Shown piece by piece: positions 1-64,000 of a stretch of DNA of 64,000 bases. A program made the translations under genes and the position numbers. Every line of letters begins with the position of its first letter. The first letter of the stretch is position 1. Source of the DNA: Muribaculaceae bacterium (lineage in GTDB: Bacteria; Bacillota; Clostridia; Lachnospirales; Lachnospiraceae); NCBI GenBank assembly GCA_023666425.1, contig JAMPCA010000001.1:551692-615691 (forward strand), read 5' to 3'. The notes beneath the pieces were generated by a model. That model had not been told where the DNA came from and searched no databases. It was given only the letters and a program-made list of their open reading frames with translations.

Positions 1-14
1 AGTTTATATTTACA

Positions 15-52
15 AACTATTCGAAAAACTATGTAGTGTTTTGCGAATAGTT
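15..52 (-). repeat. Inverted repeat in presumed 5' leader
   Basis: The 9-bp arms AACTATTCG (15-23) and CGAATAGTT (44-52) are perfect complements, and the inner bases also pair with few mismatches. No T-run follows, so it is more likely a leader hairpin than a terminator. Bases 1-155 hold no gene that I can see. Confidence 0.5.
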
Positions 53-67
53 CCTATCGTTAGTCTT

Positions 68-96
68 ATACTACCACTCCGCGTTCTTTACGTCAA
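68..96 (-). promoter_or_regulatory. Sigma-A-like promoter reading off the left edge
   Basis: On the minus strand the -35 box TTGACG (91-96) and the -10 box TAGTAT (68-73) are separated by exactly 17 bp. The start of transcription would fall near base 61, so it serves a minus-strand gene outside the window. The hairpin at 15-52 would lie in its 5' leader. Confidence 0.55.
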
Positions 97-155
97 CCGA
101 TTGTTCGAAGTTTGTGAAAACTTTCGTTAGATCTTGTATCATTGTGCTAAAATTT

Positions 156-605
156 TTATGTCAGCGTCTCAGAATCCAGAACAATGGTAAACGGTCCATC
201 GTTACAAAGTGAAATCTGCATATTGGCGCCGAAAATACCGGTCTGGACATTTGAAATGGATTTCCTGCATTCACAGATGATATACTCATACAAGGAATTT
301 GCAAGCTCCGGTGTGCCGGCATCCGTAAAGGACGGCCGATTTCCTTTTCTGCAGTTTGCATACAGGGTGAACTGTGAAATCAACAGTAATGAGCCATTTA
401 CATCGGCAAGGGAAAGATTCGTTTTTCCCTCTTCATCCTTAAAAATACGCATATTCAGCAGCTTGCGAAGCATTTTATCAGCAATTTGCTCTGTGTCAGT
501 CTGGGAAACTCCGATAAACACACAAAAACCTTTGGCGATTTCGCCGGTAATAGTTCCCTCCACCTCACATTTTGCAGATGTGACCCTTTGAATTACAAAA
601 CGCAT
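156..605 (-). CDS. dtd: D-aminoacyl-tRNA deacylase
   Basis: This 149-aa protein has the full length of the DTD family, which hydrolyses D-amino acids wrongly attached to tRNA in the cytoplasm and also clears glycine from tRNA-Ala. The two family signatures are present: SQFTLYA near residues 77-83 and NDGPFT near residues 134-139; the second carries the Gly-cisPro pair that rejects L-amino acids, here followed by Phe rather than the usual Val. Translation starts at the ATG preceded by AGGAGAG. The gene is divergent from the TtcA-like gene; a TATAAT-like box (641-646) is upstream but has no good -35 partner. No terminator is visible after the stop. Confidence 0.93.
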   Translation of the reverse strand: MRFVIQRVTSAKCEVEGTITGEIAKGFCVFIGVSQTDTEQIADKMLRKLLNMRIFKDEEGKTNLSLADVNGSLLLISQFTLYANCRKGNRPSFTDAGTPELANSLYEYIICECRKSISNVQTGIFGANMQISLCNDGPFTIVLDSETLT

Positions 606-732
606 AGATCTTCTCTCCTGTTCCTTTTATGTTAGGAAGAATTATATCATAAACAGCTGTATTTTGCACTATATTAGGGCTGGTTTCCGATAGGAAAATA
701 CTATATAATGGAAGTATTGATGGAGGAAATGC

Positions 733-1455
733 ATGAAATTACAACAGTTATACAGTTTGGTTCGGCAGGCTGTGCAGGATTACCGAATGATTGAGGAGGG
801 AGACCGGATCGCAATTGGTATTTCGGGAGGAAAAGACTCTCTTGCTCTTTTATATGCACTTGCCGGACTGCGCAGGTTCTATCCCATATCCTATGAGCTT
901 GTGGCAATTACTGTTGATCTGGGTTTTAAGGATATGGATTTTTCCAGGGTTCGCAAGCTGTGTGAGACGCTGCATGTAGAGTATCATATTGTAACCACGA
1001 ACATTGGCAGAATCGTTTTTGAGGAGAAAAAAGACTCCTCCCACTGCTCTCTCTGTGCAAAAATGCGAAAGGGAGCCCTAAATCAGAGGGCGCTTGCGCT
1101 TGGCTGCAATAAGATTGCTTATGCCCATCACAAGGATGATATGGTAGAGACCGCTCTTCTATCCCTTTTCTATGAAGGGCGTTTCTACTGCTTTCCTCCA
1201 GTGACACGCCTGGAACACACAGGGCTTACGGTCATACGGCCGCTCATGTATGTCCGTGAATGCGAGGTACTGGGATTTTTGCACAAATATGAACTGCCAG
1301 TCGTGAACAACTCTTGTCCCGCAGATAGAGCCAGCAAACGCTCTTATATAAAACAAACGTTCCGCCAGCTTATGAAGGATAATCCGGAAATCAAAAAACA
1401 TGTATTTCATGCAATACAAGAGGCGGAACTCCCAGACTGGCCGGATAAAATTTAA
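733..1455 (+). CDS. ttcA: TtcA-family tRNA 2-thiocytidine synthetase
   Basis: The 240-aa protein is a PP-loop ATPase with SGGKDS at residues 31-36, which activates tRNA for sulfur transfer. It has the three cysteines expected of an iron-sulfur TtcA/TtuA-type enzyme: C105-x-x-C108 and C195 (in NNSCPAD). E. coli TtcA modifies cytidine 32 of tRNA; whether this shorter clostridial relative does the same is inferred from the family. The ATG follows GGAGGAAATGC. The recombinase gene starts 18 bp after its stop and may be co-transcribed. A TATAAT box lies at 704-709, but the -35 region is poor. Confidence 0.82.
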   Translation: MKLQQLYSLVRQAVQDYRMIEEGDRIAIGISGGKDSLALLYALAGLRRFYPISYELVAITVDLGFKDMDFSRVRKLCETLHVEYHIVTTNIGRIVFEEKKDSSHCSLCAKMRKGALNQRALALGCNKIAYAHHKDDMVETALLSLFYEGRFYCFPPVTRLEHTGLTVIRPLMYVRECEVLGFLHKYELPVVNNSCPADRASKRSYIKQTFRQLMKDNPEIKKHVFHAIQEAELPDWPDKI

Positions 1456-1473
1456 TGCAGCGAGGATGATAGA

Positions 1474-2526
1474 ATGAAAAGAGAAAAAGCATATTATGAA
1501 AACGTAAATATGGACAATGAGTTAAAACTGAGGCATCAGATTGCTCTGCTCCCTACTTTTTGCAAACAGTTTTTTATTGGAATTGAGCCGACAACTGCAT
1601 CCCGGACAAGAATTGCCTACGCCTATGATCTGGGATGTTTTTTTGATTACCTGCACGAAAATAATCCAATCTGCAAAAAACTGGATATCCGGGAGTTTCC
1701 TCTCTCACTGCTCGATCAGTTGACGCCCATGGATATTGAGGAATATTTATATTATTTAAAGCTCTATGAGAAGGATGGAGAGGTTCACACCAACGACGAG
1801 AGGGGCATTAAGCGTAAGCTCGCCTCCCTTCGCACCTTCTATAATTATTTCTTTAAGAACGAGCTCATAGACACAAACCCGGCGGTCAAGGTCGATATGC
1901 CCAAAATACATGACAAGACGATCATACGCCTTGATGTAGATGAGGTCGCCCGCCTGCTGGATGAGGTGGAATCCGGCGAAAGTCTGACGGAGAGACAGCG
2001 AAAATACCATGAGCGAACCAAAACACGCGATCTCGCAATCCTTACTCTCCTGCTGGGAACAGGTATACGCGTGTCCGAATGTGTCGGCTTAGATTTAACA
2101 GATGTGGATTTCAAAAACAATGGGATTAAGATTCACCGCAAGGGAGGCGCCGAGGTGATTGTATATTTTGGAGACGAGGTAGCGGAGGCTGTAGAAAACT
2201 ATATGATTCTGCGGCGGGATATCGTCCCGGTGGAGGGACACAGCAATGCCCTCTTTCTTTCCATGCAAAATAGAAGAATTACCGTGCGTGCGGTCGAAAA
2301 TCTCACAAAAAAATATGCAAAGCTTGTGACGAATCTAAAAAATATTACCCCCCACAAGCTGCGGAGTACTTATGGCACCAGTCTCTACAGAGAGACGGGG
2401 GATATCTATCTGGTGGCGGACGTTCTCGGACATAAGGATGTCAATACCACGCGAAAGCACTACGCCGCCATTGAAGACGACCGGCGGCGTGAGGCGGCAA
2501 AACATGTACATCTGCGGGAAGATTAG
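1474..2526 (+). CDS. Tyrosine recombinase, XerS-like single-chain type
   Basis: This 350-aa protein is a site-specific tyrosine recombinase. An N-terminal core-binding domain (about residues 10-150) is followed by a catalytic domain with all the expected residues: Arg in GTGIRVSE, Lys in HRKGG, TPHKLR as the H/K-x-x-R box, LGHKD, and the nucleophile Tyr in KHYAAIEDD. Length and layout resemble XerS of streptococci, which works alone at dif, more than the 300-aa XerC/XerD pair. It is not next to integrative-element genes, which favours a housekeeping chromosome-dimer role, although an old integrase cannot be excluded. The SD GAGGATGATAG precedes the ATG. Its stop overlaps the stop of the convergent acyltransferase gene. 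Confidence 0.85.
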   Translation: MKREKAYYENVNMDNELKLRHQIALLPTFCKQFFIGIEPTTASRTRIAYAYDLGCFFDYLHENNPICKKLDIREFPLSLLDQLTPMDIEEYLYYLKLYEKDGEVHTNDERGIKRKLASLRTFYNYFFKNELIDTNPAVKVDMPKIHDKTIIRLDVDEVARLLDEVESGESLTERQRKYHERTKTRDLAILTLLLGTGIRVSECVGLDLTDVDFKNNGIKIHRKGGAEVIVYFGDEVAEAVENYMILRRDIVPVEGHSNALFLSMQNRRITVRAVENLTKKYAKLVTNLKNITPHKLRSTYGTSLYRETGDIYLVADVLGHKDVNTTRKHYAAIEDDRRREAAKHVHLRED

Positions 2527-3251
2527 TCAGAGGCCTCCGGCTGGATTTCGTTGATTTTCTCCTGAATCCGCTCTTTGACCAGTGCCGCAAGCTCCTGCGT
2601 CTTCATGTTTTTGTATTCATCATAGGTAATTGGTTTTAAGTAATGTACCTGCGTAGTAATCGGGCCGATATGAAAGCTGTTGAATACCTTGTAAGAGTCA
2701 ATCAGTGCAATTGGCACAATCGGAGCCTTGGACTTTAACGCAATCTTAAAGCTGCCAGCCTTGAAATCACAGACGGCATTTCGGTTATTAAATTTATATC
2801 CGCCTTCGGGGAATAAAATGTAGCGTTTTCCCTCGGCAACCTCCCTCGCGACCTGTGTGATCACCGTGATTCCCTGGCGTGGATTATCCTTTTCCAGGCG
2901 TTTGGCCTGCACCAGATCACAGAATTCCCTCACAAGAATCGTGTGGGACTTGCGCTTATCCATCACAAAAGAACAGGGTTTCTTATGGGTATACATGATG
3001 CCGAGCACATCGTATTTTCCCTGATGGTTCGGATACATCATATATCCCCCCTCTTCCGGAAGATTCTCCAGACCGTAAGCCTCTGTCGTAATCTTTCCCG
3101 TCTTATTCATCAGATAAATCACATGGTGAACAAGGGCATATCTCTGCTCCACGGTGTAGCGCTCCGGGTGATCTGCCCGTTTTCTCATTTTCGGAATCAT
3201 ATATGGCGCCCGGTGTAAATTCATAAAAATCACATAAAACAATTTTAACAT
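2523..3251 (-). CDS. 1-acylglycerol-3-phosphate acyltransferase-like (PlsC family)
   Basis: The protein (243 aa from the chosen start) belongs to the membrane-associated acyltransferases that add the second acyl chain in phospholipid synthesis. It has the catalytic H-x4-D box in NHQGKYD, preceded by PEEGGYMMYP, and the substrate box LFPEGGYK. The N-terminus is hydrophobic, consistent with membrane attachment. The ATG at 3251 is preceded by GGGGAGAGA at good distance; an upstream in-frame ATG would add 17 residues but has no such site. The gene stands alone, convergent with the recombinase gene, and overlaps it by 4 bp. The substrate is not fixed by sequence alone. Confidence 0.83.
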   Translation of the reverse strand: MLKLFYVIFMNLHRAPYMIPKMRKRADHPERYTVEQRYALVHHVIYLMNKTGKITTEAYGLENLPEEGGYMMYPNHQGKYDVLGIMYTHKKPCSFVMDKRKSHTILVREFCDLVQAKRLEKDNPRQGITVITQVAREVAEGKRYILFPEGGYKFNNRNAVCDFKAGSFKIALKSKAPIVPIALIDSYKVFNSFHIGPITTQVHYLKPITYDEYKNMKTQELAALVKERIQEKINEIQPEASD

Positions 3252-3349
3252 ACTAATCTCTCCCCATATAGGGATTATAATGCAAATGCTTTTATTTTTC
3301 AACTTTCCTTATGAGAAGATTATTCGTATTTTCTAAAAATAATATGCGC

Positions 3350-3727
3350 CTACTTCTCTTCCGCCGAATAATAGGGAACAACGATGTATGCATCCCGGTG
3401 AATCTGCCCGTCCGACAGTCCGTTCAGCTCACTGACTTCACGGATGAAGGTCTCCCTGTCCATAACGTCATCTACCGTATAGGTGTCTGCAAGATCCCAG
3501 AGGGTATCTCCCTTCTCAAGGCGGATACTTGTATAATACTTGTGCAAAGTCTCTCCCCTGCCGGAATTCGCCAGTGTCCGGATGCTGCCTCCGAGAAGAA
3601 TGGTAAGACAGACAAAAATAAGAACAGCCAGCGCAAGCATCTGCTTTTGAACCTGTAAAGCACGGGCACGCTTTTTTAAGCGGTAGTTTGCTCTCTGTGA
3701 AATCGCAGAATTATATCCTCTCTTCAT
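3350..3727 (-). CDS. LysM membrane protein, YneA-like SOS cell-division suppressor
   Basis: This 125-aa protein has a basic N-terminal tail, one membrane segment (about residues 30-50) and an external LysM-type domain beginning around YYTSIRLEKGDTLWDLAD. That is the architecture of YneA of Bacillus, which blocks septation during the SOS response. The identification is strengthened by the LexA-type operators in its promoter. GGGAGG sits 6 bp before the ATG at 3727, so I prefer that start to the ATG two codons upstream. lexA itself, the usual divergent neighbour of yneA, is not here. The sequence is short and divergent, so the function rests on architecture plus regulation. Confidence 0.75.
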   Translation of the reverse strand: MKRGYNSAISQRANYRLKKRARALQVQKQMLALAVLIFVCLTILLGGSIRTLANSGRGETLHKYYTSIRLEKGDTLWDLADTYTVDDVMDRETFIREVSELNGLSDGQIHRDAYIVVPYYSAEEK

Positions 3728-3757
3728 ATCCATCCTCCCATGTATAACCTACAATCC

Positions 3758-3820
3758 GAACGCTTATTCTGAACAACTGTTCGTTATATATACTATAACC
3801 TGTGAACAAATGTTTGTCAA
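3758..3820 (-). promoter_or_regulatory. SOS promoter with LexA-type operators
   Basis: The minus strand carries TTGACA (3815-3820), 17 bp, then TATAGT (3792-3797). GAACAACTGTTC at 3771-3782 is a perfect GAAC-N4-GTTC palindrome at the likely start of transcription. GAACAAATGTTT (3804-3815) overlaps the -35/spacer and differs by one base. A third weaker copy, GAACGCTTATTC, is at 3758-3769. Confidence 0.78.
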
Positions 3821-3911
3821 GAACATATTTTCGAATTCTGGTTATTTTATGAAAGGAGTCTTTTGCTTCATGCATATGACATTTTTATCATGTACATAGA
3901 AAATACGATAA

Positions 3912-3941
3912 CCGCCCCGCAATTTCACCATTGCGGGGCGG
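3912..3941 (-). terminator. Terminator-like hairpin after cotJC
   Basis: There is a 12-bp perfect stem (3912-3923 with 3930-3941) and a 6-nt loop. The tail on the minus strand is only moderately T-rich (TTATCGTATTTTC), so termination may be partial. Confidence 0.65.
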
Positions 3942-3962
3942 ACTCTTTTCTGCAGGCAGAAC

Positions 3963-4571
3963 TTATTTATTACAGAAGCAGTCGAAGTCAGGATTAAATG
4001 CATAGAAGTTCTTACTGTCCAGATCCTCCTGCACCATTCGAAGCGCTTCGCCGAAACGCTGAAAATGCACGATTTCCCTCTCACGCAGGAAGCGGATCGG
4101 GTCTGCCACCTCATGGTCGGTCGCGAGACGCAGAATATTGTCATAGGTCTTTCTGGCCTTCTGCTCCGCCGCAAGATCCTCCACAAGGTCTGCGATGGCA
4201 TCGCCGCTGGACTGGAACTCGCAGGCATTGAACGGGATACCGCCTGCCGCCTGCGGCCAGATTCCCGCGGTGTGGTCGATATAGTAGGGGGCAAAGCCGG
4301 CAGCCTCCAGTTCCTGCGCGCTTAAGCCCTTCGTCAGCTGACGCACGATGGCGCCGATCATCTCAAAGTGGGCAAGCTCCTCCGTACCAATATCGGTCAA
4401 AAGTCCGGCTACTCTCGCATTATAAGTGGAAAAGCGCTGGGACAGATAACGGGTGGAGGCGGAAAGCTCTCCGTCCGGCCCGCCATACTGACTGATAATA
4501 TAGGAGGCCAGCTTGGCGTTTGGCGTTGTAATATTAACCGGATACTCTAATCGTTTTTCATAACTCCACAT
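3963..4571 (-). CDS. cotJC: Spore coat protein CotJC, manganese-catalase-like
   Basis: This 202-aa protein matches CotJC of the spore coat, a ferritin-fold relative of manganese catalases. Helix segments carry the metal ligands, including EELAHFE (about residues 65-71), AAEQKARKTYDNI (about residues 140-152) and EREIVHFQRF (about residues 169-178). In Bacillus the cotJ operon is made in the mother cell under sigma-E, and CotJA and CotJC depend on each other for assembly into the coat. It is the last gene of cotJABC, starting 3 bp after the cotJB stop. The ATG is preceded by GGAAGGAGGAAG. It probably protects spores from peroxide, but activity is not shown by sequence. Confidence 0.93.
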   Translation of the reverse strand: MWSYEKRLEYPVNITTPNAKLASYIISQYGGPDGELSASTRYLSQRFSTYNARVAGLLTDIGTEELAHFEMIGAIVRQLTKGLSAQELEAAGFAPYYIDHTAGIWPQAAGGIPFNACEFQSSGDAIADLVEDLAAEQKARKTYDNILRLATDHEVADPIRFLREREIVHFQRFGEALRMVQEDLDSKNFYAFNPDFDCFCNK

Positions 4572-4574
4572 AGA

Positions 4575-4883
4575 CTATCTTCCTCCTTCCCACGGCATCG
4601 GCGCCGTATTCCAGTCCCACTCCGCAAGAGGCCCGCCAGAGAAGGCGTTTAACTGGCAAAAACGCTCCTCATAGACTCTTTTGGCGGAATTATAGAGTTC
4701 TGTGCACTGATTAAAGTATTCGAGTGCTTCCTGATCCTTCGGATGTGTGTCCATATACAGAAGCATATCGTAAGCGCAAAAGCCCAGCATAGACACCCAC
4801 TCAAAAAGCTCCCTCTGGTTCATTCTCATCTCACAGTTCGCCTGCGTGTTCTGCTGATTCATCATGTTCTGCTGATTCATCAT
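4575..4883 (-). CDS. cotJB: Spore coat protein CotJB
   Basis: This 102-aa protein has the CotJB pattern: LFEWVSMLGFCAYDMLLYMDTHP followed by a helical region and a Trp/Pro-rich end (WDWNTAPMPWEGG). It is needed for normal coat assembly together with CotJA and CotJC. The N-terminus contains a direct repeat of MMNQQN (residues 1-6 and 7-12), encoded by a short tandem DNA duplication; this is not conserved in the family as far as I know. GGGAGG precedes the start, and the ATG overlaps the cotJA stop by 4 bp, suggesting translational coupling. Confidence 0.9.
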   Translation of the reverse strand: MMNQQNMMNQQNTQANCEMRMNQRELFEWVSMLGFCAYDMLLYMDTHPKDQEALEYFNQCTELYNSAKRVYEERFCQLNAFSGGPLAEWDWNTAPMPWEGGR

Positions 4884-5086
4884 CTTCTTCTACCTCCCCT
4901 GCACCTTCCGGTAAATGGCATATCTAATTCGGGGAAAATGGTCCCTGCCATCAGCGCACGCTTCGGGTCATAGGTCTGTCCGAAGGTCTGCCAGGGCACA
5001 TAGGCCATGCCCACTACCCAGTTTGCGCAATCATCGTTATCGCCAGTCCTGCCACGGCCTGTCATATTCATGTCGCAATCCATCAT
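4880..5086 (-). CDS. cotJA: Spore coat protein CotJA
   Basis: This 68-aa protein ends in the typical CotJA core YVPWQTFGQTYDPKRALMAGTIFPELDMPF, followed by a short Arg/Gly tail. The N-terminal 25 residues are Asp/Asn-rich and variable. It is the first gene of the coat operon, and cotJB overlaps its stop. The ribosome site is weak (AAAGGA about 12 bp before the ATG). I could not settle on a sigma-E promoter: CATATGAT about 45 bp upstream resembles a sigma-E -10 element, but no matching -35 is obvious. Confidence 0.88.
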   Translation of the reverse strand: MMDCDMNMTGRGRTGDNDDCANWVVGMAYVPWQTFGQTYDPKRALMAGTIFPELDMPFTGRCRGGRRR

Positions 5087-5150
5087 ATTCTGATATATTC
5101 CTTTCTTTGTTTATACAATATATCATATGAAGAATTTCCCCGCAGGGTTC

Positions 5151-5181
5151 AAAAAAAGCGTCTCTGCTTTTACAGAGACGC
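5151..5181 (-). terminator. Rho-independent terminator of the four-gene cluster
   Basis: The perfect 9-bp stem GCGTCTCTG/CAGAGACGC (5158-5166 with 5173-5181) is followed on the minus strand by seven T (5151-5157). The stem overlaps the last codons of the coiled-coil gene, whose stop is at 5170-5172. Confidence 0.88.
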
Positions 5182-6408
5182 GTTGATTTCTTCAAGCTTT
5201 CTTATAATCTGCTGTACCTGCGGGCCGTTACTGTCCAGTTGGTTCACCTGACCCATGACCTCCTTTTTCATGTCGGTAATCGTATTGATATTGTATTCGA
5301 TTCTCGCCCGAAGCTTTTGCCTGCGGGTGAGAAGGTCATGCTTGAGTTCTACCATCTCCCGGGGATCAAGGATGGCATTGGCATGGCTTGCCCATATCTT
5401 TGCATCATAAAAATGCGCCTCCTGCAGCGTGAGCACAAGCTCTCTGGTATAGTGATCCAGATTGTCGTTATTGCGCCGGAATTTTTCCCTCTCCCGCATC
5501 TCCTGCTGGTAAAGCTCAAACATATAAGCCAGATCCCGGGAATTCTTTGTGTGATATTTCTCACAGGTGTAATCCACGGCATTTTTAATGTTGACATACT
5601 TGATCTTCACATGATTTTCCAGAGTGATGGCGTGGTTCCGGTTTACGTCCGCCTGCCGGATCTCCTTTCCCGCATCCTGGTAACGGACAAGGAGAAAAAC
5701 GCCAAGAATCGCCGCAAGTCCGGTGCCGAGCAGCATGGGAATCTGGGTGTTCTGTTTCAGGACAAGTGTAAGGATAAGCAAAAACGCCTCTAAGGTGGCA
5801 TAAATGACCAAAAGATACACCGAAAGACGGCGTATGGTCTTTTGCTGTTCTTTTCCCTCGGATTTCTGCATGGCCCACTGGAGCTTTTCTCCCTCCAGAT
5901 AGCTCATATCCTTCCTGATGGCGTCCAGATAGGTCTCGTTGGATTTGAGACGCTTGATCACACCCGGAAGCTGTGTCTCCTCCGCCTGGAGCTGGGCAAA
6001 CTGTGTATCCGGCAGATGGCGTTCCGTTTTTAAAAAATCTGTGCGTTCCTGCTCCAGACTGACCATATGGGTCGCGCACTCCACGAGAGGAGCCTTCTCC
6101 TCCGCAGTCATATTTTCGATGGTCTGAATATCGTTCAGATAATTTGTCACAATCTGATACTCTGCGCGGGTATCCTCCAGCTCCCGGGAGATATCAATCA
6201 TCTGCTCGCACAGAGCGATTACATCATGCCCGGCATCGATGCTCTTTTTTGTGCGGGGGCGCGGCGTCTCGCGCGCCTGCTTCACCTGCTTCTTTTCTTT
6301 CTCCTCCTCCAGCTGGGCATAGTGGGTGCCTGCTGCCTCCTCGCGGTATTCCTCCCGCTCGTATTTATTTTTGCGTCTGCTTCGAAATAGTCTCTCTAAT
6401 AGCTTCAT
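5170..6408 (-). CDS. Coiled-coil protein with two membrane segments, unknown function
   Basis: I do not recognise the function. The 412-aa protein starts with a very basic and charged segment (residues 1-55), then a long predicted coiled coil (about 60-190). Two adjacent hydrophobic helices follow (about 195-217 and 223-241), with a short loop between them, and then a second long charged helical region (about 245-412) with a HYTRELVLTLQEAHFYDAKIW stretch. Both helical arms probably face the cytoplasm, since the membrane hairpin returns the chain to the same side. It is the last gene of the cluster starting at 12016 and begins 3 bp after the preceding stop, so it may be the membrane anchor for the soluble partners. 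There is no enzyme motif. Confidence 0.8.
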   Translation of the reverse strand: MKLLERLFRSRRKNKYEREEYREEAAGTHYAQLEEEKEKKQVKQARETPRPRTKKSIDAGHDVIALCEQMIDISRELEDTRAEYQIVTNYLNDIQTIENMTAEEKAPLVECATHMVSLEQERTDFLKTERHLPDTQFAQLQAEETQLPGVIKRLKSNETYLDAIRKDMSYLEGEKLQWAMQKSEGKEQQKTIRRLSVYLLVIYATLEAFLLILTLVLKQNTQIPMLLGTGLAAILGVFLLVRYQDAGKEIRQADVNRNHAITLENHVKIKYVNIKNAVDYTCEKYHTKNSRDLAYMFELYQQEMREREKFRRNNDNLDHYTRELVLTLQEAHFYDAKIWASHANAILDPREMVELKHDLLTRRQKLRARIEYNINTITDMKKEVMGQVNQLDSNGPQVQQIIRKLEEINASL

Positions 6409-6411
6409 ATC

Positions 6412-7227
6412 CTACATCCTACAGTTTTTCCGATAGTCTTCCTTCCATGTGAAAATCAGCGCGGCAATTTCCTGCTTCGCCTGCCCTGCCTCTTTTTCCA
6501 TAATGCTCTTTAAACGCTCTTCAAAAGCGAGAGCCGTCTCTGTGCGGGAGGCGAGGGCAAATTCCTCCTTCAGCTGCTGCATTTCACTCTCGTCCAGATG
6601 GTGCTCCCCTGCCCTTTCGGCAAACTCCTCCCCGTTGTGCATACACAGACAGCACAGCAGCATTTCCCGGAGAGATTCCATGGACTGGTTTCTCTCGTAT
6701 GCCTGCCCGTAACAGTGAAGCGCCTCCCCGAAAAGAAACAGACGGGCGTAAGCCGTTCCAAGATTATGCCAGACTGTCCCCACGATGAGGGCGTTCTCGT
6801 TCTTCACTTCCTCCGACTCCAGCAGACGCTTGTATTCATAGATGCTGCTGATGTATTTTTCATTTTCCATGAGTCGGTCGGCTCTGAGCTTGCTGCACTC
6901 AAAATCCGTCTTTTCCTCCATCTGGTGAACCACCAGAAGGATTTCTTTGATCTCCTTTGGAGAATAATAGCAGGTATCCACCAGAAGCGTCTCGACAAAC
7001 TGCGAGAGGCTTTCGGCGCTCCGAAGCTTTTCTGCCAGTTTATAGAGCCCCATCTCCTGCTCCACCCAGGCGCAGAGTTCCTCGCTCTTAAAGGAGCTGT
7101 CTAAAAGATAAGTGTTGCCTGCAATATAATAACACAGCTCCTCCATGGAGTAAAGATTTACGCCCGCGCCCTCCACATAAAAGGGAAGGGCGGCAATCGG
7201 TTCATTGCATAATAATAGCTCTCCCAT
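6412..7227 (-). CDS. Helical-repeat (TPR-like) protein of unknown function
   Basis: This 271-aa protein appears entirely alpha-helical. A TPR-like segment lies around NALIVGTVWHNLGTAYARLFLFGEALHCYGQAY (about residues 145-180), preceded by a region typical of helical adaptor proteins. There are no catalytic motifs, signal peptide or membrane segments, so it is probably a cytoplasmic scaffold. The start at 7227 (MGELLLCNEP) has TAGGGGAA upstream and lies 10 bp after the stop of the actin-like gene; a longer reading into that gene is less likely. Its place between an actin-like ATPase and a membrane coiled-coil protein suggests that it bridges them. That is inference. Confidence 0.78.
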   Translation of the reverse strand: MGELLLCNEPIAALPFYVEGAGVNLYSMEELCYYIAGNTYLLDSSFKSEELCAWVEQEMGLYKLAEKLRSAESLSQFVETLLVDTCYYSPKEIKEILLVVHQMEEKTDFECSKLRADRLMENEKYISSIYEYKRLLESEEVKNENALIVGTVWHNLGTAYARLFLFGEALHCYGQAYERNQSMESLREMLLCCLCMHNGEEFAERAGEHHLDESEMQQLKEEFALASRTETALAFEERLKSIMEKEAGQAKQEIAALIFTWKEDYRKNCRM

Positions 7228-7237
7228 CGCGTTTCCC

Positions 7238-8467
7238 CTACATTGACATTGTGTATTTCCAGATTTTGTCCGTGCCGCGGAAGAATTCTCCAAAGCCCAG
7301 ATCCCGAATTTCTATCTCGATGCGGTCGTCCGAGACGGGCTTTGCCAGTATCCGCACCCTTGTCGTTTTATCGGGGCGCGGAGGCAGATCGGTGAGCTCA
7401 AGCGTCTCAATCTTCGCCTCCCGGCTGTTGGGAAGCTGTTTCCAAAAATCCACAGAGCCCGTTCCCGACAAAATTACCTCGCACTCTCCCATTGCCTCGA
7501 ACCAGTTGCGTCCCGCACTGACTAAATTGTGAAAAGCCATCGTGCCCTTGTCCCTCACCTTGAGACTCAGATTGAACTTCATCTCGTTCTCACCCATGTA
7601 GATACAGGGCCAGTCCCTTCCACGCGCGGCCGCCGCATAACAGGCTCCCTTGGAAAATAAGTTTTTCCCGAGGAACGCCCGGCGCCCCCGGCACAGATAA
7701 TTTAAGGACTGCTCCATCCAGCCGCCGTCGAAACCGTCTCCCACCAGATATACGGTAGAAATCATATGTCCCTCGAAGGATTTTTGCAGCAGCCTTAGAA
7801 ATGCTTCGTCCCGCTCTCCCTCTATCGACGCCCGGCTGTTCTCATGGATGGACACGACCTGCGGCTTTGTGCGGCGGTCCCGTTTCAGCTCGTAGGAGCT
7901 GACCGTATCCCCCGTACATTCAAACAGAAATACCTTGTGGAGCCACAGCTCCTCCTTCTGGGATAATGCATAATAATAAAAGCTCTCTTTGTGGTCTGTC
8001 ACCATGAATTTATCCGGCGGAATGCTGAGGAGTGAGGCCACCCTCCAGAATACTTCCATGTTCTCTTTATTCAGCCTCTCGACGGAGAGCACCAGTGTGC
8101 CCATTGCACCGGGACTGCCAAGCTTCTGCGGAAGCTCTATGACCCTGCGGAGAAACAGCGCTAAGAGCTCCACCGCCTCATAGTTTTCCTCGCCGACGCT
8201 GATCACCTCATGGTTCACCGCCCGCCACAGCAGAGAATCCACACAGATCACCTCGCTGGTCTTTGCCATGCGCTTTGCCTCGTCTCCGTAATACCAGAGT
8301 CCGAGATTCTGCCGTCTGGCAAGAATCGCAGGAATGTGGTACAGTTCGCTGCCCGCAACGGCACTCACCGTGTCCGGCTCATCCATATCCGGTTGGTAGT
8401 AGCTTACCATGGCAAAGGCGTCATTTAAGTCAATGCCAAGGTCATAGGTCTTTTTCTTTTCTTCCAT
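7238..8467 (-). CDS. Actin/Hsp70-fold (ASKHA-like) protein, probable DUF5716 family
   Basis: This 409-aa protein reads like a divergent member of the actin-Hsp70-hexokinase fold. The start YDLGIDLNDAFAMVSYY resembles the first phosphate loop, VFLFECTGDTVSSYEL (about residue 184) resembles the second with the usual Gly-rich core eroded, and STVYLVGDGFDGGWMEQSL followed by FSKGACYAA resembles the adenosine-binding segment and the helix after it. From memory it fits the DUF5716 family, found beside DUF5717 in Lachnospiraceae; I cannot verify the number here. The changed phosphate loops make ATP hydrolysis doubtful, although binding is possible. It starts 9 bp after the DUF5717-like gene and is surely co-transcribed with it. 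Confidence 0.75.
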   Translation of the reverse strand: MEEKKKTYDLGIDLNDAFAMVSYYQPDMDEPDTVSAVAGSELYHIPAILARRQNLGLWYYGDEAKRMAKTSEVICVDSLLWRAVNHEVISVGEENYEAVELLALFLRRVIELPQKLGSPGAMGTLVLSVERLNKENMEVFWRVASLLSIPPDKFMVTDHKESFYYYALSQKEELWLHKVFLFECTGDTVSSYELKRDRRTKPQVVSIHENSRASIEGERDEAFLRLLQKSFEGHMISTVYLVGDGFDGGWMEQSLNYLCRGRRAFLGKNLFSKGACYAAAARGRDWPCIYMGENEMKFNLSLKVRDKGTMAFHNLVSAGRNWFEAMGECEVILSGTGSVDFWKQLPNSREAKIETLELTDLPPRPDKTTRVRILAKPVSDDRIEIEIRDLGFGEFFRGTDKIWKYTMSM

Positions 8468-8476
8468 ACGCTCATC

Positions 8477-11400
8477 CTAAATAATCTGAAACAGCTTTTT
8501 CGTCGCTTCATCAAAGGCCGCATACTGCTTCATATTGTGGTACAGAGTCGATTCGTCCTGCAGGGTTCCGGAGATCAGCATCTGGTTGATCAGGCCGTAA
8601 CGGCTCTCATCCTCTGCGGTATACACATCGTTATTTGTGATCCGGCGGCTCTCGGTGACTTCCACCTGATTCCCATTTTCTTTTGAAATGTAATACTGTA
8701 TCGTCTCCCCAAAGAACATGACAAAGGGTTTTACAAATATACCGCAATACACCTCGGGCATGTCCTCTGTCACAAAATTCTCCCCATCTTCGTCCCGGCT
8801 GTAGTGAAGCGTCACATGGCTTCTCGGGGCGGCGCGGAACTCCAAAAAGGTCTTGTCATAGAGATGATATTTCTGGATCAGATGGCGGCTCAGCTTCCGG
8901 TAAAAGGAAAAATACATGTTTCGGCGGGTGTACTCGCCAAGAAGCTCCTCCTCGATGGCGGGCTCATGCTCCTTCTCCTCCGCTAAAGATTTAAATAGGG
9001 CGAGCCTGCAGGCGTCGTTTAGATCCTGATGGGCGGTATAGCGGGACTTTATCAGCCGAAGCAGCTCCGGGTGGATCGGCGCATTCTCCACAAAATAGGC
9101 CTGGGCGCTGGCACTTAAAAATGCGAGGATGACAAGTTCTTTTCCCCCTGCGTTGTAATAGCTCTCAAAGATGGCCTCGCCCTCATGCAGATCATGGCCT
9201 CCATAGATCATCTGTACGAGAATCCGCTCCTCCAGCTCAAAAGCGTCCACCTGAAATCTTTCCGCCGCCTTCCAGATTTCGCACATCCGCTCTGTCGGCC
9301 CGTTATAATAGCGGCACAGATAGCCCAGCATGGTATCGTTATATTTTTTCTGGAAAAAAGAGGTCTCTGTGAGAAGAAGAAGGTACTCATCCGCCTCCTC
9401 GCTGTCCTCCTCCTGCCGCCCGATCATGGCGCTCGCCAGCGCGACCCTGGCGGCAGCGCCGAGCTGATCCATACCGTAAATCTGAATCAGCTCATAAGCC
9501 TGCTCATAGAGACGCTTCTCCACCAACGCATCCAGCATAAAACGCCGCACGGTCTGGGGCATCTGTGAAAAATCCGCCTGCTCCAGATATGCCTTTACGT
9601 CGCCGTCGTCCTCCCTTGTCCGGTAAAAACGCAGAATTTCCATGGCGGTCTGGGACTGATAGACCGGGGAAAGCTCCTTTGTAAAAAGCATTCGGTGAAA
9701 ATACTGCTGATCCTCCGGAGAAAAACGCCGATAGCTTTTGCGCTTATCAAAATATGGAATCAGGTAAGGAAGCTCCTCTGGCGCCAAATGCATACATTTG
9801 GTCAGATAGCGTTCGGGCTCCATCAGTTTTTGCAGGCGGTAGGATACACTGCCGATATACCTTCGCCCCTTCTCGTCCTCAAACAGTATCACAGAATCCT
9901 TTGTGTACATCTGGAAATAGGCAGACTGCTCCACAATGGAAACGATCTGTGGTTCCTTTAGCTGTCTCTGGTAGATGATGGCACGCACCATGCGGGAATC
10001 AAAGACCACCAGCTTGTGGGTAAAGAGGATGCGCGCCAGACAGTGCGCGATCTCCCCGTCCACAAAGCCAAGATCCAGCATATCCTCGTAGAGTACCGCA
10101 AGATTGTCGTCCATATGCTCGGCCTCGATCTGCTCCATGGCAAAGCGTCCCATGATGCGCCGATACTTTTCGTAGACCTCGGGATTCTTCTCCTTATTGG
10201 CAATGATATTGTTGTACAGGATTGCCATCTTCCGGTAGGAAAGGCTGCTCTTATACTGAAAATACATCTGAATGATTTTCGGCACCGGTGCAATCCCGCG
10301 TTCATCAAAGGATAGAAGGTATGCCTCATACAGGCTGGTGATGCGCAGCTCCAGCTCGATTCCCATCTCAAACCAGTGATGGTACTGCTTGTCAAAGCGC
10401 TGGGCGCGGATCAGGTAACTGCAGATGACGCCAACGTACTCCGGCCTTGGGTCGATTCCGTAGGCAGCCGCCAAAAGCCCATAATGTATGGGATCAAAGC
10501 CGTTGTTCATATCCACTACCTGGAAGATCTGTGCCGCCAGCTCTTTATTCAATGCCTGGCGGCGCAGCGCCCAGCGCAGGATCTTAACCTCAAAGCGGCC
10601 GAGCTTTGCGAGAAGGTACGGATCCTGACAATAGAGATAATAGGCCTCCAGATACAGGTAGGGCGTGTTTGCCCCCTTCATAATCCAGTACTGGACAGCC
10701 TCCAGCTTATGGGCGTTATTGTTATAGTATTCCTCTTCCAAAAAGGACAGCACCCAGAAGAGAAGCACGGAATTTGGATTTTCGTGGAAAATCACCTCAA
10801 TCTCCCGGGTCATTTTATCCACATAGGCGGGCTCCCGCTCCATGAGCGTCATAAGATAAAGGTAATAGCCCCACACCGGCGACTTTTTGTCGTGCCAGCT
10901 GCGCCGGAAATCTTCAAGTATCCACTCCGCCTCCTGCCGCTGTCTGTTGATCAGAAAGGCCTGCGCTTTCATCAGGGGGTACATGGGCTCCTCCGGATCC
11001 AGTACATGCAGATGATTCAGGATATCTATGGTCTCGTTCGCCCACACGCCGGTGACGATGCGGTTCAGGCGGTAGGCCTGGTACAGCTCCATGATTCCTG
11101 CCCTGTCTTCCCGTATCTGCTGGTGGATGTTTTCCTCCTCCTGTATCTGCGCTCCCTTGTGTGCCCTGACCTCGATGTAACGGGTCTCATAGACCGTGGA
11201 AAAGCTGATCCTGCCATAATTCCAGCCTGCGTGCATCCTGTCGTAGTCGATCAGATACTGATAGGGGTAAGTACTTCCGAGAAAATCCTCCGAGACCAGC
11301 CGTTCCTCCGTCAGCCGGAGAAAATCTGCGTCGGAGGAGACACTGATCGAGAGATATCCCCACTCGTCTTTTCGAAGCTCCACGGTCTGCTGACTGGTTT

Positions 11401-12016
11401 CCGTAAGCTCTGTTATGCGGCAGCTTGTCTGGTCGATGCGGAAATTGATGGGATTTTTTCTGCCAATCCCAATCAGGAACTCCTCCATGTTCTGGGGCGA
11501 AGGCTTTGCGCCGACAATGCCCTTATAGATCATGGCTTCCTTATATTCTGCTTTGCTGATGATACTGGAAAAGCCCTTGTGATAGAACAGCCGGTAGGCC
11601 TCGTCCCACTTCTCGCGGGCAAGTGCAGTGAAATCGTGCAGATTTCTGATCGGACCCATGGAACTGTCCGCGCAGGGTCTGGAGATGGACACACAAAAAG
11701 AAAGGGTATGCTCACTTTGATCACATACAATGACAAAGCTACCCTCTACGGTATCGCCCTCCACGAGCCCTCTGCTATGAAACTGATAGCGAATCCGCAC
11801 CTCTTCCCCGTCAAACTGCGGAGTCAGACACTCCATTCTATGGCTCGTGGAATAGACAATCCCACGAAGGGAAGTGTGGTTTGTGCTTGCCAGGGTGAAG
11901 CCCCCCGAGTACTCCTGCTCCTCAAGCACAGACAGCTTCAGCTCCTCTGGAATGGAGAGCGACGGCTTTTCGCAGTCAAATCTGCCTGCGGCAATCTGTC
12001 TGATCTGTTTACGCAT
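8477..12016 (-). CDS. Giant helical-repeat protein, probable DUF5717 family
   Basis: This 1179-aa protein is the first gene of the four-gene cluster. The N-terminal 300 residues look beta-rich (two modules with alternating hydrophobic strands, for example VRIRYQFHSRGLVEGDTVEGSF). Residues about 310-1040 are helical repeats of TPR/HAT style, with many Tyr, Trp and Leu at regular spacing. The last 110 residues return to beta structure (DMPEVYCGIFVKPFVMFFGETIQYYIS). There is no signal peptide, membrane helix or catalytic motif. I associate it from memory with DUF5717. It probably acts as a large scaffold or sensor with the actin-like partner. The ATG has AGGTAGG just upstream. Confidence 0.78.
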   Translation of the reverse strand: MRKQIRQIAAGRFDCEKPSLSIPEELKLSVLEEQEYSGGFTLASTNHTSLRGIVYSTSHRMECLTPQFDGEEVRIRYQFHSRGLVEGDTVEGSFVIVCDQSEHTLSFCVSISRPCADSSMGPIRNLHDFTALAREKWDEAYRLFYHKGFSSIISKAEYKEAMIYKGIVGAKPSPQNMEEFLIGIGRKNPINFRIDQTSCRITELTETSQQTVELRKDEWGYLSISVSSDADFLRLTEERLVSEDFLGSTYPYQYLIDYDRMHAGWNYGRISFSTVYETRYIEVRAHKGAQIQEEENIHQQIREDRAGIMELYQAYRLNRIVTGVWANETIDILNHLHVLDPEEPMYPLMKAQAFLINRQRQEAEWILEDFRRSWHDKKSPVWGYYLYLMTLMEREPAYVDKMTREIEVIFHENPNSVLLFWVLSFLEEEYYNNNAHKLEAVQYWIMKGANTPYLYLEAYYLYCQDPYLLAKLGRFEVKILRWALRRQALNKELAAQIFQVVDMNNGFDPIHYGLLAAAYGIDPRPEYVGVICSYLIRAQRFDKQYHHWFEMGIELELRITSLYEAYLLSFDERGIAPVPKIIQMYFQYKSSLSYRKMAILYNNIIANKEKNPEVYEKYRRIMGRFAMEQIEAEHMDDNLAVLYEDMLDLGFVDGEIAHCLARILFTHKLVVFDSRMVRAIIYQRQLKEPQIVSIVEQSAYFQMYTKDSVILFEDEKGRRYIGSVSYRLQKLMEPERYLTKCMHLAPEELPYLIPYFDKRKSYRRFSPEDQQYFHRMLFTKELSPVYQSQTAMEILRFYRTREDDGDVKAYLEQADFSQMPQTVRRFMLDALVEKRLYEQAYELIQIYGMDQLGAAARVALASAMIGRQEEDSEEADEYLLLLTETSFFQKKYNDTMLGYLCRYYNGPTERMCEIWKAAERFQVDAFELEERILVQMIYGGHDLHEGEAIFESYYNAGGKELVILAFLSASAQAYFVENAPIHPELLRLIKSRYTAHQDLNDACRLALFKSLAEEKEHEPAIEEELLGEYTRRNMYFSFYRKLSRHLIQKYHLYDKTFLEFRAAPRSHVTLHYSRDEDGENFVTEDMPEVYCGIFVKPFVMFFGETIQYYISKENGNQVEVTESRRITNNDVYTAEDESRYGLINQMLISGTLQDESTLYHNMKQYAAFDEATKKLFQII

Positions 12017-12058
12017 TACCTACCTGCTCTTTTGTGTAAAACACTATGAATTCATTCT

Positions 12059-12087
12059 ATTATATGATAAAAAGCGTTCACATGCAA
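12059..12087 (-). promoter_or_regulatory. Promoter of the four-gene actin-like cluster
   Basis: TTGCAT (12082-12087) and the perfect TATAAT (12059-12064) are spaced by 17 bp on the minus strand, about 35 bp before the first gene. It lies just after the stop of the P-type ATPase gene, so the cluster has its own vegetative promoter. Confidence 0.8.
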
Positions 12088-12096
12088 GTAATTGGC

Positions 12097-14520
12097 TTAA
12101 GCTTGTTCAGCAAATTTTTTGCGGAGCGCCCGGATTTTTGCATAAATCCATTCTACGAGGAGGCTGAGATACCGCAGGCATGGCTCCGTGATAATTGCAA
12201 AGACAGCCATCAGCATGGCGCATTGCCTGGAAATTGCCGTGATTGCAAACAGCCGGTTGACAAAAAGCATACAAAACAGCCATCCGCCCACAAGCCCTGC
12301 CATCATAAAAATATGTCCCCCGCGCATGGGGCTGGCGATGCGGTAGAGAATCATAAAGCCAACGACCGCCACGAGTATCGTACAGGAGGTGGACAGGCAC
12401 TCAGGATCCACGGAAAATTCACGGCAAAACAGCACCAGTGCGCTTACGACCAGAAAATCTGTGAGGCCTGCGGGCAAAGCCTTAACGAGCACATTTGTGA
12501 GAAAGTGCCCCGAAATCAGCTCCCTGTTTGGCTCAAGTGCAAGAATAAAGGAAGGGATTCCAATCGTAAACATGCTGATTAAGGTCACCTGGGACGGCTC
12601 CAGAGGATAGTCCAGCATCAGGATCACCGAGAAGATTGCAAGCAGCATGGAAAAAATATTTTTTACAATATACAGAGAAGCCGTCCGCTGGATATTGTTG
12701 ACGACCCGGCGTCCCTCCGCAACCACGGAGGGCATTCTGGCAAAATCCGAATCCATCAGCACGAGCTGGGACACATTGGAGGCGGCGTCGCTGCCACTGG
12801 CCATGGCAACGCTGCAATCCGCGTCCTTAAGTGCAAGCACATCGTTGACCCCGTCCCCGGTCATGGCTACCGTCTTTTTATGCGCCTTTAACGCCTGCAC
12901 GAGCATACGCTTCTGGTTCGGCGTCACCCGGCCGAAGACCGTGTACTCTTCCACCGCTTTGTAGAAATCATTTTTTGTCTTTAGGGTGGCTGCGTCCACA
13001 TAGCGGTCGGCGTTTTTAATTCCTGCCTCCGCCGCAATTACAGAGACGGTCAGGGGATTGTCGCCGGAGATTACCTTGATTTCCACACCGTTTTCCACAA
13101 AATAGCCAAAGGTCTTTTTCGCGCCGGAGCGGATAGGATTTGCCAGCATCACAAAGCCCATGGGAGTCACCGGCTCTGTCAGAGGCTTTTTGGTGAGCTT
13201 TCCCTCGTACTCCCCGAACACCAGCACCCGGTATCCCTTGCTGCTGTATGCGTCAATCTGTTCCTGATACTCGGCAGTCTGGCCGCGCAGTACAAACTCC
13301 GGCGCTCCAATCACATAGGATTTCCCACCGATCACAGCCCCGGAGAATTTTGTCTCGGAGGAAAAGGAAAACACCTCTGTGGCCTTTGCCCCGGTGCCCT
13401 TTGTAAAATGCGCCTGCAGAGCCTCCATGGTGGCATTGTCCTTCGCCTGCGCCGCGGCAAGGTCTGAGAGCAGGGCAAAGGTCTCCTCCGGCACAAGACC
13501 ATCCAGCGTCTCAAATTCATAGACGTGCATCCCCGGCTCCGTGATGGTTCCGGTCTTGTCCACACAGAGCACGCTGACTCTTGCCAGCGTCTCAATGCAC
13601 TTCATATCGTGCACGAGCACCTTCTTTTTGGAGAGACGCACCACAGAAACCGCAAGCGCTACGCTGGCCAGGAGGTAGAGCCCCTCCGGGATCATGCCGA
13701 TAATGGCGGCGACCATACTGGTAACAGAGTCGTGCAGGGTTCCCTCATTATAGATAAAGGACTGTACAAACAATGCGATGCCAATCGGGATAATGATGAT
13801 TCCCATCACCATAATCAGATAATTTAAGGAGCGGATCATTTCTGACTGTTCGCCCTTTTTTGATTTTGTCGCCTGTAAGGTAAGCTTTGAGATGTAGGAA
13901 TTCCTTCCCACCTTCTCCAGCCGGGCATAGGCACTGCCGGACACCACGAAGCTGCCGGAAAGCAGGGAATCCCCGGATTTTTTACTGATCTCGTCCGCCT
14001 CACCGGTAATCAGGGATTCGTTGACCTGGACTTCCCCGGAAACAATCACAGCGTCCGCCGGAATCTGGCTTCCCGCGGAAAATTTTACAATATCGTCCAG
14101 CACCAGCTCTTCCGGGGGCAGGATGACCTCCTGCCCGTCCCGCACCGCCGTGCATCTGGGCGCGTTCAAAATCGAAAGCCTGTCCAGCACTTTTTTGGAA
14201 TGAAGCTCCTGCACGATGCCGATGCAGGTATTGGCGATGATGACCGGGAGAAAAAGCATATCCGTCCATGCCCCGACCACAATCAGAAGCACCGCGATAA
14301 TTGCAAACACTAAGTTAAAATATGTGAGCAGATTGGATTTGATGATTTCTGAAACCGTCTTTGTGGAGGAGTCCACCTTACAGTTGTCCGCGTGAGCCGC
14401 CAGGCGCGCCTGCACCTGCTCCGCCGTCAGCCCCACCGCCGGATCCGCCGCAATTCTCTCAAGGCTCATCTCCTGCGTTTCGGCATTATTTAATTTCGTT
14501 TGTTTTTGCTCTAATTCCAT
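12097..14520 (-). CDS. P-type cation-transporting ATPase, CtpE-like
   Basis: This 807-aa membrane ATPase has every P-type hallmark: TGE at residues 172-174, PEGL at 278-281, the phosphorylated Asp321 in DKTGT, and TGDGVNDVLALKDADCSVAMASGSDAASN in the hinge. The stretch PEGLYLLASVALAVSVVRLSKKKVLV closely resembles mycobacterial CtpE, a calcium uptake pump, rather than sarcoplasmic-type or heavy-metal ATPases; no N-terminal CxxC domain is present. Eight to ten membrane helices are visible. The ion is inferred to be calcium only by this resemblance. The ribosome site before the ATG is weak. No clear terminator separates it from the next promoter, so some read-through is likely. Confidence 0.85.
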   Translation of the reverse strand: MELEQKQTKLNNAETQEMSLERIAADPAVGLTAEQVQARLAAHADNCKVDSSTKTVSEIIKSNLLTYFNLVFAIIAVLLIVVGAWTDMLFLPVIIANTCIGIVQELHSKKVLDRLSILNAPRCTAVRDGQEVILPPEELVLDDIVKFSAGSQIPADAVIVSGEVQVNESLITGEADEISKKSGDSLLSGSFVVSGSAYARLEKVGRNSYISKLTLQATKSKKGEQSEMIRSLNYLIMVMGIIIIPIGIALFVQSFIYNEGTLHDSVTSMVAAIIGMIPEGLYLLASVALAVSVVRLSKKKVLVHDMKCIETLARVSVLCVDKTGTITEPGMHVYEFETLDGLVPEETFALLSDLAAAQAKDNATMEALQAHFTKGTGAKATEVFSFSSETKFSGAVIGGKSYVIGAPEFVLRGQTAEYQEQIDAYSSKGYRVLVFGEYEGKLTKKPLTEPVTPMGFVMLANPIRSGAKKTFGYFVENGVEIKVISGDNPLTVSVIAAEAGIKNADRYVDAATLKTKNDFYKAVEEYTVFGRVTPNQKRMLVQALKAHKKTVAMTGDGVNDVLALKDADCSVAMASGSDAASNVSQLVLMDSDFARMPSVVAEGRRVVNNIQRTASLYIVKNIFSMLLAIFSVILMLDYPLEPSQVTLISMFTIGIPSFILALEPNRELISGHFLTNVLVKALPAGLTDFLVVSALVLFCREFSVDPECLSTSCTILVAVVGFMILYRIASPMRGGHIFMMAGLVGGWLFCMLFVNRLFAITAISRQCAMLMAVFAIITEPCLRYLSLLVEWIYAKIRALRKKFAEQA

Positions 14521-14641
14521 GCTTTCACCCTATATGTATATTTTCGCTTCCAGGGACAATGCCTCCGGCGGAATCACTACATATTATACCCAATTTATGA
14601 CAAAATTTCCCTCACTGCAGGAACTTTAATAAAAAATTTAG

Positions 14642-14680
14642 AAAAAACAACGGGGCATCGCATGTCCTGCAATGCCCCGT
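14642..14680 (-). terminator. Terminator of the nfn operon
   Basis: The perfect 9-bp stem (14650-14658 with 14672-14680) has a 13-nt loop and is followed on the minus strand by TTGTTTTTTC. It lies just after the nfnB stop. Confidence 0.88.
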
Positions 14681-14699
14681 GAGTGAACCTGAATTATAT

Positions 14700-16085
14700 T
14701 TATTTTGCGGAGAGATATTCGTGAATCCCCTTTGCGGCCGCCTTGCCCGCACCCATGGCAAGAATAACGGTAGCGGCTCCGGTCACGGCGTCGCCGCCCG
14801 CATATACGCCGTCCTTGCTTGTCGCGCCGGTGTCCTCTGTTGCGACAATGCACTTGCGGCGGTTCGTCTCCAATCCCTTTGTGGTAGCGGAAATCAGAGG
14901 ATTCGGTGAGGTGCCGAGTGACATGATCACAGTATCGCACGCAATCTCGTACTCTGAACCCGGAATCTCCACGGGACTGCGCCGTCCGCTCTCGTCAGGC
15001 TCTCCCAGCTCCATTTTGATGAGACGGATGCCGCGCACCCAGCCGTCATCGTCCACCAGAATTTCGGTGGGGTTCTGCAGGAGGTCAAAAATGATACCCT
15101 CCTCCTTTGCATGATGTACCTCTTCCTGTCTTGCGGGAAGCTCCTCCTCGCTGCGGCGGTATACGATATGCGTCTCAGCCCCCAGACGAAGCGCTGTCCG
15201 CGCCGCATCCATCGCTACGTTGCCTCCGCCCACAACCACAACTTTTTTGCCGTGGGAGATGGGCGTCTCATACCCTTCCTCAAAGGCTTTCATCAGATTA
15301 TTCCTGGTCAGAAACTCATTGGCGGAGAACACACCGTTCGCCTGCTCCCCCGGGATTCCCATAAATCTTGGAAGCCCTGCGCCGGAGCCGATAAACACGG
15401 CTTCAAAGCCCTCCTCTGCCATAAGCTCGTCGATCTTGACCGATTTGCCGATGACAACATTCGTCTCAATCTTGACGCCGAGTGCCTTTACATTCTCCAC
15501 CTCCGCGTCCACCACAGCCTCCTTGGGGAGACGGAATTCCGGGATGCCGTAGCTCAGTACGCCTCCCGCCTTGTGCAGCGCTTCAAAAATCGTCACGTCA
15601 TAGCCAAGTCTTGCCAGATCTCCGGCGCAGGTCAGTCCTGCCGGGCCGGAGCCAATCACGGCTACCTTGCGTCCGTTTGTCTGCTGGGGCTTCTGTGGCT
15701 TTAAGCCCTGCTCTCTCGCCCAGTCCGCCACAAAACGCTCAAGCTTGCCGATGGCGATGGGATCCCCCTTGATTCCCCGGATGCATTTGCCCTCGCACTG
15801 GCTCTCCTGCGGGCACACGCGTCCACAGACAGCCGGAAGCGCGGAATCCATGGAAATAATCCGGTACGCTTCGGCAAAATTGCGGTTTTTCACCTGCTCG
15901 ATAAATGCCGGAATGTTAATGGATACCGGACAGCCCTTCATACACTGTGCATTTTTACAGTTTAAGCAGCGGGAAGCCTCGGCAACCGCTTCTTCTTCAT
16001 TATAGCCGTAGCACACCTCCGCAAAGTTGGCAGCCCTGACTTTGGGATCCTGCTCGCGAACCGGAATCTTTGTCAATACGTCCAT
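14700..16085 (-). CDS. nfnB: NfnB-like / GltA-type FAD-NADPH oxidoreductase large subunit
   Basis: This 461-aa flavoprotein resembles the small subunit of glutamate synthase. The N-terminal domain binds two 4Fe-4S clusters, with cysteines in CLNCKNAQCMKGCP (about residues 41-54) and CGRVCPQESQCEGKC (about residues 87-101). Two dinucleotide folds follow: VIGSGPAGLTCAGDLA for FAD (about 144) and VVVGGGNVAMDAARTA for NADPH (about 283). Together with the upstream gene it matches NfnAB, which bifurcates electrons between NADPH, NADH and ferredoxin. No large glutamate synthase gene is nearby, which supports Nfn over GltD. The ATG overlaps the nfnA stop by 1 bp (TAATG). Confidence 0.85.
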   Translation of the reverse strand: MDVLTKIPVREQDPKVRAANFAEVCYGYNEEEAVAEASRCLNCKNAQCMKGCPVSINIPAFIEQVKNRNFAEAYRIISMDSALPAVCGRVCPQESQCEGKCIRGIKGDPIAIGKLERFVADWAREQGLKPQKPQQTNGRKVAVIGSGPAGLTCAGDLARLGYDVTIFEALHKAGGVLSYGIPEFRLPKEAVVDAEVENVKALGVKIETNVVIGKSVKIDELMAEEGFEAVFIGSGAGLPRFMGIPGEQANGVFSANEFLTRNNLMKAFEEGYETPISHGKKVVVVGGGNVAMDAARTALRLGAETHIVYRRSEEELPARQEEVHHAKEEGIIFDLLQNPTEILVDDDGWVRGIRLIKMELGEPDESGRRSPVEIPGSEYEIACDTVIMSLGTSPNPLISATTKGLETNRRKCIVATEDTGATSKDGVYAGGDAVTGAATVILAMGAGKAAAKGIHEYLSAK

Positions 16086-16975
16086 TATTTGTCACCTCCA
16101 CACTGGCCGCATCCACCGTGGTGGGTACTGCCTTCCTCATAGGCCAGCTTCGCGCGGCCCTCCTCGGTCTTGTACTGCTGCTGACGCTTCATTGCCTGGT
16201 CGAAATCAACCAGATGCCCGTCAAACTCAGGCCCGTCCACGCAGGCGAACTTCACCTCGCCGCCCACCATCAGACGGCAGGCGCCGCACATGCCGGTTCC
16301 GTCTACCATGATCGGGTTCATGGAGACCACTGTGGGAAGCCCCAGCTTCTCTGTCAGCAGGCAGGTGAACTTCATCATAATCATTGGGCCGATGGCTACC
16401 GCCACATCGTATTTCTTCCCACCGTTCACCAGAGCCTCGAGCTGCTGGCTGCCATTGCCGTGGAAAGCGTAGGAGCCGTCGTCCGTGCAGACATATACAT
16501 TGCCCGCAACTGCCTTCATCTCCTCCTCATAAAATACAATATCCCTGCTGCGGAAGCCCATGATCACATCTGCCGCAACACCGTGCTCCTTCAGCCACTT
16601 GACCTGCGGATACACCGGAGCCGTCCCCAGCCCCCCGGCGATAAAGACGATGCTCTTTTTCTTCGTCTCCTCTAAATTCTCTTCCAGACAGAGCTCGGAG
16701 GGACAGCCCAGGGGTCCCACAAAATCCTCCAGCGCATCTCCCTCTTTGAGCGCCATCATGCGCTCCGTACCGGCACCGATGGTCTGTACCACGATGGTGA
16801 CGGTCTCCTTTTCTCTGTCATAATCGCAGATGGTCAGCGGGATGCGCTCCCCCACTTCATCGGTCTTTGCAATAATGAACTGTCCCGGCAGACATTCCTT
16901 CGCCACCCGGGGAGCCTTGACGTCCATCAGAATGATGTTGTCCGCCAGCTCCTCTCTCCGAACAATTGGATACAT
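16085..16975 (-). CDS. nfnA: NfnA-like FAD/NAD-binding, 2Fe-2S subunit
   Basis: This 296-aa protein belongs to the dihydroorotate-dehydrogenase electron-transfer (PyrK/SudB) family. It has an FAD-binding beta barrel (RIPLTICDYD), an NAD-binding region (VFIAGGLGTAPVYPQVKWL) and a C-terminal 2Fe-2S site in DGTGMCGACRLMVGGEVKFACVDG. The His/Gly/Cys tail (HHGGCGQCGG) is extra and could bind metal. With nfnB it would carry the NADH half of an electron-bifurcating transhydrogenase; a sulfide dehydrogenase role is the main alternative. AGGAGG precedes the ATG, and a promoter is at 17022-17050. Confidence 0.85.
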   Translation of the reverse strand: MYPIVRREELADNIILMDVKAPRVAKECLPGQFIIAKTDEVGERIPLTICDYDREKETVTIVVQTIGAGTERMMALKEGDALEDFVGPLGCPSELCLEENLEETKKKSIVFIAGGLGTAPVYPQVKWLKEHGVAADVIMGFRSRDIVFYEEEMKAVAGNVYVCTDDGSYAFHGNGSQQLEALVNGGKKYDVAVAIGPMIMMKFTCLLTEKLGLPTVVSMNPIMVDGTGMCGACRLMVGGEVKFACVDGPEFDGHLVDFDQAMKRQQQYKTEEGRAKLAYEEGSTHHGGCGQCGGDK

Positions 16976-17021
16976 AAGATCTTCCTCCTAGTATATGTAC
17001 AAACTGATTTTACACCCTATT

Positions 17022-17050
17022 ATTGTATCGAAAATTCTGCCGTTGTGCAA
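17022..17050 (-). promoter_or_regulatory. Promoter of nfnAB
   Basis: TTGCAC (17045-17050), a 17-bp spacer and TACAAT (17022-17027) lie about 45 bp before the nfnA start. Confidence 0.7.
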
Positions 17051-17099
17051 TGCTTTTCTTCTGGTAAAAAGCACATAATTAAAAACAAGGTTTTGCGGC

Positions 17100-19532
17100 C
17101 TATTCACTGAACCGTATTCTGTCAATGAGAGAATCCTTTCTGACCGAGCGGGCCAGGAAGGAGGCCAGAAGCATCTGGAGAAGCAAAAGCACTGCTGTCA
17201 CGATCAGGGACGCCTCCCACGGATAATGGTAACTGCGAATCTCAAAAAAGCCGGAGGCCTTCGCATATAGAAATACCGGGTATCCAAGAAGGCTTCCAAG
17301 CCCCACGGAAATGACGAGGGTTCCAAGGATATAGAACAGCCCCTCCTGCCGGAGCATCCGTAAAAGCTGGCGGTCGGACATACCGGTTGCCTGCAGCATA
17401 CCGAGTTCCTTTTTACGGACATGCACACTGTTGATCATGGTATTGACAAGGTTCATCACAGAGATCACAGCTAAAATACCAAGAAAGACATAGCAGGCGC
17501 TGCTGGTCATGGAAATCGCCTGCTTCCATGTCTCATACTCCGTCTTCCAAGTGTTTATCAAAAGCCGCCCGGATTCCTCCACAAGATCTGTGAGAGTGTT
17601 TGCAAGCTCCTCATCATAATCTGTCGTGGCGAACACATGGTAAGCTCCGGTTGAATTATTCCGGCAGAGCGCATCGGCGGCAGATTTTGCCATGACCAGA
17701 TAGTCGTAATTCGTCAGTCCGTAGCGGTAATCCGCGATTGCAATGACTTCAAGCTCCTTTTCGTAGGAGTCGTCCCCGTCGTGGATTGTAAATACATAGC
17801 TATCCCCGACGGAGATTTCGGGATACCAGTAAAGCAGACCATTGTCCACGATCACCTTGTCGCCGGACATAAGATCTTCGTAAGTAGCGCTCCCCTCTAT
17901 GATGTCCGCCTCCACCTCCTCTGCAAAGCTCTCCGGCACTCCGCAGATACCGTTTTGATCATCCGCATCCAGCGGGCCTCCCGTCACAGCCACCGAAGTA
18001 AAAGCCTCCACACGCTCTACTCCGGGAAGCTCCCCAAGCTGCTGCATGAGCGCTACATCCAGCGGGTGGTTCTTCTGTACCTCGCTCCATTTGCGCTCCG
18101 GGTGTTCCTGGTTATTCTCGATGATCGGGGAAATCATGTACTGTCCTACAATGGAGCTGTCTGCGCTCTGCACAGGACTGGCGCAGGAAAGAACGGAAGC
18201 CACTACCATCAAAAGCATTCCGGTCAGGGACATGGAGAGAATCGTGGCTGCACTTCTTTTCCTGTCTCCGGCAATGTTTCTTGCTGTCAGTTTTCCAATT
18301 GTCAGGTTTTCATAGCCCTTCCTGAAAGCCCGCGCGCGTTTTCCTGTCTGTCCCCGCATAACCTCTACCGCCGACGCTCTGGCCGCCAGCCGCATCGGAC
18401 GGCGAAGCGAAAAATACACCGATAATATCGTCGCTGCCGCGGCAAGCAGATAGATCCACCAGTGATATAGATGAACCGTCATTCCTTCATACCCTCCGGT
18501 GAACTTTAAAAACACCAGCATAACGCCATACGCCGCAAGGCTTCCAGACACAAGTCCTGCCGGGATGGCAATTGCCGCCACGCCAAGCCCTTCCTTTAAA
18601 ACAATCTGGCGAAGCTGCCGCTTTGTGGCGCCGATGGCCTTTAGTCTGCCAAAGCCCATAAGCCTCTGGTGCATGGACACATAGTAGATGCTGTAGATTG
18701 TTACCATTCCGGCGAGCATGATGATAAGCATGATGGCAATGATCGTCGGTAATATGACGGGGTCTACATAGTTTGCCATGAGATAATCCTCATTTATTGC
18801 CGTGTCAGTCTCTGCAATCCCAAACTGCTCTGCAATGTTTTTGATTTTTTCCCTGATTTCTGCGGTCATCAGCTCTCCATTGTTTACAGGGCTTCCGGTG
18901 TAGACGCGAAAAAGAAACCGGCAGGAAATCTCTTCCGCGGGTATCTCGTTTTCCAAAAACGCATAAGAGACGAAGGCGGAATAGTTTTTCTCTTTTTCTG
19001 CCGCAGATTCCGTCAGAAATCCGCAGATCACAAATTCCTGATCCTCGGCATAATCCAGCGCTCCATTGCGGTAAATCTGGCAGGGAATCGTGATAGTATC
19101 GCCAATATCCCCCGATGCGCGGAAAGACAACAGCATATCCTTCGAAACCACAATTTCACCGGCCGTCTCCGGCAGCCGCCCCTCCATAAGTTTTTGATTA
19201 TAGAGCTTCATTCCCTCTTCGTCTATGTAGTAGAGGTAAGCCGTTGCGTTTTCACTGCGCGCTTCCCCCACGTCGGCGCGCAGCCCATACTCTGTAATGT
19301 CGTGATGGGCAGCGAGCTTTTGAACCGTGTCCATATCTACATTTCTGTAGAGTGCGTGCATAGAGGGATAATAGGTGTTGATAAAAGCAAAATGCATATC
19401 GAGTATCCCTTTTCCCACTGTGGGCACCACAAACAGTAAAAGGGTTGTGAGAACGATGGCAATTCCTGTCAATATATTTTTGCTTTTATAATATTTCATA
19501 TTGTCAAGGGCGACCTTTGTTGTCATTTTCAT
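17100..19532 (-). CDS. FtsX-type ABC transporter permease
   Basis: This 810-aa membrane protein has one N-terminal helix, a large external domain (about residues 40-260) and three helices near residues 260-380. A second external domain (about 450-670) and three more C-terminal helices follow. This duplicated FtsX/MacB layout is common in Firmicute systems that sense or extrude peptide antibiotics. The permease segments contain the conserved pattern GFGRLKAIGATKRQLRQIVL and its copy ELGMLQATGMSDRQLLRML. It follows its ATPase gene by 3 bp and the two-component genes upstream. The substrate cannot be read from the sequence; no BceB-type single external domain is seen, so the classical bacitracin module is less likely. 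Confidence 0.88.
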   Translation of the reverse strand: MKMTTKVALDNMKYYKSKNILTGIAIVLTTLLLFVVPTVGKGILDMHFAFINTYYPSMHALYRNVDMDTVQKLAAHHDITEYGLRADVGEARSENATAYLYYIDEEGMKLYNQKLMEGRLPETAGEIVVSKDMLLSFRASGDIGDTITIPCQIYRNGALDYAEDQEFVICGFLTESAAEKEKNYSAFVSYAFLENEIPAEEISCRFLFRVYTGSPVNNGELMTAEIREKIKNIAEQFGIAETDTAINEDYLMANYVDPVILPTIIAIMLIIMLAGMVTIYSIYYVSMHQRLMGFGRLKAIGATKRQLRQIVLKEGLGVAAIAIPAGLVSGSLAAYGVMLVFLKFTGGYEGMTVHLYHWWIYLLAAAATILSVYFSLRRPMRLAARASAVEVMRGQTGKRARAFRKGYENLTIGKLTARNIAGDRKRSAATILSMSLTGMLLMVVASVLSCASPVQSADSSIVGQYMISPIIENNQEHPERKWSEVQKNHPLDVALMQQLGELPGVERVEAFTSVAVTGGPLDADDQNGICGVPESFAEEVEADIIEGSATYEDLMSGDKVIVDNGLLYWYPEISVGDSYVFTIHDGDDSYEKELEVIAIADYRYGLTNYDYLVMAKSAADALCRNNSTGAYHVFATTDYDEELANTLTDLVEESGRLLINTWKTEYETWKQAISMTSSACYVFLGILAVISVMNLVNTMINSVHVRKKELGMLQATGMSDRQLLRMLRQEGLFYILGTLVISVGLGSLLGYPVFLYAKASGFFEIRSYHYPWEASLIVTAVLLLLQMLLASFLARSVRKDSLIDRIRFSE

Positions 19533-19535
19533 GTT

Positions 19536-20207
19536 CTACACCACCTTCCCGTCCTCAATCACGATTACCGTGTCCGCCATCTGGGCAATCGTCTCGTCAT
19601 GGGTAATCATAACCAGTGTCTGTCCAAAGTCCCTGACACAGCTTTTTAACATTTCCATCACCTCCAGCTCTGTCTGTGAGTCGAGATTTCCGGTCGGCTC
19701 ATCCGCTAAAAGCACTGCAGGCCGGGTAATCAGTGCCCTTGCAATTGCGACCCTCTGCTTTTGCCCCCCGGAGAGCGCATCGGGCATGGCGGTTTTCTTT
19801 TCCGTCAGCCCGATTTTCTCTAAAAGATGTTCCATCTCTTTGCGGTCGGCTTTCCGGTTGTCAAGACCCAGGGGAAGGACAATATTCTCCCAGACGTTCA
19901 GGGAGGGAATCAGGTTATAGTCCTGAAAGATAAAGCCGATTTTCTTCCTGCGGAACTCCGCCAGCCGGTCGTCTTTCAGGGAAAAAATATCCTTTTCCTC
20001 AATCCATACTTTTCCCTCGTCAGGGCGGTCCAGACCGCCCATCAGATGTAAGAGCGTCGATTTCCCGGAACCGGAGCGCCCCACAATGGCGGTAAATCTC
20101 CCCCTCTCCACGGCCAGGCTTGTATGATCGACGGCGCGCACCAGATTTTCTCCCGTTCCGTAATATTTTACCAGATTTTCTACACGCAAAATGCTGTTTG
20201 TACTCAT
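19536..20207 (-). CDS. ABC transporter ATP-binding protein (MacB/LolD type)
   Basis: This 223-aa ATPase has the Walker A motif GRSGSGKST (about residues 43-51), the signature LSGGQKQRVAIARAL, Walker B with VLLADEPTGNLD, and the switch His in MITHDE. It pairs with the FtsX-type permease that starts 3 bp downstream. AGGAGG is upstream of the ATG. Between this gene and the histidine kinase gene there are 64 bp with an AT-rich hairpin that may reduce read-through. Confidence 0.93.
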   Translation of the reverse strand: MSTNSILRVENLVKYYGTGENLVRAVDHTSLAVERGRFTAIVGRSGSGKSTLLHLMGGLDRPDEGKVWIEEKDIFSLKDDRLAEFRRKKIGFIFQDYNLIPSLNVWENIVLPLGLDNRKADRKEMEHLLEKIGLTEKKTAMPDALSGGQKQRVAIARALITRPAVLLADEPTGNLDSQTELEVMEMLKSCVRDFGQTLVMITHDETIAQMADTVIVIEDGKVV

Positions 20208-20245
20208 GGCTGTTTCCTCCTGCTTTTTTTGTACAGTGTAGCATT

Positions 20246-20291
20246 TGACAATAACAAAACCCTTACAAAAACTATAACATTTTTGTAAGGG
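20246..20291 (-). terminator. Weak intercistronic hairpin between kinase and ABC genes
   Basis: A 12-bp perfect inverted repeat (20260-20271 with 20280-20291, CCCTTACAAAAA) spans the kinase stop and is followed on the minus strand by TTTTGTTATTGTC. The AT-rich stem suggests partial termination, which would set kinase and transporter expression apart. Confidence 0.5.
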
Positions 20292-21435
20292 TCTTACGGG
20301 GAAGTGTGATTCGGAATACGGTGCCGCCCTCTGTTCTGTTTTTGGCGGATATGGTGCCTCCCTGCTGTTCGAGGATCATTCTGGCAAGATACAGCCCGAC
20401 GCCCATGCCCTCATGGACAGTGGCGGCCGCACGGCTTCCCCTGTAGAATCTCTGGTAAATCTTTACCAGCTCCTCCGCAGGAATCCCCATACCGGAATCC
20501 TCCACCTCAAGGAGCACGTTTTGCACAAGCGGTGTTGCCCGCACAGTTACCGTAGAGTGCGCCGGAGAATATTTTACAGCATTGTCCAGTACATTGGCAA
20601 TGGCCTCCGCCGTCCATTTTGTGTCGTGGCAGACCAAAAAGCTTCCCTCCATCTCCACAGAGATGGCGATGGCCTTTTCCTTTGCTTTCATAAAAATCTG
20701 GCTGACCGCTCCCGCAACAGTTTCCTTTAGCTCTGCGGTTTCGGGGCAAAGCTGGATCAGGTGAGTCTCAAGCCGGGAGAGCTTTACCAGTTCCCCAAGA
20801 AGCAGCTCCAGCTTGTCCAGAGCCTTTAGCTCCTGCTCCTCATAGACGCGCTTTTCGTCATTTTCTGATGCCATGGCAAGCTCAAGACTCATGCGAAGAG
20901 AGGCAAGGGGCGTTTTGATCTGATGGGAGATATCTGTGATGAACGCTTTGGTGTTCTCCTCCTCTCCCGCAAGCCTCCTCTGCAGATCCTCGAAATAGAC
21001 GGAAAGCTCCCGCATAGCCTCCCAGATCCGCATCCACTCGGGAGAAGCCCCTTCATAACTGAGAACCTCTAGATAGCTCCCCTTTCGGAATTCTTCCAGA
21101 TTCTCGGAAAGTTCCTGCAGACTTTCGCCGGATACCCTGGCTTTCCGGCTGTTTATCAGGTAGAAGCACAAAAAACAGGCCGCGCCGGCAAAAAGCCCGA
21201 TACCGTAGAACAGCCATAAACGATTCTCCTGCGGGGATGACCGCAGCTCATAGCCGTATTTTTCTTCAATCAGCGAAAAGGCCTCCTTAAGCTCTGCTAC
21301 ATGGATTTCTTCGGAAACAGTGGGAGTTTTCAAAAGGAAGTAAGAAAGCGCCCACATAAACATCGAAAAAAGAAGCGCAAACAGTAAATATGCGGTCAGA
21401 TATTGCGTTATCCTTCTGTCACTTTTCCGGTCCAT
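20272..21435 (-). CDS. Sensor histidine kinase
   Basis: This 387-aa kinase has two membrane helices (about residues 13-35 and 74-94) around a short external loop of roughly 40 residues. A linker follows, with the dimerisation helix carrying the phospho-acceptor His171 in DISHQIKTPLASL, and then the ATPase domain with NVLDNAVKYS, DSGMGIP and GMGVGLYLA. The small loop fits kinases that sense through the adjacent ABC permease or at the membrane surface. The start overlaps the regulator gene by 28 bp. Confidence 0.9.
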   Translation of the reverse strand: MDRKSDRRITQYLTAYLLFALLFSMFMWALSYFLLKTPTVSEEIHVAELKEAFSLIEEKYGYELRSSPQENRLWLFYGIGLFAGAACFLCFYLINSRKARVSGESLQELSENLEEFRKGSYLEVLSYEGASPEWMRIWEAMRELSVYFEDLQRRLAGEEENTKAFITDISHQIKTPLASLRMSLELAMASENDEKRVYEEQELKALDKLELLLGELVKLSRLETHLIQLCPETAELKETVAGAVSQIFMKAKEKAIAISVEMEGSFLVCHDTKWTAEAIANVLDNAVKYSPAHSTVTVRATPLVQNVLLEVEDSGMGIPAEELVKIYQRFYRGSRAAATVHEGMGVGLYLARMILEQQGGTISAKNRTEGGTVFRITLPRKTLTKML

Positions 21436-22097
21436 AGATATCCCAGTCCCCTTACATTGGAAATTGCTTCCGTCTGCAGCTTATTTTTCAGCCGGCTGAT
21501 GCAGACGGTCACGGTATTGTCGTCCACAAACTGTCCGTCCACATCCCAGATATGCTCCAAAATTTTTTCTCTGGAGAGCACCTGCCCCGCGTTCTCCCAT
21601 AGATAGATGAGAAGCTGCAGCTCTTTTTTGCTGAGCACAAGCTCCTTTGCGCCCCGGCGGACTCTCATTTCCTTTAGGTCTATCGCAAGATCCTCGGAAA
21701 CTAAAAAACTTTTGTTCTCTCCCCCGTCCGGGAGTCGCCGAAGCAGCGCCCGCACCTTGGTGAGCAGCACGATCAGCGAAAAAGGTTTCGTCATATAATC
21801 GTCCGCCCCGGCATCGTAGCCGCTTACGATGTCCGCCTCAGAGTCAAGGGCGGTCAGATATAAAAGCAGGGTATTCTTTTCCCGCACTTTTTTCCCGAGC
21901 GTATGCCCCGACCCGTCCGGTAAAAGAACGTCGCTGATGACAAGCGAAAAAGGCTCCCGCTCAAAGTGCTCCATGGCGGAAGCCAGCGTGTGTGCCGGCG
22001 TTACATGATACCCCGCATTTTTCAGGGTAAGGGTAATCCCGTGGTTTAATGTCTCATCGTCCTCCAGCAGCAAAATCCTTTGCTCCACGTCGTTCAT
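21408..22097 (-). CDS. OmpR/PhoB-family response regulator
   Basis: This 229-aa regulator has an N-terminal receiver (LEDDETLNHG, phospho-acceptor Asp56 in VISDVLLPDG, conserved Lys in YMTKPFS) and a C-terminal winged helix with VLSKKELQLLIYLWENAGQVLSREKILEHIW. It pairs with the kinase immediately downstream and probably controls the ABC pair. It begins 11 bp after the stop of the G3E GTPase gene, so all five genes may share the promoter at 23078-23106. Confidence 0.92.
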   Translation of the reverse strand: MNDVEQRILLLEDDETLNHGITLTLKNAGYHVTPAHTLASAMEHFEREPFSLVISDVLLPDGSGHTLGKKVREKNTLLLYLTALDSEADIVSGYDAGADDYMTKPFSLIVLLTKVRALLRRLPDGGENKSFLVSEDLAIDLKEMRVRRGAKELVLSKKELQLLIYLWENAGQVLSREKILEHIWDVDGQFVDDNTVTVCISRLKNKLQTEAISNVRGLGYLWTGKVTEG

Positions 22098-22108
22098 AGG
22101 CCGCTCTC

Positions 22109-23053
22109 CTAAGAAAAATACACCAGCTCATCCTCCGGCTTCTCAGCAGGAACGATTGACAGGGGATAGAGCACAGGCCCCTTCCCTTTGTACTCTTTTG
22201 CAAACTCCACATGCACCTCCGCGGTGATGTCAATCCATGCGCGGTGGGCAAGCTCTTCCTCCTTCTCGTACCTGCATTTGAAGCCGATAAAGGTCACATC
22301 CTCGATACAGCAGGTCATGGCAAAACGGCCTGGCACGAAAATGCCTTTTTTAAGCTTTTCCGGATTGTAGACGAGAGCCCGGAAGCGAACTTTCTTTCCC
22401 TCGTACTTTTTGTAGTTTTCCATGGCGTCCATGTACCAGATGGCGTAGTCCGCGTCGCTTAAGTCGATAACTTCCTGGCTGATATCAAAGGGGAGCTCCT
22501 CCGGCCGCTCGTCGATGGTACCGTCCTTTCGCTCGTAGACAATCTGCGCCTTGCGGTTGACTGCCTTGACCTGCCGCCGCAGACGCCCCCGGTCCGTCTC
22601 ATCGTCCGTCCGGTTGAAAACGACCACGTCGCTGGCAAAAATCTGCTCCTGCATCATGGCGCGCATATTGCCCATATAGAGGTCAAAGGTGGTGGAATCC
22701 ACCGTGGCCAGCGACTGGACAATCACCCAGCCCTCCGGCAGCGCCGCCTCTAAGATTTTGTCCATGCCCCATGTCCCGTTATACTCGATAAATACCTGCC
22801 GGGGCAGAAATTCCCGGTTGATTGCCGCAAGTCTCTCTTCTGTAAATTCCTCCTCGGAATCTATGGGCGCAAGCTGGAAATTGACGGTGGAGAGCTTTGC
22901 CTCGTCATACTCCTTCTCTCCGTCTTCGCACAGAATAATGACGCCCTTTGCGCCCTCCCCAAAATTATTCTCAAATAAAGTCTCCTCGATCAGTGAAGTC
23001 TTGCCACTGTCCATAAAGCCGGTAAATAGATATACCGGAATTTCTTCTGCCAT
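22109..23053 (-). CDS. Atypical G3E-family GTPase fused to a DUF1980-like C-terminal domain
   Basis: The 314-aa protein starts with a CobW-type nucleotide domain: Walker A GFMDSGKTSLIEETL (about residues 12-26), VFIEYNG, and a VVVFNRTDD box serving as the guanine-specificity region. The Cys motif CxCC that most metal G3E GTPases carry after strand 2 is missing; the region reads ILCEDGEKEYD. The C-terminal third (about residues 215-314), with VRFRALVYNPEKLKKGIFVPGRFAMTC, resembles the C-terminal domain of YcgQ/DUF1980 proteins that work with YcgR permeases in zinc-related loci. The fusion and the metal link are inferred. AAGGAGGAG precedes the ATG. Confidence 0.7.
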   Translation of the reverse strand: MAEEIPVYLFTGFMDSGKTSLIEETLFENNFGEGAKGVIILCEDGEKEYDEAKLSTVNFQLAPIDSEEEFTEERLAAINREFLPRQVFIEYNGTWGMDKILEAALPEGWVIVQSLATVDSTTFDLYMGNMRAMMQEQIFASDVVVFNRTDDETDRGRLRRQVKAVNRKAQIVYERKDGTIDERPEELPFDISQEVIDLSDADYAIWYMDAMENYKKYEGKKVRFRALVYNPEKLKKGIFVPGRFAMTCCIEDVTFIGFKCRYEKEEELAHRAWIDITAEVHVEFAKEYKGKGPVLYPLSIVPAEKPEDELVYFS

Positions 23054-23077
23054 AATTTCTCCTCCTTACTGCACAAA

Positions 23078-23106
23078 ATTATAACACTTGAAATTCCAAA
23101 GGACAA
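23078..23106 (-). promoter_or_regulatory. Promoter of the G3E GTPase / two-component / ABC operon
   Basis: TTGTCC (23101-23106), a 17-bp spacer and a perfect TATAAT (23078-23083) lie about 25 bp before the GTPase start. Confidence 0.72.
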
Positions 23107-23116
23107 TACCCTCTTT

Positions 23117-23554
23117 CTACTCCCTGTTCTGTGTATGGTTCTGGTATTCTAAAAGCCGCGCGTTCATTTTCCGCGCCTCTTCGCTGGCCTTCTTTCGTAA
23201 AAGGAAGGTTACGAGCGCATAAATGACGGCAATCAGAATGACCATAGCCAGCACGGAAAGAGGGCTTTTTACATCGTACCAGTTAAAAAGAAGCCCGCTT
23301 CCCAGAACGACCACATTGATGATCAGATAGTGGAACAGAATCTGCAGGCGCAGCACTCCCCTTTTGCGCACCCGTTCAAACGAATAGACAAGTGTTGTGG
23401 CCGCGCACAGAAAGGATACTCCAAGGATCTGCCAGATGACGACGCTGTGCATCCTCTCAACCGGTTCAATCACGGTGGTAAAAATTCCGACGGCCACGAG
23501 CACACAGACGGTAATCATTGAAAATGTACGCATTAAAAACTGAAATTTCTTCAT
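23117..23554 (-). CDS. DUF3021-type four-helix membrane protein
   Basis: This 145-aa protein has four hydrophobic helices (about residues 10-30, 40-60, 75-92 and 97-115) and a charged tail. It fits the DUF3021 family, which is typically encoded next to a LytTR DNA-binding protein and acts as its membrane partner in Firmicutes; the mechanism is not established. It begins 4 bp after the LytTR gene and ends the ABC-2 operon. Confidence 0.82.
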   Translation of the reverse strand: MKKFQFLMRTFSMITVCVLVAVGIFTTVIEPVERMHSVVIWQILGVSFLCAATTLVYSFERVRKRGVLRLQILFHYLIINVVVLGSGLLFNWYDVKSPLSVLAMVILIAVIYALVTFLLRKKASEEARKMNARLLEYQNHTQNRE

Positions 23555-23558
23555 CGCC

Positions 23559-24002
23559 CTACCCTTTCAGCCCGAGCTTTTCCTTGAGCTCCGGCACATA
23601 CTGTCTGGAAATCAAAAGTCTCTCCCCATTTTTCATGCAGGCCTCAAAACGTCCGCTAAAAGAGGGACTCAGATTTTTTACATTGGAAAGATTGATAATG
23701 GTGGATTTGGAGGCGCGGAAAAAATCCGTGTGGAGAAACATCTCCTCCAGCTCATAGAGCTTTCGCTTAATCTCATACACTTCCGTATCCATGTAAGCAA
23801 ATACTTTATTGTCTACTGCCTCAAAATAGTAGATACTTCCCGGCTCTACCTGAAACAGCTTATCCTCCTTAAAAACCGTGAGCTTTTCGTGTCCCGCTTT
23901 GACGGCATAGATCATTTTTAGCATAGTATTGTCTACATGGCGGCAGCGGACGATAATCTCTTCCTCCTCGCCCTCCCCACAGTCCTGAATCGTTATCTTC
24001 AT
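23559..24002 (-). CDS. LytTR-domain DNA-binding regulator
   Basis: This 147-aa protein is a stand-alone LytTR domain with no receiver. The C-terminal hundred residues show the family pattern: DIYYFEAVDNKVFAY-like strand, YELEEMFLHTDFFRASKSTIINLSNVKNL, and SRQYVPELKEKLGL at the end. It pairs with the downstream DUF3021 protein and probably regulates its own operon, which includes the ABC-2 exporter. It starts 28 bp after the permease gene. Confidence 0.88.
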   Translation of the reverse strand: MKITIQDCGEGEEEEIIVRCRHVDNTMLKMIYAVKAGHEKLTVFKEDKLFQVEPGSIYYFEAVDNKVFAYMDTEVYEIKRKLYELEEMFLHTDFFRASKSTIINLSNVKNLSPSFSGRFEACMKNGERLLISRQYVPELKEKLGLKG

Positions 24003-24030
24003 ACTTCATTCCTTTTCTCCCGCAAAGCAG

Positions 24031-24948
24031 CTAGCGGTCCTTAAGCTTTCGGTTCTGGTTGACTATCGTGGCAGCAACTATTGCTATTATAGCATAAAAC
24101 AGCAGAAAAAGTACCTGTTCATGGATGGAAAAGGTGTGCTCTCCCAGCACAATAACGGAACCCATCTCCACGTCAAAAACATCTGTAAATTCCTCCGGGA
24201 ATCCGGAAAAGGTGGTCAAAACTGCCTCTCTGGTAAAGACCACGCGCATCATGGAGGCTCCGTGCAGGAACGGCAAAAGTTTAAGTATCTTCTGCACCGG
24301 CTCCGCAAGACTGTTCATCGGCAGATAGATGCCTCCCGCAAAACCCACAAGCGTTCCGATGATGGTGAGAAGCCCGCCCCACGCACTGTCACTGTGTATA
24401 AACAGAGCCAGAACATGTCCAATGGCGGAGAAGGTAAAACAGTTCAGGACAATCATGCCGCAGAGTTTACAAAGACTTTGGATGGGAAGCAGCGCAAAGC
24501 CCTGGGCGGCAAACCAGATTTCCCCCGCCGCCAGCGTTAAAATACACATACCTATGCCGATCAGCCATGCGGAGAAGACATAGCCGAGCGTCAGTTTGTA
24601 ACGTTTGACTGGTGTTACATAAAATGCCATCACCCGCTTTCTTGTCTCATCCTGCACCATTGCCCCCATCACCGTGAGGGTGACGGTGACAGAGTTCACC
24701 ATAAGGATTCCCGCCAGCGTCCAGAGCTGAATCAGATAGGCGGCGTTTCTCGCATCCTGCGAGGTATCCCTCCCTTCCCAGCCGTATGTATCCAATACGG
24801 TAAGGATATTTTCGCTGTTCATGCTTCCCAGAAATATCACCATCAGCCCCAGCACAATCAGCATGGTCAAAAAGGAAAAGAACACTGCACTTTTATCCCG
24901 CAGATACACCAGACAGTTTCGTTTTGTCATATACCAGATCTCACTCAT
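24031..24948 (-). CDS. ABC-2 type exporter permease
   Basis: This 305-aa protein has six membrane helices in the ABC-2 arrangement: one N-terminal, a large external loop (about residues 45-75), then helices near 85-110, 125-150, 160-180, 190-210 and 275-297. A conserved amphipathic stretch, PMNSLAEPVQKILKLLPFLHGASM, precedes the last loop. With the ATPase 9 bp upstream it forms an exporter, often for drugs, bacteriocins or lipids; the substrate is unknown. Confidence 0.88.
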   Translation of the reverse strand: MSEIWYMTKRNCLVYLRDKSAVFFSFLTMLIVLGLMVIFLGSMNSENILTVLDTYGWEGRDTSQDARNAAYLIQLWTLAGILMVNSVTVTLTVMGAMVQDETRKRVMAFYVTPVKRYKLTLGYVFSAWLIGIGMCILTLAAGEIWFAAQGFALLPIQSLCKLCGMIVLNCFTFSAIGHVLALFIHSDSAWGGLLTIIGTLVGFAGGIYLPMNSLAEPVQKILKLLPFLHGASMMRVVFTREAVLTTFSGFPEEFTDVFDVEMGSVIVLGEHTFSIHEQVLFLLFYAIIAIVAATIVNQNRKLKDR

Positions 24949-24957
24949 ATTTTTCCT

Positions 24958-25899
24958 CTACCCTTCTGTTTCTTCCAGGCTTTTGCCCGTAATATTCAAA
25001 AATACATCATCCAGCGTTCCCTGCAACACCTCAAAGCCGTCAATGAGCTGTTCCAGCTCCCGGAGCAGGGGAAGAGCCTCTGTGCTCTTTTCCATGCGTA
25101 TGCAATAGCCGTTTTCCAGAACTTTGAGCTGCAGCCTTTCGTTTCGCTTTAAGCAGCTTTTGATTTCCGCCTCCAGCTCTTCCCCGCATTCGCTCTTCGG
25201 GTACAGCCGCAGGCTGTCTGCGGTGTAGCGTTCTTTTAGCTCAAAGACAGTGCCGGACTCCCTGATTTTTCCATGGTCAATGATGGCGATGTGGTTCGCC
25301 TTTGCCGCCTCCTCCATATAGTGGGTAGTCAGGAATACCGTGGTTCCCTCCTCCCGCAGCTTTTCAATGCCGGACCAGACCAGCTTGCGGGTTGCCGGAT
25401 CCAGACCGGTGGTCGGCTCGTCAAGAAATAAAATTTCCGGCGTGTTGACCAGCGCAGCGGCAATCTCACAGCGACGCTTCCAGCCTCCCGAGAGCTTGCC
25501 GTAACGCCTGCCGTACACCTCCTGCAGCTGGAGTTTTTCACAGACCTGTTCAACGCTCCTTTTCAGTTCGCCGTCTTTTTTATGGTACATAGCGGCGCGC
25601 ACATACAGATTTTCCTTCACGCTCAGTCTGTCATCCAGACAATTGTTCTGCCAGACAACGCCAATCCGCTCCCGGATGTCTGCGTCCGCCGTACCCACCC
25701 GTTTCCCACAGATTTCTATCTCACCGCCCGTAGGTGCAAAAAGCGTACACAGCATGTGGATACAGGTGGATTTACCCGCGCCGTTGACGCCGAGAAAGCC
25801 AAACAGCGTTCCCCGTTCGACCGTGAAACTGATATCGTCTACCGCCCGCACCTCCTTAAAGTATTTCTTTAGGTTTCTTACCTTAATGATCTCTTCCAC
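24958..25899 (-). CDS. ABC-2 exporter ATP-binding protein
   Basis: This 313-aa ATPase has Walker A GVNGAGKST (about residues 38-46), signature LSGGWKRRCEIAAAL (Trp in place of the more common Met or Gln), Walker B EILFLDEPTTGLD, and TTHYMEEA. The C-terminal 90 residues form the usual accessory domain of DrrA-type ATPases. It starts at a GTG with GGAGG 6 bp upstream and leads the operon with permease, LytTR and DUF3021 genes. Confidence 0.9.
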   Translation of the reverse strand: MEEIIKVRNLKKYFKEVRAVDDISFTVERGTLFGFLGVNGAGKSTCIHMLCTLFAPTGGEIEICGKRVGTADADIRERIGVVWQNNCLDDRLSVKENLYVRAAMYHKKDGELKRSVEQVCEKLQLQEVYGRRYGKLSGGWKRRCEIAAALVNTPEILFLDEPTTGLDPATRKLVWSGIEKLREEGTTVFLTTHYMEEAAKANHIAIIDHGKIRESGTVFELKERYTADSLRLYPKSECGEELEAEIKSCLKRNERLQLKVLENGYCIRMEKSTEALPLLRELEQLIDGFEVLQGTLDDVFLNITGKSLEETEG

Positions 25900-25932
25900 A
25901 GTTTACCTCCGTTTCTTTCTTCTACACAGTAT

Positions 25933-25961
25933 GTTATACCCAAAAAAGCAACCCGCCGCAA
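25933..25961 (-). promoter_or_regulatory. Probable promoter of the ABC-2/LytTR operon
   Basis: TTGCGG (25956-25961), a 17-bp spacer and TATAAC (25933-25938). The -35 lies inside the terminator hairpin of the upstream CobW gene, so the two elements share bases. Confidence 0.5.
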
Positions 25962-25986
25962 GGAAATTGCGGTAAGTTGCTTTTTT
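25942..25986 (-). terminator. Terminator of the His-rich CobW gene
   Basis: The long inverted repeat AAAAAAGCAAC (25942-25952) with GTTGCTTTTTT (25976-25986), plus inner pairing CCGCAA/TTGCGG, gives a T-tailed hairpin on both strands. It sits 31 bp after the CobW stop. Confidence 0.82.
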
Positions 25987-26017
25987 ATGGGGGTAAGCTG
26001 TCATATTGTGCAGATAT

Positions 26018-27199
26018 CTATGCGAGGCCGAATAGTTCCTCCAGCTCATGTTCATGGATATCGGTGCCGATTACAACGATACGGCCGGTATAGTCCGGCT
26101 CTCCCTCGCGAAGCTCGTACTCGCCGGGAACCATATCGAAATAGATCCAGCCGCCTTCCACGCTCTCCACCATGCCTTTTGCCCGGAGAATATTGTCCTG
26201 TCCGGCAAAGGTCTTTAGAATCTCCTCAAGCTTTGCTCTCTCAAACTTATGGGGCGTCTCTTTGCCCCAGCTGGTGAAAATATCGTCTGCATGGTGGTGA
26301 TGATGGTGGTCGTGTCCATGGTCGTGCTCATGCTCATCATGGTCATGGTCGTGCTCGTGATGATGGTGTTCATGTTCATCATGGTCATGCTCGTGATGGT
26401 GCTCATGTTCATCATGGTCATGCTCGTGATGGTCATGCTCGTCATGTTCATGCTCGTGATGGTGTTCATGTTCATGCTCATGCCCGTCGTGGTCATGCTC
26501 GTCATGTTCATGCTCGTGCTCATCATGACCGTGATGGTGGTGCGCATGCTCCGCCTCGTCCTCGGCGTGCCGCGCCTCCGCCAGCGTCTTCATCTCAAGG
26601 TTGTCCTGTCCCTCAATCACCTTGAGCATCTGCTCTCCCTTTAAGGAGTTCCAGTCGGTAGTAATGACTGCCGCATTTGGATTGAGCTCCTGGATTTTTT
26701 TCACGCAAAACTCCAGCTGCTCCGGCGTCGCACTCTGGCTGCGGCTTAAAATCACCGTGGTCGCATAGGCAATCTGGTTGTTAAAGAACTCTCCAAAGGC
26801 CTTCATCTGCTTGCCTGCCTTTAATGCATTTACAACGGTTACCAGGCCGTTCAGCTTCACGTCCTGCTCCTTTTCGATGTCGATCACGGATTTCATTACA
26901 TCGGAGAGCTTCCCCACACCGGAGGGCTCGATCAAAATCCGGTCGGGGTGGAATTTGGTGATCACCTCGTGCAGATTCTTTCCGAAATCTCCCACCAGTG
27001 AGCAGCAGATGCAGCCGCTGTTCATCTCTGTAATCTCAATTCCGGCATCCTTTAAAAAACCTCCGTCGATGCCCACCTCTCCAAATTCATTCTCAATCAG
27101 TACAAGCTGCTCTCCGGCAAAAGCCTCATCCAACAGCTTTTTAATCAGGGTTGTCTTTCCTGCTCCGAGAAAGCCGGAAAAAATATCAATCTTTGTCAT
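26018..27199 (-). CDS. CobW/ZNG1-type G3E GTPase with long histidine-rich linker
   Basis: The 393-aa protein has Walker A GFLGAGKTTLIKKL, the metal-binding Cys motif SGCICCSLVG (about residues 62-71), the SAT-like LSRSQS region, and a C-terminal CobW domain. Between about residues 215 and 305 lies a linker made almost only of His, Asp and Glu, with over 45 histidines, able to hold many metal ions. Such proteins deliver zinc or cobalt to client enzymes. The ATG at 27199 is 8 bp after AAGGAG; the in-frame GTG three codons upstream overlaps that site and is rejected. The metal (zinc most likely) is inferred. Confidence 0.88.
   Translation of the reverse strand: MTKIDIFSGFLGAGKTTLIKKLLDEAFAGEQLVLIENEFGEVGIDGGFLKDAGIEITEMNSGCICCSLVGDFGKNLHEVITKFHPDRILIEPSGVGKLSDVMKSVIDIEKEQDVKLNGLVTVVNALKAGKQMKAFGEFFNNQIAYATTVILSRSQSATPEQLEFCVKKIQELNPNAAVITTDWNSLKGEQMLKVIEGQDNLEMKTLAEARHAEDEAEHAHHHHGHDEHEHEHDEHDHDGHEHEHEHHHEHEHDEHDHHEHDHDEHEHHHEHDHDEHEHHHHEHDHDHDEHEHDHGHDHHHHHHADDIFTSWGKETPHKFERAKLEEILKTFAGQDNILRAKGMVESVEGGWIYFDMVPGEYELREGEPDYTGRIVVIGTDIHEHELEELFGLA
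26289..26556 (-). repeat. Low-complexity His/Asp/Glu codon repeat
   Basis: Irregular tandem repeats of CAT/CAC, GAT/GAC and GAG codons encode the histidine-rich linker of the CobW protein. The repeat units are imperfect, so replication slippage and length variation between strains are likely. Confidence 0.85.
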
Positions 27200-27284
27200 C
27201 TTTATCACTCCTTCTTTCTGCTAAAATATTGTCTGCGTACACTCTAACACAGTTTGCGGACAGAAACAATATCTATCCCGAAAA

Positions 27285-29015
27285 TTATGTGTTGTAGCAA
27301 TAGAGGCTCTTGTACACGCCGCCCAGCGCAAGAAGCTCCCCGTGGGTGCCTGACTCTGCAATTCCTTCCTCGGTCAGCACAAGAATTTTCTCGGCATTCC
27401 GAATGGTGGTCAGCCGGTGGGCAATGACAAAAGTCGTCCGGTTTTTGGCCAGTTTTTCCAGCGATTCCTGCACCACCCGCTCACTCTCATTGTCCAGCGC
27501 GGAGGTCGCCTCGTCGAAAATCAGAATCGGCGGATTTTTCAGAAATACCCGCGCAATGGAGAGACGCTGCTTCTGTCCTCCCGAGAGCTTTATGCCCCGC
27601 TGTCCGATATCCGTATCATAGCCATCGGGAAACGCCATGATAAAATCATGGGCATTGGCATTTTTAGCGGCGGCGATGACTTCCTCCTCCGTTGCTCCCG
27701 GCTTTCCATAGCGGATATTCTCCATGATCGTCCCCGCAAACAGATAGACATCCTGCTGGACAATGCCAATCTGATCCCGGAGGCTTTTCAGCTTCACGCC
27801 GCGAATGTCCTGCCCGTCCACAAGAATGCGGCCTCCAGTCACATCATAGAAGCGGGGAATCAGCGAACAGAGCGTAGTCTTTCCCGCTCCGGAGGAGCCG
27901 ACCAGTGCCATATAGGCTCCGGCCGGAACCTCCAGATTGATATGGTTCAGCACATTTTCCTGATTCTCCTGGTACTGGAAGGAGACATTTTCAAAGGTGA
28001 TATCTCCCCTCACAGCTTTAAGCTCTACCGCGTCCTCTGCATCCTCAATATCCGGCTCAATATCCATAATCTCCCGAAAGCGCTCAAAGCCCGTATAGCC
28101 ATTCTGGAACTGTTCCGTAAAGTCCACCAGCGTGCGGATGGGGTCGGTAAACACGCCGATATAGAGAAGAAAGGTAATGAGGTCGCTGATATCAACCCGC
28201 TTGTACGCAATCAGAACAGCGCCTGCAAGGATCACGTTTACCTGGATCAGTGTCGTGAACACGCCGACGCCTGCCTGAAAGCTCCCCATATAGTGATAAC
28301 TGTTTCTTTTTGCGGCGAGGAAGCCGTCGTTGCCTTTCCGAAACTTCTCTCCCTCAATCTCCTCGTTGGCAAAGGATTTCACCACCCGGATGCCGGAAAG
28401 ATTGTCCTCAATCTGGGCGTTAATCTCCGCAATTTTTTCCCGGTTCCGCCGAAAAGCACCCCTCATTTTCCGGTTCAGGCGAAAGGCGAACAGAAACATA
28501 AAGGGAAGCACTAAAAATGCGGCAAGTACAAGCCAGCCGTTGATGTTGACCAGTATGATAAATGCGCCGGAAATCTTGAGCACCGACAAAATGATGTTCT
28601 CCGGGCCGTGATGCAAAAGCTCTGTTATGTCGAAAAGGTCAGAGGTAATGCGGCTCATAAGCTGTCCGACCTTCGCATCGTCGTAGAAGGAAAAAGAGAG
28701 CTTCTGCATGTGGGTAAAAATCTCCTGCCGCATATCGTACTCCATCCTTGCTCCCATAATATGCCCGTAATTGCCGATAAAAAATCGACTGTAGCAGTCG
28801 ATGGCGAGGAGCATAAAAAGTCCGGCGGCAATATAAATTGTCTGGCGAAGAATCGCAGATGATTCCTGATAGATTAAAACCGAGGTCACATAGCGGACTA
28901 CCAGCGGAATCGTCAGCGCAACGGCTGCGGACAAGGCCGCAAAAAACATATCTGCCCAAAAGATTTTCCAGTAGGGCTGGTAATAAGAAATCATTTTCTT
29001 TAAATTCTGCTGCAT
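27285..29015 (-). CDS. MsbA-like ABC exporter, fused permease and ATPase
   Basis: This 576-aa half-transporter has six membrane helices in residues 1-310 and an ATPase domain with Walker A GSSGAGKTT (about residue 374), Q-loop, signature LSGGQKQRLSIARVFL, Walker B ILIFDEATSALD and the switch His in VIAHRLTT. It would work as a homodimer exporting lipids or drugs. No partner gene is adjacent, unlike the heterodimeric BmrCD type. The ribosome site is poor (AGAAAGCGTG). The terminator of rpsU precedes it, so it is probably expressed alone. Confidence 0.9.
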   Translation of the reverse strand: MQQNLKKMISYYQPYWKIFWADMFFAALSAAVALTIPLVVRYVTSVLIYQESSAILRQTIYIAAGLFMLLAIDCYSRFFIGNYGHIMGARMEYDMRQEIFTHMQKLSFSFYDDAKVGQLMSRITSDLFDITELLHHGPENIILSVLKISGAFIILVNINGWLVLAAFLVLPFMFLFAFRLNRKMRGAFRRNREKIAEINAQIEDNLSGIRVVKSFANEEIEGEKFRKGNDGFLAAKRNSYHYMGSFQAGVGVFTTLIQVNVILAGAVLIAYKRVDISDLITFLLYIGVFTDPIRTLVDFTEQFQNGYTGFERFREIMDIEPDIEDAEDAVELKAVRGDITFENVSFQYQENQENVLNHINLEVPAGAYMALVGSSGAGKTTLCSLIPRFYDVTGGRILVDGQDIRGVKLKSLRDQIGIVQQDVYLFAGTIMENIRYGKPGATEEEVIAAAKNANAHDFIMAFPDGYDTDIGQRGIKLSGGQKQRLSIARVFLKNPPILIFDEATSALDNESERVVQESLEKLAKNRTTFVIAHRLTTIRNAEKILVLTEEGIAESGTHGELLALGGVYKSLYCYNT

Positions 29016-29051
29016 TTTTTCACGCTTTCTGATGCTTCTTACCTATAGTCT

Positions 29052-29081
29052 AAAAAAGTCCCCCAGAACAAATTCTGGGGG
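29052..29081 (-). terminator. Terminator of rpsU
   Basis: The 9-bp stem CCCCCAGAA/TTCTGGGGG (29060-29068 with 29073-29081) has a 4-nt loop and is followed on the minus strand by ACTTTTTTA. It begins 9 bp after the rpsU stop. Confidence 0.9.
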
Positions 29082-29089
29082 GGAAAAGA

Positions 29090-29266
29090 TTAATTATACT
29101 TTCTTTTTCTTGCGGCCTCTGACTTCTTCTTGCGCTTTACGCTCGGCTTCTCGTAATGCTCGCGCTTACGAATCTCCTGCTGAATACCAGCCTTCGCGCA
29201 GTTTCTCTTAAAACGGCGAAGCGCGCTGTCCAAAGACTCATTCTCTTTTACGATTACACTAGACAC
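29090..29266 (-). CDS. rpsU: Ribosomal protein S21
   Basis: This short gene encodes 58 residues with the S21 pattern: [20 protein letters not shown], then [17 protein letters not shown] and a basic end (ARKRKYN). S21 is a small-subunit protein that helps mRNA docking. The frame fits a GTG start at 29264-29266, with GGAGG 9 bp upstream, giving the family N-terminus MSSVIVKE. An ATG two to four bases earlier opens a different frame that stops after three codons. The gene has its own promoter and terminator, so it is a single-gene unit here. Confidence 0.92.
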
Positions 29267-29339
29267 TCATCCCAACCTCCCTCCAGTTGTGAAATAGTGC
29301 ATCAACTGTGAGGCAAAAATCACAAATACACTAGCATTT

Positions 29340-29368
29340 ATATTACCTCAATGAAATACTACTGTCAA
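29340..29368 (-). promoter_or_regulatory. Promoter of rpsU
   Basis: A consensus TTGACA (29363-29368), a 17-bp spacer and TAATAT (29340-29345). The leader is about 65 nt. Confidence 0.82.
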
Positions 29369-29390
29369 GCTTTTTCTAAAAGAATTTTAC

Positions 29391-31124
29391 TTACAGTTTT
29401 GTAAAGATCGCCGTCTCCTTCTTTAGGTCGCTGGCAATGGTCAAATTCTCGTCCATCCGGTGGGAAATATTGTCCATGTCCTCCACCAGAAGCTGCGTGC
29501 TGTCCGCTGTGGAGACAACGCCGTTTACGCCCTCCTCAATCGCATGGGAAATGGTATTCACAGAGTTGGCAATCTCATTCATGGAATTCTTCAATACATC
29601 TGTCCGCTGCCGGAATTCATTCATTACATCCTCAATAAAGGAGGCCTTATTGCGGTATTCCTCGCCGGACTCCACAAAGGACTGGAATTCCGGCAAAATC
29701 GTATCGTTCATATAGCTGACCAGACCGTTGGCATTGTCCGCCAGATTGTGAACGGCATCTGTCACCACCGCATTGATCCGCTGGATGTTGTTGGCCGCCT
29801 CCTGACTGGCGGTGGCCAGCTGGCTGATTTCTGTCGCCACCACTGCAAAGCCCCGTCCCGCGTCTCCGGCTCTCGCCGCCTCAATTGAGGCATTCAGCGC
29901 CAAAAGATTGGTCTGGCTTGCAATATTTAGGATATCGTCCGTCAGGCTGTTGACCTGATTGACGCTCTTGCTGTCCTCAATGGCCTGCTCTAATACGGTC
30001 AGGATATCGTTCACCTTGCTGCTGGTGGACTCCATATTCTGGCGCGCAGAGGATTCCATAGACTCCGCATGAGCTTTCATCTCCTTCGTGTACTGATTCA
30101 GTTCGCTGCTCTTTTCTGCAATTTCATTAACTTCGCTGGCCACAGACTCTGTATTGGTATTGATGAGCGACGCATTTTCCGACATGTCCTGCATCGTAGC
30201 GGAGAGCTGTTCGGTCAGGGCAGACAAATCTGACACACTGCCGTTGGAAGTCTGCACACTCTCCCGCACCTCGTTGACAACCGCCTCCATCTTGCTCGAA
30301 TTGGCAATAATAATCTTGAAAATCTCCTGCAGCTTTTCCATGAAGACATTGATGCCGCTGCCGACTTCCGCCACCTCCCGGTTTGCCATGATGGTCACAC
30401 GGCGGGTCAGGTCTCCCTCGTGGTTATCAATATCGGTAATGATATCGCTGATTTCCTTCTGTGTCTTAGAGAGCGGCATAATCACAAGCCGGAGCACGCT
30501 GACCGCTGCCGCTATCAGGGCGGCCACGCTGATCAGAATCACGATTCCGCCGATAAACAGAGAGGTCATGTAAGCGGTGGAGAGGCTGGCTCTCTGGCTT
30601 GCAACATTCTGGTCTACCAGCTCCCGGATAGAGCCGATGTTTTGGTCTATCGCGCCGGAATACTCGGAAATCGCCCCGTTCGCCAGCGCGTAGGCGGCCT
30701 CACTGTCCCCTGCCGCACTGAACGCGAGAAGGTTAGCCGTCTCATATTTCAGGCCTTCGTAGTTCGTCACAATTCCATCGTAATATACGCTGGTATCCTC
30801 CCCCACAAACTTCTGGTATTCCGCAAGATCCTGTTCAAGACTTGCCTGTACGGACCGGATGCTGTCCACCAGGCTGATCATGGTATTTAAATCCGTCGCC
30901 ACAATATGGGACAGTCCGAGAATATGTATCTGCTGGGTCTGCTGTTCGATCTCCGCAAGTCTCGTCACACTTTCCATGGATTCATCTGTAATCTGGGTCG
31001 CATTGGCATTCACCTTGCGGATGCTGGTAAAGGAGCCCAGATTAGAGATAATGCTTACCAGTCCCAGAATAATAACCGGAATCAGTATAATCAGTCTTGT
31101 ACTAATACGCTTTTTCTGCTTCAT
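29391..31124 (-). CDS. Methyl-accepting chemotaxis protein
   Basis: This 577-aa receptor has an N-terminal membrane helix (about residues 10-30), an external four-helix-bundle-type sensor (about 35-185), a second membrane helix (about 187-212), a HAMP region, and a signalling domain. The highly conserved hairpin tip is [32 protein letters not shown], which binds CheA and CheW. It begins 12 bp after the solute-binding protein gene, and the SD GTAGGAGGAATGGGAG is clear. The pairing suggests that the receptor reads the loaded binding protein. Confidence 0.92.
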
Positions 31125-31136
31125 CTCCCATTCCTC

Positions 31137-32417
31137 CTACTGTGCGACAGACTGTGTGATGCCGGCGACCATAGTGTCCATAATATCCTGAAGCTTCAGA
31201 TCCGAGGGATTCCCCTCCGCCATAATGGTGCCAAAATCCGTGCAGGGATTCCAGTAGCTGTTTCCAACTCTCTGCAGCTTCCCGTAGGCAGACTGGGCAA
31301 TGACCGCCTGAATTGCCGGAGAGGCGCTCACCGCATCCGAGGCCGCCGCTTTGATATTCGAGGGTCCCTGCCCTCTCTGCTCGAAGCGTATGGTCTGGTT
31401 CTGCTCGTTTGTAAACCAGTCCGCCAGCTTTGCCGCCCACTCGGGATGCGCGGAGTACGCATTGACGCCCATCAGTTTATATCCGGTAAAGCTTGCCATC
31501 TGCACCTGCTTGCCGGCCACCGTGTAGGTGGGCAGCTTCACGGCGCCGAGATTTGCTCCCCATGCATTCTGCATATCCACGGCATTCCAGACGCCGCTGA
31601 TCCCCGCAATCACGCTTCCGTCTGCAACGCCCGCCAGCATGTCTGCATCCCCGCCTGCCTGAAATCCCGGACTGGCGGAAATATCCAGGAGTGCCTGTGC
31701 AATATCCCCCCCGGTAATCTCTCCCTCTGTAGTATTCCAGTTACAGTGATTCGTCACTCCGTCCTCGTTCACGCCAAAGTCCATGCCGGTATTGCCGAAA
31801 AAGGAATACAGATACCAGCCGGAGCTCCAGTCCATCGTAATCTTTTTACCGTTTTCCGCCGCGACTGCCAGCATACCGTCAAGGGTCTGCACATCCGACT
31901 CAGAAAAATAGCTCTTGTTATAATACATGAAATAACCGTTGTCCGCCGTCATCGGATAACCGTACAAAACGTCGTTGATGGTAGCAGAAGCCACCGCATC
32001 CTCAAGATTCGCGCTCTTGATCTCCTCCACGTTCGGCACCGGGTAAAGAGCTCCCGCCGCCGCCAGCCCCGACACCTGATCGTCAGCCATCGGAAAAACA
32101 TCCGCCGCATTGTGGACGTCTGCGAGCACATTGTTCTTGGTATCGGAATCCGTCGCCGCCTCAAGTGTGATCTCAAAATCCGCCTGTCCCGCATATTCCT
32201 GCTTGAAGCTCTCGATCATCTGGTTTAACATGTCGAAATTGGCCTCCTCCGCCCAGACGCGAAGCTCGACCCTGCCGGACGAAAGCACCGTCTCCTGCAC
32301 CCCTGCCTGCGTATCCGCAGGCTCTAAGGCCGTACCGCCGCTTCCTGTGCTGCAGCCGGCAAAAAGACCAAGCGCCAGTATCGCCGTCATAAATAATGAA
32401 ACACGTTTACACTTCAT
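31137..32417 (-). CDS. Extracellular solute-binding lipoprotein, sugar (family 1) type
   Basis: This 426-aa protein has a lipoprotein signal with the lipobox LFAGC (Cys about residue 22). A periplasmic-binding-protein fold follows that resembles maltose/multiple-sugar binding proteins: VELRVWAEEANFDMLNQMIESFKQEY near the start, then ADVFPMADDQVSGLAAAG and WSSGWYLYSFFG. No ABC permease or ATPase gene is next to it; the only partner is the chemoreceptor 12 bp downstream. It may therefore serve chemotaxis, or share a transporter encoded elsewhere. A TATAAT box (32447-32452) lies upstream with a poor -35. Confidence 0.88.
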   Translation of the reverse strand: MKCKRVSLFMTAILALGLFAGCSTGSGGTALEPADTQAGVQETVLSSGRVELRVWAEEANFDMLNQMIESFKQEYAGQADFEITLEAATDSDTKNNVLADVHNAADVFPMADDQVSGLAAAGALYPVPNVEEIKSANLEDAVASATINDVLYGYPMTADNGYFMYYNKSYFSESDVQTLDGMLAVAAENGKKITMDWSSGWYLYSFFGNTGMDFGVNEDGVTNHCNWNTTEGEITGGDIAQALLDISASPGFQAGGDADMLAGVADGSVIAGISGVWNAVDMQNAWGANLGAVKLPTYTVAGKQVQMASFTGYKLMGVNAYSAHPEWAAKLADWFTNEQNQTIRFEQRGQGPSNIKAAASDAVSASPAIQAVIAQSAYGKLQRVGNSYWNPCTDFGTIMAEGNPSDLKLQDIMDTMVAGITQSVAQ

Positions 32418-32465
32418 ATATATTTCCTCCCTTAAAACCTAGGAATATTATATCATTTCCACAAA

Positions 32466-32516
32466 TAAAAGAAAGACTTGTCCTGCACTTTTGACATTTC
32501 AGACAAGTCTCTCTTT
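32466..32516 (-). terminator. Terminator after alaS
   Basis: The stem AGACTTGTC/GACAAGTCT (32474-32482 with 32502-32510) extends through flanking AAAG/CTTT pairs and is followed on the minus strand by TTTCTTTTATTT. It lies about 35 bp past the alaS stop. Confidence 0.72.
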
Positions 32517-32548
32517 AATATTTTGTGCAATATGCTGATTTTCTTCGG

Positions 32549-35233
32549 TTATGCCAGCATCTGCTCCAGCGTCCCGGCTGCCGCGGAAACTGCGTCCGGA
32601 ATTCCCGCCGGATTCTTTCCGCCCGCCTGCGCCATATTCGGCCTGCCGCCACCGCCGCCGCCGACTGCCTGCGCAATCGATTTGATGAGATTGCCCGCAT
32701 GGGCGCCCTTTTGAACCGCTCCCTCTGTCGCCATGGCAATCAGATTCACCTTACCCTCACAGTCGGAGGCAAGTACAACTACGCCCTCGCCCAGCTTTTC
32801 CTTCAGCTGGTCTCCGAGCTCCCTGAGTCCGTTCATATCCACGCCGGACACACTGGTGGCAAGAAGTTTTACCCCTTTGATCTCCACGACTTTGTCCATG
32901 ACGTCCCCGAGGGCGTCCTTTGCCGCCCGGCTCTTTAAGGATTCATTCTCGCTCTGCAGGGCTTTCATCTCAGCCATCAAATGCTCCAGGCGCTCTGCCA
33001 GCCCCGCCGGGGTGGATTTGACCACGCGTGCCGCCTCCATAAGCTCCCGCTCAAGATTTTGATAATAAGCGAACACATTATCCCCGGTCAGTGCCTCGAT
33101 TCTGCGCACATTCGCCGCCACACCGTTCTCGGAGAGAATCTTGAAGGCTGTGATATCCGCCGTATTCTTTATATGCGTGCCGCCGCAGAACTCTTTGGAA
33201 AAATCCCCCATGGAGACCACGCGCACTGTCTCTCCGTACTTCTCGCCAAACAGCGCCATCGCGCCGGTCTTCTTTGCCTCCTCGACCGTCATAATGTCAG
33301 TCTGCACCGGGATCGCCTCTGAAATTTTTTCATTGACCATCGCCTCGACTCTTGCAATCTCCTCCGGCGTCATGGCCGAAAAATGGGAAAAGTCGAACCT
33401 TGTCCTCTCGCTGTCCTGATAGGAACCCGCCTGCTCCACATGGCTTCCAAGCACCTCCCGCAGAGCCTTCTGCAGCAAATGTGTCGCGGAGTGGTTGCGG
33501 CAGGTCATGTTCCGGAGCTTTTTATCGACTGTAAGCGTCACCTCTTCGCCCACGGAAATCATCCCCGATTCCATATAGCCCACATGGCCGTATTTTCCTC
33601 CGACCAGCTTTACAGTATCTTCCACAATAAAGCGTCCGTTTGCGGATTCTATGACGCCCTTGTCGCCCTGCTGGCCTCCCATGGTGGCGTAAAACGGCGT
33701 CTTCTCCACAATGATCGTGCCCTGTTCCTCTGAAATGGCATCTGCCAGAGCCCATGCCACGCCGCCCTCTTTGTCCTCTGCCGCGGCCGCAAGCACCGTC
33801 ACCTTTGACTGGCAGCTTAAACTGTCATAGCCCACAAACTCCGTGGTAATGGAGGGATCGACCTGCTCAAACACAGTCGCGTCCGCTCCCATGTAATTTG
33901 TCGCCTTTCTCGCGCTTCTTGCTTTTGTACGCTGTTCCTCCATGCAGGAAGCAAAGTCCTTCTCATTGTAGGAAAAGCCCTGCTCTTCCAGAATCTCCTG
34001 CGTCAGATCCACCGGAAAACCGAAGGTATCATAGAGTTTAAAGGTATCCGCGCCCGAGAGCTCTTTTTCGCCCTTTTTGCGCATCTCCTCCATCATGTCT
34101 GAGAGGATCGAGAGACCCTGGTCAATGGTCTTGTCGAATTTCTCCTCCTCCTGCGTCAGCACCTTAAAGATAAATTCCTTCTTCTCCTCAAGCTCCGGAT
34201 AGCCGTCCCGGCTCTCACTTATGACCGTCTCGGAAAGCTTCGCAAGAAATACTCCGTCGATGCCGAGTATCCGCCCGTGACGGGCCGCCCGGCGGATCAG
34301 GCGGCGAAGCACATAGCCCCGTCCCTCATTTCCCGGCATCACCCCGTCGGACACAAGGAAGGTGGCGGAACGGATATGATCGGTGATCAGGCGGATCGAC
34401 ACATCGTCCATGGCATCCGTCTGATAGGTCTTGCCGGACATCTCGCAGATTTTATCCCGGATTGCTTTCATCGTGTCGATATCAAAGACGGAATCGACCT
34501 CCTGCATCACCACCGCCAGACGCTCTAAGCCCATGCCGGTGTCGATATTTTTCTGTGACAGCTCCTCATAGCCGCCCCTGCCGTCCCCCTCGAACTGGGT
34601 AAAGACATTGTTCCAGACCTCCATATAGCGGTCGCAGTCGCATCCCACCTTACAGTCCGGCTTTCCGCATCCGTACTTCTCTCCCCGGTCGTAATAGATC
34701 TCCGAGCAGGGGCCGCAGGGACCTGCGCCGTGCTCCCAGAAATTATCGCACTCTCCCGTCTCCGGGTCTCTGTAAAAGCGTGTGATGCGCTCCGCCGGAA
34801 TGCCGATCTCCTGATTCCAGATGGCAAAGGCCTCTTCGTCCTCCCCGTAGACGGAAGGATAGAGCCTGTCCTCCGGAAGCTCCAGCACCTTTGTCAGAAA
34901 CTCCCATGACCATGCGATGGCCTCATGCTTAAAATAATCTCCGAATGAAAAATTGCCCAGCATCTCAAAAAAGGTGAGGTGTCTGGCTGTCCTGCCCACA
35001 TTCTCAATATCTCCGGTGCGCACGCACTTCTGGCAGGTCGCGACCCGCTTTCGTGGCGGAACCTCCTGTCCGGTAAAGTAGGGCTTTAAAGGCGCCATGC
35101 CTGCATTGATCAAAAGCAGACTCTTATCATTATGGGGCACCAGTGAAAAGCTCTTCATCACAAGGTGCTCCTTGCTCTCAAAAAAATCCAGATACATCCG
35201 GCGCAGCTCGTTCACGCCATAGTTCTTCTTCAT
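32549..35233 (-). CDS. alaS: Alanyl-tRNA synthetase
   Basis: This 894-residue class II synthetase charges tRNA-Ala. The catalytic domain carries FFESKEHLVMKSFSLVPHNDKSLLLINAGMAPLKP at the N-terminus and the GMGLERL motif 3 (about residue 240). The editing domain has the zinc ligands HSATHLLQKAL and FCGGTHIKNT, and the C-terminal Gly-rich stretch GGGGGGRPNMAQAGG is followed by the C-Ala domain. The start at 35233 has AGGAGG upstream and overlaps the stop of a 43-codon ORF (ATGA), so the two are probably translationally coupled. The promoter is at 35399-35427. No T-box leader is present. Confidence 0.95.
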   Translation of the reverse strand: MKKNYGVNELRRMYLDFFESKEHLVMKSFSLVPHNDKSLLLINAGMAPLKPYFTGQEVPPRKRVATCQKCVRTGDIENVGRTARHLTFFEMLGNFSFGDYFKHEAIAWSWEFLTKVLELPEDRLYPSVYGEDEEAFAIWNQEIGIPAERITRFYRDPETGECDNFWEHGAGPCGPCSEIYYDRGEKYGCGKPDCKVGCDCDRYMEVWNNVFTQFEGDGRGGYEELSQKNIDTGMGLERLAVVMQEVDSVFDIDTMKAIRDKICEMSGKTYQTDAMDDVSIRLITDHIRSATFLVSDGVMPGNEGRGYVLRRLIRRAARHGRILGIDGVFLAKLSETVISESRDGYPELEEKKEFIFKVLTQEEEKFDKTIDQGLSILSDMMEEMRKKGEKELSGADTFKLYDTFGFPVDLTQEILEEQGFSYNEKDFASCMEEQRTKARSARKATNYMGADATVFEQVDPSITTEFVGYDSLSCQSKVTVLAAAAEDKEGGVAWALADAISEEQGTIIVEKTPFYATMGGQQGDKGVIESANGRFIVEDTVKLVGGKYGHVGYMESGMISVGEEVTLTVDKKLRNMTCRNHSATHLLQKALREVLGSHVEQAGSYQDSERTRFDFSHFSAMTPEEIARVEAMVNEKISEAIPVQTDIMTVEEAKKTGAMALFGEKYGETVRVVSMGDFSKEFCGGTHIKNTADITAFKILSENGVAANVRRIEALTGDNVFAYYQNLERELMEAARVVKSTPAGLAERLEHLMAEMKALQSENESLKSRAAKDALGDVMDKVVEIKGVKLLATSVSGVDMNGLRELGDQLKEKLGEGVVVLASDCEGKVNLIAMATEGAVQKGAHAGNLIKSIAQAVGGGGGGRPNMAQAGGKNPAGIPDAVSAAAGTLEQMLA

Positions 35234-35361
35234 TGTAAATGCTCCTCCTTTGCATCCTTGCGCTTGCGAAGTTTGACGCCGCAAATCCCGCCCAGCGCGC
35301 CGATTCCGGCCAGAATGGCCATAATCACCAGATACTGTACAACACACATAAGAAAATCCAT
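35230..35361 (-). CDS. Small membrane protein coupled to alaS
   Basis: This 43-codon ORF encodes MDFLMCVVQYLVIMAILAGI, then GALGGICGVKLRKRKDAKEE and a short end: one hydrophobic helix (residues 3-27) followed by a very basic and charged tail. It is preceded by a strong ribosome site (AGGAGGTAGCAGG) and its TGA overlaps the alaS ATG (ATGA). The promoter at 35399-35427 places it first on the alaS transcript. I do not recognise a named family. The strong start, single-helix design and exact coupling argue that it is translated. Confidence 0.7.
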   Translation of the reverse strand: MDFLMCVVQYLVIMAILAGIGALGGICGVKLRKRKDAKEEHLQ

Positions 35362-35398
35362 CCTGCTACCTCCTGATACATCGTATTTCAATTAGTTC

Positions 35399-35427
35399 AT
35401 TATATCGAAACTTCCAAAGGATTTCAA
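35399..35427 (-). promoter_or_regulatory. Promoter of the small membrane ORF and alaS
   Basis: TTGAAA (35422-35427), a 17-bp spacer and a perfect TATAAT (35399-35404) lie about 38 bp before the small ORF. Confidence 0.78.
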
Positions 35428-35453
35428 CCGCTTCGCTGAAATATCATGGAAAT

Positions 35454-36206
35454 TTAATCCTGAAAGAAAAAAACCTGATTCTCCCTGGAAACCTCCATAA
35501 CCCGCTGCGCCATGCCGGAATTCGTGAGCCGTTTTCTGTATGCGGCAATGCCGGAATAGTCCTGCCACATATGCATGGGAAACACATATTCTGCGTCCGT
35601 ATTCTTTAGAAAAAAGTCAATCCCTGAAAACTGATATTCGCCAAGCCTTGGATCCATGGGAATAAAGGCGAGGTGCATGGGCTTGTCCGACAGCTTTTTG
35701 ATCTCATGCCGGTAGGCTCTTTTCATTTTTCCGTTGATAATATCCCCCGCGCCCTCCATGCGCCAGTCGTTTAAATCCCCCGCATGGAACATCTGCACGC
35801 CGTCCGTTTCGACATAGAACGCAACTCCGCTGTCCGTGGACTGCAGGGTGTCAATGGAAAGACCGTCCACCTCATAGTGCTGTCCATGGGTGACAAAGGT
35901 GACGTGCTCCCGCACACCGGGGTCGATGCCGTGCTTTTTCAGGAAATTCGGGCTGATCCGTATATCTTTGGAGAGAATGTAATGGATATTCGGATAGCTC
36001 TCTGCCATGCGCAGAATGTCCATATCATAGTGATCCTTATGGCTGTGGCTGGCAAACATATAAATTTTCGTCTCCGGCGCATAGTCCGGGATCCTGCCCG
36101 AAAAGGTATAGCCGTTTACCCTGTCCCCCGCAAAATAGTCAAAAATCAGAACTTTTCCGTCCAATTCGACTAAAAAGCAGCTGTGGTGAATAAAAATTAC
36201 CTGCAT
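35454..36206 (-). CDS. Metallo-beta-lactamase-fold hydrolase
   Basis: This 250-aa protein has the UlaG-like metallo-hydrolase pattern: FIHHSCFLVELDGKVLIFDYF at the start, the metal motif SHSHKDHYD (about residues 53-61), HAGDLND (about residues 140-146) as a further metal-ligand site, and a C-terminal PMHMW. Substrates of this branch range from lactonized sugar acids to nucleotides and are not predictable here. The start lies inside the end of the purine nucleoside phosphorylase gene (10-bp overlap), so the two are co-transcribed. Confidence 0.82.
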   Translation of the reverse strand: MQVIFIHHSCFLVELDGKVLIFDYFAGDRVNGYTFSGRIPDYAPETKIYMFASHSHKDHYDMDILRMAESYPNIHYILSKDIRISPNFLKKHGIDPGVREHVTFVTHGQHYEVDGLSIDTLQSTDSGVAFYVETDGVQMFHAGDLNDWRMEGAGDIINGKMKRAYRHEIKKLSDKPMHLAFIPMDPRLGEYQFSGIDFFLKNTDAEYVFPMHMWQDYSGIAAYRKRLTNSGMAQRVMEVSRENQVFFFQD

Positions 36207-37036
36207 GTGTCTTCTGCCGCCTCCCCAATGAGTTTTGTCACAAGCGCTTCGAATTTCGGCGCTGCGGTATCTGCCGCCTCCTGCACTTCTTTATGGGACA
36301 AGGGCGTCGGAGAGATTCCACTGGCCAGATTGGAAATGCAGGAAATCCCGGCAATTTCCATTCCCATATGGTTGGCGGCCACCGCCTCGCAGGCCGTGCT
36401 CATTCCCACCGCATCCGCGCCGAGCAGACGCGCCATGGCGACCTCCTGCGGCGATTCGTAGGCGGGCCCGGTAAACTGCAGATAAGTTCCCTCTTTCAAA
36501 TCTATGGAGAGCTCCGACGCGCATTTTCTTGCGAGCAGGATCAGTCTGCGGTCGTAGATTTCCCCCATGTCCGGAAACCGGGGGCCAAGCGCCTCTATAT
36601 TCGCCCCGGTCAGGGGCGAGGGCACAAAGCTTGCAATCTGCCCGGTGATCAGCATCAGATCCCCGCTTTTCATGCCGGTCTGCACACCGCCCGCCGCATT
36701 GGTGAGAATGAGCCTTTTGGCTCCCATGAGCTTCATAAGCCGCACCGGAAGCACCACATCTGACATGGGATAGCCCTCGTAGTAGTGGACTCTCCCCTGC
36801 ATACATACTACCCGCACATTTCCCACATAACCAAAAATAAAACGCCCGGCGTGCCCCGGCACGGTAGACACCGGAAAGCCATCAATGGCATGATAGTCAA
36901 GGGTCGCCTCCACCTTCATCCGTTCCGCATAATTGCCCAGCCCGGAGCCCAGCACAAGAGCCGTCTCCGGCTCAAAATCCACCTGCCGCTTCACGCTCTC
37001 ATGGCAGCGCAGCAGCTTTTCGTACACTTCATTCAT
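36197..37036 (-). CDS. Purine nucleoside phosphorylase
   Basis: This 279-aa enzyme belongs to the trimeric PNP family, which splits (deoxy)inosine and guanosine with phosphate. Signatures are ALVLGSGLGNYAE (about residues 25-37), the phosphate-binding GHAGRFIFG, GRVHYYEGY, LTNAAGGVQTG and MSTACEAVAANHMGMEIAGISCISNLASG. It has the usual length. It forms an operon with the metallo-hydrolase and has a promoter at 37098-37126. A perfect 11-bp palindrome just upstream of the -35 box could be an operator. Confidence 0.92.
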   Translation of the reverse strand: MNEVYEKLLRCHESVKRQVDFEPETALVLGSGLGNYAERMKVEATLDYHAIDGFPVSTVPGHAGRFIFGYVGNVRVVCMQGRVHYYEGYPMSDVVLPVRLMKLMGAKRLILTNAAGGVQTGMKSGDLMLITGQIASFVPSPLTGANIEALGPRFPDMGEIYDRRLILLARKCASELSIDLKEGTYLQFTGPAYESPQEVAMARLLGADAVGMSTACEAVAANHMGMEIAGISCISNLASGISPTPLSHKEVQEAADTAAPKFEALVTKLIGEAAEDTCR

Positions 37037-37097
37037 ACATGTTCCTCATTTCCGGGTTCGATATCCCTGATTTGGCTGTTTTGTATTCTCTTTTCTT

Positions 37098-37126
37098 ATT
37101 ATACGCGGGAATCCACACAGAGGCAA
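37098..37126 (-). promoter_or_regulatory. Promoter of the PNP / metallo-hydrolase operon
   Basis: TTGCCT (37121-37126), 17 bp, and a perfect TATAAT (37098-37103). Confidence 0.75.
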
Positions 37127-37130
37127 GCGA

Positions 37131-37156
37131 AATCACACGGCAGCCGCCGTGTGATT
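37131..37156. promoter_or_regulatory. Palindrome upstream of the PNP promoter
   Basis: The 11-bp arms AATCACACGGC and GCCGTGTGATT are perfect complements around a 4-bp centre. It sits 4 bp upstream of the -35 box and has no T-run on either side, which points to a protein-binding site rather than a terminator. Confidence 0.45.
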
Positions 37157-37166
37157 CCTCCTGCAT

Positions 37167-37190
37167 AAAAAAGGGGCTTTTTACAGCCCC
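37167..37190 (-). terminator. Terminator of spoIVA
   Basis: The stem GGGGCT/AGCCCC (37173-37178 with 37185-37190) is followed on the minus strand by six T (37167-37172), 9 bp after the spoIVA stop. Confidence 0.88.
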
Positions 37191-37198
37191 TGGTCATT

Positions 37199-38716
37199 TT
37201 AGATAATAATACAGATGAGCCCTCCGTTGCTGTCGTTGACAATCTTTTGCATGGTGTCCTGAAGCTTTAACTGGCATTCGTCGTCCATCTGCATGATCTT
37301 GCTGCGGATACCGTCCTCCATCAGCTCTCCTACGGATTTCCCAAAAATATTCGTCGTCCACAGCCCCTCGCCGCTCTCTTCTCCGGCTTTTATGTACTCG
37401 ATCAGATCCCGCGCCTGCTCCTCGCTCCCCACGATGGGCGCAATCTCTGTCTCAATGTTGGCCTTGATCATATGAATGGAGGGAGAGATTGCCCGCATCT
37501 TCACGCCGAATTTACCGCCGTGCTGAATCATAACCGGATCCTCCATCTTAATGTCGGAAAGTCCCGGCATCACCACGCCGTAGCCCTTCTGCTCCACCGC
37601 TTCCATGGCGTCCTTCACCTTCTCATAGTCTGCCTTCATCGCAGACAGCCCCCGCAGCATGGAAATCATCTGATACTCGCCGCTGATCTTTACCCCGGTC
37701 ATTTCACTGACATAGGCAAAATAGAACTGGTCATCAATCTCCATGCGCACGGTCACTGTGCCGTTGGAGAGATCTATTCCCGGAATCAGAATCTCCCTGA
37801 AAAATGCCTGCCCTGCCTTCTCGTTGGCCAGTGCGGCAAGCTCCGAATCGCCAGTGATGGTGTATACATCTTTCGCCCGCTCCACTTGTGCAAGCATCCC
37901 GGAGGCGGCGGATATGATGGCGGATTTTACCGGGTGACTTCCCGGAAGCATCTCTGTCCACTTCGGAATGAAAAAGTCTATACGGGTAATGGGAAACTCT
38001 AAGAGGATGGCATTCATAATCTGCATCACGTCCTCTTTTCGCATCTGCTGGCAGTTGACCGGGATGACCATCGTACCGTAGCTCTCGCGCATGGAGTCCG
38101 CCAGGCGTCTGGTCTCCTCGCTGTAGGGCTTCTCGGAGTTTAGCACAATCACATAGGGCTTTCCGATCTCCTGCAGCTCTTCCACCGTGGTGCGCTCCGG
38201 CTCTGTGTAGCTGTCCCTTGGAAGTTCTCCGATCGAGCCGTCCGTGGTCACTACGATCCCAATCGTAGCATGGTCGCGGATGACCTTGCGCGTCCCGATG
38301 CGCGCCGCCTCCACAAAGGGAATCTCCTCGTCAAACCAGGGGGTCTTCACCATTCGGCTTCCGTCCCCCTCCATGTGGCCGTTTGCACCCTCCACCATAA
38401 ATCCCACACAGTCGATCAGCCTCACCCGTATATCGCTTTTGTCTGCCAGCGTGATGCACGCCGCCTCCTGCGGAATGAATTTTGGCTCCGTGGTCATAAT
38501 GGTCTTTCCTGCGGAGGACTGGGGCAGCTCATCTTCTGTCCGCTTTTTCACATTCTCGTCCTCTATGTAGGGGAGCACGAACAAATCCATGAACCGCTTG
38601 ATAAAGGTGGATTTACCGGTGCGTACCGGGCCGACCACGCCGATGTAAATTTCGCCGCCGGTTCTGCCCTGAATATCTTTATATAAGTCAAATTCTTTAT
38701 TTTCCCTGCCGTCCAT
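37199..38716 (-). CDS. spoIVA: Stage IV sporulation protein A
   Basis: This 505-aa ATPase polymerises on the outer forespore membrane and forms the base of the spore coat; it is made in the mother cell. Walker A GPVRTGKST is at residues 29-37, the switch/Walker B region is VRLIDCVGFMVEGANGHMEG, and the C-terminal tip SNGGLICIII corresponds to the membrane-targeting end known in Bacillus. Length and order agree with the family (about 490 aa). It follows malQ on the same strand, but a hairpin covers its ribosome site, and a sigma-E-like promoter lies inside that hairpin. Confidence 0.96.
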   Translation of the reverse strand: MDGRENKEFDLYKDIQGRTGGEIYIGVVGPVRTGKSTFIKRFMDLFVLPYIEDENVKKRTEDELPQSSAGKTIMTTEPKFIPQEAACITLADKSDIRVRLIDCVGFMVEGANGHMEGDGSRMVKTPWFDEEIPFVEAARIGTRKVIRDHATIGIVVTTDGSIGELPRDSYTEPERTTVEELQEIGKPYVIVLNSEKPYSEETRRLADSMRESYGTMVIPVNCQQMRKEDVMQIMNAILLEFPITRIDFFIPKWTEMLPGSHPVKSAIISAASGMLAQVERAKDVYTITGDSELAALANEKAGQAFFREILIPGIDLSNGTVTVRMEIDDQFYFAYVSEMTGVKISGEYQMISMLRGLSAMKADYEKVKDAMEAVEQKGYGVVMPGLSDIKMEDPVMIQHGGKFGVKMRAISPSIHMIKANIETEIAPIVGSEEQARDLIEYIKAGEESGEGLWTTNIFGKSVGELMEDGIRSKIMQMDDECQLKLQDTMQKIVNDSNGGLICIII

Positions 38717-38720
38717 AAAA

Positions 38721-38762
38721 GTTCTCCCTTCTCATATATCATAAATATATGGAAGGGAGAAC
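38721..38762 (-). promoter_or_regulatory. Hairpin hiding the spoIVA ribosome site on read-through RNA
   Basis: The near-perfect inverted repeat 38721-38739 with 38745-38762 (18-19 bp arms, one bulge) contains GGGAG of the spoIVA ribosome site in its downstream arm. It begins 10 bp after the malQ stop. Confidence 0.65.
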
Positions 38763-38772
38763 AAAATTATGC
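38744..38772 (-). promoter_or_regulatory. Sigma-E-like promoter of spoIVA
   Basis: GCATAATT (38765-38772) and CATATATT (38744-38751), 13 bp apart, resemble the sigma-E consensus. Initiation near 38737 would leave out the upstream arm of the hairpin. Confidence 0.5.
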
Positions 38773-40338
38773 TTATTTATCTGTTTTCTTTGCCGCAGCG
38801 CCTTTTAGCTCCTTCGTTTCCTTCTTTGCCTTAGCATCCCTGGAATTTTTCCGGCACGCCTCGTTTACGCGGCCATACATTTCCATGTACTTGTAGAGCT
38901 TCTTTGCCAGCTCGTTTGTAATCTGATCCTCTGTGGCGCGCCATTTCCAGTTCTCCCCCAGCGTGGAGGGAACATTGATTCTCGCTTCGCTGCCAAGCCC
39001 GATCAGATCCTGTATCGGCACGATCGCCATATCGGCCACAGAAGACCATGCCGCCCGCATCATGCCCCAGTTAAAGCCCTCCTCATCGGTCAGGTTCAAA
39101 TATTCCTTCGCGAATTTCACGGAGGCTCTGGGCGCGGTCTTCTTCCAGCCCATCACAGTGTCGTTGTCGTGCGTGCCCGTATAGACCACACAGTGGGAGG
39201 TGTATGTATGAGGAAGATAGTTACTGCCCTCCCGGCTGTCAAAGGCAAACTGGATCACCTTCATTCCCGGGAAACCGGAATCCTTTAACAGCTTCATAAC
39301 AGAAGGCGTCAAAAAGCCCAGATCCTCCACGATAATCGGGAGCTTGCCAAGCTTCTCCTCCAGCTTGTTGAAAAGATCCATGCCCGGCCCCTTCTTCCAC
39401 TTGCCGTTCTTCGCCGTGTCGTCTCCCGCGGGAATTGCATAGTAGGAGTCAAAACCACGGAAGTGGTCGATGCGGACGATATCGTAGAGGGACGCCATCG
39501 CCTGTATGCGCTTCGTCCACCATGCATAGTCGTCCTGCTTCATCACATTCCAGCGAAACAGCGGGTTGCCCCAGAGCTGTCCGTCCGCTGAGAACGCATC
39601 CGGCGGGCAGCCGGCCACCTCGATGGGAGCCAGATTCCTGTCCAGGTAAAACTGCTTTGGATTTGCCCACACATCGGCGCTGTCCCCCGCTACATAAATC
39701 GGCACATCGCCGATGATTTCAATGCCCTTTTCGTTGGCATATGCCTTTAATTCCTTCCACTGCTTAAAGAAGAGGTACTGGAGCATCTTGTAGAATTCGA
39801 TATCCCCGGCATACTTCTCCCTCGCCGCTGCAAGAGCCTCCTCCTTTCGGAACTTGATATCCTTGTCCCACTCCGACCATGCCACGCCGCCCCCGGCGTC
39901 TTTAAGCGCCATGAACAGGGAGTAGTCCTCCAGCCAGTCCTCCTCCTTCTTACAGAATTTTGAAAAATCCTCCGGGGGATTTTTCACAAAACGCGCATAG
40001 GCCTTCTTCAACAGTGCATATCTGCTGACATACATCGTGCCGTAATCCACATAGCTCTCGCTGCCGCCCCAGTCGAAGGAGGCACATTCCGCCTTTTTTA
40101 AGAGCTTATCCCTGCACAGATACTCCAGATCAATGAAATAGGGATTGCCAGCGAAGCTGGAAAACGACTGGTACGGGGAATCCCCGTAGCTCGTGGGACA
40201 GATTGGAAGAATCTGCCAGTATTTCTGCCCTCCCTTTACGAGAAAATCCACAAACTTTCTCGCCGCCTTTCCCATAGTTCCAATGCCATACGGTGATGGC
40301 AGGGAAGAAATCGGCATTAACACGCCACTTGTTCTCAT
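38773..40338 (-). CDS. malQ: 4-alpha-glucanotransferase (amylomaltase)
   Basis: This 521-aa GH77 enzyme transfers maltodextrin segments. Family motifs are visible: SLPSPYGIGTMGKAA and YWQILPICPTSYGDSPYQSFSSFAGNPYFIDLE at the N-terminus, IGDVPIYVAGDSADVW, VRIDHFRGFDSYY with the nucleophile Asp, IIVEDLGFLTPSV with the acid Glu, and YTGTHDNDTVMGW. The C-terminal 30 residues form a Lys/Ala-rich tail not needed in the family. It has its own promoter, back to back with that of the CLC gene. With the pullulanase gene nearby it would process glycogen or starch fragments. Confidence 0.96.
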   Translation of the reverse strand: MRTSGVLMPISSLPSPYGIGTMGKAARKFVDFLVKGGQKYWQILPICPTSYGDSPYQSFSSFAGNPYFIDLEYLCRDKLLKKAECASFDWGGSESYVDYGTMYVSRYALLKKAYARFVKNPPEDFSKFCKKEEDWLEDYSLFMALKDAGGGVAWSEWDKDIKFRKEEALAAAREKYAGDIEFYKMLQYLFFKQWKELKAYANEKGIEIIGDVPIYVAGDSADVWANPKQFYLDRNLAPIEVAGCPPDAFSADGQLWGNPLFRWNVMKQDDYAWWTKRIQAMASLYDIVRIDHFRGFDSYYAIPAGDDTAKNGKWKKGPGMDLFNKLEEKLGKLPIIVEDLGFLTPSVMKLLKDSGFPGMKVIQFAFDSREGSNYLPHTYTSHCVVYTGTHDNDTVMGWKKTAPRASVKFAKEYLNLTDEEGFNWGMMRAAWSSVADMAIVPIQDLIGLGSEARINVPSTLGENWKWRATEDQITNELAKKLYKYMEMYGRVNEACRKNSRDAKAKKETKELKGAAAKKTDK

Positions 40339-40369
40339 ATTCTGTTCCTCCTCGATTTACTATTTTTAT

Positions 40370-40398
40370 ATCATACCACCTTTTTGCGTTCTTGTAAA
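40370..40398 (-). promoter_or_regulatory. Promoter of malQ
   Basis: TTTACA (40393-40398), 17 bp, TATGAT (40370-40375). The -35 box overlaps that of the divergent CLC promoter almost completely. Confidence 0.7.
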
Positions 40399-40420
40399 AA
40401 GTATTTTTCAATGTTAATAT
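40392..40420 (+). promoter_or_regulatory. Promoter of the CLC gene
   Basis: TTGTAA (40392-40397), 17 bp, TAATAT (40415-40420). The -10 overlaps the first possible ATG (40419), so that ATG cannot be the start on this transcript. Confidence 0.65.
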
Positions 40421-40460
40421 GAAAATAGATTTTACAGAAAAGAAAAAGGACGGATCTGCC

Positions 40461-41720
40461 ATGAATGATGTAATCAAGCACAAAATCAAACACAATCTGC
40501 GCCGGGGCGCTGTCTCTGTCAAATGGGTGGTATTTGCCCTTCTCGTCGGCGGTGTTGTCGGGCTGTGCGGCACAGCATTTTATTTTTCACTGTCCTTTGT
40601 GACCCTGCTCCGCGCGCAGAACCCGTGGCTCATCTTTCTGCTCCCTGTCGGAGGGCTTGGGATTGTTGGCCTCTACCATCTGCTAAAGGACGACGACGAC
40701 ACGGGGACGAATCTCGTGATCTCCGCCATACACTATGGGGACAGGCTCCCGTTCCGCATGGCGCCCCTGATTTTTATTTCCACCGTAATCACCCATCTCC
40801 TCGGCGGCTCTTCCGGCCGGGAGGGAGCAGCCCTGCAGATGGGCGGAAGTCTCGGCAGCTCCATGGGACGGCTGTTTGGCTTCGACGAAAAGGATAAGCA
40901 TGTGATGATCATGTGCGGAATGAGCGCGGCATTCTCCGCCCTCTTTGGCACGCCCATGGCCGCCGCCATCTTCTCCATGGAGATGGTGAGCGTCGGGGTC
41001 ATGTACTATACCGCACTGGTTCCCTGCGTCATCAGCGCCCTTGTGGCTCACGGGATCGCGGGCAGCTTTGGAGTGACGAACGACCTGTTCCACATAGCCG
41101 CCATCCCGAAATTCACCGTGTTATCTGCGGTCAGAATCTCAATTCTTGCAGTACTGTGCGCGCTTGTCAGTATCCTCTTTTGCGTTCTTTTACATAAGAC
41201 AGAGGAGCTGTACCGGGTACTGTTTAAAAATGCCTATGTACGGGTCTTTGCAGGCGGCGCTCTTGTGGTTCTGCTGACCCTGCTTGTGGGAAACCAGAGT
41301 TACAACGGCACCGGCATCGCCATCATCGAGCGCTGTCTGGACGGAACGGTGCGCCCGGAGGCGTTTCTTCTCAAAATGATTTTCACGGCGCTGACTCTCG
41401 GTGCAGGCTACAAGGGCGGCGAGATCGTTCCCTCCTTCTTCACAGGGGCTGCTTTCGGCTGTCTTTTTGGCAATCTCACGGGATTCTCTCCGACACTCTG
41501 CGCGGCGGTCGGCATGACCTCGGTATTCTGCGGCGTGACCAATTGCCCGATCACCGCGCTTTTGATCAGCTTTGAACTGTTTGGTTACGACGGGATGCCC
41601 TATTTCCTTCTGGCAACAGCCTTCGGCTACATGCTCTCCGGCTATTTCGGACTTTACCGTAGTCAGCGGATTGTGTACTCGAAATACAAGACGAACTACA
41701 TCAACAAATCTACACAGTGA
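40461..41720 (+). CDS. CLC-family anion channel or exchanger
   Basis: This protein of 419 residues (from ATG 40461 with AAGGA upstream) has about ten hydrophobic helices and the CLC selectivity motifs: SSGREGAALQMGG (GREGx, with the gating Glu) near residues 115-127, and GYKGGEIVPSFFTGAAFG. The usual GSGIP loop is replaced by DDDTGTNL, and the later loop resembles the GGEVTP box of fluoride-exporting CLC-F proteins. Chloride or fluoride transport are both possible; the GGE box favours the CLC-F side. The longer ATG at 40419 overlaps the promoter -10 box. It is convergent with the pullulanase gene, overlapping by 11 bp. Confidence 0.85.
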   Translation: MNDVIKHKIKHNLRRGAVSVKWVVFALLVGGVVGLCGTAFYFSLSFVTLLRAQNPWLIFLLPVGGLGIVGLYHLLKDDDDTGTNLVISAIHYGDRLPFRMAPLIFISTVITHLLGGSSGREGAALQMGGSLGSSMGRLFGFDEKDKHVMIMCGMSAAFSALFGTPMAAAIFSMEMVSVGVMYYTALVPCVISALVAHGIAGSFGVTNDLFHIAAIPKFTVLSAVRISILAVLCALVSILFCVLLHKTEELYRVLFKNAYVRVFAGGALVVLLTLLVGNQSYNGTGIAIIERCLDGTVRPEAFLLKMIFTALTLGAGYKGGEIVPSFFTGAAFGCLFGNLTGFSPTLCAAVGMTSVFCGVTNCPITALLISFELFGYDGMPYFLLATAFGYMLSGYFGLYRSQRIVYSKYKTNYINKSTQ

Positions 41721-43620
41721 GGGCGACGCAGGAAATCCCGGCCACCCGGATTTTTTCCTCCACCAGCTGCAGAGTCTCTGTCCCCGCGTGCTCCTTGTCA
41801 ACCTGCAGCCGCCATTTTCCCTCGGGCAGTGGAACTGTCGCCGGCCTTAAGTTCGCATTGTAGGCGACGAATACATGATTATCCTTATAATCAACGGTAA
41901 AGGCGACCACGTTCGCGTGAAGTCCCTCGATAAAGCGAAGGTTTTCCCTCACCTCTTCTCCGGTCGCAAGCCGCAGGGCAGGATTGCTCTTCCGGAACTG
42001 AATGAGTCCTCGGTAATACTCGTAGAGCGACTGGAATTTTGTGAGGCGGTCGTACTTTAAGCTGTTGGTATACAGGGGCAGGTTGTAGCTGTTTTCGCTG
42101 ACCTTGTCGCTTCCCTCGATGGGCTTTGTCCTGGCAAACTCCTCCCCCTGCAAAAAGAACGGGATTCCCTGAGAGGTAAAAATCATCGCCGCCGCGAGGC
42201 GGTTCATGGCCAGAAGCTTCCCCTTGTTCGCATCCGGACAGGAGAGGGTCAGCTTATCCCAGAGTGTCAGGTTGTCGTGGCAGGACACATAACTGACTGT
42301 ATCCGCAGGGTTTTCCGCCCACGGCCCGCCCGCCGTGTATGCATATCCGGCATAATCTACCTGTGGATGCCAGACGCCGCCGGCGGCCGCATACCTCACA
42401 CTGTTTTCCAGCTTCTGCTGTCCGTTCACAAAGCCGCGGATGTCCTCATAAAATACATGCCCCTTCACCGTATCCCGGATATCGTCGGAAAACATGCCGA
42501 TTTTGTGGAGCATACGGGCATTTTTCTTCATCGCCCTGCGGTACTCAGGCAGCACGGAGCTTCCCCCCGTCCAGCCCTCCCCGTACAGTATGATATAGGG
42601 GTTATAATCGTGCAGGCGCCTGCTCAAATCATTTAAAGTATCTATATCCAGTACTCCCATTAAATCAAAGCGAAAGCCGTCGATATGGTATTCCTTCGCC
42701 CAGTAGCATACGGAATCCACAATATACTTGTGAACCATCGGCCTCTCGCTGGCAATCTCGTTGCCGCAGGCGGAAGCGTCAGAATAATTCTTCTTGTCTT
42801 TCCGGTAAAAATAATCCGGCTCCGTCTTCTGGAAACAGCTCCCCTCGATATCGTAGGTGTGATTGTATACCACATCCATGATCACGCCAAGACCGGCGTC
42901 GTGTATCGCCTGCACCATCTGTTTAAACTCCCGGATACGCACCTCCCCGTGGTAGGGATCGGTGGCATAGGAACCTTCGGGTACATTGTAATTTAAGGGA
43001 TCATAGCCCCAGTTGTACTGGGGAGTATACATCTTTTCCTCATCAATGCTCGCAAAGTCAAAGACCGGCATGAGCTGCACATGGGTAACGCCCAGCTCTC
43101 TTAAATGGTCAAGTCCGGTAGAAAGTCCGGCCGCATTTCTCGTCCCCCTCTCGGTGAGTCCCAGAAATTTCCCGGCATACAGGCAGCCGCTGGAGCGGTC
43201 TGCGGTGGTGTCCGCCACAGAGATTTCACAGATGATAATATCGGTAGGGCGATCCGGCCGCGGTCCCCGGTCAGCATAAAAGCTGTGGGGCGTCACCGTC
43301 TGCATGTTGATCACCATGCTCCGCTGTCCGTTCACTCCCGCCGCCCTCGCGTATGGGTCTGCGGTCTCGGTCGTCTTTCCGTTCCGGCACACGCGGTATG
43401 TATAATATGTCTTGTTCAGATCGCCATCCTTTGACACGACCCAGGTGCCGTCCATATCCTGTTCCATGGGAAGAAGTTCCAGCAGACAGTCCCCATAGCC
43501 TTTTTTATACAGACAGAGCGTTACAGCGTCCGCAGTAGGCGCCCACAGACGAAAACGGCTGTACTTGATTGTATAGTGCACGCCCAGGTCGTCACCGGAA
43601 TAAAAAACATCCGTATTCAT
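41710..43620 (-). CDS. pulA: Type I pullulanase
   Basis: This 636-aa GH13 enzyme debranches pullulan, starch and glycogen. The N-terminal 100 residues form a CBM48-like beta domain (YTIKYSRFRLWAPTADAVTLCLYKKG). The pullulanase signature YNWGYDPLNYNVPEGSY is present, with conserved regions DVVYNHT, GFRFDLMG (nucleophile Asp), ILYGEGWTGG (acid Glu) and VSCHDNLTLWD. No signal peptide is seen, so it works inside the cell with MalQ on glycogen or imported oligosaccharides. The promoter is at 43662-43690, and GGGGGAATCG precedes the ATG. Confidence 0.95.
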   Translation of the reverse strand: MNTDVFYSGDDLGVHYTIKYSRFRLWAPTADAVTLCLYKKGYGDCLLELLPMEQDMDGTWVVSKDGDLNKTYYTYRVCRNGKTTETADPYARAAGVNGQRSMVINMQTVTPHSFYADRGPRPDRPTDIIICEISVADTTADRSSGCLYAGKFLGLTERGTRNAAGLSTGLDHLRELGVTHVQLMPVFDFASIDEEKMYTPQYNWGYDPLNYNVPEGSYATDPYHGEVRIREFKQMVQAIHDAGLGVIMDVVYNHTYDIEGSCFQKTEPDYFYRKDKKNYSDASACGNEIASERPMVHKYIVDSVCYWAKEYHIDGFRFDLMGVLDIDTLNDLSRRLHDYNPYIILYGEGWTGGSSVLPEYRRAMKKNARMLHKIGMFSDDIRDTVKGHVFYEDIRGFVNGQQKLENSVRYAAAGGVWHPQVDYAGYAYTAGGPWAENPADTVSYVSCHDNLTLWDKLTLSCPDANKGKLLAMNRLAAAMIFTSQGIPFFLQGEEFARTKPIEGSDKVSENSYNLPLYTNSLKYDRLTKFQSLYEYYRGLIQFRKSNPALRLATGEEVRENLRFIEGLHANVVAFTVDYKDNHVFVAYNANLRPATVPLPEGKWRLQVDKEHAGTETLQLVEEKIRVAGISCVALTV

Positions 43621-43661
43621 TCGATTCCCCCTATATATTTTTCGTTTTTTTTCGTCCTTCC

Positions 43662-43690
43662 ATTATAGGAGAAATTGCAGGATATGTAAA
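43662..43690 (-). promoter_or_regulatory. Promoter of pulA
   Basis: TTTACA (43685-43690), 17 bp, a perfect TATAAT (43662-43667), about 45 bp before the start. Confidence 0.78.
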
Positions 43691-43726
43691 TTGGGATTTT
43701 CTACTAAGATATTTTTTTATTTTGTG

Positions 43727-43763
43727 AAAAAAGACGAATCAGGGCTCCCCTTAGGAAGCCCTG
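43727..43763 (-). terminator. Terminator of bioY
   Basis: The stem CAGGGCT/AGCCCTG (43740-43746 with 43757-43763) overlaps the bioY stop; on the minus strand ATTCGTC separates it from six T (43727-43732). Confidence 0.7.
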
Positions 43764-44341
43764 GCCTGCAAGTCCGGAATACCGGTGGATTTCAGAGCCC
43801 TGCGAACCGCCAGCGCCACCAGCCAGGCGCCCGCGACCGACAGTATGTCCTTGAACAGATAGGGAACGGACGCCACCATCGCGGCACTAAAAAGTGTATA
43901 AACGTTTTCGCCGGACATGTGGTTCATCACGAGACGAAACTGGATAATGCCAGGTGTATGGCAGACGATAAGCCCCAGCAGGCTTAATATAACAAGACGC
44001 ATTCGTTTTCCTCTGACCGTCCCCTCCGCCGACATCCCCATGCCGCACAGCAGCGCCATAAAAAGAAAGCCATACAGGTAGCCGCCCGTCGGGCCGAACA
44101 GCACCGCCGGCCCCGCTTTCATACCGGCGTACACCGGGACGCCGCAAAATCCAAGCAATACATAAAGAGCTGTCGCAATCGTCCCGCATCTTGCGCCGAG
44201 CACATAGCCCGCAAGCGCCACCGCAAAGGTCTGCAGGGTAAAGGGAACGCCCCAGGGCGTCGGAATCGTAAGAATCGACAGCACGGAGATAACGGCCGCA
44301 AAAAGTCCGGTGAGACAAATCGCACGGATTGACAATTTCAT
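43751..44341 (-). CDS. bioY: Biotin transporter BioY
   Basis: This 196-aa membrane protein is the substrate-binding S component of an ECF-type biotin transporter. It has six hydrophobic helices and the BioY core: IPTPWGVPFTLQTFAVALAGYVLGARCG at the start, AGMKAGPAVLFGPTGGYLYGF in the middle, and a last helix around YLFKDILSVAGAWLVAL. It would use a shared ECF module (EcfAA'T) encoded elsewhere. The start at 44341 has GGAGG 8 bp upstream; longer in-frame starts would cross the promoter. A BirA-type operator overlaps the -35 box, so it should be repressed when biotin is sufficient. Confidence 0.94.
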   Translation of the reverse strand: MKLSIRAICLTGLFAAVISVLSILTIPTPWGVPFTLQTFAVALAGYVLGARCGTIATALYVLLGFCGVPVYAGMKAGPAVLFGPTGGYLYGFLFMALLCGMGMSAEGTVRGKRMRLVILSLLGLIVCHTPGIIQFRLVMNHMSGENVYTLFSAAMVASVPYLFKDILSVAGAWLVALAVRRALKSTGIPDLQARAS

Positions 44342-44375
44342 AACAGATATCCTCCCATCTTCCATTGATGACATT

Positions 44376-44429
44376 AGAATATCCCATCGTCTGCATATTG
44401 TCAACTTATTTCTGTTTATGGTTTACATT
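44376..44429 (-). promoter_or_regulatory. bioY promoter with BirA-type operator
   Basis: TTGACA (44399-44404), 17 bp, TATTCT (44376-44381). The operator reads TGTAAAC (44421-44427), 15 bp, GTTGACA (44399-44405) on the minus strand; the arms are inverted repeats with one mismatch and match the Firmicute BirA box. The downstream half is the -35 box. Confidence 0.8.
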
Positions 44430-44432
44430 CGT

Positions 44433-45227
44433 TTAGAGAGCATTCAATTCCCGCTTAAAGGCACTGCAATATTTTTCCGCTGCCTCCTCGCTGAAATCAC
44501 TCTCCCGAAGCAGGCGGATAAAATGGCTTCCCACAATGGCGCCGTCGATATTTTCTGCCACCGGCGCAACATCTGCGGCATTCTTGATGCCAAAGCCCAT
44601 CATAACCGGAATGTTTGAGACGGATTTTACATAGGAGAGATAATTGACCACCTCCCGGTGAAAGCCGTTCTCCTGCCCGGTCACACCCATGGAGGAGACG
44701 CAATAGACAAAGCCTCTTGCATTTTCCAAAAGCATCGGTACCCGCTTTTTCGACACCGGAGAGACAAGGGGGATCAAAATGGTTGCATCCGGGCCTCCCA
44801 GCGCATGCGTGAGCTCCTCCTGCTCCTCGAAGGGAAGATCCGGGATAATCAGTCCGTCCACACCGCAGACCCCACACTGTCTGACAAAGGCCTCCAGCCC
44901 GTAGTGGAGCACCGTATTGTAATACATCATAAAAATGATGGGAATATTTACGCCCTCCTTTCGCAGCTCCTTCATACAGACAAAGGTTTTGGAAAGCGAT
45001 GCGCCTGCCTGGATTGCGTCATAGGACGCCGCCTGAATGACGGGGCCATCCGCCACCGGATCCGAAAAAGGGATGCCCAGCTCGATAATATCCGTTCCTG
45101 CCCTCTCCTGCGCCCGGATCAGGGCTTTTGTCTTACTGTAATCCGGCAGACCCGCCGTCATATATGTGATAAATGCTTTTTCTTTTTTCTCCTGCAGCAC
45201 GGCAAGAGACTGTTCGATTCGGTTCAT
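44433..45227 (-). CDS. trpA: Tryptophan synthase alpha subunit
   Basis: This 264-aa protein cleaves indole-3-glycerol phosphate to indole. It shows the family signature IIELGIPFSDPVADGPVIQ (catalytic Glu48 region, and Asp in PFSDPVADGP) and the phosphate-binding VGSHFIRLL and GFGIKN. It starts 10 bp after the trpB stop and is the last gene of the operon. No terminator follows before the bioY promoter, so trp transcripts may continue into bioY. Confidence 0.95.
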   Translation of the reverse strand: MNRIEQSLAVLQEKKEKAFITYMTAGLPDYSKTKALIRAQERAGTDIIELGIPFSDPVADGPVIQAASYDAIQAGASLSKTFVCMKELRKEGVNIPIIFMMYYNTVLHYGLEAFVRQCGVCGVDGLIIPDLPFEEQEELTHALGGPDATILIPLVSPVSKKRVPMLLENARGFVYCVSSMGVTGQENGFHREVVNYLSYVKSVSNIPVMMGFGIKNAADVAPVAENIDGAIVGSHFIRLLRESDFSEEAAEKYCSAFKRELNAL

Positions 45228-45237
45228 TTTTCCCCTC

Positions 45238-46425
45238 CTAATTCAGATAGCCTTTCCCCGCCAGATAGTCGGAGATGGTATTTACATCTTTGTCGCCTCT
45301 TCCGGAGAGACAGATGACCATGCTCTCCTGCGCCTTCATCTCCTTCGCCCTCTGCAGCGCGTAGGCAAGTGCATGGGCGCTCTCAATGGCGGGAATAATT
45401 CCCTCAAGCTTACAGAGAAGAAGCAGCGCATCCATTGCCTCGGTATCTGTGACCGCCACATACTTCGCTCTTCCGCTGTCCCGCAGATATGCGTGCTCCG
45501 GCCCGACGCCCGGGTAGTCCAGTCCGGCGGAAATCGAGTGAGCCAGCTGGATATTGCCATCTGTATCCTGCAGCAGATAGGAGCGCATCCCATGAAGCAC
45601 CCCGGGCTCCCCCAGAGCCATGGCGCTGGCGTGTTTTCCGGTATCAATGCCGAGGCCTGCCGCCTCCACGCCGATCAGCTCTACCTCTTTGTCCTCCAAA
45701 AAATCCGCAAACATTCCGATGGAGTTGGAGCCGCCGCCCACGCAGGCAATGACCACGTCAGGATTTTTGCCCTCTGCCTCCATATGCTGCCGTTTTGCCT
45801 CCCGGCTGATAACGCTCTGAAACTCTTTGACCATCTTAGGATAGGGATGAGGGCCAACCGCAGAGCCGATCACATAGAAGGTATCCTCCGCTGTCTTTGC
45901 CCATGTACGGATGGCCTCGTTGGTAGCGTCTTTTAGCGTGTTGCTCCCGGATTCCACCGGAACTACCGTTGCCCCCAGCATCTCCATGCGCATCACATTG
46001 AGCCGCTGCCGCTCCATATCTTCTTTTCCCATGTACACGGTGCATTCCATGTCAAAAAGCGCCGCTCCCGTTGCCGTCGCCACCCCGTGCTGGCCTGCGC
46101 CTGTCTCCGCGATCACCTTTGCCTTTCCCATGCGCTTCGCCAGAAGAATCTGGCCAATCACATTGTTGATCTTGTGTGCGCCCGTATGGTTAAGATCCTC
46201 GCGTTTTAAGTAGATTTTTGTGCCATACTGCCGGCTTAAACGCTCTGCAAAATACAGCGGTGTTTCGCGCCCCACATACTGGCGCAGATAGTAGTGGTAC
46301 TGTTCCATAAAGGCCGGATCCCGAACCGCCTCCTCAAAGGCCGCCTCCAGCTCTCCCAAGGTATTCATCAGCGACTCTGACACAAACTGGCCGCCAAATT
46401 CTCCATAATATGCGTTCTTATTCAT
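45238..46425 (-). CDS. trpB: Tryptophan synthase beta subunit
   Basis: This 395-aa PLP enzyme condenses indole with serine. It contains [17 protein letters not shown] with the PLP Lys, [14 protein letters not shown], and [12 protein letters not shown] for the phosphate of PLP, and it is the standard TrpB1 length. It overlaps the end of trpF by 8 bp, which points to coupling, and forms the alpha2beta2 complex with TrpA. Confidence 0.97.
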
Positions 46426-47053
46426 AGTTTCTCACCTTTCCAATGAATGCTTTGATTTTTTCCGGATCCTTGCCCGTTTCACCCTCTACGCCTGTGCTGA
46501 CGTCCACGATATCCGGGGAAAAGAGCCGGATGCCTTCGGACACATTATCCGCATGAAGGCCGCCCGCAAGGATACATGCGCACTTGTCAAACAAGGGGCT
46601 TTTCCGCCACCTGGCGTCCTCCCACGCAAAGGTTTTACCGCCGCCGTATTCAGCTCCGTCCACAACAATCCCCACAATCTTTTTTCGAAGCTCTTCGGGA
46701 AGCTGTGCGATAAATTCTGTCTTTTCCTGAAATACGCCGGGATCCGCCACATTGACTGCGCACCAGACCGGAAGAGACGCAGCCGCAAGCAACTCAGGAG
46801 TCAGACTTCCGTGAAGCTGCAGGACGTCAAAGTGCAGGCTTTGTAAAGCCTTAAGGGCGGATATCTCCGGGGAGACCGCCACCGCCACCTTTCTGATTTT
46901 CGGATCCAGTCCATCCATGAGCGCCTCTGCCTGCTCCGCTGTGACGTTGCGCCTGCTGGGGGGATGGAATACAAAGCCCGCATAATCTGCGCCGGATTCA
47001 TTTAAATATCCGACCTCCTCCGCGCGGGTGATTCCGCAGATTTTTACCTTCAT
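46418..47053 (-). CDS. trpF: Phosphoribosylanthranilate isomerase
   Basis: This 211-aa TIM-barrel enzyme catalyses the Amadori rearrangement in tryptophan synthesis. It starts with [17 protein letters not shown] (catalytic Cys in KICGI), has [13 protein letters not shown] and [10 protein letters not shown], and ends with the phosphate-binding [18 protein letters not shown] (catalytic Asp before STGVE). It follows trpC by 24 bp and precedes trpB with overlap. Confidence 0.95.
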
Positions 47054-47077
47054 CTCTTATCCTCCTGTGCCTGACGC

Positions 47078-47866
47078 TTATGCCTCATTGTATATGCGCT
47101 TCCATTTCTTTGAAAGCTCCATGGGCGACTCTGCCTCCATAAAGGCTCTGCCGATTAAAAAGGCGTCCACGCCGCAGGCGTGCAGATAACGGACATCCTC
47201 CTCACCCATGACGCCGCTCTCCGCGACAAACACCTTTTCTTTTGGAACATAGGGGCGCAGACGTCTGGTCGTCTCCAGAGATATGGAAAAATCCTTTAGA
47301 TTCCGGTTATTGACCCCGATGATCCGCGGGTCAGGCTTCATCGCCCGCGCAATCTCTTCCTCGTTGTGTGCCTCTACCAGCACGTCCAGCTCCAGCTCCC
47401 TGGCAAGCTGGTAAAAAGCAGACAGCTCCTTATCATCTAAAATCGCAGCGATCAAAAGCACTGCATCCGCGCCGATTGCCTTCGCCTCATAAAACTGGTA
47501 TTCCTCAATCATAAAATCCTTGCGCAGAACCGGAAGCGGTGACTTCGCCCGGATTTGTTTAAGATACTCTGCATTCCCGTGAAAATAATCCTCCTCGGTC
47601 AGGCAGGAAATCGCGTCCACGGAGGCGTTGTATTCATCAATGCGCTCCATGAGGTCAATCTTTTCCTGAATCCTGCCGAGGCTGGGAGAGGCTTTTTTAA
47701 ACTCTCCGATAATCGAAAGCCCCGGTTTTTTCAGACTCTGATAGAAACAGTCCCGGCTTCGGGTCTTTGTATTTTCCGCAAGGCGGCGCATCTCCTGCAT
47801 GGGAATACGGGTTTTATGCATTCGCAGCCGCTCTTTCTTGTGTTCTACAATCTCGTCTAATATCAT
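47078..47866 (-). CDS. trpC: Indole-3-glycerol phosphate synthase
   Basis: This 262-aa enzyme has the IGPS motifs IIGEFKKASPSLGRI (catalytic Lys), VLRKDFMIEEYQFYEA, DVLVEAHNEEE, IIGVNNRNLKDF and FVAESGV. It follows trpG by only 19 bp. In the common clostridial order trpD would stand between trpG and trpC; here there is no room for it. Confidence 0.96.
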   Translation of the reverse strand: MILDEIVEHKKERLRMHKTRIPMQEMRRLAENTKTRSRDCFYQSLKKPGLSIIGEFKKASPSLGRIQEKIDLMERIDEYNASVDAISCLTEEDYFHGNAEYLKQIRAKSPLPVLRKDFMIEEYQFYEAKAIGADAVLLIAAILDDKELSAFYQLARELELDVLVEAHNEEEIARAMKPDPRIIGVNNRNLKDFSISLETTRRLRPYVPKEKVFVAESGVMGEEDVRYLHACGVDAFLIGRAFMEAESPMELSKKWKRIYNEA

Positions 47867-47885
47867 CCTTTTACTCCTTTATCGT

Positions 47886-48455
47886 TCAGCATCGCCCATT
47901 GACAAAGTTCTCAATGATCCGCTTTCCATGCTCGGTATAGATGGATTCGGGGTGAAACTGCAGCCCTGTCACCGGGTAAGTCTCATGGCGTATGGCCATA
48001 ATCTCCCCATCATCTGTGCGGGCGATAATCCGCAGACACTTGGGCAGATTTTCTTCCTGCACGGCCAGAGAATGATAGCGCGCCACCCGTATCGGGGACT
48101 GGATCCCTGCAAAAATACCGGTGCCGTCGTGTTCAATCACGGACTGCTTGCCGTGGCAGAGGGTCTTTGCGTAGCTCACGGTGCCGCCCAGCGCCTCGCC
48201 GATGCACTGGTGTCCGAGACAGATTCCCAGGATTGGAATCTCTCCGGTAAATGCGCGGACAGCCTCCATGCAGATTCCCGCCTCCTTTGGGCTTTTGGGG
48301 CCGGGTGAGAGCACAAGCTTTTCCGGGGCGAGCGCCCGGATGCCGTCGATTGTGATTTTGTCGTTGCGGACGACCTGAATGTCCGGCGCAAAGATTCCAA
48401 AATACTGATATAGATTATAGGTGAACGAATCATAGTTATCAATCATTAAAATCAT
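47886..48455 (-). CDS. trpG: Anthranilate synthase glutamine amidotransferase subunit
   Basis: This 189-aa class I glutaminase supplies ammonia to TrpE. It begins [19 protein letters not shown], has the nucleophile Cys in GICLGHQCIGEALGG, the oxyanion region SPGPKSP, and the catalytic His/Glu in LQFHPESIYTEHG. It is not fused to TrpD, unlike some enterobacterial TrpG. The ATG at 48455 follows GGAGGAG and overlaps the trpE stop (ATGA). A PabA-like double role is possible, but not testable here. Confidence 0.95.
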   Translation of the reverse strand: MILMIDNYDSFTYNLYQYFGIFAPDIQVVRNDKITIDGIRALAPEKLVLSPGPKSPKEAGICMEAVRAFTGEIPILGICLGHQCIGEALGGTVSYAKTLCHGKQSVIEHDGTGIFAGIQSPIRVARYHSLAVQEENLPKCLRIIARTDDGEIMAIRHETYPVTGLQFHPESIYTEHGKRIIENFVNGRC

Positions 48456-49867
48456 AGGTTCTCCTCCTCCACCAGCGTCTTGGCAAGAGCCATAACTTTG
48501 TTGCAGCACTCCTTATATTCCTTCTCCGGCACGGAATCCGCAACAATTCCGGCTCCCGCCTGCAAATACACCTTTTCCCCCTTCTTGATCATTGTGCGGA
48601 TCGTGATACAAAAATCCATATCCCCCGAGAAATCCACATAGCCGGTAGCCCCGCCGTAAAGTCCCCTGCGCGCTTCCTCAAGCTCGTCGATAATCTCCAT
48701 GGCACGGATCTTCGGCGCGCCGCTTAAGGTTCCTGCCGGAAGGAAAGAAGACACAAGGTCAAAGGGGTGGAACTCTCCCTTTTTTTTGCCCTCCACCATG
48801 GACACGATGTGCATAACATGGGAGTAATTCTGCACCTCCATGAACTGTGTGACCTTTACAGTTCCAAATTCGCTGATGCGCCCCATATCATTTCGCGCCA
48901 GATCCACGAGCATCACATGTTCCGCCCTCTCTTTTTCGTCCTGCAAAAGCTCATCCTTTAAGAGCGCATCCTCCTCCGCGTCCGCGCCCCTTGGCCTCGT
49001 GCCCGCGATGGGACAGGTATATACCCTGCTTCCCTGCTGTTTGACGATCATCTCCGGGGAGCTTCCGATCACCTCGAAATCTCCGAAGTTAAAGTAGTAC
49101 AGGTAAGGTGAAGGATTTAGCTCACGCAGCTCTTTGTACAGTTCAAAGCCCTTCTGCTTTGTCTCAATCGTCCACCTCTGGGAAAGCACGGTTTGAAAAA
49201 TATGCCCCTCCCGGATATACTCCCTGATTTTTTCTACCTTGGCACTGTACTGTTCCAGGGTGTCGGACTGGCGGACAATCACACCGTCGTGGACAAGGGT
49301 TTTCTCCTGTGCCTTCCCCGCATTGCAAAGTGCCTCCCCGATCAGTGTCTGCGCCTCCTCAAGGCTGTTCTTACGTCCCTCTTCAGAATCCTCCCCCAGG
49401 ATTACGGCGGTTAAAGTCTCTGCCACATGATCCACCATGATGAATTTTGTCATCAGCATCATTTGAACTGTCTCAATGCCAATCTCATCTGCATTGTTGT
49501 CCGGCAGCTCCTCCGCATAACGGACAAAGTCGTAGCCGAGGTTTCCCACCAGCCCGCCGGAAAAGGAGAGCTCTTCATTGTCCTTGACAATCTCAAACTC
49601 ACTGTAGTACTCCTTTAAAAGCTCCAGGGGATTGCCCTCCCTGACCTCGACGCTCCCGTCGGCTCCCGTGATAACAAGCGACTGTCCCCGGGAGGAAAGA
49701 ATCTCCTCCGGCTCCCTGCCAAAAAAAGTATAGCGGTCGTAATTCTTATCGTAGCTCTCCAAAAGAAAACCTTTTCGCTCTCCCACCAGGCTCTCATACA
49801 TGCCCGTCGCCGTCTCATTCACAATGCTGACGGTCTTCTTGTAGACGCGAAATCTCCGTTTTATCAT
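48452..49867 (-). CDS. trpE: Anthranilate synthase component I
   Basis: This 471-aa chorismate-using enzyme has the standard C-terminal motifs: [72 protein letters not shown] and [16 protein letters not shown]. The N-terminal segment with the tryptophan feedback site is present ([16 protein letters not shown]). It leads the trp operon, with the ribosome site GGAGGG. Control is by the T-box leader immediately upstream. Confidence 0.96.
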
Positions 49868-49941
49868 ACATGCCCTCCTGTAAATAATTTATTATAGATT
49901 TAATTTTTGACACAATATATTAAATTTTGATTTGATAATAC

Positions 49942-49977
49942 AAAAAATCCCTGGCAAAGCTTCTGCTTTGTCAGGGA
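49942..49977 (-). terminator. T-box terminator hairpin
   Basis: The 13-bp stem with one mismatch (49948-49960 with 49965-49977) has a 4-nt loop and is followed on the minus strand by TTTTTTG. It forms when tRNA-Trp is charged. Confidence 0.92.
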
Positions 49978-50330
49978 CGAATATATCGTGGTGCCACCCC
50001 GTTTCGCTGCTTCCACCGCTCCTCCTACATGCTGCCTCATCAGCAGAATATCGGCGGCGCTTTACATAAAAGAGGCAGATACTTCCGCATCGGAAATATC
50101 TGCCACCGTGTACGCAACCTCTCTGATACTGGAGAATTCCAATATCCTCACCCCTGTAACGTGGGGAGACGGCTCGGCTACTTACAATTGTTCACCTCGC
50201 ATCTCACGAATCCATTCCGCACAAGCTATTCTGCCAGCTTCCACCACCGCTGGCTCTCTGTGAGAAATCACCTGCCGTACTTACCTTCGATCATAGATTT
50301 TACAAATTCAGTTTTAACTGCTAATAGTCT
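49942..50330 (-). ncRNA. Tryptophan T-box leader of the trp operon
   Basis: Read on the minus strand, the leader contains the AGAGAG box followed by a CCAGC/GCTGG apical stem, a specifier loop GGAAUGGA, the conserved T-box stretch CGGGGUGGCACCAC (49988-50001), and a terminator. The specifier loop is closed by GUAC/GUGC and CGAA/UUCG pairs; its codon UGG (50212-50214) reads tryptophan. The variable base after UGG in the T-box is C, matching discriminator G of bacterial tRNA-Trp. Uncharged tRNA-Trp should stabilise the antiterminator and open trp expression. Confidence 0.93.
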
Positions 50331-50354
50331 ATTCCATTTCCACAGAAATGTCAA
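50326..50354 (-). promoter_or_regulatory. Promoter of the trp operon
   Basis: The consensus TTGACA (50349-50354), 17 bp, TAGACT (50326-50331). It starts 10 bp after the stop of the DHH gene. Confidence 0.72.
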
Positions 50355-50363
50355 CCATTAAAT

Positions 50364-51284
50364 TTATTTGTTGGCAAGCTCGCACAGCTCCGCAAGCATC
50401 TTCGGAAGCTCTGTCTCCATATTTTCATTGGAGAACTGGCAGGTGCCCACCTTCCTGTGCCCGCCGCCGTTGTACTTGAGCATCAGGCTTCCCACATCCA
50501 CCGTGCAGGTCTTATTCAAAATACTGTAGCCCACTGCCGCTGAACAGCCCTGGCCGCCTCTGCCGCTGACAATCCACGCAGAGATATTCTGCCCGGGATA
50601 CATGCTGTAGATCATAAAGCGGTTCCCGGTATAGATCGGGTCTACGCCCCGCAGGTCGGAGATAATGACATTGCCCTCCACGCGGGTGTATTTTGTGACC
50701 ATCTCCTTGAACTTCTCTGTCTGCTCGTTATATACTTCGATGCGCTCCTGCACATCGGGAATCTCTAAAATCTCCGCTGTGCTCATGGTGCGGCAGGCTT
50801 CCATCAGCTTCTCCATGAGCTGGTAGTTGGAAATGGAGAACTGTCTCCATCTGCCGAGTCCGGTACGCGGATCCATCAAAAAGCCCACGAGAATCCAGCC
50901 CTTGGGATTCATCACCTCATCAATCGTGAGATTGCCGGAATCCACCTTGTCCACGGCCTCCATCATATCGTCAAACTGGGGAAATCTCTCCTTCCCGCCA
51001 TAATATTCATAGATAATCCGGGCGCAGGACGGCGTAATACGGCTCTCTCCCTTGTATTTGCCCTCCAGTGCCAGTCTCTCGTGCTCACTGGAATGATGAT
51101 CGAACCACAGGCCGCAGCCCTCCACATACGGCACATTGGCCAGACAGTCATTCTCATTGACCTCCACCAGTCCGTCCTGAAGATCCTTCGGATGCGCAAA
51201 CTTCCAACTGTCAATTATTCCTGCCTCCAAAAGCAGCGCTCCGCAGGCCAGTCCGTCAAAATCAGATCGTGTCACAAGTCTCAC
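50364..51284 (-). CDS. DHH-family phosphoesterase
   Basis: This 306-aa protein has the DHH/DHHA1 layout: TRSDFDGLACG (residues 5-15), DHHSSEHERL (about residues 62-71) as the DHH motif, an Asp in EAVDKVDSGNL, and the C-terminal GGGHRKVGTCQF that binds substrate in NrnA/GdpP relatives. It is a manganese-dependent phosphoesterase without membrane, PAS or GGDEF domains. Short-oligoribonucleotide or pAp hydrolysis is possible, but the exact substrate is open. It starts at GTG with AAAGGAGGG upstream. Confidence 0.85.
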   Translation of the reverse strand: MRLVTRSDFDGLACGALLLEAGIIDSWKFAHPKDLQDGLVEVNENDCLANVPYVEGCGLWFDHHSSEHERLALEGKYKGESRITPSCARIIYEYYGGKERFPQFDDMMEAVDKVDSGNLTIDEVMNPKGWILVGFLMDPRTGLGRWRQFSISNYQLMEKLMEACRTMSTAEILEIPDVQERIEVYNEQTEKFKEMVTKYTRVEGNVIISDLRGVDPIYTGNRFMIYSMYPGQNISAWIVSGRGGQGCSAAVGYSILNKTCTVDVGSLMLKYNGGGHRKVGTCQFSNENMETELPKMLAELCELANK

Positions 51285-51332
51285 GATTATTCCCTCCTTT
51301 ATTGCATTCTCCTGTTTGATGAAGCATCACTA

Positions 51333-51371
51333 GGAAAAGTGTAGCATATTTCCCCAAAACATGCCACACTT
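51333..51371 (-). terminator. Terminator of the SDR gene
   Basis: The 11-bp stem with one G-U pair (51337-51347 with 51361-51371) is followed on the minus strand by TTTTCC, 29 bp after the SDR stop. Confidence 0.6.
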
Positions 51372-51399
51372 CTTTTAAATTTTTCTAAATTATTTCACT

Positions 51400-52173
51400 T
51401 TACTGTGCTTCCAGCTTTTTCTTCTGCTGGCGTCCCGCGAGACGTATATAGACCGACTGGGGGAGAAAACGCCCCAGAGATGTGGAAAGCTGCATCGTCG
51501 CGGTGGGAACAATGAGAGGCTTACGCCTTTTCATGCCCTCTATGGCACAGTCCACACAGCGCTCCGCCGAAATTCCCGGAAGTGCAAACTCTACATTGGC
51601 CACATTGTTAAACTCTGTATCCACCGGCCCCGGACAGAGCGCGCCGAGATACACCCTGCTCCCCTGCTCCTTAAGCTCCTGCGCCACCGCCCTCGTCAGG
51701 CTCGCAACGTATGCCTTTGTGGCGTAGTAGGTTGCCATATAGGGACCCGCCGGGATCAGTCCGGCAGAGGAAGCCACATTCAAAAGATAGCCGCCGCCCT
51801 GCGCCTGCATTTTTTGAAGAACAAGCTTAGTCAGCAGATGAACCGCCCGCACATTTACATCAATCATTTGAAGCTCTTTGTCCACCTCTGTCTCCAGAAA
51901 AGAGCCGCAGTCGCCGAAGCCCGCATTGTTGATAAAGACGCCGACCTTTTTGTCCGCAAGCGCCTGGATCAGACGGCGGCACTCCTCTTCTTTCGAAAGA
52001 TCCGCCGCAAATACCTCGCACTCTGTCCCGGTAAGCCTGTCCGCACACTCCAAAAGGCGTTCCCTGCGCCTTGCCACCAGAAAAAGCCGGTATCCCTCCT
52101 TCGCCAGACGCCTGGCAAATTCCGCCCCGATACCGGAGCTCGCCCCCGTAATAACCGCATATGTCTGTTTCAT
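51400..52173 (-). CDS. Short-chain dehydrogenase/reductase
   Basis: This 257-aa NAD(P)-dependent enzyme has the SDR motifs TGASSGIG (residues 8-15), NNAGFG (about residues 84-89), the catalytic Ser in NVASSAG (about residue 138) and the YATKAYV box for Tyr and Lys, in a classical DltE/YqjQ-like form. The start at 52173 follows GGAGGG 9 bp upstream; an upstream in-frame ATG would add 15 residues without a comparable site. The substrate is unknown. Confidence 0.88.
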   Translation of the reverse strand: MKQTYAVITGASSGIGAEFARRLAKEGYRLFLVARRRERLLECADRLTGTECEVFAADLSKEEECRRLIQALADKKVGVFINNAGFGDCGSFLETEVDKELQMIDVNVRAVHLLTKLVLQKMQAQGGGYLLNVASSAGLIPAGPYMATYYATKAYVASLTRAVAQELKEQGSRVYLGALCPGPVDTEFNNVANVEFALPGISAERCVDCAIEGMKRRKPLIVPTATMQLSTSLGRFLPQSVYIRLAGRQQKKKLEAQ

Positions 52174-52284
52174 AAAATACTCCCTCCTATACATTTTTTC
52201 AATTGCATACAGCTCCATTATTAAACGCTCTATATTCAGATCAAATGCAAACAGCCGGCTAATACATTGATTCAGAAGGCAGAC

Positions 52285-53082
52285 TCAAATAAAAAACTCA
52301 CAATAATGCTCCTTCTGGTATTCATAAATTTGTCGGATTCTGTCGGATACACGGTTTCCATAAATCTGTTCTATCACACTCAGACATTCCGAAGTGTCAA
52401 AATCTGAAACAGACAGCTGCTTTCCATATAAATGCTCACATACCTCCATCTGTGCATCAAATTGAAGAGAAAACGGTTTTGCAGATACATTTGGAATCAG
52501 ATCCTTAACATTGCCCCCAAGAGGATAATCATTTCTTGTATCTGACAAAAAGGCAGCACCATTGTCAAATACCGGACACACTTCAAAAGAACCGTCATAA
52601 TTTTGAAGCACTGCAATATTATGAAAGTGGCGGTCTTCATTTAGCGTTATGGCATCCAGCTCCAAAAGCATGGTAAGGTATGCACCGAAATCGCTAATAT
52701 CTGTCATTGCTTCCATGCAGTCAACAAACTGTTCAATCCTGCCTTCCAGACCATAATCGCAAATGACGTAATCAGCCAGCTTGCCATATTGTGCCATAAA
52801 AAGCCTTTCTGCAGTAACAATGCGCTGTCCATCATGCAGAAAATCATTTGACACACAACCTGCCAGCATACGGCCATTATACTGTATATAATCAATACTA
52901 TATTCTACATAGGTACATACATTTGAATGTTCAAGTATCTTATATACAAAATATTCTGCAGCGCCCTCATATCCCAGAAAATCAGCCTTATACCATATAT
53001 TATCAACTTTCCATTTCAACTGATTGCCTTTAGAAGAATGTACTTCAGATTCTGTCAGACTGGCTTCACTCAAAATAATCAT
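52285..53082 (-). CDS. HipA/CtkA-like protein kinase
   Basis: This 265-aa protein has the elements of the HipA-type kinase core: the glycine-loop-like SSKGNQLKW (about residues 17-25), ATP-binding Lys in WYKADFLGYEGAAEYFVYKI with Glu in the following helix, the catalytic loop LNEDRHFHNIAVL (Asp and Asn present), and FDNGAAFLSD in place of DFG. All catalytic residues are therefore kept. It resembles short HipA-fold kinases such as CtkA of Helicobacter rather than full HipA. The ATG at 53082 is 8 bp after GCAGGAG. The target is unknown. It is translated in tandem with the 102-aa partner gene and is AT-richer than its neighbours. Confidence 0.75.
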   Translation of the reverse strand: MIILSEASLTESEVHSSKGNQLKWKVDNIWYKADFLGYEGAAEYFVYKILEHSNVCTYVEYSIDYIQYNGRMLAGCVSNDFLHDGQRIVTAERLFMAQYGKLADYVICDYGLEGRIEQFVDCMEAMTDISDFGAYLTMLLELDAITLNEDRHFHNIAVLQNYDGSFEVCPVFDNGAAFLSDTRNDYPLGGNVKDLIPNVSAKPFSLQFDAQMEVCEHLYGKQLSVSDFDTSECLSVIEQIYGNRVSDRIRQIYEYQKEHYCEFFI

Positions 53083-53087
53083 AAACA

Positions 53088-53396
53088 TCACTCCTGCACA
53101 ATTTTCAGCCACATGGCATCATCAGCCAGCCTTCCGGCTGTCTTATGTATAATGGCTAATGGTTCATAATGACTGACGCCAATATCATGCAACACCCATT
53201 TCAGATGATCCCGTGTTTTTGGAAAACACCTGCTTTCAAGAAAATATTCATAATCTGCAAATGTCGGATTCTCATTGATGCCAAATGCCCTTGCAATCAG
53301 ATCATCCGTATAGTTTTCGATTTTCACGCTTTGCGTTTTATAATCCACCACTATTTTCGTGGAAAGCTTATCCCTGTCATAATACTCCAGAACCAT
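53088..53396 (-). CDS. Small partner protein of the HipA-like kinase
   Basis: The protein is 102 aa from the ATG at 53396, which has GGTGGGTGGGG upstream; longer readings would cross the promoter. It contains an acidic N-terminal part, then a conserved-looking segment FADYEYFLESRCFPKTRDHLKWVLHDIGVSHYEPLAIIHKTAGR ending in WLKI. I recall this segment in clostridial genes that precede HipA-like kinases, and it may supply the missing N-terminal subdomain or act as the antidote. No helix-turn-helix is evident. Its TGA lies 8 bp before the kinase ATG. Toxin-antitoxin function is inferred from layout only. Confidence 0.62.
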   Translation of the reverse strand: MVLEYYDRDKLSTKIVVDYKTQSVKIENYTDDLIARAFGINENPTFADYEYFLESRCFPKTRDHLKWVLHDIGVSHYEPLAIIHKTAGRLADDAMWLKIVQE

Positions 53397-53460
53397 AATA
53401 TCATTCCCCACCCACCATGTATAGAGAGCCGGATTCTTTCCGGTTCTTAACAATCTATAT

Positions 53461-53489
53461 ATTATAGCACCTTTTAAGGTGCTATGCAA
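53461..53489 (-). promoter_or_regulatory. Kinase-pair promoter whose spacer is a palindromic operator
   Basis: TTGCAT (53484-53489), 17 bp, TATAAT (53461-53466). The palindrome 53464-53485 (10-bp perfect arms ATAGCACCTT/AAGGTGCTAT, 2-bp centre) fills the spacer and touches both boxes, an ideal place for a repressor. Confidence 0.75.
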
Positions 53490-53521
53490 GAATGTAAAAA
53501 ATGACGATGCAGAGGCAAAGT

Positions 53522-53587
53522 AAAAACACGGACAAGCTGCCGCCATTACAGATTCGTTCTCTGTTCCGGCAGCAGCTCTGCATTTTG
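53522..53587 (-). terminator. Terminator after the 58-aa secreted peptide
   Basis: Arms 53535-53544 and 53578-53587 pair with one bulge on each side, and inner ACAGA/TCTGT also pairs. The hairpin is followed on the minus strand by GTTTTTAC. It ends the transcript that starts near 54191. Confidence 0.6.
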
Positions 53588-53615
53588 TATTATTTCTTTC
53601 CTTTGATTTGTCCTC

Positions 53616-53792
53616 TTATTTCAGCTTTATAACCTGTCCGATGCCGATGGCATGATCTTCATAATCGTATGAATAGAATACATCCTCATCTACTTCCGCC
53701 GCCTCTGCGAGCATGTATCCAGACGGCATAATCCCCATGACAATCGCAAACGTCATCATTACTGCCAAGAATTGTTTTACTCGTTTTCTCAT
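53616..53792 (-). CDS. Small secreted peptide or truncated surface protein
   Basis: This 58-aa product starts MRKRVKQFLAVMMTFAIVMG, a classic signal peptide with basic start and hydrophobic core, ending around AEAAEVDED; only about 25 residues remain after cleavage (rich in Asp, Glu and Tyr). It has a strong ribosome site (GAGGAGGAAG). The signal peptide is like those of large Lachnospiraceae surface proteins, so it may be a cut-down remnant. A terminator-like hairpin follows soon after, which makes a stand-alone small gene also plausible. Confidence 0.5.
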   Translation of the reverse strand: MRKRVKQFLAVMMTFAIVMGIMPSGYMLAEAAEVDEDVFYSYDYEDHAIGIGQVIKLK

Positions 53793-53840
53793 TTTACTTC
53801 CTCCTCGTTTTACAAATACTAATTCCAGCTCATGGTTTCG

Positions 53841-53877
53841 GCAAACGAAACAGCAGGCTGAAGAATCGCAGCCTGCT
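53841..53877 (-). terminator. Hairpin between the RNA candidate and the small peptide gene
   Basis: The 9-bp perfect stem AGCAGGCTG/CAGCCTGCT (53869-53877 with 53852-53860) and 8-nt loop are followed by GTTTCGTTTG on the minus strand. It could end the RNA or modulate expression of the 58-aa gene. Confidence 0.45.
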
Positions 53878-53951
53878 TTCAAACTCCGACTTCCCACGCA
53901 AAATTTCCGATGGCAGGCCAAAAGCTGCCCACCATCAGAGCATTTTTGTGT

Positions 53952-54191
53952 GAGAAATCAAGAACAAGGTGCCAGTATGCGTCCACACCAAACACCTTGC
54001 CAATATGTCATAAGGGTACAAACAACTCACAACACACACTTTCCTTGTTGTAAAACAAGAGATAATCGCTTATAATAAGTCGTGTGTATCGCAGACTTGT
54101 CTGTATTGTGTGGTAGGTCTATTACCATCTTTGCCCTAAGAGGCGGCAACCTCTTAGGGTGATCACACCTAGATTGTTCTTGATATTCTCA
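53952..54191 (-). ncRNA. Structured RNA candidate of about 240 nt
   Basis: On the minus strand a closing helix joins 54175-54190 to 53952-53966 (15 bp with one bulged A). Inside are a 10-bp hairpin (54134-54143 with 54150-54159), a helix 54102-54110 with 54028-54036 (9 bp, one G-U), and a 6-bp hairpin at 54044-54059. A promoter ends just upstream (54198-54226). There is no open reading frame of note. The design recalls large clostridial RNAs such as the raiA motif, but identity is not established. Confidence 0.55.
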
Positions 54192-54197
54192 ATCCAT

Positions 54198-54226
54198 ATT
54201 TTACCATACCGTTGAGAGATTGACAA
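54198..54226 (-). promoter_or_regulatory. Promoter of the structured RNA
   Basis: TTGTCA (54221-54226), 17 bp, TAAAAT (54198-54203). The start point near 54191 coincides with the 5' end of the closing helix. Confidence 0.68.
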
Positions 54227-54364
54227 GCCAGAACTTTATCATGTTTTGATGTAACCTTTATATAATAGGCGCTGCAGGCGAAACATGGGAAACCAGAAGC
54301 GGAATCGGCAGAGCTGGAGCTGCGTATATTGAAGCTTTTTTACTAAAATAGAAGGAATGTAAAA

Positions 54365-55216
54365 ATGACGATTGACGATAATATTCGATTTGCGAAAAAA
54401 TTATTGGTAGAAAACATATACCATTCCATCAATATTGAGGGAATTGCCATGACTTTCCCTGAAACGCAGACAATTGTAGACGGTATGAGTGTGAAAGGAC
54501 ACCGTATTGAGGATATCAATGCGGTCAATGATTTAAAAAATGCATGGTATTATATTTTAGATACCATTCAGAAAGACTATGCCGAGCCGGTCACATTAAA
54601 ACACATTCAGAAGATAAACCATGTGCTTGGCAGGTTTACAGTTCTAAATGCCGGACACATTCGCAATATGTTTGACGAACCGGTAGGAATTGGCGGTACA
54701 TCGTGGCAGCCGTCTCTGCCTCCCAAAGAGGCGGAAATTGAGCAGGAACTTGCACGAATCCTGTCGAATTCAGATATCTACGAGGCGGCGCTGGATTTAT
54801 TTTGTTATATTGTCCGCCGCCAGTTATTTTTGGACGGGAATAAACGAACGGCTACGCTGGCTTCAAATATGTATCTGATCGGGCATGGGGCAGGAATTTT
54901 TTCAATTCCTGCTGAAAAAAAGGAATCATTTTATAAGGAACTGATTGCCTATTATGAATCCGGCGATGCAAAAAACTTAAAAGAGTTCTTATATCCCTGC
55001 ATTACAAAATCATATACGAAAACGCTGGGTCAGCGTCTGCAGATACTGCGGCAGAATGCAGGACTGAACCGGGAACAGGCAGCCATAAAGCTTGCAATCC
55101 CAAAAGAACGGCTGTTTTCCCTGGAATTAGATGAAGAAATTCCTACGAACGAAGAACTTGTACGCATTTGTGGATATTTTGAAATGGAACCGGAAGTACT
55201 TACAGACCTTTCATAA
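54365..55216 (+). CDS. Fic-fold protein with XRE-type helix-turn-helix, atypical Fic motif
   Basis: This 283-aa protein has a Fic domain (about residues 1-210) and a C-terminal XRE-like HTH (about 216-283, LGQRLQILRQNAGLNREQAAIKL). The N-terminus has the inhibitory-helix pattern S-x-x-x-E-G (SINIEG, residues 21-26), placing it with class II Fic proteins. The active-site motif reads QLFLDGNKR (153-161): the catalytic His of HPFxxGN(G/K)R is Gln153, so classical AMP transfer is doubtful. Fic enzymes modify target proteins with nucleotides; the HTH may give autoregulation. It overlaps the convergent gene by 6 bp. Bases 54241-54364 hold no intact gene. Confidence 0.8.
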   Translation: MTIDDNIRFAKKLLVENIYHSINIEGIAMTFPETQTIVDGMSVKGHRIEDINAVNDLKNAWYYILDTIQKDYAEPVTLKHIQKINHVLGRFTVLNAGHIRNMFDEPVGIGGTSWQPSLPPKEAEIEQELARILSNSDIYEAALDLFCYIVRRQLFLDGNKRTATLASNMYLIGHGAGIFSIPAEKKESFYKELIAYYESGDAKNLKEFLYPCITKSYTKTLGQRLQILRQNAGLNREQAAIKLAIPKERLFSLELDEEIPTNEELVRICGYFEMEPEVLTDLS

Positions 55217-55537
55217 CAAAAAACACTCTGCGTTTTCTGGGAGCAGTTCTGAAATATTTTCATTCAATTCCTGCAACATATCAAAAATATTTGATATCCC
55301 CTTCATCCACATTTCTTTATCCTTCGCGTGCAAAGGGAGCGCCTCCGGCATATGGGCGACAAACTCCCGTGAAGCTGGAAAATATTTGATTGTGGGATAA
55401 ATCATCATTTCCTGATAATCAGGAATGAATTTTAATAAATATTTATGAGAATCCCTTTTCTGAACTGATATGTGGTAGCCATACCCGTGCAATAATTTCT
55501 CTGTATTATCATTTTTCTCAATTCTAATATTCCTCAT
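55211..55537 (-). CDS. Protein of unknown function, coupled to the 55534 gene
   Basis: I do not recognise this protein (108 aa from ATG 55537). It has a basic beta-type N-terminal half (HGYGYHISVQKRDSHKYLLKFIPDYQEMMIYPTIKYF) and an acidic helical end. There is no signal peptide or membrane segment. The ATG overlaps the TGA of the upstream gene (ATGA), so the two are translated together. It is convergent with the Fic gene. Confidence 0.58.
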   Translation of the reverse strand: MRNIRIEKNDNTEKLLHGYGYHISVQKRDSHKYLLKFIPDYQEMMIYPTIKYFPASREFVAHMPEALPLHAKDKEMWMKGISNIFDMLQELNENISELLPENAECFLL

Positions 55538-56019
55538 TCTCTTGCCCATTCCTTGTAATCTCTATTTGCAATCTGTCTGCCGCTATTGGAATATTCTTCC
55601 ACCAGTTCATCAAAGGACTTTTCACAATGGATTCCTTCCAGGTAAGCATTCGTAATGATACAAGCAATAAATTCTGCAACTTTGTACCGATTATCTATGT
55701 CGAAGTCGCACACCAACGGAATATTATATTTCTTACATATTTCATTGATTTCCCGGCATGACTGTATAGCAACATCATGCAAATTTCGCCGTTCTTCATC
55801 CATATGCTTATACATATACTCGGATACAGATGTCCAGCTTATTACTGACTTGGAATATATGTTCATTTTGACAATATGGTTAAAATAATCACCAAAGCTA
55901 TTCAAACAAGCAGTAAGCACTTTACAGTCCTGAATTTTTTCATCGTCATTTCTTGTCTCTTTTAGTTTGTCAAATATCTCCGTTATGCCATTTTGCATTT
56001 TTCGCACATTCCCTTTCAT
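55534..56019 (-). CDS. Helical protein of unknown function
   Basis: This protein of about 161 aa (from ATG 56019; a GTG at 56040 would add seven residues) appears entirely helical: KVLTACLNSFGDYFNHIVKM, SVSEYMYKHMDEERRNLHDVAIQS, VAEFIACIITNAYLEG. It may belong to a small clostridial DUF3232-like family, which I recall only vaguely. A TATAAT box at 56069-56074 is upstream. With the coupled gene it could be an accessory regulator or toxin-antitoxin style pair; nothing in the sequence proves this. Confidence 0.58.
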   Translation of the reverse strand: MKGNVRKMQNGITEIFDKLKETRNDDEKIQDCKVLTACLNSFGDYFNHIVKMNIYSKSVISWTSVSEYMYKHMDEERRNLHDVAIQSCREINEICKKYNIPLVCDFDIDNRYKVAEFIACIITNAYLEGIHCEKSFDELVEEYSNSGRQIANRDYKEWARE

Positions 56020-56084
56020 TTTCTGTTCCGCTTCCACCACTTGATGATAGGCATATCCTACTTTATATATTATAGTCTCTTTTA

Positions 56085-56113
56085 TTGAAATTTTCCATAC
56101 ATTTCAGTATAAT
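56085..56113 (+). promoter_or_regulatory. Promoter of larC
   Basis: TTGAAA (56085-56090), 17 bp, a perfect TATAAT (56108-56113), about 25 bp before the start. Confidence 0.75.
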
Positions 56114-56139
56114 AGCAGAAAAAGTATAGGAGGCGACAG

Positions 56140-57441
56140 ATGAAAACACTCTATATCGAATGTAAGATGGGCGCGGCCGGGGATATGCTGATGGCGGCAC
56201 TGTACGAGCTGCTGGATTCCTCCCGGCAGACAGAATTCATAGAAAAAATGAACGAAATGTTTGCCCCGGAGATCCATATCCATGCCAGTACAAAGCAGGC
56301 GGCGGGCATCACGGGAACCCATATGCATGTTCACATACACGGGCAGGAGGAGCACGTTCACGGACATGGACAGCATGAACACGAACATGTTCACGCACAC
56401 GGACAGCATGAACACGAGCACGTTCACGGACAGCATGAACACGGGCATGTTCACGCACACGGACAGCATGAGCACACACATGCGCACCACTCCTACTCCT
56501 CCATTCTGGAGCAGATCGACAGACTTCCGCTCCCCCCAAAGGTGCGCGCCGATGCCGCCGCCGTCTACCGCCTGATTGGCAATGCGGAGGCAAAGGTGCA
56601 TGACTCTGTCTTAGAGCAGATTCATTTCCACGAGGTGGGGTCGCTGGACGCGCTGGCGGACGTGGTAGGCACCTGCCTGCTCTTCTCCCTTCTGGATGCA
56701 AAACAAATCATTGTATCTCCTATTCATGTGGGATCCGGTATGGTAGAGTGTGCCCACGGCATTCTTCCCGTTCCGGCTCCGGCCACCGCCGAGATTTTAA
56801 AGGGCATTCCCTTTTATACCGGAAACATCGAGACAGAGCTCTGCACGCCGACAGGAGCCGCCATACTCCGCTATTTTGCCACAGGCTTTGGGGCGATGCC
56901 TGCAATGCAGCTGACGGGCATCGGCGTCGGGCACGGGACGAAGGAGCTTCCCATGCTAAATGCCCTGCGCTGTTTTCTCGGAGATACAGAAGAAGACCTG
57001 CCGGACGACGCAGACACGCATGACCGGATTTTGGATATCTCCTGCAATCTGGACGACATGACCGGGGAAGCTCTCGGATATGCGATGCACCTTCTGCTGA
57101 AAGCGGGCGCGCTGGATGTATTTTATATTCCCATTCAGATGAAAAAAAACCGCCCCGGCATCCTATTGCATTGTCTCTGCAGTCTTTCGGAACGGGACAA
57201 ATTCATTCAGTTGATGTTTCGCCACACGACTACAAGAGGCGTTCGTTACCAGATTTTTGACAGAGAAAAAATGGTTTCCCACACCAGGACGAAAGAGAGC
57301 GCCTACGGCCCCATTGCGAAAAAAATCAGTGAACGGGATTCCATAACAAAAGTTAAATATGAATTTGATAATTTAAAGGAAATAGCAGAAAGAGAAGGAC
57401 TTTCTCTCTGGGAGCTTTGCGCAGAACTGGAAAAGGATTAA
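56140..57441 (+). CDS. larC: Nickel-pincer cofactor biosynthesis protein LarC, single-ORF form
   Basis: This 433-aa protein matches LarC, the CTP-dependent enzyme that inserts nickel into the pincer cofactor of lactate racemase and relatives. The N-terminus is MKTLYIECKMGAAGDMLMAAL, with LEQIHFHEVGSLDALADVVG, HVGSGMVECAHGILPVPAPATAEIL and CNLDDMTGEALGYAM further on. In Lactobacillus the protein needs a programmed frameshift; here both halves are in one frame. Residues 61-117 form a His-rich linker with repeated GQHEHEHVHAH units, a likely nickel store. larA, larB and larE are not adjacent. AGGAGGCGACAG precedes the ATG. Confidence 0.92.
   Translation: MKTLYIECKMGAAGDMLMAALYELLDSSRQTEFIEKMNEMFAPEIHIHASTKQAAGITGTHMHVHIHGQEEHVHGHGQHEHEHVHAHGQHEHEHVHGQHEHGHVHAHGQHEHTHAHHSYSSILEQIDRLPLPPKVRADAAAVYRLIGNAEAKVHDSVLEQIHFHEVGSLDALADVVGTCLLFSLLDAKQIIVSPIHVGSGMVECAHGILPVPAPATAEILKGIPFYTGNIETELCTPTGAAILRYFATGFGAMPAMQLTGIGVGHGTKELPMLNALRCFLGDTEEDLPDDADTHDRILDISCNLDDMTGEALGYAMHLLLKAGALDVFYIPIQMKKNRPGILLHCLCSLSERDKFIQLMFRHTTTRGVRYQIFDREKMVSHTRTKESAYGPIAKKISERDSITKVKYEFDNLKEIAEREGLSLWELCAELEKD
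56320..56497 (+). repeat. Tandem His-codon repeat in larC
   Basis: Repeated units like CACGGACAGCATGAACAC encode Gly-Gln-His-Glu-His-Glu-His motifs. At least four near-identical copies follow each other, so length variation by slippage is likely. Confidence 0.85.
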
Positions 57442-57881
57442 ACGGATGGCCTTGCCTCCACCTGCATGGTAATCTGTCCCGGGTTGCTGCGGTACTGCTC
57501 TAAAATTCCCAGCCACAGCATATGCGCATCGTAGGCGAGCATCTGCCCCGCCTGCACCGCATAGGGGGCAAGGATATCCAGGTCAAAATAGCGAATGCCA
57601 AGGGGCGGAAGAAAAATCAGATTGGTAGATTTCTTCTTCTCCCCGCAGGTATAGATTTTCTCGTAAGTAATCATAAGGAATTCTTTTTCCCGATGCATAC
57701 AGTGATAGGATACAAAACACTCGTCTGCCACCCATGTTTCGCCCTCAAGCTCTTCTACCGGCTTTTCCGCTGCATCATTATATTCTGTAGTCTGACACAG
57801 AATATCCCAGACCAGCTGCCCTGACTGTGTCTCCTTTAACAATTCCGTCAAATCCCGCAATAACTGTTCTTCTTTTCTCAT
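57438..57881 (-). CDS. Conserved protein of unknown function
   Basis: This 147-aa protein has a mixed alpha/beta pattern with no membrane segment: a helical N-terminus (LLRDLTELLKETQSGQLVWDIL), acidic loops, strands ECFVSYHCMHREKEFLMITYEKI, and FLPPLGIRYFDLDILAPYAVQAGQMLAYDAHMLW. I do not recognise a named family. It overlaps larC by 4 bp at the stop. The ribosome site is poor; it may share a transcript with greA, whose stop is 30 bp upstream of its start. Confidence 0.65.
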   Translation of the reverse strand: MRKEEQLLRDLTELLKETQSGQLVWDILCQTTEYNDAAEKPVEELEGETWVADECFVSYHCMHREKEFLMITYEKIYTCGEKKKSTNLIFLPPLGIRYFDLDILAPYAVQAGQMLAYDAHMLWLGILEQYRSNPGQITMQVEARPSV

Positions 57882-57911
57882 TCCAATATCCCCGCCTTAC
57901 ATCCTATGGCG

Positions 57912-58415
57912 TTAAAATTTGCGGAGCTCGTCGCTCCCATCGTCCACTGTATTCTCGATGCGCCGTATCTGGACAAAGTAGGAATAGTCATCATTGACCT
58001 TCACCTCGCAACGGTCTCCCACCTTATGCCCGAAAATGGCAGCGCCCATCGGCGATTCCCTGCTGATTAGATTCTTTAAGGAATGGCTCCTCACGGTCGT
58101 GACCAGCTTGTAGGTTTCCACCTCATCATCGTCCTCAAAATACACATCCACCGTATTGTTCATCCCCACCTCGTCCTCCGGGGAATCCTCCGAGATGACC
58201 TTCGCTGTCCGAATCATTTTCTCCAGATAGCGGATACGGCTCTCATTTTCATTTTTAAACTGTTTGGCGGCCTTGTACTCAAAATTCTCGCTCAAATCTC
58301 CCTGCGCTCTCGCAACTTTCACATCCTCCAGCGCCTGCCTGCGCACCACCAGCTTGCGGTGCTCGATCTCGGCCTCCATCTTTTCAATATCCTTCTTCGT
58401 CAGCTCATCGTACAC
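57912..58415 (-). CDS. greA: Transcription elongation factor GreA
   Basis: This 167-aa protein stimulates RNA cleavage in backtracked RNA polymerase. It has the coiled-coil N-terminal domain with the acidic tip ARAQGDLSENFEYKAAKQ (Asp and Glu of the tip present) and the C-terminal SPMGAAIFGHKVGD box. The start is a GTG with GGGAGGAAGCGG upstream. Confidence 0.94.
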   Translation of the reverse strand: MYDELTKKDIEKMEAEIEHRKLVVRRQALEDVKVARAQGDLSENFEYKAAKQFKNENESRIRYLEKMIRTAKVISEDSPEDEVGMNNTVDVYFEDDDEVETYKLVTTVRSHSLKNLISRESPMGAAIFGHKVGDRCEVKVNDDYSYFVQIRRIENTVDDGSDELRKF

Positions 58416-58461
58416 GACCGCTTCCTCCCATCACGCAAGTTCCCGGACTGCGCATCTGTTT

Positions 58462-59331
58462 TCACTGAAATACCCCGAATAATCCACATACCAGCACGAG
58501 CGCACCCAGTACAATCCGGTAATAGCCAAACACCTTAAAATCGTGCTTTTTGATATATCCCATCAAAAACTGGATCACAAAAAGAGAGACTCCAAAGGCC
58601 ACCAGCATACCAATGATCAGAATCAGCCCCTCTTCCAGCGTAAAGGAAAACCCAAACTTCACCAGCTTTAGGAGGCTCGCGCCAAACATGACCGGAATCG
58701 CGAGAAAAAACGTGTACTCTGCCGCCACCGTCCTGGAAACGCCAATTAAGAGCGCACCCACAATTGTCGCGCCGGAGCGGGAAGTTCCGGGAAAGACTGC
58801 CGCAATCACCTGAAAAATACCGATTAAAAGCGCCGTATCATAGCCAATATCCGCGAGTGTAGAAATCTTTGCGTTCCTGCCCCGCCGCCGGTTCTCCACA
58901 AGAATAAAAGCAAGCCCGAACAAAATCAGCATAATCGCCACTGTCTGGTAATTATAAAACAGCCGTTCAAATACCTCGTCAAATAAAATGCCGATAATGG
59001 CCGCCGGAATGCAGGACACCAGAATATGAAACCAAAGCTGAAAGATATCGACCTTAATCCACGCCCCGATTCCGTGGCCGGAAAGGGGCATGGCGTTGTC
59101 CTTTCTGCCAAAGGGCCAGATCTGGCTCCAGAACAGCACCACCACCGCCATGATAGCTCCAAGCTGGATGACCACCTCAAACATGCTGTAGAAATCCCCG
59201 CTGACGTCCAGCGTCACCAGCTCATTCAAAAGAATCATGTGGCCGGTGCTGCTGACGGGAAGCCATTCGGTAATCCCCTCCACGATTCCAAAGAGAATTA
59301 CTTTTATAATCTCAAAGAAAAAAGGCGTCAT
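58462..59331 (-). CDS. uppP: Undecaprenyl-diphosphatase (BacA type)
   Basis: This 289-aa membrane enzyme dephosphorylates undecaprenyl pyrophosphate, recycling the cell-wall lipid carrier and giving bacitracin tolerance. It has about eight helices with the two signature motifs GIVEGITEWLPVSSTGH (catalytic Glu) and FPGTSRSGATIVGALLIG (Ser, Arg and Gly box). AGGAGAGACAG precedes the ATG. The greA and cheA genes on either side are unrelated in function. Confidence 0.95.
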   Translation of the reverse strand: MTPFFFEIIKVILFGIVEGITEWLPVSSTGHMILLNELVTLDVSGDFYSMFEVVIQLGAIMAVVVLFWSQIWPFGRKDNAMPLSGHGIGAWIKVDIFQLWFHILVSCIPAAIIGILFDEVFERLFYNYQTVAIMLILFGLAFILVENRRRGRNAKISTLADIGYDTALLIGIFQVIAAVFPGTSRSGATIVGALLIGVSRTVAAEYTFFLAIPVMFGASLLKLVKFGFSFTLEEGLILIIGMLVAFGVSLFVIQFLMGYIKKHDFKVFGYYRIVLGALVLVCGLFGVFQ

Positions 59332-59452
59332 CTGTCTCTCCTATCTGCTCTGTCTATGCTCTGCTTCTATTCTATTCTTCACAGACGTCCGCAATTCCTG
59401 CATCCACATCGTCCCCGGTATTTTCTGCAAGGCCGGATCCGGATCGCGGAAA

Positions 59453-61618
59453 TTATTCGCAGACTCCGCCCGGATCAAGAATCAGCGCGATGCTTCCGTC
59501 TCCCAGCTGGGTACAGCCGGAAAGCCCCTTTACTTTCTTGATGTAGGAGGGAATCGGCTTGACAACGATCTCCTGATTATTGCCGAGGGAATCTACAAAT
59601 AATGCGATATACTTATCGTCCACCTCGATAATAATCATCATTCCTTCTTCTACCTTCTGCTTATATTCGGCAAGTCCGTACCATTCGCCGAGACGTCTCA
59701 CCGGACAGCATTCTCCACGGATCATCAGACTCTCCATACCGCTCGGATCGTGAATAAGCATATCCTCCGTAACTCTGATAAACTCCTTGACTACACCCGT
59801 CTCAATGACAAAGTTCTGCTGTCCCACCTGCATCACAATACCATCAATGATGGCAAGGGTAAGCGGAATTTTCAGACTCATAACGCTTCCCACACCGGGC
59901 GAGCTGTCGATATCCAGAGAACCGCCAATCTCCTGCAAATTGGAAACTACAACGTCCATGCCAACGCCCCGTCCGCTGACCTCCGTTACCTTCTCGTTGG
60001 TCGAAAATCCCGGATAGGTAATGAACTGGTATACTTCTTTGTCCGAATACGCCGAGTCCGGCTTGTTCGGATCAAGAAGCCCATTCTTTCTTGCCTTCGC
60101 AATAATTCTCTCACGATCCAGACCTGCGCCATCGTCCTGCACACTGATCCAAACCTTGCCGGATTCCGTCTTGGCCGACAGTGTGATTCTTCCCCTCTCG
60201 TTCTTTCCGGTGGCCGCGCGCTCCTCCTTGGTCTCAATTCCGTGATCTACAGAATTCCGCACCATATGCATGAGCGGATCGGAAATATGCTCGATAATAT
60301 TCTTATCCACCTCGGTAGTCTCACCGACCATCTCAAAGTCAATATCTTTTCCAAGCTTTCTTGATGTGTCGAACACAATGCGGTTCATCTTCTGGAAGGT
60401 CGCCGTCAGTGGAACCATTCGCATGGACATAATAACGTTCTGCAGATCCGTGGAAATCTTCGCCATCTCGGCCGCCGCCTTGTTAAAGTTGTCCAACTTG
60501 AGTCCCGGCACCTTCAAATCCTGATTCTGCAGCACAACAGACTCGGAAATCACCAGCTCGCCAATCAAATCCATCAGCATGTCCATCTTGCTGATATCCA
60601 CACTGATAAAGGCAGTTTTTTCCGCCTTTTTCGGCTTATCCTTCGCCAGCTTTTTCGAGCGTCCGGGAGATTTCGATTCAATGACAAAATCTCCGGGCGC
60701 GGGAGCCTTCGGTGCAGGCTTTTCTTCCTGCTCCTTTGGTTCTTCCTGCTTGGCCTCGATATCCTCGACACTGGAGTCTAAGTCTATACGAATCTCTGAA
60801 CCGACCCCGTCAAAACCGCTGTGGAACTCGTCAGCCGTACACTCGTAGATGTCAACTTTCTTAATATCATAGCCCGGACGGATAATCTCGCGAATGGCGT
60901 CCTCTGTGCTCTGTGTCTGCAAAAGAAGCTTAAAGCCATCCTGAATAATGACCTCCGCACTGTCCTCGTTCGTGATAATATCCTCCGGGAAGTACATCAG
61001 ATCCTCAGCGATTTCCTTAAGGGCATACACTACCTTATAAGCGTGCACATTTGCAAGCTGGATCTCCGGATAATACTCCATATAAATCCTATAGTAGCGG
61101 CTGGCCGAAGTGGTCGCTGCCGGAGCCACATAATATTGCTGGTTCTCCGATACCACAGGCTCTTCCTTCTTTTTGCCCTTGCCCTTTGGATCCTCCGCCG
61201 GAGGCTCCTCGCCCTTAATTCCTGCAAGAAATACGTCCAGCTCCCGAATCAGAGACGAGGAGTCGGCGTCGGGCTGCTCTCCATTCTGAATCTTTTCCAG
61301 CTCTGCGGTGATAAAATCCGCAACGTCCAGCACATGGGTCACAAGCTCCAGATGGGGGACATTGTCCGGTTTGGACTCCCGCAGGTAGAAAAACACATCT
61401 TCCAGCTTGTGGGCAACCTTTGTGATATCATCAAACATCATAATTGCCGAAGAACCCTTGATGGTGTGCATCGCACGGAAAATTTCGTTGATGCTGTCAT
61501 CGTCAAAGCAGTCCGCATCCTTTTGTTCAAGAACGATTTCCTGCAAATTCTCCAGAAGCTGGCCATTCTCAAACAAATACATTCCCAGCATATCGTCCGT
61601 GTTAAAATCCTCCGCCAT
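59453..61618 (-). CDS. cheA: Chemotaxis histidine kinase CheA
   Basis: This 721-aa kinase has the CheA domain order: HPt with phospho-acceptor His51 in RAMHTIKGSSAIM, a P2-like region (about residues 175-265), dimerisation helices, the ATPase domain (DPLMHMVRNSVDHGIE, DDGAGLD, GRGVGMDVV) and a C-terminal CheW-like domain. The acidic low-complexity linker around residues 130-150 and 285-310 is unusual but typical of flexible joins. It is the last gene visible in the chemotaxis block; no cheW or cheR lies in the window. Confidence 0.96.
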   Translation of the reverse strand: MAEDFNTDDMLGMYLFENGQLLENLQEIVLEQKDADCFDDDSINEIFRAMHTIKGSSAIMMFDDITKVAHKLEDVFFYLRESKPDNVPHLELVTHVLDVADFITAELEKIQNGEQPDADSSSLIRELDVFLAGIKGEEPPAEDPKGKGKKKEEPVVSENQQYYVAPAATTSASRYYRIYMEYYPEIQLANVHAYKVVYALKEIAEDLMYFPEDIITNEDSAEVIIQDGFKLLLQTQSTEDAIREIIRPGYDIKKVDIYECTADEFHSGFDGVGSEIRIDLDSSVEDIEAKQEEPKEQEEKPAPKAPAPGDFVIESKSPGRSKKLAKDKPKKAEKTAFISVDISKMDMLMDLIGELVISESVVLQNQDLKVPGLKLDNFNKAAAEMAKISTDLQNVIMSMRMVPLTATFQKMNRIVFDTSRKLGKDIDFEMVGETTEVDKNIIEHISDPLMHMVRNSVDHGIETKEERAATGKNERGRITLSAKTESGKVWISVQDDGAGLDRERIIAKARKNGLLDPNKPDSAYSDKEVYQFITYPGFSTNEKVTEVSGRGVGMDVVVSNLQEIGGSLDIDSSPGVGSVMSLKIPLTLAIIDGIVMQVGQQNFVIETGVVKEFIRVTEDMLIHDPSGMESLMIRGECCPVRRLGEWYGLAEYKQKVEEGMMIIIEVDDKYIALFVDSLGNNQEIVVKPIPSYIKKVKGLSGCTQLGDGSIALILDPGGVCE

Positions 61619-61643
61619 ATCGTTCTCCTTTCCCGTGTGTTTT

Positions 61644-62036
61644 CTATACTAAACCAAGCTTACTTAATGCCTGCTCAAACTTCTTCTGGTCAATCGGCTT
61701 GCCGGAATACACTGTGCAGCCCAGGTCGAACGCCATCTTCACATTTTTTTCATCATTTAGTGCCGTAGCCATAATTACCTTCACAAGCTTATCATCCGGT
61801 ACATTGTGAGCCTTCTCCAGATTGCGGATTCCCACGAGTGCCTGATAACCGTCCATCACCGGCATCATAATATCCAGACATACCAGATTGTAGGGATCCC
61901 CGTCCTCCAGCGCCATCATAAAGGCGTCCACTGCCTCCATGCCGTCCACAGTCACATCACAATCGCCGTACTTTGAGAGAAAGCCCGACATAAATTTTCT
62001 GGTGACAAAATCATCCTCTGCCAATAAAATTTTCAT
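61644..62036 (-). CDS. CheY-like single-domain response regulator
   Basis: This 130-aa receiver has EDD near residue 8, phospho-acceptor Asp in CLDIMMPVMDGYQAL (about residue 55), and Lys in YSGKPID. No output domain follows. It could be the CheY of this pathway; the overlap of its ATG with the cheB stop (ATGA) and the 25-bp gap to cheA argue for chemotaxis, but other roles of stand-alone receivers are possible. Confidence 0.9.
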   Translation of the reverse strand: MKILLAEDDFVTRKFMSGFLSKYGDCDVTVDGMEAVDAFMMALEDGDPYNLVCLDIMMPVMDGYQALVGIRNLEKAHNVPDDKLVKVIMATALNDEKNVKMAFDLGCTVYSGKPIDQKKFEQALSKLGLV

Positions 62037-63094
62037 TTTGCATCCTCCATCCTCTGCATTTTATTCAATATATTATATGCTCTCTTGGGTATATCCGTAA
62101 GCTTTTCCTGAAACTGTACCGCTCCCAGCTCATAGGCCACCTTGGGCATACCATAGACGACACAGGTAGATTCGTCCTGCCCGATGGTCGGCGATCCTGC
62201 CTGACGCATCTTTAAAAGTCCCTTTGCGCCGTCGCCGCCCATTCCCGTCAATATGATTCCGAGCGCGTATTTTCCGGCTACGCTGGCCACGGAATCAAAC
62301 AGTACATCTACAGAGGGGCAGTGTCCGTTTACCTTCGGCCCTTCCCTGCACTCCACCTGATACTGGTCGCCCTTCTTGACAAGACGCATCTGGCGGTTTC
62401 CGCCGGGCGCGATCAGCACATGTCCCTGACGGACAACGTCTCCTGTCTCAGCTTCCTTGACGCTTACCCGGCACTGATTGTTCAGACGGTTCGCATACAT
62501 CTGTGTGAAGCCGGGGGGCATATGCTGCACCACTACAACGCCGGGAATATTTGGCTCGAATTCCTTGATCACAGCTGCGATTGCTTCCGTTCCGCCTGTA
62601 GAAGCGCCAATCGCCACAATCAGTCTCTGGTCAATCAGACTCCCCTTAAAGGCGTCTACTGTCACAGGCGCATTGGCAATGGCTCTCTTTCCCTTGTTGA
62701 TCTGTGCCATCGCCGCAATCTTCACCTTCTGGGGCAGCTCCGTATTAAGAAAAGCATCCATCTCGACCTTGTCCGTCGGCTGGGGCTTTGCAGCGAAATC
62801 TACCGCCCCGGCACTTAAGGCGTCAAACACAGCATCACTCAAAGAGGAAATCACAACAGTCGGAATCGGATACTGGGGCATCAGCTTGCGGAGAAATTCA
62901 ATACCGTTCATCCGCGGAAGCTCCACGTCTAAAGTCATAACGTCCGGCTTATACTTTATGATCGCATCCCTCGCCTGATAGGGATCTGTGGCGGTCGCAA
63001 CCACTGTAATGGATGGATCTCTCGTCAGGCTTTTCACCAACAGCTTGCGAAAAACCATGGAATCATCCACGACTAATACTTTAATCTGATTCAT
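62033..63094 (-). CDS. cheB: Chemotaxis protein-glutamate methylesterase CheB
   Basis: This 353-aa protein has an N-terminal receiver (VLVVDDSMVFRKLLV, Asp56 in MTLDVELPRMNGIEFL, conserved Lys in AAKPQP) and the esterase domain. The catalytic triad is Ser in AIGASTGGTEAI, His in VVQHMPPGF and Asp in GMGGDGAKG. It demethylates receptors during adaptation and may deamidate Gln side chains. The ATG at 63094 (AAGGA 9 bp upstream) is preferred over the in-frame TTG at 63103. Confidence 0.95.
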   Translation of the reverse strand: MNQIKVLVVDDSMVFRKLLVKSLTRDPSITVVATATDPYQARDAIIKYKPDVMTLDVELPRMNGIEFLRKLMPQYPIPTVVISSLSDAVFDALSAGAVDFAAKPQPTDKVEMDAFLNTELPQKVKIAAMAQINKGKRAIANAPVTVDAFKGSLIDQRLIVAIGASTGGTEAIAAVIKEFEPNIPGVVVVQHMPPGFTQMYANRLNNQCRVSVKEAETGDVVRQGHVLIAPGGNRQMRLVKKGDQYQVECREGPKVNGHCPSVDVLFDSVASVAGKYALGIILTGMGGDGAKGLLKMRQAGSPTIGQDESTCVVYGMPKVAYELGAVQFQEKLTDIPKRAYNILNKMQRMEDAK

Positions 63095-63127
63095 AATCCT
63101 CAATCCTTCCTAAAATTTTTCTATCAG

Positions 63128-64000
63128 TCAGTGGAGCTGACGCGATATCTTTTTACAGATATCATAAAGAGCTCCGTTGAATTTCACATCGGCGTCCTGT
63201 TCCATGATCTGCAAAGCCTCCTCTTTCGTAAAGGCCTTCCGGTATCCCCGGTTTTCAGTCAGCGCACAGAACTCGCCCATCACCGATACAATCTGGGCGG
63301 CCAATGGAATATCCTCTCCCGAGAGTCCCTCGGGATATCCGCTGCCATCCCAGTTCTCATGGTGATAATTTGCGATATCTATCGACATCTGCACATAATC
63401 ATTATAATCCTCGTCCATAATATCTTTAAGCATCTCCGCCCCGATCGTGGTGTGGGACTTCATAATCTCCCTCTCCTCCGGCGTAAACGCTCCCTGCTTC
63501 TTTAAAATCTCGCTGGGAATTGCCATATTTCCCAGATCACTCAGTGGCGCGGCAATGGAAATTGCATCCACAAAGGCATCGGATATCAGCGACTCATATT
63601 TCGGTGAGAGCTGCAGAGCCTGGGAAAAAATCTTGCAATTGTACTGCAGCCTCTCCATATGGGCGCGGTCATAGTTTGCATTTTTGCTGGCCAGGCCTCC
63701 CATCGCATAGAGCACACGCCGTTTTTCTTTCTCCATCTGCGCCAGCTGCTCATTTACGGAAATCTGCAGGCGGCGGTTTGACTCTGTGAGCTGGTCTACG
63801 GTCTGGGAGAGCTTTAAGTGTATCCCTACCCGCGCCTGCACAACCTCACGTATAAAAGGCTTGGTAATATAATCCGCGCCGCCCAGATTAAAGCCTTTTA
63901 CAATATTCTCCGGCTCATCATAGGCTGAGATAAAGATAATCGGAATATCCCTGGTATCTGCGTTATCCTTGAGGATCTCACACAGTTCATAACCGTCCAT
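63128..64000 (-). CDS. Response regulator with degenerate HD-GYP domain, cut by window edge
   Basis: Only the C-terminal 290 residues are in the window. The end of a receiver (MDGYELCEIL to YITKPFI) is followed by a linker helix and an HD-GYP domain (about residues 98-285 of the fragment). HD-GYP proteins cleave cyclic di-GMP. Here the catalytic pair HD is replaced by Ser-Asp in PLSDLGNMAIP (154-155), and the later metal site reads GEFCAL (242-247) instead of ADVYDAL; the HHENWDGSGYP motif is intact. Loss of hydrolytic activity is likely, leaving a binding or interaction role. It follows on the chemotaxis strand 33 bp before cheB. Confidence 0.88.
   Translation of the reverse strand: MDGYELCEILKDNADTRDIPIIFISAYDEPENIVKGFNLGGADYITKPFIREVVQARVGIHLKLSQTVDQLTESNRRLQISVNEQLAQMEKEKRRVLYAMGGLASKNANYDRAHMERLQYNCKIFSQALQLSPKYESLISDAFVDAISIAAPLSDLGNMAIPSEILKKQGAFTPEEREIMKSHTTIGAEMLKDIMDEDYNDYVQMSIDIANYHHENWDGSGYPEGLSGEDIPLAAQIVSVMGEFCALTENRGYRKAFTKEEALQIMEQDADVKFNGALYDICKKISRQLH

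Follow-up and report, generated by a model that had tools for sequence, protein, structure and literature searches.

A four-gene cluster with an apparently inactive Hsp70, probably reduced from a multi-Hsp70/GrpE operon

Layout of the cluster and its flanking signals

The window, by which we mean the whole analysed stretch of 64,000 nucleotides, carries on its minus strand four open reading frames separated by gaps of 9, 10 and 3 bp, in agreement with the tight cluster (gaps of 3-10 bp) described in the original prediction. The features are as follows, where Hsp2 denotes a member of a larger operon of relatives that is described below.

5158..5181, minus strand: intrinsic-terminator-like stem across the last stop codon (terminator scan and sequence reading)
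5170..6408, minus strand: putative coiled-coil protein with membrane hairpin, 412 aa (hydropathy, profile match to relatives)
5686..5814, minus strand: two predicted transmembrane helices, residues 199-241 of that protein (hydropathy)
6412..7227, minus strand: TPR-like adaptor, 271 aa, start ATG 7227 (sub-cut-off TPR_2, profile match to relatives)
7238..8467, minus strand: DUF5716 protein, 409 aa, putative pseudo-Hsp70, ortholog of Hsp2
7238..7600, minus strand: Hsp70 substrate-binding beta domain, kept without its lid, about residues 290-409 (alignment, predicted model)
8477..12016, minus strand: DUF5717 protein, 1179 aa, putative scaffold (PF18984 and PF18983 matches, AlphaFold model)
8636..8854, minus strand: DUF5717 C-terminal beta domain, residues 1055-1127
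8870..9817, minus strand: DUF5717 second predicted alpha-solenoid array, residues 734-1049 (AlphaFold model)
10025..11143, minus strand: DUF5717 first predicted alpha-solenoid array, residues 292-664 (AlphaFold model)
12059..12087, minus strand: putative promoter, -10 TATAAT at 12064-12059, -35-like TTGCAT at 12087-12082, 17-bp spacer (direct sequence reading)

The longest frame of the third gene encodes 293 aa from a TTG at 7293 and runs into the upstream gene, and an alternative start, ATG 7227 behind 'aggggaaacgcg', gives 271 aa and a 10-bp gap; the latter is most likely the true start. One promoter and one terminator had been proposed to enclose the cluster, and the terminator half of this proposal was recovered, as a stem of 10 pairs at 5181-5158 that overlaps the stop codon of the last gene and is followed by T7. 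The whole scan returned 13 terminator-like sites against 10.2 +/- 3.1 in shuffled sequences, so this call depends on the individual quality of the site. The putative promoter upstream of the DUF5717 gene, with a perfect -10 and a weak -35 element, is at most plausible; it is absent from the list of the consensus scan, in which 8 promoter-like sites were found versus 9.2 in shuffles, showing no excess.

Pfam assigned the 1179-aa protein to DUF5717_N (PF18984; 6.5e-281, 934.6 bits) and DUF5717_C (PF18983; 2.7e-98, 329.4 bits), both with a cut-off of 25, and the 409-aa protein to DUF5716_C (PF18980; 2.4e-106, 355.4 bits; cut-off 34.7). All of these are families of unknown function, as had been anticipated from the sequence. 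These E-values, together with a gene order kept across genera, place the cluster beyond chance.

An Hsp70-derived protein and its putative partners

The AlphaFold model of DUF5717 spans residues 292-1179, with residues 1-291 outside the prediction, and the helical arrays predicted within it support the giant helical scaffold of the original prediction. No match below 0.8 was obtained with the DUF5717 profile against PDB sequences, and VIA-align returned just generic helical repeats and one beta-domain match.

A single-sequence search of the PDB with DUF5716 gave no match. Its closest matches were Hsp70s, with the substrate-binding beta domain included, and the protein showed the order of the Hsp70 superfamily, an actin-like nucleotide-binding domain followed by the substrate-binding beta domain. 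In the predicted model, strands extend over residues 299-408 with no helices after residue 281, and DnaK aligns with it up to residue 408; since 42 of the 43 input sequences were Hsp2 of relatives, the model is not entirely separate from the sequence evidence. The alpha-helical lid (SBD-alpha) is missing in the model, and the protein stops after the beta domain. We examined D8, K70, E171, D194 and T199, conserved ATPase residues by E. coli DnaK numbering. Among 52 DUF5716 sequences of the window's family, K70 and E171 were kept in none and T199 in three, D194 was kept in 19/52 and D8 in 46/52. In addition, lobe II has 83 residues fewer than in the DnaK of the same genome. The ATPase residue set and the lid expected of an active Hsp70 were not found, and by alignment and model DUF5716 is classed as Hsp70-derived rather than as an active Hsp70. 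Because the substrate-binding beta domain is kept, it reads as an Hsp70 and not as a generic actin. The eroded actin/Hsp70 fold proposed earlier is thus backed by both matches and model, and an ASKHA fold was found where its absence would have spoken against the proposal. All but 2 of the 435 same-genus pairs were saturated for dN/dS (median 0.085), which is uninformative on selection.

An actin-like filament, as raised in the original prediction, or a cytoskeletal machine would fit a fold within the actin/Hsp70 superfamily and a coiled-coil membrane partner. However, the closest hits are to Hsp70s and extend over their substrate-binding beta domain, the ATP site has lost most of the residues checked, lobe II is shortened as described, and nothing points to polymerisation, which makes this the least probable of the readings considered.

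The third protein matched TPR_2 at 5e-05, under the Pfam gathering cut-off, and matched the TPR protein of relatives at 3.4e-32 in profile-profile comparison; the two results support its description as TPR-like. The fourth protein had no credible Pfam match. Its hydropathy peaks at residues 199-217 and 223-241 are consistent with the membrane hairpin expected for it, its coiled coil is a reading of the sequence, and in profile-profile comparison it matched the membrane protein of relatives at 1.7e-43.

Co-occurrence was evaluated in 145 related genomes, 90 from the window's family and 55 from other families of the order. By hand tally, both DUF5716_C and DUF5717_N were found in 109/145 genomes and neither in 31/145; DUF5716_C stood alone in two (G081, G140) and DUF5717_N in three (G026, G094, G134). 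The 31 genomes with neither family include a few incomplete members of the window's own genus. In 391 genomes from the class, the same 16 carried both families above cut-off. Weak matches in two further genomes of the class sample (G457, 2.7e-4; G259, 8.3e-5) were dismissed, as no operon gene was found there.

Gene order was compared at 23 loci of the window's family: that of the window, those from 20 of the other 28 genera in the sample, and two additional members with low scores. The order DUF5717-DUF5716-TPR was present at 22/22 loci with a covering contig, which answers affirmatively the earlier question of whether gene order is conserved in relatives. The hairpin gene follows the TPR gene at 11/23 loci, so membrane tethering may be dispensable. 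At one locus (L069), DUF5716 and the TPR protein are fused into a single protein of 713 aa, which argues for physical contact between the two. Linkage, co-occurrence and this one fusion suggest that the cluster proteins may form a complex. An hhalign control of the DUF5716 profile against TPR gave 1.1e-11 over alignment columns 462-669 and was not clean, in our reading because the alignment includes the L069 fusion tail.

With respect to neighbourhoods, valS occurred at 8/24 loci (not always adjacent) and MgsA/RarA at 5/24, offering no functional clue. A link to sporulation, considered on account of CotJ genes downstream in the window, was rejected, for all eight genomes of the family at least 90% complete and without a Spo0A_C match (G031, G036, G040, G048, G063, G065, G066, G071) keep DUF5716.

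A larger multi-Hsp70 operon in relatives and probable gene loss

A larger operon recurs in relatives, with DUF5717, Hsp1, a GrpE-domain protein, Hsp2, Hsp3, Hsp70-VWA, a TPR protein and, last in the series, a membrane protein with a coiled coil. Hsp1 and Hsp3 are Hsp70s of 559 and 546 aa, Hsp70-VWA is an Hsp70 joined to a VWA domain, the GrpE domain ends its protein, and the N part of DUF5717 is a separate gene in some relatives. The operon Hsp70s end shortly past the beta domain or continue into VWA. Hsp2 is the ortholog of DUF5716, matching DUF5716_C and HSP70 at one locus (L040) and DUF5716_C only at another (L047), and DUF5717 of the latter matched that of the window at 1.3e-67.

Scanning 84,980 species genomes for two short patterns of the VWA half, by which pattern-less relatives can be missed, yielded 79 loci out of 104 candidate stretches. 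They include Defluviitalea phaphyphila, Petrocella sp. FN5, Candidatus Epulonipiscium MAGs and many Defluviitaleaceae and Clostridiales MAGs; the first two are named isolates with the full set, both in Lachnospirales. A lone VWA protein in Gemmataceae (L173) was discarded as a false positive. Hsp1-GrpE-Hsp2-Hsp3-VWA were consecutive at 39/79 loci, counted over labelled ORFs between which unlabelled ones may intervene; on the same count DUF5717 stood ahead of the run in 30 and TPR after it in 31, and the other loci include short contigs and MAGs with scattered genes.

All 14 residues checked were invariant in Hsp1 (35/35), Hsp3 (61/61) and Hsp70-VWA (75/75). In 46 Hsp2 sequences, K70, T199 and D201 were never kept, Arg occupied the D201 position in 43, and D8 and D194 were kept in 44/46. 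The loss of K70, T199 and D201 indicates that Hsp2 is already pseudoenzyme-like within the larger operon. Its mean tip depth of 1.8, versus 0.44-0.48 for the other Hsp70s, points to faster evolution.

The PF18980 search found 111 carriers among the 145 genomes, namely 85/90 of the window's family and 26/55 of the others. Nearly every carrier of the window's family has one copy, and in other families most carriers show two matching frames, about 480-630 aa long. At a threshold of 1e-120, Hsp70-VWA was detected in 0/90 genomes of the window's family and 26/55 others; 25 of the 26 DUF5716_C carriers in other families have it, with G104 as the exception, and G134 carries it but gave no match to DUF5716_C. 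Two incomplete genomes also deviate: in G094 (80% complete) DUF5717_N is matched but neither DUF5716_C nor Hsp70-VWA is, and G026 (82% complete) is without DUF5716_C. In the window's genome, no protein was closer to the operon Hsp70s than ordinary DnaK (best 276 bits), and loss across the other genomes of the family was scored by Hsp70-VWA only. Hsp1, Hsp3 and the GrpE-domain protein were not inside the cluster at the loci of the family examined.

Trees were built with FastTree on 111 tips and with IQ-TREE on 51 tips, L170 and L172 being left out. In the latter, DUF5716 of the window's family was monophyletic (UFBoot 100) and nested within Hsp2, with the Hsp2 of a full-operon locus as its sister (L168; UFBoot 99) and Hsp3 as the next relative (100); FastTree supports for the same three groupings were 0.986, 0.98 and 0.998. 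Taken with the fold, the loss of catalytic residues, the orthology of the four genes, the gene losses and the linkage, all established computationally, the cluster is probably a reduced descendant of the multi-Hsp70/GrpE operon, in which the ATP-driven parts were lost and DUF5716, the dead Hsp70, was kept along with DUF5717 and the TPR adaptor; together these would act as an ATP-independent scaffold or holdase. The converse history, in which the four-gene form came first and other families later gained the intact Hsp70s and GrpE, would suit the presence of that form in almost every genome of the family sampled best, but we consider it highly improbable, as DUF5716 of the family is nested in Hsp2 in both trees beside a full-operon sequence and is itself an Hsp70, with Hsp3 of that operon as its closest paralog. 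In addition, G104 is without the operon's intact Hsp70s, yet G131 of the same family (f16) carries them.

G104 itself seems to have been reduced separately from the window's family. It has a split DUF5717 beside DUF5716, followed by unrelated genes, with neither the TPR nor the hairpin protein beside the pair, and its Hsp70s besides DUF5716 amount to one DnaK and MreB-size matches. L170 and L172, with Hsp2 of 412 and 415 aa, were rejected as intermediates, their deletions being unlike those of the window's family.

Proposed role and comparison with known systems

In the mechanism that we propose for the reduced cluster, DUF5717 and DUF5716 would form a permanent complex, and the lidless beta domain and frozen nucleotide-binding domain of DUF5716 may dock clients or partner peptides with no nucleotide cycle. 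The TPR protein would bind DUF5716, and the hairpin protein would tether the complex to the membrane's inner face. We infer membrane tethering and client binding by such a complex, which could act as an ATP-independent assembly scaffold or holdase comparable to Ssz1 within RAC.

Alternatively, the complex might still be ATP-driven, with DUF5717 or DUF5716 recruiting the housekeeping DnaK/GrpE in place of the lost Hsp70s. The window's genome does encode DnaK, two further proteins, one DnaK-like and one Hsp70-like, and one GrpE, and in yeast RAC the non-canonical Hsp70 Ssz1 serves the active Hsp70 Ssb (PMC7083937). However, Pfam gave no J-domain or GrpE match in any of the four window proteins and no cluster member is known to contact DnaK, and we regard such a co-chaperone hub as unlikely.

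A defence or conflict system was weighed as well. The HSP70+GrpE theme among GAP1-N2 GTPase neighbourhoods comprises HSP70 and GrpE, an FNIII protein with DnaJ or TPR repeats fused to it and, in a subset of cases, another HSP70 that lacks the peptide-binding domain (eLife 2020, PMC7159879). Against this kinship, the operon proteins of L040 and L047 had no GTPase/GAP1 Pfam match up to E 0.1; PADLOC, run at E up to 1, had no family for any of the four window proteins, and hits for the L040 operon were weak (best 2e-09); and a single DUF5716 copy in nearly every carrier of the window's family, in conserved order, contrasts with the patchiness expected of defence genes. This reading is very unlikely.

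More broadly, and with less confidence than in the descent itself, we tentatively picture a pseudo-Hsp70 machine working without ATP across a whole bacterial family, a membrane-tethered scaffold in which a dead paralog replaces a four-Hsp70, GrpE-driven complex; relatives would still have the complete machine, a novel type of complex that combines several Hsp70s, one of them fused to VWA, with a dedicated exchange factor. Two DUF families, each present in 85/90 sampled genomes of the window's family, thereby gain an origin and a role that can be tested. Since evolution apparently removed the dedicated active Hsp70s and kept the dead one, the pseudo-Hsp70's own role becomes testable, and the full-set isolates Defluviitalea phaphyphila and Petrocella sp. 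FN5 allow a comparison with the reduced family.

Among known systems, no description of a multi-Hsp70/GrpE/VWA operon was found in open-licence PubMed Central literature, where the one paper that names DUF5716 is unrelated by title. First, the nearest mechanism is Ssz1 of fungal RAC, described as a lidless Hsp70 that binds ATP without hydrolysis in a fixed pair with its partner (PMC7083937). DUF5716 is lidless in its model and has lost ATPase residues. Ssz1 still binds ATP and operates alongside a J-domain protein and an active Hsp70, neither of which is in the DUF5716 cluster; DUF5716 has lost a greater number of ATP-site residues, together with part of lobe II. Second, the nearest described gene set is the GAP1-N2 theme, which has in common HSP70, GrpE, a second HSP70 and a beta-domain protein fused to TPR repeats; the relatives' operon (L040, L047) differs in having no GTPase/GAP1 match and in being spread across a family rather than patchy. 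Third, the operon resembles DnaK-GrpE in its three Hsp70s with intact ATPase residues and its GrpE-domain protein, but differs in being a fixed operon that also encodes scaffold, VWA, TPR and membrane components. Finally, the window proteins are members of the Pfam families DUF5716_C and DUF5717, for which Pfam gives an unknown function and which are here tied to Hsp70 and a larger operon; DUF5716 is identified as the dead Hsp70 member of the relatives' multi-Hsp70/GrpE operon, a more specific assignment than that of the original prediction.

Genes flanking the cluster and a low-GC stretch

The terminator of the four-gene cluster is directly followed by CotJ-type genes on the - strand (window 3963-5086), where the CotJB and CotJC-type genes are presumably joined by CotJA:

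3963-4571, - strand, manganese catalase of CotJC type
4575-4883, - strand, CotJB
4880-5086, - strand, CotJA, as we presume

Elsewhere in the window, GC content falls to 37-42% at 52000-56000, a stretch that may be an acquired segment. Two genes lie within or at it:

54365-55216, Fic-domain protein
55534-56040, DUF3232 protein

Related genes outside the cluster and the larger operon

Outside the four-gene cluster, the window's genome encodes a further Hsp70-like protein of 555 aa (contig C11:246848-248422; loci L074 and L079), which scored 415 bits to HSP70, adjoins a 584-aa protein and is distinct from the DnaK beside GrpE. In another sampled genome, G094, a DUF5717-type gene was located at contig C132:7386-10313 in a 1352-aa frame, and this genome (80% complete) gave no DUF5716_C match and no Hsp70-VWA match.

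Variation in the larger operon

The HPD tripeptide was present in 15 of the 64 Hsp3 ORFs of the larger operon; it is probably a chance occurrence, since no J-domain match was detected in the two Hsp3 proteins scanned.

At L047/L168, the locus of a relative represented by a MAG (G092), the Hsp70-VWA gene lies in two frames (ORFs of 198 and 494 aa), either through assembly error or through a real break, and the TPR gene is likewise in two ORFs. Unlabelled genes separate Hsp2, Hsp3 and Hsp70-VWA in L106, L123 and L143, examples among termite-gut or similar Defluviitaleaceae loci where the operon is broken up.

Short Hsp2 proteins of 412 and 415 aa were found in L170 and L172 (UBA4039 and UBA2432, respectively), where the larger operon is present; these have a long branch (2.6) in the tree and are trimmed at sites other than those trimmed in the window's family.
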